Below are positions 1 through 15,083 of a DNA stretch of 15,083 nucleotides, piece after piece. Numbering within the stretch: position 1 is the stretch's first letter; each line of letters starts with the position of its first letter. A model generated the notes under the pieces. That model saw only the letters and a program-made list of their open reading frames with translations. It was not told where the DNA came from and did not search any database. A program made the translations under genes and the position numbers. The stretch spans positions 1-15,083 of the forward strand of contig CAMTBF010000025.1 of NCBI GenBank assembly GCA_947068385.1, written 5' to 3'. Source of the DNA: an uncultured Lachnospiraceae bacterium (GTDB lineage: Bacteria; Bacillota; Clostridia; Lachnospirales; Lachnospiraceae).

Positions 1-1
1 A

Positions 2-631
2 TATATGAACAAGTATGGTTTGATATGGTGTTTTATACAGGGAGGCGGAAATGGAAATGTTAACACTGTAACATTGACATACAAAGAGCAGGAAAGCACT
101 GATGAGGCAACTGTCAAGACTTATGTAATCGGTGCTGACGATGCGGATGGAAATGGTACGATTACTAAGGTAGATGCTAGCAATGGGAATGCCCCTTTGG
201 AAGGCGTTGGGTTTACCTTGACAAATGAGGAGGGTGAGTATGCGACCCTTGCTTCTAATAGTATCAGGTTCAACGGCTGGAGCACTAGTGAAGCTAAAAT
301 TTACACTGATGCAGAGGGCGAAATCCATGTAGAAGGCCTGGATGCTGGCACATACACGCTGACTGAGACGGATCCGCTTCCTGGATACAATGCCTTGTAC
401 TACACTATTACAGTAACGATTGCAGAAGATGGTACGGTGACTTACCTTGCCTCCAACGCAGCGGCGGGAACCGTACCTTCTGAGAGCATTGATATTGAGA
501 ACAGCACCGGTACCATCCTCCCCTCCACCGGCGGCATCGGTACCACAATCTTCTACGTGGTAGGCGGCATCCTGGTAGTAGCGGCAGGCGTCCTGCTGAT
601 CACCAAGAAGCGCATGGGCGGACGCGACTAA
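2..631 (+). CDS. LPSTG-anchored CnaB-type pilin/surface protein, 5' partial
   Basis: This is the C-terminal part of a sortase-anchored surface protein, probably a pilus backbone or adhesin subunit. The frame is open to the left edge, so the ATG at 5 is probably internal. Numbering from that ATG, residues ~50-166 form a SpaA/CnaB-type domain. It has a pilin-like Lys in ITKVDASNG (Lys55), an E-box Glu in YTLTETDPLPGYN (Glu121) and an Asn in IDIENSTG (Asn166), which together suggest a Lys-Asn isopeptide bond. The sorting signal is LPSTG (172-176), a hydrophobic stretch (~180-200) and the basic tail KKR. The ten residues before IQGGGNGN do not look like the usual pilin D2 strand, so the upstream part may be divergent or rearranged. 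Base composition changes inside the gene: low G+C to about base 480, then G+C rich through the sorting signal. The class C sortase 305 bases downstream is the likely polymerase. Family call is firm; the precise pilus role is inferred. Confidence 0.85.
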   Translation, partial: YMNKYGLIWCFIQGGGNGNVNTVTLTYKEQESTDEATVKTYVIGADDADGNGTITKVDASNGNAPLEGVGFTLTNEEGEYATLASNSIRFNGWSTSEAKIYTDAEGEIHVEGLDAGTYTLTETDPLPGYNALYYTITVTIAEDGTVTYLASNAAAGTVPSESIDIENSTGTILPSTGGIGTTIFYVVGGILVVAAGVLLITKKRMGGRD

Positions 632-738
632 TCGGCAAAGGCTGATTCACCACATGCGGAGAGCATGAGGTAGGCGCACCGCGCCAAGGCGAAAGCCCAC
701 AGAACCAAAACCGACAAAAAAGCTCCATAACAGAAAAC

Positions 739-774
739 CTTCCGGGGCAGGGAGACCTCCGAACGCCCCGGAGG
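739..774 (+). promoter_or_regulatory. strong stem-loop in the pilin-sortase spacer
   Basis: Bases 739-748 pair with 765-774 over ten positions, all Watson-Crick except one T-G pair, with the core CCGGGGC/GCCCCGG. The loop (749-764) can itself form a small GGA/TCC stem. No T-run follows, so it is more likely an mRNA stabiliser, processing site or part of a structured leader than an intrinsic terminator. Confidence 0.5.
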
Positions 775-776
775 AT

Positions 777-844
777 GCCGCACAGATGCTGACACCTTCC
801 CGTGGTGTGCGGCGAGCAACGGATCCGCCGCAGGGGATGCGGCG
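777..844 (+). promoter_or_regulatory. candidate switch: four segments with mutually exclusive pairings
   Basis: Segment 1 (777-784, GCCGCACA) is perfectly complementary to segment 2 (806-813, TGTGCGGC). Segment 2 (808-814) is also complementary to segment 3 (826-832, CGCCGCA). Segment 3 pairs perfectly with segment 4 (838-844, TGCGGCG) around a five-base GGGGA loop. Pairings 1:2 with 3:4 and the single 2:3 pairing exclude each other, as in attenuators and some riboswitches. No T-run and no clear leader peptide are seen, so an output by termination is not supported. Confidence 0.4.
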
Positions 845-936
845 ATGCTCCGGCGAAGCTCAGCAGGGCCCGCGGAAGGCCTCCTTCCGGGGCAGCAATC
901 CAGACATGATGCAGGAGACGACTGACGGGGAAGACG

Positions 937-1845
937 ATGAAGAAAGAAAAGAACCGGAAGGCGGGGAGGAAGAAGGGCTCCCTCTCCACCATCCTACTGA
1001 CGGTGGTCCTGCTGGCAGGGCTGGGCGTCATGCTCTACCCAACGGTCAGCGACTACTGGAACTCCCTCCACCAGACCCGGGCCATCGCCAACTATGACGC
1101 GGTGGTGGCGGAGCTGGACGAGACGGACTACGAAGCCCTCTTCGCTGCGGCGGAGGAATATAATGTGAAGCTCCGGGAGCTGGGGGCTCCCTACTCGGAA
1201 CATGAACGGCTGGAGGAGCTGTACTACAGCGTCCTGGACGTGGCCGGGAACGGCATCATCGGGTACATCTCCATCCCGAAGATCGACGTGAACCTGCCCG
1301 TCTACCACGGCACCAGCGATGCGGTGCTGAACGTGGCGGCGGGGCACCTGGAGGGCTCCAGCCTCCCTATAGGCGGGGAGGGCAGGCACAGCGTGCTGTC
1401 GGCCCACAGGGGGCTGCCCTCGGCGAAGCTCTTCACGGACCTGGACCGGATGGAGAAGGGGGACATCTTCACCATCACGGTGCTGAACCGGACATTGACA
1501 TACGAGGTGGATCAGATTCTGATCGTGGAGCCCACCCAGATGGAGGCGCTGAGCGTCACGGCGGGAAAGGACTACTGCACCCTGCTGACCTGCACGCCCT
1601 ATGGGATCAACAGCCACCGGATGTTCGTGCGGGGGCACAGGATCGACAACATCGAGGAAGAGGAGCTCATCATAGTGGCCGCGGAGGCCCGGAAGATTCC
1701 TTCCTATTATGTGATACCTGCCGTGGGGATTCCGCTGCTGTTCGTCTCTTTGGTGGTCATGCTGACGGTCTCCGGCAGGAGGCGCGGAAGGAAGACAGGG
1801 GAGGAGCTCCTGGAGGAATTCAAGAAGGACAATGGAGATAGATAA
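937..1845 (+). CDS. srtC: class C (pilin-polymerising) sortase
   Basis: This 302-residue membrane-bound transpeptidase probably cleaves LPXTG-type pilins and joins them through a pilin lysine outside the membrane. Visible features are an N-terminal membrane segment (~17-34), the sortase barrel from about GYISIPKIDVNLPVYHG (109-125), catalytic His157 in LSAHRG, Cys219 in TLLTCTPYG, Arg228 nine residues later in SHRMFVRGHR, and a second membrane segment near the C terminus (~256-279) followed by a basic tail. This two-anchor layout and TLxTCTPYG are typical of class C. The usual lid motif DP(F/W/Y) is not seen; the corresponding region reads GAPYSE (83-88). The start has only a weak purine-rich site (GGGGAAG). 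It lies between two pilin-like genes, which are the likely substrates. Class and activity are confident; the substrate pairing is inferred. Confidence 0.93.
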   Translation: MKKEKNRKAGRKKGSLSTILLTVVLLAGLGVMLYPTVSDYWNSLHQTRAIANYDAVVAELDETDYEALFAAAEEYNVKLRELGAPYSEHERLEELYYSVLDVAGNGIIGYISIPKIDVNLPVYHGTSDAVLNVAAGHLEGSSLPIGGEGRHSVLSAHRGLPSAKLFTDLDRMEKGDIFTITVLNRTLTYEVDQILIVEPTQMEALSVTAGKDYCTLLTCTPYGINSHRMFVRGHRIDNIEEEELIIVAAEARKIPSYYVIPAVGIPLLFVSLVVMLTVSGRRRGRKTGEELLEEFKKDNGDR

Positions 1846-1872
1846 GAGTCGATATTAAAGGAGGAAACGCCC

Positions 1873-2766
1873 ATGAAAACGAAATGGAAGAGCCGCCAGC
1901 GGTTCAGGGGCCGCCTGATGGGTCTGGCGCTGGCATCCATAATGGCAGCAGGATGCGCCATGGCGGCGCTGGGTGGGACGGCCCGCGCGGCCGAGCCCCT
2001 GGATCTCTCCAGGAAATGCGCGCTGCAGGTGAAGGTGGAGCCGAAGGCCATGGAGGAAGGCGGGGAGGCGGAGTCGCCGGAGGTGGCCATAGACCTGTAC
2101 AAGGTGGCGGATGCCGTAAAGGCGGAGGGCTATGACGCCTACCGTCTTGAGACGATGGATTCCTTCGCCGCCCTGGATGTGGACATCGCCCCGGGGGAGG
2201 CGGAGGGCGCCCGGGCCTGGATAGACCAGGCGAGGCAGGCCGCGGAGATCGTCTTCGCGGAGGGGAGCGCCACAGCGCCTGCAGCCACTGCCGTGAAAGC
2301 GGAAGGGGCGGATGTGGTGGAGCTGGCTGACCTGGAGCCCGGCCTCTACCTGATGGTCCCCAGGGGGGCCGATCTGGCGCAGGCGGACTACCTCATCCGC
2401 CAGACGGAGGAAGGCGGGGAGGCGATCCAGACCATAGCCTACTCGGATTCCTATACCTTCACCTACAGCCCCCCAACTGGTGGCGCTGCCTGCCAGAGAG
2501 CGCGTGGACGGCACTGCCGCCACCTCGAATCCGGGGGAATGGATCTACGAGCTTGTGGGCATGGACGCGGCAGAGTCCAAGCCGGCCCTGAGCGGCAGGT
2601 TCGCGGCTTTGCGGATCGACAAGGAGCTGACGGAGTACCTGACGGGCAAGCCGGCCACCTTCGTCTTCACCGTGGAGGCCATGCTCCGGGACAGCCTGGT
2701 TTACAGCAATGTAGTCTCTTTGACCTTCACCGGGCCGGGGACGCAGAGCGAGCTGATTGTGGATAA
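1873..2766 (+). CDS. pilin-like protein, 5' part of a frameshifted gene (real coding to ~2474)
   Basis: A clear ribosome site (AAAGGAGG, 1857-1864, 8-base spacer) precedes this ATG. The protein starts with a basic region, a hydrophobic segment and a likely cleavage site after ARA (near residue 39). It continues with pilin-like sequence, including VAIDLYKVADAV and LEPGLYLMVPRG. At about residue 200 (YTFTYSP) it enters a C6 run (2469-2474). Beyond that the frame reads an Arg/Gly-rich sequence with no family character up to the stop at 2766, while the pilin sequence continues one frame over from 2480. Removing one C gives a single protein of 391 residues ending at 3049. This may be a pseudogene, a sequencing error, a phase-variable gene or a site of ribosomal frameshifting. 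As written, the first 200 residues are genuine and the last ~97 are out of frame. Confidence 0.7.
   Translation: MKTKWKSRQRFRGRLMGLALASIMAAGCAMAALGGTARAAEPLDLSRKCALQVKVEPKAMEEGGEAESPEVAIDLYKVADAVKAEGYDAYRLETMDSFAALDVDIAPGEAEGARAWIDQARQAAEIVFAEGSATAPAATAVKAEGADVVELADLEPGLYLMVPRGADLAQADYLIRQTEEGGEAIQTIAYSDSYTFTYSPPTGGAACQRARGRHCRHLESGGMDLRACGHGRGRVQAGPERQVRGFADRQGADGVPDGQAGHLRLHRGGHAPGQPGLQQCSLFDLHRAGDAERADCG
2469..2474 (+). other. C6 homopolymer at the frameshift
   Basis: Six consecutive C bases read AGC CCC CCA in the upstream frame. With five C bases the reading would be AGC CCC CAA CTG GTG and would run straight into the downstream pilin sequence. Homopolymer runs are prone to both sequencing error and slipped-strand change. 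A ribosomal +1 shift on the CCC proline codon is a third possibility. Confidence 0.8.
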
Positions 2767-3049
2767 GATTCCGGTGGGGGCCGTGGTGACCGTCACGGAG
2801 GCCTACTCCGGGGCCACTTACCAGGTGGCGGCGGACAGCGCCGCGGTGCAGACGGTGACCATGACTAACGCTGCTCCGGAGGACGCCGATTTCTCGAATG
2901 TGGCTTCCTTTCGGAACCTATATGATGGTTCGGGCAGACGGGGTTCGGCGATCACGAACCATTTCGAGTACGCGGACGACGGGACAGGGGCAGGGCCTGT
3001 GTGGAACTGGACACAGATTCCGGCCGGGACGCCCGGCGGGAATGAGTAA
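2480..3049 (+). CDS. FctA-like pilin domain, 3' part of the frameshifted gene
   Basis: This stretch can only start at a GTG with no ribosome site of its own, and it carries the missing C-terminal half of the gene that begins at 1873. It resembles the FctA/Spy0128-type pilin fold. Counted from the GTG it shows RIDKELTEYLTG (Lys48), FVFTVEA (61-67), TVTEAYSGATYQV with the E-box-like Glu107, and FRNLYDG with Asn146, followed by ITNHFEY (158-164). These are the residues expected for an isopeptide-stabilised domain. The protein ends GTPGGNE without an LPXTG motif or membrane segment. It could therefore be a terminal or adaptor subunit, or may have lost its anchor. If the frameshift is real it is probably not made alone. 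Confidence 0.65.
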   Translation: MALPARERVDGTAATSNPGEWIYELVGMDAAESKPALSGRFAALRIDKELTEYLTGKPATFVFTVEAMLRDSLVYSNVVSLTFTGPGTQSELIVDKIPVGAVVTVTEAYSGATYQVAADSAAVQTVTMTNAAPEDADFSNVASFRNLYDGSGRRGSAITNHFEYADDGTGAGPVWNWTQIPAGTPGGNE

Positions 3050-3063
3050 GGGGGTGGGATGAG

Positions 3064-3615
3064 ATGAAGAAAGGAAAGGTTTTTCTGACAGCCATATCCG
3101 CCCTTGCGGCAGGCACGGTCCTTACCGCCACGGCAGGGAGCGCGTGGGCCTATTTCACCACGTATACCAGCGCTTCCGGGGGCTATGCCCTGAACCTGGG
3201 GCATGAGACGGAGATCGTGGAGACTTATTCCGAGCATACCAAGCATCTGGTGGTGACCAACGAGGGGGACGGCCCCGTGTATGTACGGGCCAGGGCCTTC
3301 AGCGGCAGCCGGTATGGGCTGACCTACAGCGGGGACGGATGGCAGGCAGGCGGGGACGGATATTATTACTACAATACTATAGTGCAAGGGATTGCCGCGG
3401 CCGAGGACGGCACGGTGGTCAAATCCCAGACCAGCCAGTTGGATGTGCGGATCACGTTTCCCGAGGATGCGGAGGAGGGGGATGACTGTAACGTAGTCGT
3501 CATCTATGAGTCCCTCCCGGTACAGTATGACAGCGCCGGGAACGCTCTCGCGCCCCAGGCTGCGGACTGGTCGGCGGAGATTCTGGCCGGCAGGACGGAA
3601 GGAGGGAATGACTGA
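3064..3615 (+). CDS. TasA/camelysin-like secreted protein with SipW-type signal (183 aa)
   Basis: This small secreted protein resembles the SipW-dependent TasA/CalY family of fibre-forming or biofilm-matrix proteins. The N terminus is MKKGKVFLTAIS, a hydrophobic core (~6-27), then AGSAWAYFTTYTSASGGY. The AYFT stretch right at the expected cleavage point is the hallmark of SipW substrates (A-x-A followed by aromatic-Phe-Thr/Asn). The mature part is rich in beta-prone sequence with HLVVTNEGDGPVYVRARAF (79-97), matching the fold expected for TasA-like domains. Length is near the lower end for the family. The start follows a purine-rich GGGGTGGGATGAG. Its stop overlaps the next ATG by one base, so the two are likely translated together. 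A SipW-type peptidase is encoded about 2.6 kb downstream in the same run of genes. Family call is good; fibre formation is inferred. Confidence 0.75.
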   Translation: MKKGKVFLTAISALAAGTVLTATAGSAWAYFTTYTSASGGYALNLGHETEIVETYSEHTKHLVVTNEGDGPVYVRARAFSGSRYGLTYSGDGWQAGGDGYYYYNTIVQGIAAAEDGTVVKSQTSQLDVRITFPEDAEEGDDCNVVVIYESLPVQYDSAGNALAPQAADWSAEILAGRTEGGND

Positions 3616-4334
3616 TGAAGAAGTTGAAGAAGCTGATTGCTTCCCCCGTCACCACCATAGCCGCCTTTGCCCTGGCTGCAGGGCTGCTGCTGTTCAGCTC
3701 CATCGGCGGGGCCAGGGCGGCGCTGACCTATTTCTCGGATGATTTTGCGGCCAACATCCAGCTCCATGAGATCGGCGTCACGCTGGTGGAGAACGGCGCC
3801 CCGGTGGAGGGGGAGCTGCTGGCAGGGCTTCTGGGCGAGGGCCAGGAGCTGGAGCTGGGGGCGGCCTATCAGGAGGAGTTGGGCGTGTACAACAGCGGCA
3901 TCATCAATGAGTATGTCCGGGTCAGCATCCACAAGTACTGGGTGGATCAGGAGGGGGAGAAGATTCCCAGCCTGTCCCCGGACCTGATCGACCTGAACCT
4001 GGTGAACATAGGCGATGCCTGGCTGCTGGACGGGAGCGCCTCCACCCAGGAGCGCACCGTGCTCTATTACAGCAGGCTGCTGGACTCCCAGAGCGGGACG
4101 CCCTTGTTCGCGGATAAGCTGACCATCGACGGAAGCGTGGCCGGCAGGGTCAGCGAGACCCGTGAGACGCAGGGCAGGTACACGACCATTACCACGACCT
4201 ATGAATACGATGGGGCCCGGTTCTGCATCGAGGCCAAGGTGGACGCGGTGCAGGAGCACAACGCCCAGGACGCCATCTGGAGCGCCTGGGGCCGCAGGGT
4301 GACCATAGACAACGGCGTGCTACGCCTGAACTAG
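3615..4334 (+). CDS. second TasA-like secreted protein with SipW-type signal (239 aa)
   Basis: The ATG overlaps the preceding stop (TGATG), and AAGGAGG at 3599-3605 sits nine bases upstream. A basic start (MKKLKK), a long hydrophobic core (~10-35) and the junction GGARAALTYFSDDFAANI give a second SipW-type signal, with TYFSD matching the TasA-family mature start. The mature region contains NIQLHEIGVTLVENG and YNSGIINEYVRVSIHKYW (92-109). That pattern (a statement about the new protein's tone followed by YVRV) is usual in SipW-dependent BsaA/TasA-like proteins, where a bounded beta-sandwich is expected. No sorting signal or second membrane segment is present, so it is probably released or assembled into a fibre. 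It is larger than its neighbour and shares little with it beyond the signal, suggesting major and accessory subunits. The division of roles is inferred. Confidence 0.72.
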   Translation: MKKLKKLIASPVTTIAAFALAAGLLLFSSIGGARAALTYFSDDFAANIQLHEIGVTLVENGAPVEGELLAGLLGEGQELELGAAYQEELGVYNSGIINEYVRVSIHKYWVDQEGEKIPSLSPDLIDLNLVNIGDAWLLDGSASTQERTVLYYSRLLDSQSGTPLFADKLTIDGSVAGRVSETRETQGRYTTITTTYEYDGARFCIEAKVDAVQEHNAQDAIWSAWGRRVTIDNGVLRLN

Positions 4335-4347
4335 GAGGGGAGAGACA

Positions 4348-6180
4348 ATGAGGAAAAGATTACTGACATTCGTCCTCCTGGCAGGGATGCTCGTCTGCGC
4401 TCCGGCTGCTGCGCGGGCGGAGACGCTGTCCTCGGAGAGGAACGTGACATTCACCAGCGACAACAAGCTGTCGGAGGACCGCTCGGCGGCGGACATGAAC
4501 AGCGTGGTATACGACCTGCAGCCGGGAGACGACATCACGATTACACTAAACCTGAAAAATGATAACGCATCGGCGGCCAACTGGTACATGACCAACGAGG
4601 TGCTGCAGTCCCTGGAGGAGACCGCGGGCAGCGGGGCCAGCGGCGGCGCCTATGAATACGAGCTGGCCTACACGGATCCCGCCGGGGCCCGGGAGATTCT
4701 GTTCACCAGCGATACCGTGGGCGGCGAGAACAACAGCAGCCGCGTGGGCCTGAAGGCCGCCACCAGCGGGCTGGAGGACTTCCTGTACCTGGACACCTTA
4801 AGCCCGGGCCAGCGGGGGGTCATCACCCTGCGGGTGGCGCTGGACGGCGAGACCCAGGGCAACGACTACCAGAACACCCTGGCCAGCCTGCAGATGAACT
4901 TCGCGGTGGACACCACCACCGTGAACAACCAGACGGTGACCCGTGTGGTGGACGAGAACGGGACCCCCATTTTGGTGGACGACAGCGGCAATCCTGTAGA
5001 GGTGGACGAGGATGGCGGCAGCTCCGCCCGGACGAGGATCGTCCGCACGGGGGACGAGAACGACCTGCTGCCCTACATCGCAGCCGCCGGCGTCAGCGGC
5101 CTGCTGCTCCTGTTCCTGGCCATCCTGGGCATAAAGGAGCGGAAGAAGGCGAAGAACGCCGTGAAGGCCCTGAGCCTTGCCCTGGCGCTGAGCCTGGCCT
5201 GGGGGATGTCCGGCAGGGCACAGGCCGCGGAGGAATATACCTACACGCTGCGCCTCTACGCGGGGGCCCAGGGGACGATCGGGCCGGAGGTGGTCCAGGT
5301 GGTGAAGGGCAGCGGCGCCCAGGTGAGCATCGAGAACGGAGAGGTGTGCGTGGTCAGCGGCCTGCGGTATGACGACCAGGTCATCTTCAATATACAGGGC
5401 GGCGTGGCCCTGAACGAGGGCAGCAAGTACTACCGGAAGGGCTTCCGGATAAGCGGCGAGGACAATGCCAGCGGCAGGCTGGCCTCCCCCTCCGTGACGG
5501 TGAAGGCGGACGCGGACTACGTAGTGGCCTATGGCATACAGGGCGAGACCGTGGCCTACACGGTGGCCTATCAGGACGAGGCCGGGAACGACCTGTATCC
5601 CAGGGCGGTATACTACGGGAATGTAGGCGACAAGCCGGTGGTGGCGTACCAGTACATCGAGGGCTGGCAGCCCCAGGCCTACAACCTGGGCAAGACTTTG
5701 GTGGCGGATGCCTCCCAGAACCTGTTCACCTTCATCTATACGCCTATTCCCACGGTGGTCAATACCAATACAGTGGTGGTGCCGGGGCAGCCTGCCCCGC
5801 CCCAGGAGCCTGTGGTGGCGCCTGCACAGCCCGGGCCGGTGACGGTGGTGGAGCCCGAGGAGGAGCAGGAACCGGAGGTCGTAGAGGTGGACGAGGAAGT
5901 GCCCCCGCTGGCGGAGCCGGAGGAGTATGAGGACCTGGACGAGGAGGATACGCCCCTTGGAGGCTTCGACGGCGAAGGGGAAGGCGAAGGGAACGGCAAT
6001 GGATCCGAAGACGAGCCCGGCTGGGCCGAGACCATCCTGGACGACATAGCCACGCCCCTGGCCATGCTTCCCACACCGGCCAAGGCAGGCCTTCTGGCAG
6101 TGCTGGTGGCCCTGGCAGGGGCAGGCGTCTGGCTGATCGTGGCGGCCAGGAAGAAAGGGAAGAAGGAAGATGAGCAGTAG
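4348..6180 (+). CDS. fused surface membrane protein: TasA-locus accessory domain plus MucBP-like domain
   Basis: AGGAGGGG (4333-4340) lies seven bases before the ATG. The 610 residues look like two secreted proteins in one chain. Part A has a normal signal peptide (cleavage near ARA, residue 24), an extracellular beta-rich domain (~28-190) and an end resembling a sorting signal without its LP: VRTGDENDLLPY, a membrane segment (~242-261) and KERKK. Part B begins at once with a second signal-like segment (VKALSLALALSLAWG, 272-286, then GRAQA, 289-293), followed by a MucBP-like module (~401-466), a Pro- and Glu/Asp-rich stalk (~478-570), the motif LPTPA (574-578), a membrane segment (~579-600) and RKKGKK. 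It could anchor the fibre at the cell surface. A GTG at 5161 could start part B separately. Its last 11 bases overlap the signal peptidase gene. Domain names are tentative. Confidence 0.75.
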   Translation: MRKRLLTFVLLAGMLVCAPAAARAETLSSERNVTFTSDNKLSEDRSAADMNSVVYDLQPGDDITITLNLKNDNASAANWYMTNEVLQSLEETAGSGASGGAYEYELAYTDPAGAREILFTSDTVGGENNSSRVGLKAATSGLEDFLYLDTLSPGQRGVITLRVALDGETQGNDYQNTLASLQMNFAVDTTTVNNQTVTRVVDENGTPILVDDSGNPVEVDEDGGSSARTRIVRTGDENDLLPYIAAAGVSGLLLLFLAILGIKERKKAKNAVKALSLALALSLAWGMSGRAQAAEEYTYTLRLYAGAQGTIGPEVVQVVKGSGAQVSIENGEVCVVSGLRYDDQVIFNIQGGVALNEGSKYYRKGFRISGEDNASGRLASPSVTVKADADYVVAYGIQGETVAYTVAYQDEAGNDLYPRAVYYGNVGDKPVVAYQYIEGWQPQAYNLGKTLVADASQNLFTFIYTPIPTVVNTNTVVVPGQPAPPQEPVVAPAQPGPVTVVEPEEEQEPEVVEVDEEVPPLAEPEEYEDLDEEDTPLGGFDGEGEGEGNGNGSEDEPGWAETILDDIATPLAMLPTPAKAGLLAVLVALAGAGVWLIVAARKKGKKEDEQ

Positions 6181-6694
6181 TCCACAGGGACTGGAAGCGA
6201 ACAGGCGGGGCGGGAAGCTGGTTCCCGCCCTTTGCAACATATTCGGCACCTTGATCCTGGTGAGCGTGATCGCACTCTATCTGCCGATCACGCTGGCCCA
6301 TGCCAGGGGATATGAAGTCTACAATGTAGTCAGCGGCAGCATGGAGCCCGCGATCCCCGTGGGCAGCGTGATCTACGTGGAGACATTGCGGGCGGAGGAC
6401 GTGGCGGAGGGGGACGTGATCGCCTTCCACGGCGGGAGCTCCGTCATCGCCCACCGGGTGGTGAAGAACCGGGTGGGCGAGGGGGAGTTCATCACCAAGG
6501 GGGACGCCAACGCGGAGAACGACATGAACCCCGTGGGGTACAACGAGCTGATCGGCAGGGTGTGCCTGCACTATCCGGTGGTGGGCGCGTTCCTGGAGGT
6601 GTGCACCAGCAATGTGGGGAAGGTGTACCTGATCTGCTTCGCGGCCTGCGGGGCCATGCTGAACATGCTGGCCGGGCGGCTGCGGAGCCGGTGA
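6170..6694 (+). CDS. sipW: SipW-type signal peptidase I
   Basis: This 174-residue membrane protease removes signal peptides outside the membrane. It belongs to the SipW/ER-type group, which uses a Ser-His pair in place of the usual bacterial Ser-Lys pair. The sequence shows a membrane segment (~22-43), VVSGSMEP with catalytic Ser57, IAHRVV with His95, and TKGDAN with Asp112. A second hydrophobic segment follows at ~150-168, near the C terminus. SipW enzymes are normally encoded next to TasA-like substrates, and two such proteins are encoded upstream here. The start codon lies inside the last codons of the preceding gene (11-base overlap), with GAAGGAAG upstream, so translation is probably coupled. 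Its place within the operon indicates a dedicated peptidase and not the housekeeping one. Confidence is high. Confidence 0.93.
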   Translation: MSSSPQGLEANRRGGKLVPALCNIFGTLILVSVIALYLPITLAHARGYEVYNVVSGSMEPAIPVGSVIYVETLRAEDVAEGDVIAFHGGSSVIAHRVVKNRVGEGEFITKGDANAENDMNPVGYNELIGRVCLHYPVVGAFLEVCTSNVGKVYLICFAACGAMLNMLAGRLRSR

Positions 6695-6791
6695 GGGCGG
6701 GGAGCGGCCAGACGGGCTGCTGCAGCCTGCCGGGAGGAAGGGCAGGAGCAGGATGGCGGGGACGGGACAGAGAGGAAAGGAGTGCATCGGG

Positions 6792-7481
6792 ATGGGAGCG
6801 GAGCCGGGTAACGGAAAGGGTAGGCGGATTGCCCTGAAGGACTGGGTGGGGCGCACCTTCGGGAGCCTGACGGTGGTGGCCTATGACGGCAGGCGGGGCG
6901 GGAAGCACTACTGGCGCTGCAGGTGCCTCTGCGGCGGCAGCGCGGTGGTGAGCCAGTCCAACCTGCAGGCGGGGCACACGAAGAGCTGCGGCTGCCTGTC
7001 GGATCCGGCGGGGACCCGGCACTTCGTGGAGGGGACCTGCATCGAGAGCATCCGCAGCCGCCGGGTGTCCGCCAGCAACCAGAGCGGCATCCGTGGGGTC
7101 TACAGGAACCGCAGGACGGGCCGCTGGGCGGCGCAGATCACCTTCCAGGGGAGGACGCGCTACCTGGGCAGCTTCGACAGCCTGGAGGAGGCGGCCCGGG
7201 CCCGGGAGGAGGCGGAGCAGGTCTTCGACGAGTTCCTGGAGCGGCACGGCGATGCCGGGAAGGAGGCCGCCGCCGTGGGCGGGGCGAGGCCGGGCATGCC
7301 ATCTGCGGGGATGCCTGGCGGGCGGCAGGGGAAAGCGGAGCCCCGGCCGGAACCAGCCGGGGCTGTGCAGCCTCAGCCAAGCGGAGGGGCCATGCCCGCC
7401 CATGCGGCGGAGGGCGGCATGGGACATCCGCGGAAGGAGGCCGCTCTGGCGGCGGGAGGCGCGTATGGGCAGGAGGCTTAG
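6792..7481 (+). CDS. zinc-ribbon plus AP2-domain protein with low-complexity tail
   Basis: I chose the ATG at 6792 because AAAGGAG (6776-6782) lies nine bases upstream. An in-frame ATG at 6753 would add 13 residues of no evident character. The 229-residue protein has an N-terminal segment (DWVGRTFGSLTVV) and a Cys cluster WRCRCLCGG...KSCGC (Cys 43, 45, 47, 66, 68) that likely binds zinc. These are followed by an AP2/ERF-like DNA-binding domain at ~98-150 (SGIRGVYRNRRTGRWAAQI, YLGSFDSLEEAARARE). In bacteria this arrangement is common in phage- and homing-endonuclease-related proteins and small regulators; no HNH nuclease motif is visible here. The last ~65 residues are a Gly/Pro/Ala-rich tail whose end overlaps the sortase gene by 17 bases. 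It may be a locus regulator or a mobile-element relic. Domain call is good; the role is unknown. Confidence 0.75.
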   Translation: MGAEPGNGKGRRIALKDWVGRTFGSLTVVAYDGRRGGKHYWRCRCLCGGSAVVSQSNLQAGHTKSCGCLSDPAGTRHFVEGTCIESIRSRRVSASNQSGIRGVYRNRRTGRWAAQITFQGRTRYLGSFDSLEEAARAREEAEQVFDEFLERHGDAGKEAAAVGGARPGMPSAGMPGGRQGKAEPRPEPAGAVQPQPSGGAMPAHAAEGGMGHPRKEAALAAGGAYGQEA

Positions 7482-8364
7482 GCGCGCCCTGGCGGCCGTG
7501 CTGGGGGCGGTGTTCCTCTTCTCCGTCTGCTACATCGTCGTGGCCCGGCTGGAGTACAGGGCCAGCGCCCGGCGCTACGACGAGGCCGCGGCCCGGTTCA
7601 CCAGCCAGGCTGCCGCGGGCGGCCTGGGGGAGGCGTCCCCGTCCGGAGGGGCCGGGGCGGACGGCCTCGGCGGTTCGGGGAGCGGCACAGCGGGGCAGGG
7701 CGGCCCTTCCGCCGACAGCCCGCCCCTGGCGGTGGACTTCGACGGCCTGCGGGCCGTCAACGGCGACGTCTGCGGCTGGCTGTACTGCCCGGACACGCCC
7801 ATCGACTACCCCGTGCTGCGGGGGGAGGACAACGACGCCTACCTGCACCACGCCTACGACGGCAGCTACAGCGCAGGGGGCTCCCTCTTCGTGGAGTCCC
7901 TGAACCGCCCGGGCTTCGCGGACGCCAACACCATCGTCTACGGCCACCACATGCGGGACGGATCCATGTTCGCCTGCCTGGAGCGGTGGGCGGAGCCGGG
8001 GTTCTACGAGGCCCATCCCGCGATGTGGCTGCTGACCCCGGAGGGCGACTACAGGATTGACATATTCGCGGGCTACACCACCTCCGGCTACTCGGACACC
8101 TATACCATCTATACGGAGGGCTGCCCAGAGCTGACGGAGTACTTGTGGAGGTGCCAGGAGCAGTCGGACTTTACGTCAGGGACAGAGCCGGATGACGGCG
8201 GGCGGTACATAACTCTGTCCACCTGCGCCTACGCCTTCACAGATGCCAGGTACGTGCTCCACGGCAGGTTGGTGCCCGTGGGAGATGCCGCGGGAAGCGG
8301 CGCGGGAGCGGCTGCTTTGGCCGGGCAGGACAGAGGGCAGCGGCCGGAGGCGGCAGAGAATTAG
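7465..8364 (+). CDS. srtB: class B sortase
   Basis: This 299-residue membrane-anchored cysteine transpeptidase is of the SrtB type. The ATG at 7465 has GGGAGG five bases upstream and gives a normal N-terminal anchor (residues ~8-28). A flexible Gly/Ser-rich linker (~50-86) precedes the catalytic domain. Typical class B features follow: CGWLYCPDTPIDYPVLRG (103-120), DNDAYLHHAYDGSYSAGGSL (122-141), catalytic His161 in VYGHHM, Cys254 in TLSTC and Arg262 eight residues later. Class B enzymes usually recognise NPQTN- or (S/P)PXTG-like signals. No such signal is obvious nearby, so its target may be the LPSTG pilin, the LPTPA end of the fused membrane protein, or a protein encoded elsewhere. The gene overlaps the AP2 gene by 17 bases and is followed eight bases later by the regulator. 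Family call is firm; substrate unknown. Confidence 0.92.
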   Translation: MGRRLRRALAAVLGAVFLFSVCYIVVARLEYRASARRYDEAAARFTSQAAAGGLGEASPSGGAGADGLGGSGSGTAGQGGPSADSPPLAVDFDGLRAVNGDVCGWLYCPDTPIDYPVLRGEDNDAYLHHAYDGSYSAGGSLFVESLNRPGFADANTIVYGHHMRDGSMFACLERWAEPGFYEAHPAMWLLTPEGDYRIDIFAGYTTSGYSDTYTIYTEGCPELTEYLWRCQEQSDFTSGTEPDDGGRYITLSTCAYAFTDARYVLHGRLVPVGDAAGSGAGAAALAGQDRGQRPEAAEN

Positions 8365-8372
8365 GGGGGAGC

Positions 8373-9623
8373 ATGGAAAAGAGAGAGGAAGGCGGGGAAG
8401 TCCCCTGCCTGCGGGTGCAGATGTTCGGAGGATTCTCCTTATCCTGGGGCGGAAGGCTGGTGGCCGGGAGCAGGAAGACCAGCGAGTCCCAGTTCAACTA
8501 TCTGATGCAGCTTCTGCTGCACCACCGGCAGGAGGGCGTCAGCCGGGACATGCTGGAGCGGGTGCTCTTCGAGGACAGGGACATCCTGGACGTGCACCAC
8601 GCGGCCAGGAGCGTGATATACAATGCGAAGAGGCGTCTGAGGGCGGCGGGGCTGCCGGACGTGAACTACATCGAGCAGAGGAAGGGCATGTGCTGCTGGA
8701 CGGCCCAGGTGCCGGTGGAGGAGGACGCGGCCCGGTTCGACAGGCTCTGCCGGGCGGCGGAGGAGGCCGGAGACCCCCGGGAGCAGCTTGGGCTGTACCT
8801 GGAGGCCTGCCGGGCCTATACCGGGGAGTTCCTGCCCCAGCAGGCGGCGGTCTTCTGGGTGGCCCAGGAGGCCAGGCGGTACAGGGGCCTGTTCTGCCGC
8901 TGCATGGAGAGGGCGGTGGGGCTGCTGCGGGCCAGCCAGGACTTCCCGCAGATGGAGGAGCTGGGCCGGTACGCCGCGGCCATCAGCCCCCTGTCGGACT
9001 GGGAGACGGTCATCATGGAGGCCCTGGTGGCCATGGGCCGCTACGAGGAGGCCAGGAGGCTCTACAACGACACGGTGGATTTCTATTTCCAGGAGCAGGG
9101 CCTGCGGCCCTCCCGGCGGATGATGGAGCTCTTCAACAGGCTGGGCACCCAGATGGAGCACAGGCAGGACGCCCTGGACGACATCCAGCAGAAGCTGTCG
9201 GAGGGCCAGGAGAACGGGACGGGAGGGTATCTCTGCGCCTATCCCGTATTCCAGGGCATCTACCGCATGGTGGAGCGGATGATGGAGCGGGGTGGCCAGT
9301 CCGTGTACCTGATGCTGTGCATGGTGGTGGACAGCAAGGGCAACCCCATGCGGGACGGGCAGATGCTGGAGGAGCTTACAGGGCGGCTGGAGGAGGCCCT
9401 GCGGAGCTCCGTGCGGCACAGCGATGCCATCAGCAGGTACGGCAAGGGCCAGTACCTGGTGCTTTTGATGAACACTACCAGGGAGAACTGCGATGTGATC
9501 CAGAAGCGCATCAGCTGCCGTTTCCTGATAGGGAGGCAGCGCACGGGGATCCAGTATTATGTGAACAGCGTCATCTGCCCTCCGGACAAGGGCAGGGCGC
9601 TCATGGACAAAGGCAGGGGATAG
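8373..9623 (+). CDS. SARP/BTAD-family regulator with degenerate GGDEF-like C-terminal domain
   Basis: This 416-residue cytoplasmic protein is a likely transcriptional activator. Residues ~12-110 fit an OmpR-like winged helix (LRVQMFGGFSLSWGG at the start, then SVIYNAKRRLR at ~80-90). Residues ~115-262 fit a bacterial transcriptional activator (BTAD) helical-repeat domain, with YTGEFLP (149-155) and an EEARRLYNDTVDFY segment (225-238). The C-terminal part (~285-402) resembles a GGDEF fold: hydrophobic strand VYLMLCMVVD, then HSDAISRYGKGQYLVLL, where GKGQY (357-361) stands in place of the GGDEF active motif. It should therefore lack cyclase activity and could bind a nucleotide or act as a scaffold. 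The gene follows the class B sortase by eight bases and precedes an unrecognised gene by three. It is the obvious candidate to control the fibre operon, but that is inferred from position. Confidence 0.82.
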   Translation: MEKREEGGEVPCLRVQMFGGFSLSWGGRLVAGSRKTSESQFNYLMQLLLHHRQEGVSRDMLERVLFEDRDILDVHHAARSVIYNAKRRLRAAGLPDVNYIEQRKGMCCWTAQVPVEEDAARFDRLCRAAEEAGDPREQLGLYLEACRAYTGEFLPQQAAVFWVAQEARRYRGLFCRCMERAVGLLRASQDFPQMEELGRYAAAISPLSDWETVIMEALVAMGRYEEARRLYNDTVDFYFQEQGLRPSRRMMELFNRLGTQMEHRQDALDDIQQKLSEGQENGTGGYLCAYPVFQGIYRMVERMMERGGQSVYLMLCMVVDSKGNPMRDGQMLEELTGRLEEALRSSVRHSDAISRYGKGQYLVLLMNTTRENCDVIQKRISCRFLIGRQRTGIQYYVNSVICPPDKGRALMDKGRG

Positions 9624-9626
9624 CGG

Positions 9627-10112
9627 ATGGACAGGTCTCAATGGTATCTGGGGGCGCCCAACGGCGTGGTGCTGTGCATCGACCAGGCCCGGGACGGGCA
9701 GCTGAAGGGCAGGTTCTACCATGCCTATGAGAGGGAGGCGGTGTGCTTCTCTACGATAGAGGAGGCGATGTTCGGGCTGGAGCAGCTCTATGACTCCCTG
9801 AACTTCCCGCATCCCACCACGGACAGCCGCACCTTCGACAAAGGGGAGCGGCAGACAGAAATCAGACAGGAAAGGACGAGGGTCATGAAAGACGAGGAAT
9901 TGCTGGGCAGACACGGGGAACTGGGGACGTTCATCATCCGCGTGCAGCACCGCCAGAACAGCAGCTGGCAGGGGAGGATCACCTGGATGGACCAGAACAG
10001 GACAGTCTACTTCCGCTCTATCTGGGAGATGATTAAGCTGGTGGAGGGGGCCCTGGACACCGTCAGCCAACAGGAGGACGGCCCGCAGGGCTCCTGGACG
10101 GAGGAAGAATAA
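9627..10112 (+). CDS. unrecognised 161-aa protein with an apparent internal duplication
   Basis: I recognise no characterised family. The protein has no signal peptide or membrane segment. Two halves look related: GRFYHAYEREAVCFSTIEEA (28-47) followed by MFGLEQLYDSL, and GRITWMDQNRTVYFRSIWEM (116-135) followed by IKLVEGALDTV. Each reads as a Gly-Arg strand, a second strand ending in a Phe-Ser/Phe-Arg turn, and an amphipathic helix. The halves are joined by a charged linker (~65-90) rich in Arg, Lys and Glu. It begins three bases after the regulator gene (AGGGGATAGCGG upstream), so it is probably co-translated with it and could be a partner or anti-activator. That proposal rests only on position. 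A likely promoter for the next gene lies at its 3' end. Confidence 0.75.
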   Translation: MDRSQWYLGAPNGVVLCIDQARDGQLKGRFYHAYEREAVCFSTIEEAMFGLEQLYDSLNFPHPTTDSRTFDKGERQTEIRQERTRVMKDEELLGRHGELGTFIIRVQHRQNSSWQGRITWMDQNRTVYFRSIWEMIKLVEGALDTVSQQEDGPQGSWTEEE

Positions 10113-10124
10113 GGATTGTATAAT
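10095..10124 (+). promoter_or_regulatory. candidate promoter for the uridine-kinase-family gene
   Basis: A perfect -10 box TATAAT (10119-10124) is immediately preceded by TG. A weak -35 candidate, TGGACG (10095-10100, four of six), sits 18 bases upstream, overlapping the end of the preceding gene. It would start transcription at about 10131, some 45 bases before the ATG at 10175. The -35 match is poor. Confidence 0.45.
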
Positions 10125-10174
10125 CGCGTCATCCGTGTTAGACTGTAATCAATGTGAACAAAGGAGGTACGCGG

Positions 10175-10771
10175 ATGAAGCAGGCATATGTAGTAGGGAT
10201 AGGGGGCTGCAGCGCCAGCGGCAAGTCCACCCTGAGCGACAGGCTGGAGGAGCGGCTGGCGGACTACAAAGTCAAGGTCTTCCATATGGACAAGTATTTC
10301 AGGGAGCCCTCGGAGCGCCCGGAGGTCGTGGGCATATTGGACGGCAGGACATACCGGGACGACAACCATCCGGATACATTGGATCTGGACAGGCTCCACG
10401 CGGACGTGGCGGCTGTCAGGGAGGCGGGAGACGTGGACGTAGTCCTGATAGAGGGGATGTTCATCCTCTGGGACCAGGCCATGGCGCCCCTGCTCGACCT
10501 GAAGGTGTTCGTGGACTGCGACCAGGACGAGAGGCTGCGGCGGCGCATCTCCCGGAACCTGAACTTCGGCTATGACCTGGACGACATCATGGACAGGTAT
10601 GTCCAGGCCGTCCAGCCCAGGCAGCGGCAGTATGTGGAGTCCTCCAAGTGGAACGCGGACATCATCGTCAACGGCTTCCGGAACGTGGACGGAGGGCCCG
10701 CGGGGGTGGACGTCATCCTGTCCTGGATCCGGCAGAAGGTGGCGGAGCGCAGGGGGCCCGGGCAGGCCTGA
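10175..10771 (+). CDS. uridine kinase-family P-loop enzyme
   Basis: This 198-residue cytoplasmic protein probably phosphorylates a nucleoside such as uridine, or a related small substrate, using a nucleoside triphosphate. It begins with a Walker A motif GGCSASGKST (residues 10-19). It continues with HMDKYFR (37-43), the uridine-kinase-like stretch RDDNHPDTLDLDRL (61-74) and a Walker B-like VVLIEGMFIL (89-98). An Arg-rich lid segment follows (RLRRRISRNL). I preferred the ATG at 10175 because AAAGGAGGT (10160-10168) lies six bases before it; a GTG 21 bases upstream overlaps that site. Length matches the family (~200 aa). Its own promoter and convergent neighbour suggest it is separate from the fibre operon. 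Whether uridine is the real substrate cannot be told from sequence alone. Confidence 0.85.
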   Translation: MKQAYVVGIGGCSASGKSTLSDRLEERLADYKVKVFHMDKYFREPSERPEVVGILDGRTYRDDNHPDTLDLDRLHADVAAVREAGDVDVVLIEGMFILWDQAMAPLLDLKVFVDCDQDERLRRRISRNLNFGYDLDDIMDRYVQAVQPRQRQYVESSKWNADIIVNGFRNVDGGPAGVDVILSWIRQKVAERRGPGQA

Positions 10772-10798
10772 AGCGCAGGAATCCTGCGCCCCGGGCCC
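10754..10798. terminator. two-part GC hairpin between convergent genes
   Basis: The inner stem is perfect: GCGCAGG (10773-10779) with CCTGCGC (10783-10789) around an AAT loop. An outer stem GGGCCCGGG (10754-10762) pairs with CCCGGGCCC (10790-10798), leaving a ten-base bulge on one side. It lies across the end of the kinase gene and the end of the convergent transporter gene, so it could stop transcription from both sides. No T-run is present on either strand, so it is not a standard intrinsic terminator. Confidence 0.55.
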
Positions 10799-10799
10799 G

Positions 10800-11732
10800 T
10801 CACCCCACCAGCGACAGCAATACGGGAATAGTGAACACGCACAATATGGTAGTCAGAATGATGGCAGCGCTGCAGGTGCTGCCATCGATGCCCTTCTGGT
10901 TCCCCAGGATCAGGGGCATGTTGCCGATGGGCATGCCGAACATGACCATGCAGACGGAGAGCAGGGCCGGGTCGTCCGTGACCAGCCTCACCAGGGGCAG
11001 CATCGCAAGGGGCAGAGCCAGGAGCTTCACCACGGAGAAGACATAGAGCTTGGGCTGGCAGAAGATGCGCCTGGGATCCGTGTGGGCCAGGGCGAAGCCC
11101 ACGGCCACCAGGGCCATGGGGGAGGTCACGTTCCCCAGATAGGTCACCGCCGTCATGAGGAAGCCCGGAAGGGGGATGCCCAGCACGATGATCAGGATGG
11201 CCACGATGCCGGATATCAGCCCCGGGTTCACCATGGCCCTCAGGGAGGCCAGCGAGAACTTCCCGTCCATCAGCGTCACCCCATAGGTATAGAACACGAC
11301 GGTGTACAGCAGCAGGAACTCGGTGACATAGACCACGTACTGGGGCCCCAGTATGCTGCTCACGACAGGTATGCCGATGAACCCCAGGTTAGAGAAGACG
11401 AACATCATCTGGTAGATCTTCTTCTGGTCGGGCCGCTTCTCGAACAGAGGGGACAGGACCATGCCCGCCAGGATCAACAGGGCGAACATCCCCAGGGCGA
11501 TCAGCCCCACCAGCAAAATGGTCTCCAGGGGGATCAGCCCCACGGAGCCTGCGGCGCTGGAGACCATCAGCATGGGATTGAACACGTTCACGATCATCCT
11601 GGACATCTGGGTGTTGGTGTGCTCGTCCAGCATCCCCCTCCTGGCCATGAGCCATCCGGCCCCGATCATGATCAGCAGCGAAAGCATCTGGAAAAATACG
11701 GTAAGTATGGCCATCTGAAGCGTTTCCTCCAT
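10800..11732 (-). CDS. AEC-family (auxin efflux carrier-type) transporter
   Basis: This 310-residue integral membrane protein has about ten hydrophobic segments. It matches the AEC family, which includes malate/malonate and amino-acid-type exporters in bacteria. Characteristic features are a first segment ending GAGWLMARRGML (24-35), NVFNPMLM (49-56), FVFSNLGFIGIPVV near residue 120, and a late PIGNMPLILGNQ with conserved Pro and Asn. The annotated ATG at 11732 has a weak upstream GAAGAAA. A second in-frame ATG at 11714 has GGAGG about 11 bases before it, so the true start may be six residues later. A likely promoter lies upstream at 11768-11796. The gene is convergent with the kinase and divergent from the symporter. 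The substrate is unknown. Confidence 0.88.
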   Translation of the reverse strand: MEETLQMAILTVFFQMLSLLIMIGAGWLMARRGMLDEHTNTQMSRMIVNVFNPMLMVSSAAGSVGLIPLETILLVGLIALGMFALLILAGMVLSPLFEKRPDQKKIYQMMFVFSNLGFIGIPVVSSILGPQYVVYVTEFLLLYTVVFYTYGVTLMDGKFSLASLRAMVNPGLISGIVAILIIVLGIPLPGFLMTAVTYLGNVTSPMALVAVGFALAHTDPRRIFCQPKLYVFSVVKLLALPLAMLPLVRLVTDDPALLSVCMVMFGMPIGNMPLILGNQKGIDGSTCSAAIILTTILCVFTIPVLLSLVG

Positions 11733-11744
11733 TTTCTTCTACGA

Positions 11745-11775
11745 TTGATTGTTTCAAGATTGTTTCAAATATAAT
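11745..11775 (+). promoter_or_regulatory. candidate promoter for the GPH symporter
   Basis: A perfect TATAAT (11770-11775) overlaps the minus-strand -10 box. Possible -35 boxes are TTGATT (11745-11750, 19-base spacer) or TTGTTT (11749-11754, 15-base spacer), neither ideal. Transcription would leave a leader of about 100 bases that includes the dyad at 11808-11829. Confidence 0.35.
11747..11768. repeat. tandem 11-bp direct repeat (GATTGTTTCAA x2)
   Basis: GATTGTTTCAA occurs twice without a gap (11747-11757 and 11758-11768). Each copy contains TTGTTTCAA, whose ends (TTG and CAA) are inverted repeats. The spacing of 11 places both copies on about the same face of the helix. The repeat covers the predicted start site of the minus-strand transporter promoter and adjoins a plus-strand TATAAT, so it is a good operator candidate. 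Confidence 0.6.
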
Positions 11776-11796
11776 ACATTTCCGTGGCAAAGTAAA
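11768..11796 (-). promoter_or_regulatory. candidate promoter for the AEC transporter
   Basis: On the minus strand, -35 TTTACT (11791-11796) and -10 TATATT (11768-11773) are separated by exactly 17 bases. They match the consensus at four and five of six positions. Transcription would start near 11761, inside the tandem repeat, about 30 bases before the ATG. Confidence 0.45.
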
Positions 11797-11807
11797 GTTC
11801 TGAATAA

Positions 11808-11829
11808 ATTTTCCCGGATGTGGGAAAAT
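11808..11829. promoter_or_regulatory. 8-bp inverted repeat, candidate operator or leader hairpin
   Basis: ATTTTCCC (11808-11815) and GGGAAAAT (11822-11829) form a perfect dyad around a six-base centre, 22 bp in all. It lies between the predicted plus-strand promoter and the symporter ATG. The size and symmetry suit a dimeric repressor site; as RNA it would form an eight-pair hairpin. It is not a terminator, having no T-run after the stem. Confidence 0.5.
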
Positions 11830-11880
11830 AACTCCATTGTGCGACATAAGGCGCAGACGATTGTGCAGGTGGAGGTTCAT

Positions 11881-13311
11881 ATGGCAAGGACAGTGGATGA
11901 CAAGGGAAATGTAAGGCAGGACATGGGCGGCGATGTGCGCCCTTTTGGGATCCGGGACAAGATTGGGTACATGTTCGGGGACTTCGGCAATGATTTCAGC
12001 TTCATATTCGCCAGCAGCTACTTAATGGTATTCTATACGAAGGTGCTGGGCTTAAGCGGCTTCGCGGTGGGCGTATTGTTCCTGGGGGCCAGGTTCGTGG
12101 ACGCTTTTACGGATGTGACCATGGGGCGTATCGTAGACCGCATGCGGCCCGCGAAGGACGGCAGGTTCCGCTCCTGGATACGGCGCATGTGCGTCCCCGT
12201 GGCGGTGGCCAGCACCATCATGTACCTGTATTTCGTGCGGGACTGGCCCTATGGGGCCAAGCTGGTCTATGTGACCTTCACGTACCTGCTGTGGAGCAGC
12301 TTCTGCTATACGGCCATCAATATCCCCTACGGCTCCATGGCCTCGGTGATCAGCCCGGACGTGAAGGACAGGGCATCCCTCTCCACCTTCCGCAGCATCG
12401 GCGCCAGCCTGGCGGGCCTGGCCATCGGGGTGCTGGTGCCGCTTATCGTGTACAGGACGGACGGGGCGGGGAACCAGGTGGTGCTGCCCGTGCGTTTCAC
12501 GCTCACCGCAGTCGTGTTCGGCCTGCTGGCCATTGTCTGCTATGTCCTCTGCTACGCGCTGTGCCGGGAGCGGGTGGTCTTCGAAAAAAAGGAAGGCACA
12601 GGGGAGGGCGCCCTGGACATGCTCAAAGGCCTGGGGCGGAACAGGCCCCTGCTGGCGCTGGTGTGCGCCGCTTTGGTGCTGCTGCTGGCCACCTTGCTGG
12701 GGCAGACCATGAACAATTACCTGTTCCTGGACTACTTCCGGAACGCAAAGGCGCTGTCCGCGGCCAACGTGGTGGGAATCGGCGGCACGCTGCTGCTGGC
12801 CCCCTTCATCTCCACCATCGTCCTGAAATTCGGGAAGAAGGAGGCCGGGGCCCTGGGGATGCTGGTGGCGGGAATCGTCTATCTGGCCCTGTTCCTGCTG
12901 CGGGTCAGGAGCATCCCCCTGTTCATGGCGCTGCTGTTCCTGGGCACCCTGGGGGCGGGGCTCTTCAACATGGTCATCTGGGCCTTCATCACGGACATCA
13001 TCGACTACCAGGAGATAGTCACCGATAGGCGGGAGGACGGCACGGTCTACGCGGTGTACTCCTTCGCCAGGAAGGTGGGTCAGGCTCTGGCCGGGGGACT
13101 GGGCGGCTTCGTGCTGACCGCCATCGGCTATGTGTCGGAGGCCCCTGCCCAGACGGAAGCCGTGTCGGAGCGGATTTATACCGTGGCCACCCTGGTCCCC
13201 GGGGTCTGCTACCTGGCGGTGTTCCTGATCATCTGGCTGGGCTATCCCCTGACGAAAAGGGAGGTGGAGCAGAATACGGAGATCCTGCGCCGGAAGCGGG
13301 AGGAGGCATAG
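11881..13311 (+). CDS. GPH-type (glycoside-pentoside-hexuronide:cation) symporter, MFS superfamily
   Basis: This 476-residue membrane transporter probably brings in a sugar or glycoside with a cation. The ATG at 11881 follows GGTGGAGG with a five-base spacer and gives a typical GPH N terminus: PFGIRDKIGYMFGDFGNDFS (21-40), then LGARFVDAFTDVTMGRIVDR (68-87). That second stretch is the signature with conserved Asp residues and a basic loop. About twelve hydrophobic segments follow. Later family-like stretches are FCYTAINIPYGSMA and VIWAFITDIIDYQEIVT, with the family-typical D-x-x-DY pattern. Upstream in-frame ATG codons lack ribosome sites. It is divergent from the AEC transporter and shares its control region. 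Family call is firm; the substrate cannot be read, and no glycosidase lies next to it. Confidence 0.9.
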   Translation: MARTVDDKGNVRQDMGGDVRPFGIRDKIGYMFGDFGNDFSFIFASSYLMVFYTKVLGLSGFAVGVLFLGARFVDAFTDVTMGRIVDRMRPAKDGRFRSWIRRMCVPVAVASTIMYLYFVRDWPYGAKLVYVTFTYLLWSSFCYTAINIPYGSMASVISPDVKDRASLSTFRSIGASLAGLAIGVLVPLIVYRTDGAGNQVVLPVRFTLTAVVFGLLAIVCYVLCYALCRERVVFEKKEGTGEGALDMLKGLGRNRPLLALVCAALVLLLATLLGQTMNNYLFLDYFRNAKALSAANVVGIGGTLLLAPFISTIVLKFGKKEAGALGMLVAGIVYLALFLLRVRSIPLFMALLFLGTLGAGLFNMVIWAFITDIIDYQEIVTDRREDGTVYAVYSFARKVGQALAGGLGGFVLTAIGYVSEAPAQTEAVSERIYTVATLVPGVCYLAVFLIIWLGYPLTKREVEQNTEILRRKREEA

Positions 13312-13339
13312 CCAATCCCGGAAAAGGCCGTATTTTTCA

Positions 13340-13368
13340 TTGACAATATATGCCATATCGGGTACGAT
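13340..13368 (+). promoter_or_regulatory. promoter of the small hypothetical gene
   Basis: A perfect -35 TTGACA (13340-13345) and a -10 TACGAT (13363-13368, four of six) have an ideal 17-base spacer. Transcription would start near 13375, about 62 bases before the ATG at 13437. It follows the symporter stop by 28 bases, so this gene probably has its own transcript. Confidence 0.65.
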
Positions 13369-13436
13369 TAAAAGAACCAGAACGGATCCAGGACAGCTTA
13401 CGGTCCGATACCGCCGAAAGCGGCGCAAGGAGGCAT

Positions 13437-13781
13437 ATGAAGCTCAATACATCAAAGATAACCGTCCCTGGCCTGTGGGACGCCATCCAGGCACACGAGG
13501 GACAACGATTTCTCACCAAGAAAGGCCTTCCTTTTACCTACACCATCAAGGGAGGGGAGCTTTTCACCGACAGGCGTGAGCGCTCCATCACCAGGAGCAC
13601 CTTCGAGAAGGCTTACGAGAAGCTGATCCAAGACCAGGTGGGCGAGGGCGCGCCGAAGAGGATCGTAGGGCCGAAGACCCTGAACCTGTACGGCGCTCCC
13701 TACATATGGGCCGTATTCATGGGCATAGGGCTGATCGAGGAGGCCGTGTACGTCCAGGAGGAGATAGACCTGGGGGACTAA
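13437..13781 (+). CDS. unrecognised small protein (114 aa)
   Basis: I do not recognise a characterised family. The ATG at 13437 is preceded by AAGGAGG (13427-13433) with a short three-base spacer, and by a five-pair hairpin CGCCG-AAAG-CGGCG (13412-13425) that might influence loading. The frame stays open for 29 more residues upstream, but that part overlaps the promoter. The protein is soluble-looking, with no signal peptide. It begins KITVPGLWDAIQAHEG and contains FTYTIKGGELFTDRRERSIT (37-56), then a helical FEKAYEKLIQDQ and LNLYGAPYIWAVFMGIGLIE. The first part looks like a compact beta unit (a Gly-Gly turn between strands with basic residues), the last like a helix ending in an acidic tail. 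It could be a small DNA-binding or switch-like protein; no function is assigned. It stands alone with its own promoter. Confidence 0.75.
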   Translation: MKLNTSKITVPGLWDAIQAHEGQRFLTKKGLPFTYTIKGGELFTDRRERSITRSTFEKAYEKLIQDQVGEGAPKRIVGPKTLNLYGAPYIWAVFMGIGLIEEAVYVQEEIDLGD

Positions 13782-13802
13782 ACCCCCGGGGCTCATTCCA
13801 GC

Positions 13803-13874
13803 GTGCGGGACAGGACGGCATTTCGATATGCGCCCCGTACCCAAGCCTGCATGGGATTTCCATCAGTCCCGCAC
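13803..13874. other. 9-bp inverted repeat spanning the convergent gene ends
   Basis: GTGCGGGAC (13803-13811) and GTCCCGCAC (13866-13874) are perfect inverted copies 54 bases apart, the second inside the last codons of the ManA-like gene. A small hairpin (ATGGG/TCCAT with one G-T pair, 13851-13863) lies between them. No T-run follows on either strand, so a terminator role is weakly supported. Confidence 0.35.
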
Positions 13875-15083
13875 ACAGGCGATGATTGCCCGGATGGGCT
13901 CCCCCTCCGGGGAGAGGATGCTGTATGCCCCGGCGGCCTCCGGCACGATGCAGGTCTCCGCGTAGTGCAGCGCGAAGGGCGGGAAGTTCTCCGATTGGCT
14001 TAAGAGCAGGGCATGGGAGCCCTCCACCAGGTTGATGACATGGACGCTGCCGTTTCGGCGGATCGGCAGCTCTTTTTTCGTGCTGACCCGGTAGGTGTCC
14101 AGGAACTCCCGCCTGTGCAGGCCTGTGCGCTCCACGGTGCCGTTTTCATCCTGATGCAGTATGGTGACTGCGTTTATCAAATTTTCTTTTACCCACTCGG
14201 TATCCCTTTCCCACTGAATGTTGGCCATGCCGTGCTCCAGGTGGATGGGCCGGGGCCTGCCGTCCAAGTCCAGCCGCCCCCAGTCCCAGAGCTTGAAGGT
14301 GAAGATATAGGGGGTGGCGCTGATCTCCAGCACCATGGTATCCGCGCCGGAGCAGTGCACCGTCCCGGCGGGGATCAGCACATGGTCGTGCTTCTTCACC
14401 GGGATGCGGTTGACGAACCTTTCCGCAGGGAAGGCCGGGCCGCCGCTCTGGGCCTCCTCCAGCGCCCGGCGCATCTCCTCCGGGTCGGTTCCGGTCCGGA
14501 TCCCCAGATAGACGCAGGGGTCTTCGCCCTGGGCGTCCAGCAGGTAATAGCTCTCGTCCTGGGTGTAGTGCATGTTGAACTGCTGCTGGATATATTCCGT
14601 CAGGGGGTGCACCTGGAGGGACAGGTTCTGGCCGTGCATGGTGTCCAGCATGTCGAAGCGGATGGGGAACTCCCTGCCGAAGCGGGCGTGCACCCTGTCC
14701 CCCAGCAGCTCCCTGGGACAGGAATGGACCAGGTTCAGCGCGGGTGTCTGGAGGGACTGCCCGCCGAAATCCAGGAGGAGGCTGTTCTCCTCCGGCACGC
14801 CGTCGAAGCTCCAGGCGTAGTTGCTGCCGTTCTCCGGCAGGCCGAAGCGGGCCGCCATCCAGTCGCCTCCCCATACCCCCGGGTCGAAGTAGGGCACCAT
14901 GCGGAAGGGCTGGGCCGCGGCCTGGGAGAGGGCTTCGCGGTAGGCCTGGCCGGAGACCATGGCAGGAGCCCCTTCCGCGGTCATGTCCAGATAGAAATCC
15001 ATCCGGGGAAGGAGACTGTCCTTCACCCGGTCTGCCCAGCGCCATTCGGCGAAATAGCCTCTTTTGTATTTTTCGTTCCGGGG
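13863..15083 (-). CDS. ManA-like mannose-6-phosphate isomerase family protein, 5' partial
   Basis: The frame runs without a stop to the right edge, and the part before a possible GTG at 15026 (RGYFAEWRWADRVKDSLLPR) reads as normal coding sequence. The gene is therefore truncated by the window. The family interconverts mannose-6-phosphate and fructose-6-phosphate with a bound zinc. Visible motifs are PYFDPGVWGGDWM and SFDGVPEENSLLLDFGG (typical of the long Clostridia form), LSLQVHP (metal-binding Gln and His), DESYYLLDAQ (metal-binding Glu), IPAGTVHCSG (metal-binding His), and WDWGRLDLDGRPRPIH, which corresponds to the catalytic Arg segment YDWGR of ManA. More than 400 residues are present and more is expected upstream; classic ManA has about 390. 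It may be a specialised sugar-phosphate isomerase. The family call is good; the exact substrate is uncertain. Confidence 0.85.
   Translation of the reverse strand, partial: PRNEKYKRGYFAEWRWADRVKDSLLPRMDFYLDMTAEGAPAMVSGQAYREALSQAAAQPFRMVPYFDPGVWGGDWMAARFGLPENGSNYAWSFDGVPEENSLLLDFGGQSLQTPALNLVHSCPRELLGDRVHARFGREFPIRFDMLDTMHGQNLSLQVHPLTEYIQQQFNMHYTQDESYYLLDAQGEDPCVYLGIRTGTDPEEMRRALEEAQSGGPAFPAERFVNRIPVKKHDHVLIPAGTVHCSGADTMVLEISATPYIFTFKLWDWGRLDLDGRPRPIHLEHGMANIQWERDTEWVKENLINAVTILHQDENGTVERTGLHRREFLDTYRVSTKKELPIRRNGSVHVINLVEGSHALLLSQSENFPPFALHYAETCIVPEAAGAYSILSPEGEPIRAIIACVRD

Follow-up and report, generated by a model that had tools for sequence, protein, structure and literature searches.

Gut Clostridia carry a conserved run of genes that joins two fibre-building systems, and some genomes carry multiple copies of it. 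Relatives with the run include Faecalicatena orotica (L125) and Acutalibacter sp. (L100). Sortase pili and TasA-type fibres are usually treated as separate inventions and are normally found apart. In the window, by which we mean the whole analysed stretch of 15,083 nucleotides from contig CAMTBF010000025.1, open reading frames (ORFs) and profile matches recovered all of the genes listed in a preliminary description of this DNA, which form one conserved run (Table 1). The run begins with a backbone pilin (P), a class C sortase (SrtC) and an acceptor-type pilin candidate (F), continues with two TasA-like proteins (TasA1 and TasA2), two proteins termed N and c and a SipW-type signal peptidase (SipW), and sometimes includes a class B sortase (SrtB) and a SARP regulator. 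Gene fusions suggest that the two systems make a single mixed surface fibre, and on balance we lean towards a locus encoding one composite surface fibre, in which F would seat a pilus on a stalk of TasA-like proteins.

Table 1. Features of the gene run, with positions in the window.
Feature	Position	Strand	Basis or remark
P, SpaA-type backbone pilin with LPSTG sorting signal	2..631	+	3' part only; 5' end cut by contig start
P-SrtC gap	632..936	+	Sole long gap of the run; RNA structure z -2.8 (fold)
SrtC, class C (pilus) sortase	937..1845	+	NF033745, 274.3 bits (cut-off 160)
F, candidate secreted acceptor-type pilin: N-terminal D1 part and DUF5979 isopeptide-type domain	1873..3049	+	ORFs, Pfam
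Codon of the lysine invariant in D1-type F	2579..2581	+	K in window too; equals K239 of the L048 protein
TasA1, SipW-type signal AYFTTY; resembles BsaA/TasA (weak profile match)	3064..3615	+	TIGR04090
TasA2, SipW-type signal ALTYFS; resembles BsaA (weak profile match)	3615..4334	+	TIGR04090
N half of fused ORF: secreted beta-rich protein, sortase-like C-terminal signal	4348..~5163	+	
VRTGD motif of N's sortase-like signal	5041..5055	+	Read from sequence; motif tallies, tails of relatives
c half of fused ORF: second signal-peptide-like stretch, extracellular part, C-terminal transmembrane segment	~5200..6180	+	Alignment
SipW-type signal peptidase	6170..6694	+	TIGR02228, 92.8 bits (cut-off 51.85)
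AP2-domain protein	6753..7481	+	Pfam AP2, 34.3 bits (cut-off 33.3)
SrtB, class B sortase	~7465..8364	+	TIGR03064, 169.7 bits (cut-off 153.75)
SARP/BTAD regulator	8373..9623	+	BTAD, 37.9 bits (cut-off 22.1)

The same gene order recurs in further contigs of the source genome and across 79 comparison loci fetched by TasA2 similarity, which argues against a chance arrangement. In 72 of these loci SrtC precedes TasA2 on the same strand, so the co-occurrence of the two blocks, raised earlier from this single stretch, extends to relatives. The six core genes from F to SipW together with an upstream SrtC were complete in 69 of the 79, a count in which loci at contig edges are scored as misses and for which the annotation profiles were built in part from loci later annotated with the same profiles. 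When the genus was scanned, 41 strong TasA2 places were counted, and 38 of them had SrtC no more than 6 kb away in either direction. This tally leaves aside the second halves of split matches and any TasA2 match with an E value above about 1e-20, and the sub-cut-off SrtC fragments G019, G000:C386 and G129 were accepted as SrtC in counting from TasA2 but not in counting from SrtC. Conversely, 44 of 53 SrtC matches over the cut-off had TasA2 within 6 kb. The other nine had no TasA2 within this distance (two of them lie at contig starts), and SrtC and F were not found in the distant TasA/SipW loci L173-L176, so the parts can occur apart. Across 75 loci, each with all seven genes, SrtC distances correlated with those of SipW (Mantel r 0.63) and TasA2 (0.54) to much the same degree as TasA2 with SipW distances (0.53).

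Six TasA2 matches were found in the source genome, which holds several copies of the locus, with some stretches identical between copies and others diverged. Such a pattern could reflect functionally unrelated blocks that lie together by chance or because they spread as a genomic island. We consider this very improbable, because spacing is operon-like, order is kept across loci whose SrtC proteins have a median pairwise identity of only 53%, and conservation extends over the 79 loci. Tight spacing starts at SrtC and continues through F to SipW, with median gaps of 29.5 bp (SrtC-F), 14 bp (F-TasA1), -1 bp (TasA1-TasA2), 13 bp (TasA2-N), 1 bp (N-c), -4 bp (c-SipW) and 16 bp (SipW-SrtB). The gap between P and SrtC had a median of 172 bp across loci and was 60 bp or shorter in 3 of 70, and a consensus scan found no plus-strand terminator in it. 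Promoter-like sites in the window numbered 7, compared with 3.3 in shuffles (sd 1.7), and terminator-like sites 10, compared with 6.8 (sd 2.7); tRNA and Rfam scans of the window found none.

The first part of the run resembles Spa-type sortase pili. P matched the Pfam families SpaA (62.5 bits, E 4e-17) and Gram_pos_anchor (25.6 bits), and one lysine is invariant in all 48 P relatives, a set chosen for a length of 480-760 aa and an LPSTGG end. In relatives with enough sequence, the backbone pilin is preceded by a large LPXTG protein. This protein, the LPXTG backbone and the class C sortase are shared with Spa-type pili, but here the candidate base subunit F is without a sorting signal and the run goes on into TasA-like and SipW genes. 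Among 90 proteins of the backbone or tip type, none had a WxxxVxVYPK-like pilin motif. In two tip proteins that were scanned, DUF7601/DUF5979 domains lie near the end in L062 and internally in L041.

In known sortase pili, the chain is described as ended by a base pilin (PMC11389406), and F is a candidate for this position, without a sorting signal of its own. None of 123 F proteins had an LPXTG-like tail, so F is not a sortase-sorted pilin; the classic FctA type is ruled out, and the initial label of FctA-like pilin had to be given up. Three of 91 F-profile matches did show a C-terminal transmembrane segment with an LPXTG-like motif, and these fall outside the 123 tallied for tails. Two of them, L040 and L119, are 639 aa proteins with LPSTG tails situated further upstream, and the third, L116, is a 481 aa protein in a locus holding another F that adjoins TasA1. 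The F reading frame is broken in this contig, as ORFs 1873-2766 and 2480-3049, and intact copies are present as paralogues in the source genome and in relatives. The DUF5979 domain (E 4e-9) was present in all 55 aligned relatives.

F occurs in two forms, a D1-type that is usual with SrtC and a long form that keeps the C-terminal isopeptide-type domain. Tables of the loci left out those with less than 6.5 kb upstream and no SrtC, merged places with identical TasA1 peptides and classed the window's F apart as "other". In the comparison of the two forms, a pilin-motif-like lysine was K in all 111 D1-type F proteins, L106 being scored as D1-type, and only 1 of 11 long ones had it in the alignment. 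In this comparison the isopeptide-type K, E and second N were invariant in both forms alike, and the first N was present in 110 of 111 D1-type and 11 of 11 long proteins.

In the genus of G254, all eight long F proteins are relatives of tip adhesins. They match LPXTG tip adhesins of that genus's SrtC cassettes (best match each: 546-852 columns at 33-46% identity), but F's C-terminal domain takes the place of LPXTG at their ends, and TasA1-TasA2-N-c come next. With the F profile, the 11 long F proteins scored 76-109 bits, whereas all 99 tested LPXTG proteins longer than 700 aa stayed below 15 bits, and 0 of these contained the F C-terminal domain. The shared domain is therefore F's, and we rejected the explanation that it is the tip adhesins' own end domain.

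The preliminary description had proposed either one composite fibre or two coordinated fibre types. The linkage of the blocks supports that pair of options, and the tip-adhesin/F fusions, together with the lysine characteristic of the F form that usually accompanies SrtC, favour the composite one. The description is less well borne out on other points: F is not sortase-sorted, SrtB is optional and the components are also found separately. A sortase pilus and a TasA-like fibre could instead be co-made from one operon as two separate fibres, with F acting as a TapA-like helper and its lysine being structural. Both kinds of fibre are known to work alone, and the nine SrtC matches distant from TasA2, along with L173-L176, would fit such independence. 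However, co-regulation alone does not readily account for tip adhesins that are fused to the C-terminal domain of F, or for a lysine that is invariant in the form usual with SrtC and nearly lost in the long form, and we regard two separate fibres as possible but unlikely.

TIGR04090 matched 42 of 62 TasA1 family members and 41 of 49 TasA2 family members at E 0.01, and the window's proteins scored 16 bits (TasA1) and 22.6 bits (TasA2), below the BsaA family cut-off of 60 bits. The two align with each other at an hhalign probability of 96%. A Pfam search at E 0.1 gave no match for TasA2 and, for TasA1, only a chance-like herpesvirus family below the cut-off; profiles of TasA1, TasA2, F and N were also searched against the sequences of solved structures and gave no significant match. 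TasA2 has more than 1000 relatives, and the names among the best 120 listed, where shown, were only "hypothetical protein". The AlphaFold model of TasA1 had a pLDDT of 83, with residues 28-43 below 50, and a fold search with TasA1 listed generic beta sandwiches, TasA being absent from the list. The sub-cut-off BsaA scores and this absence would suit a single adhesin-display complex in which TasA1 and TasA2 do not polymerise but form a short wall-bound collar holding F. We find this improbable, since the N-terminus of the predicted TasA1 model is unordered, as would fit donor-strand exchange, and BsaA itself is described as polymerising (PMC7395162).

The gene reported as a fused membrane protein is indeed one fused ORF in the window (4348-6180), but it corresponds to two secreted proteins, N and c, which are separate genes in most loci examined; seven N entries are fused, the window's included. 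A C-terminal transmembrane segment was present in all 87 N-bearing ORFs, with fused ORFs counted by their own end. The N tail is a sortase-like V(K/R)TGD signal, and VKTGD and VRTGD were the most frequent motifs with and without SrtB alike (36 with, 52 without). With no clear difference between these groups, we discarded a dependence of the motif on SrtB. The sortase-B target model TIGR03063 matched 5 of 48 N relatives at E 0.01 and did not match the window's N. The Bacillus SipW model scored 69 bits on the window's SipW-type peptidase, below its cut-off of 190. Both SrtB and the AP2 protein are present in the window as first described, but SrtB is an optional member (33 of 79 loci) and AP2 falls outside the conserved set, being found in 2 of 79 loci and confined to close relatives and paralogues. 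The SARP/BTAD regulator was found in 36 of 79 loci, and its C-terminus is weakly GGDEF-like (18.8 bits, below the cut-off of 23.8).

The second part of the run shares features with several known fibre systems. Like the B. subtilis tapA-sipW-tasA fibre, it has a dedicated SipW-type peptidase, SipW-type signals and small beta proteins, but it adds a second TasA-like protein and an N protein bearing a sortase-like signal, and combines these with a sortase pilus in one gene run. B. subtilis TasA is described as assembling by donor strand (PMC9674648, PMC10151520). The C. perfringens sipW-bsaABCRSD operon likewise combines SipW and BsaA-like subunits with a neighbouring gene named srtB, the deletion of which is reported to have had no effect, whereas SrtC, an LPXTG pilin and F are not described in the passages cited (PMC7395162). 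Two TasA-type subunits and a cell-wall helper are also found in the TasA/CalY/CapP system of B. cereus, which differs in being described as sortase-independent (PMC13082335).

In the composite fibre that we favour, SrtC would join the tip adhesin, encoded outside the contig, and P in the usual way. F would then terminate the polymer, its lysine accepting the SrtC-bound chain, and would pass the chain no further because it is without a sorting signal. The C-terminal isopeptide-type domain of F may dock on a stalk of SipW-processed TasA1 and TasA2 subunits. N would fix this putative stalk to the cell wall via its V(K/R)TGD-type signal, through SrtB or another sortase, and c would remain in the membrane. 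The gene order tip-P-F-TasA1-TasA2-N is the same as the proposed order from tip to wall.

More broadly, gut Clostridia may build a two-material fibre, in which a covalent sortase pilus is stopped by an acceptor-only F and coupled to a non-covalent, SipW-dependent TasA-like stalk that is anchored by a separate sortase. Its head would be interchangeable, since the F coupling domain can also carry a directly fused adhesin and dispense with a pilus. We judge the chances of this broader proposal to be evenly balanced. If true, the joined locus would offer a novel means of terminating, anchoring and exchanging a pilus and would point to functions for F, N and c, with a precise claim about a single lysine of F. 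More speculatively, adherence to mucus or between cells may be affected.

Every gene named in the preliminary description, which proposed a hybrid of sortase-pilin and SipW/TasA fibre genes, was found in the window by ORF and profile scans, all on the plus strand, and the observation of a hybrid locus holds. The window is the entire contig C25 of a draft genome (3.78 Mb, 89.5% complete). Because the contig begins within the gene for the SpaA-type backbone pilin (P), any gene for a tip adhesin, a large LPXTG protein encoded upstream of P, would lie outside it. The gene for the acceptor-type pilin F is split into two overlapping frames in the window and is intact in same-genome paralogues. The genes for the secreted protein N and the membrane-ending protein c are fused, and their product may be cleaved into two after export.

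Coordinates of individual features in the window and in one related locus
Feature	Location	Observation
Frame break in F	window 2460-2500	Near a run of C; either an assembly error or a real break
Fused N-c ORF	window 4348-6180	Two secreted proteins in a single ORF, likewise fused in loci L029, L030, L048, L049, L050, and L083; internal sortase-like signal, then a second signal-peptide-like stretch
Segments shared with contig C224 (L029)	window ~4636-5135 and 6124-6623	100% identical; N half, and end of c plus SipW
BTAD/SARP regulator	window 8373-9623	C-terminal GGDEF-like match, weak at 18.8 bits and under the cut-off
Second SipW-like signal-peptidase match	L037:8022-8534	In a single relative, flanked by SrtC and F

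The gene run was conserved among relatives. A TasA2 profile search of a contig set with one genome per species (84,980 species) gave 263 relatives, of which the best 80, representing 79 loci, were retained; these came mostly from Lachnospiraceae or its genera, with some Oscillospiraceae and one Eggerthellaceae MAG. The class C sortase (SrtC) was present at 73 of the 79 loci (72 on the same strand, upstream of TasA2), as were F (77), TasA1 (78), N (78), c (78), SipW (73), the SpaA-type pilin (66), SARP (36), the class B sortase SrtB (33), and AP2 (2). All six core genes (F, TasA1, TasA2, N, c, and SipW) with SrtC upstream occurred at 69 loci. Since these loci were chosen by TasA2, we also checked the reverse direction. 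Across 138 genomes of the genus, co-occurrence of the pilin/SrtC and TasA blocks was borne out from both sides: TasA2 lay within 6 kb of 44 of 53 SrtC matches over the cut-off, and SrtC within 6 kb of 38 of 41 strong TasA2 places. TasA2 itself was patchy, present in 22/138 genomes of the genus, 27/392 of the order, and 4/398 of a phylum sample (own genome included; the other three matches weak).

Four distant TasA/SipW loci (L173, L174, L175, and L176), in which profiles found neither SrtC nor F, are possible relatives of an ancestral fibre block; N and a regulator of the SARP type are also present at L173, L174, and L176, and SpaA-type hits at L173-L175. In one genus, two or three cassettes stand in tandem (L167-L168, L208-L209, and L210), and the L167-L168 array ends in a single SipW and a single SrtB, perhaps shared.

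Gene spacing places SrtC with the TasA/SipW side of the run. The genes F through SipW are separated by almost no sequence and SrtC lies only a short distance from F, so that the long gap of the run is the one separating P from SrtC (median, 172 bp); the two blocks distinguished in the preliminary description are thus one. Pairwise SrtC distances correlated with those of SipW, TasA1, TasA2, N, and F (Mantel r 0.54-0.63, 75 loci) about as strongly as the pairs tested within the TasA block did with one another (0.53-0.72, 75 loci). Distances for P gave r of 0.59 with SrtC and only 0.40-0.46 with F, TasA2, and SipW (45 loci).

The same gene order recurs within the window's genome, with most of the run on contigs C224, C171, C155, and C261, ends of it on C268 and C6 (possibly parts of other contigs), and six TasA2 matches in all. 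From SrtC to TasA1, the window and C224 share 56-80% identity in 250-base steps; the mixed identity between them could stem from gene conversion among the copies or from a draft genome that mixes strains.

Features of F suggest where the two systems may join. All 55 F profile members matched DUF5979 (Pfam). A transmembrane segment with an LPXTG-like motif ended 3 of 91 F-profile hits, none of them the F adjoining TasA1, and an LPXTG-like tail was found in 0/123 F adjoining TasA1. F of the D1 form (an N-terminal D1 part with C-terminal DUF5979) has an invariant lysine (111/111) about 14 residues ahead of the isopeptide-type lysine, within W-x-Y-(4 to 6)-L-K-(P/S) in 31/55. This context resembles the sortase acceptor motif, whose consensus is WxxxVxVYPK. 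According to a review and a research paper, the pilin-motif lysine accepts the chain and a base pilin terminates it (PMC5817068, PMC11389406). A subunit that has an acceptor lysine but lacks a sorting signal would have chain termination as its sole possible role.

At some loci, D1-form F is replaced by an open frame of 829-1555 aa whose match to F is confined to the C-terminal domain. Upstream of this long F, where at least 6.5 kb was present, SrtC and an LPXTG protein were each found at 0/3 loci, compared with 96/107 and 91/107 D1 loci, respectively. Two further long-F loci, L041 and L181, have less than 6.5 kb upstream, and an additional L041 stretch also lacked both. In the genus of genome G254, F occurred in 26/29 genomes at 46 places, eight with open frames above 800 aa. 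All eight match LPXTG tip adhesins of the same genus's SrtC cassettes (best matches 546-852 columns, 33-46% identity), and TasA1-TasA2-N-c follows in 8/8. No SrtC was found upstream of these cassettes within the stretches examined; the same genomes have SrtC in neighbouring cassettes. In G254 and G294, the next cassette of the contig encodes a matching tip adhesin with an LPETGG or LPKTGG end, whereas the long F closes with the C-terminal domain of F. In a control comparison, the 11 long F gave F-profile scores of 76-109 bits, and 99/99 LPXTG proteins longer than 700 aa stayed below 15 bits. Long F at L041, L180, and L181 carry other domains at the N-terminus (Cna_B repeats; LRR_5 and VWA), with one short tip-adhesin match in L041 and none in L180 or L181. 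Isopeptide-type K, E, and both N residues are kept in 11/11 long F, and the candidate acceptor lysine aligned in 1/11, at the alignment edge. The adhesin matches and F-domain ends imply that the same adhesin type occurs in two settings, at the tip of a pilus or in direct fusion to the domain that precedes the TasA genes. Such gene fusions are evidence for F as the place where the end of the pilus would meet the TasA block.

We found no description of such a hybrid locus in the available parts of the open-licence literature. The nearest case is Clostridium perfringens, in which srtB adjoins sipW and srtB deletion leaves BsaA polymers unchanged (PMC7395162). The preliminary description had offered one composite fibre or two coordinated fibres. 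On comparative evidence, the former has stronger support than a pair of independent fibres, and this organism may build a single composite fibre.
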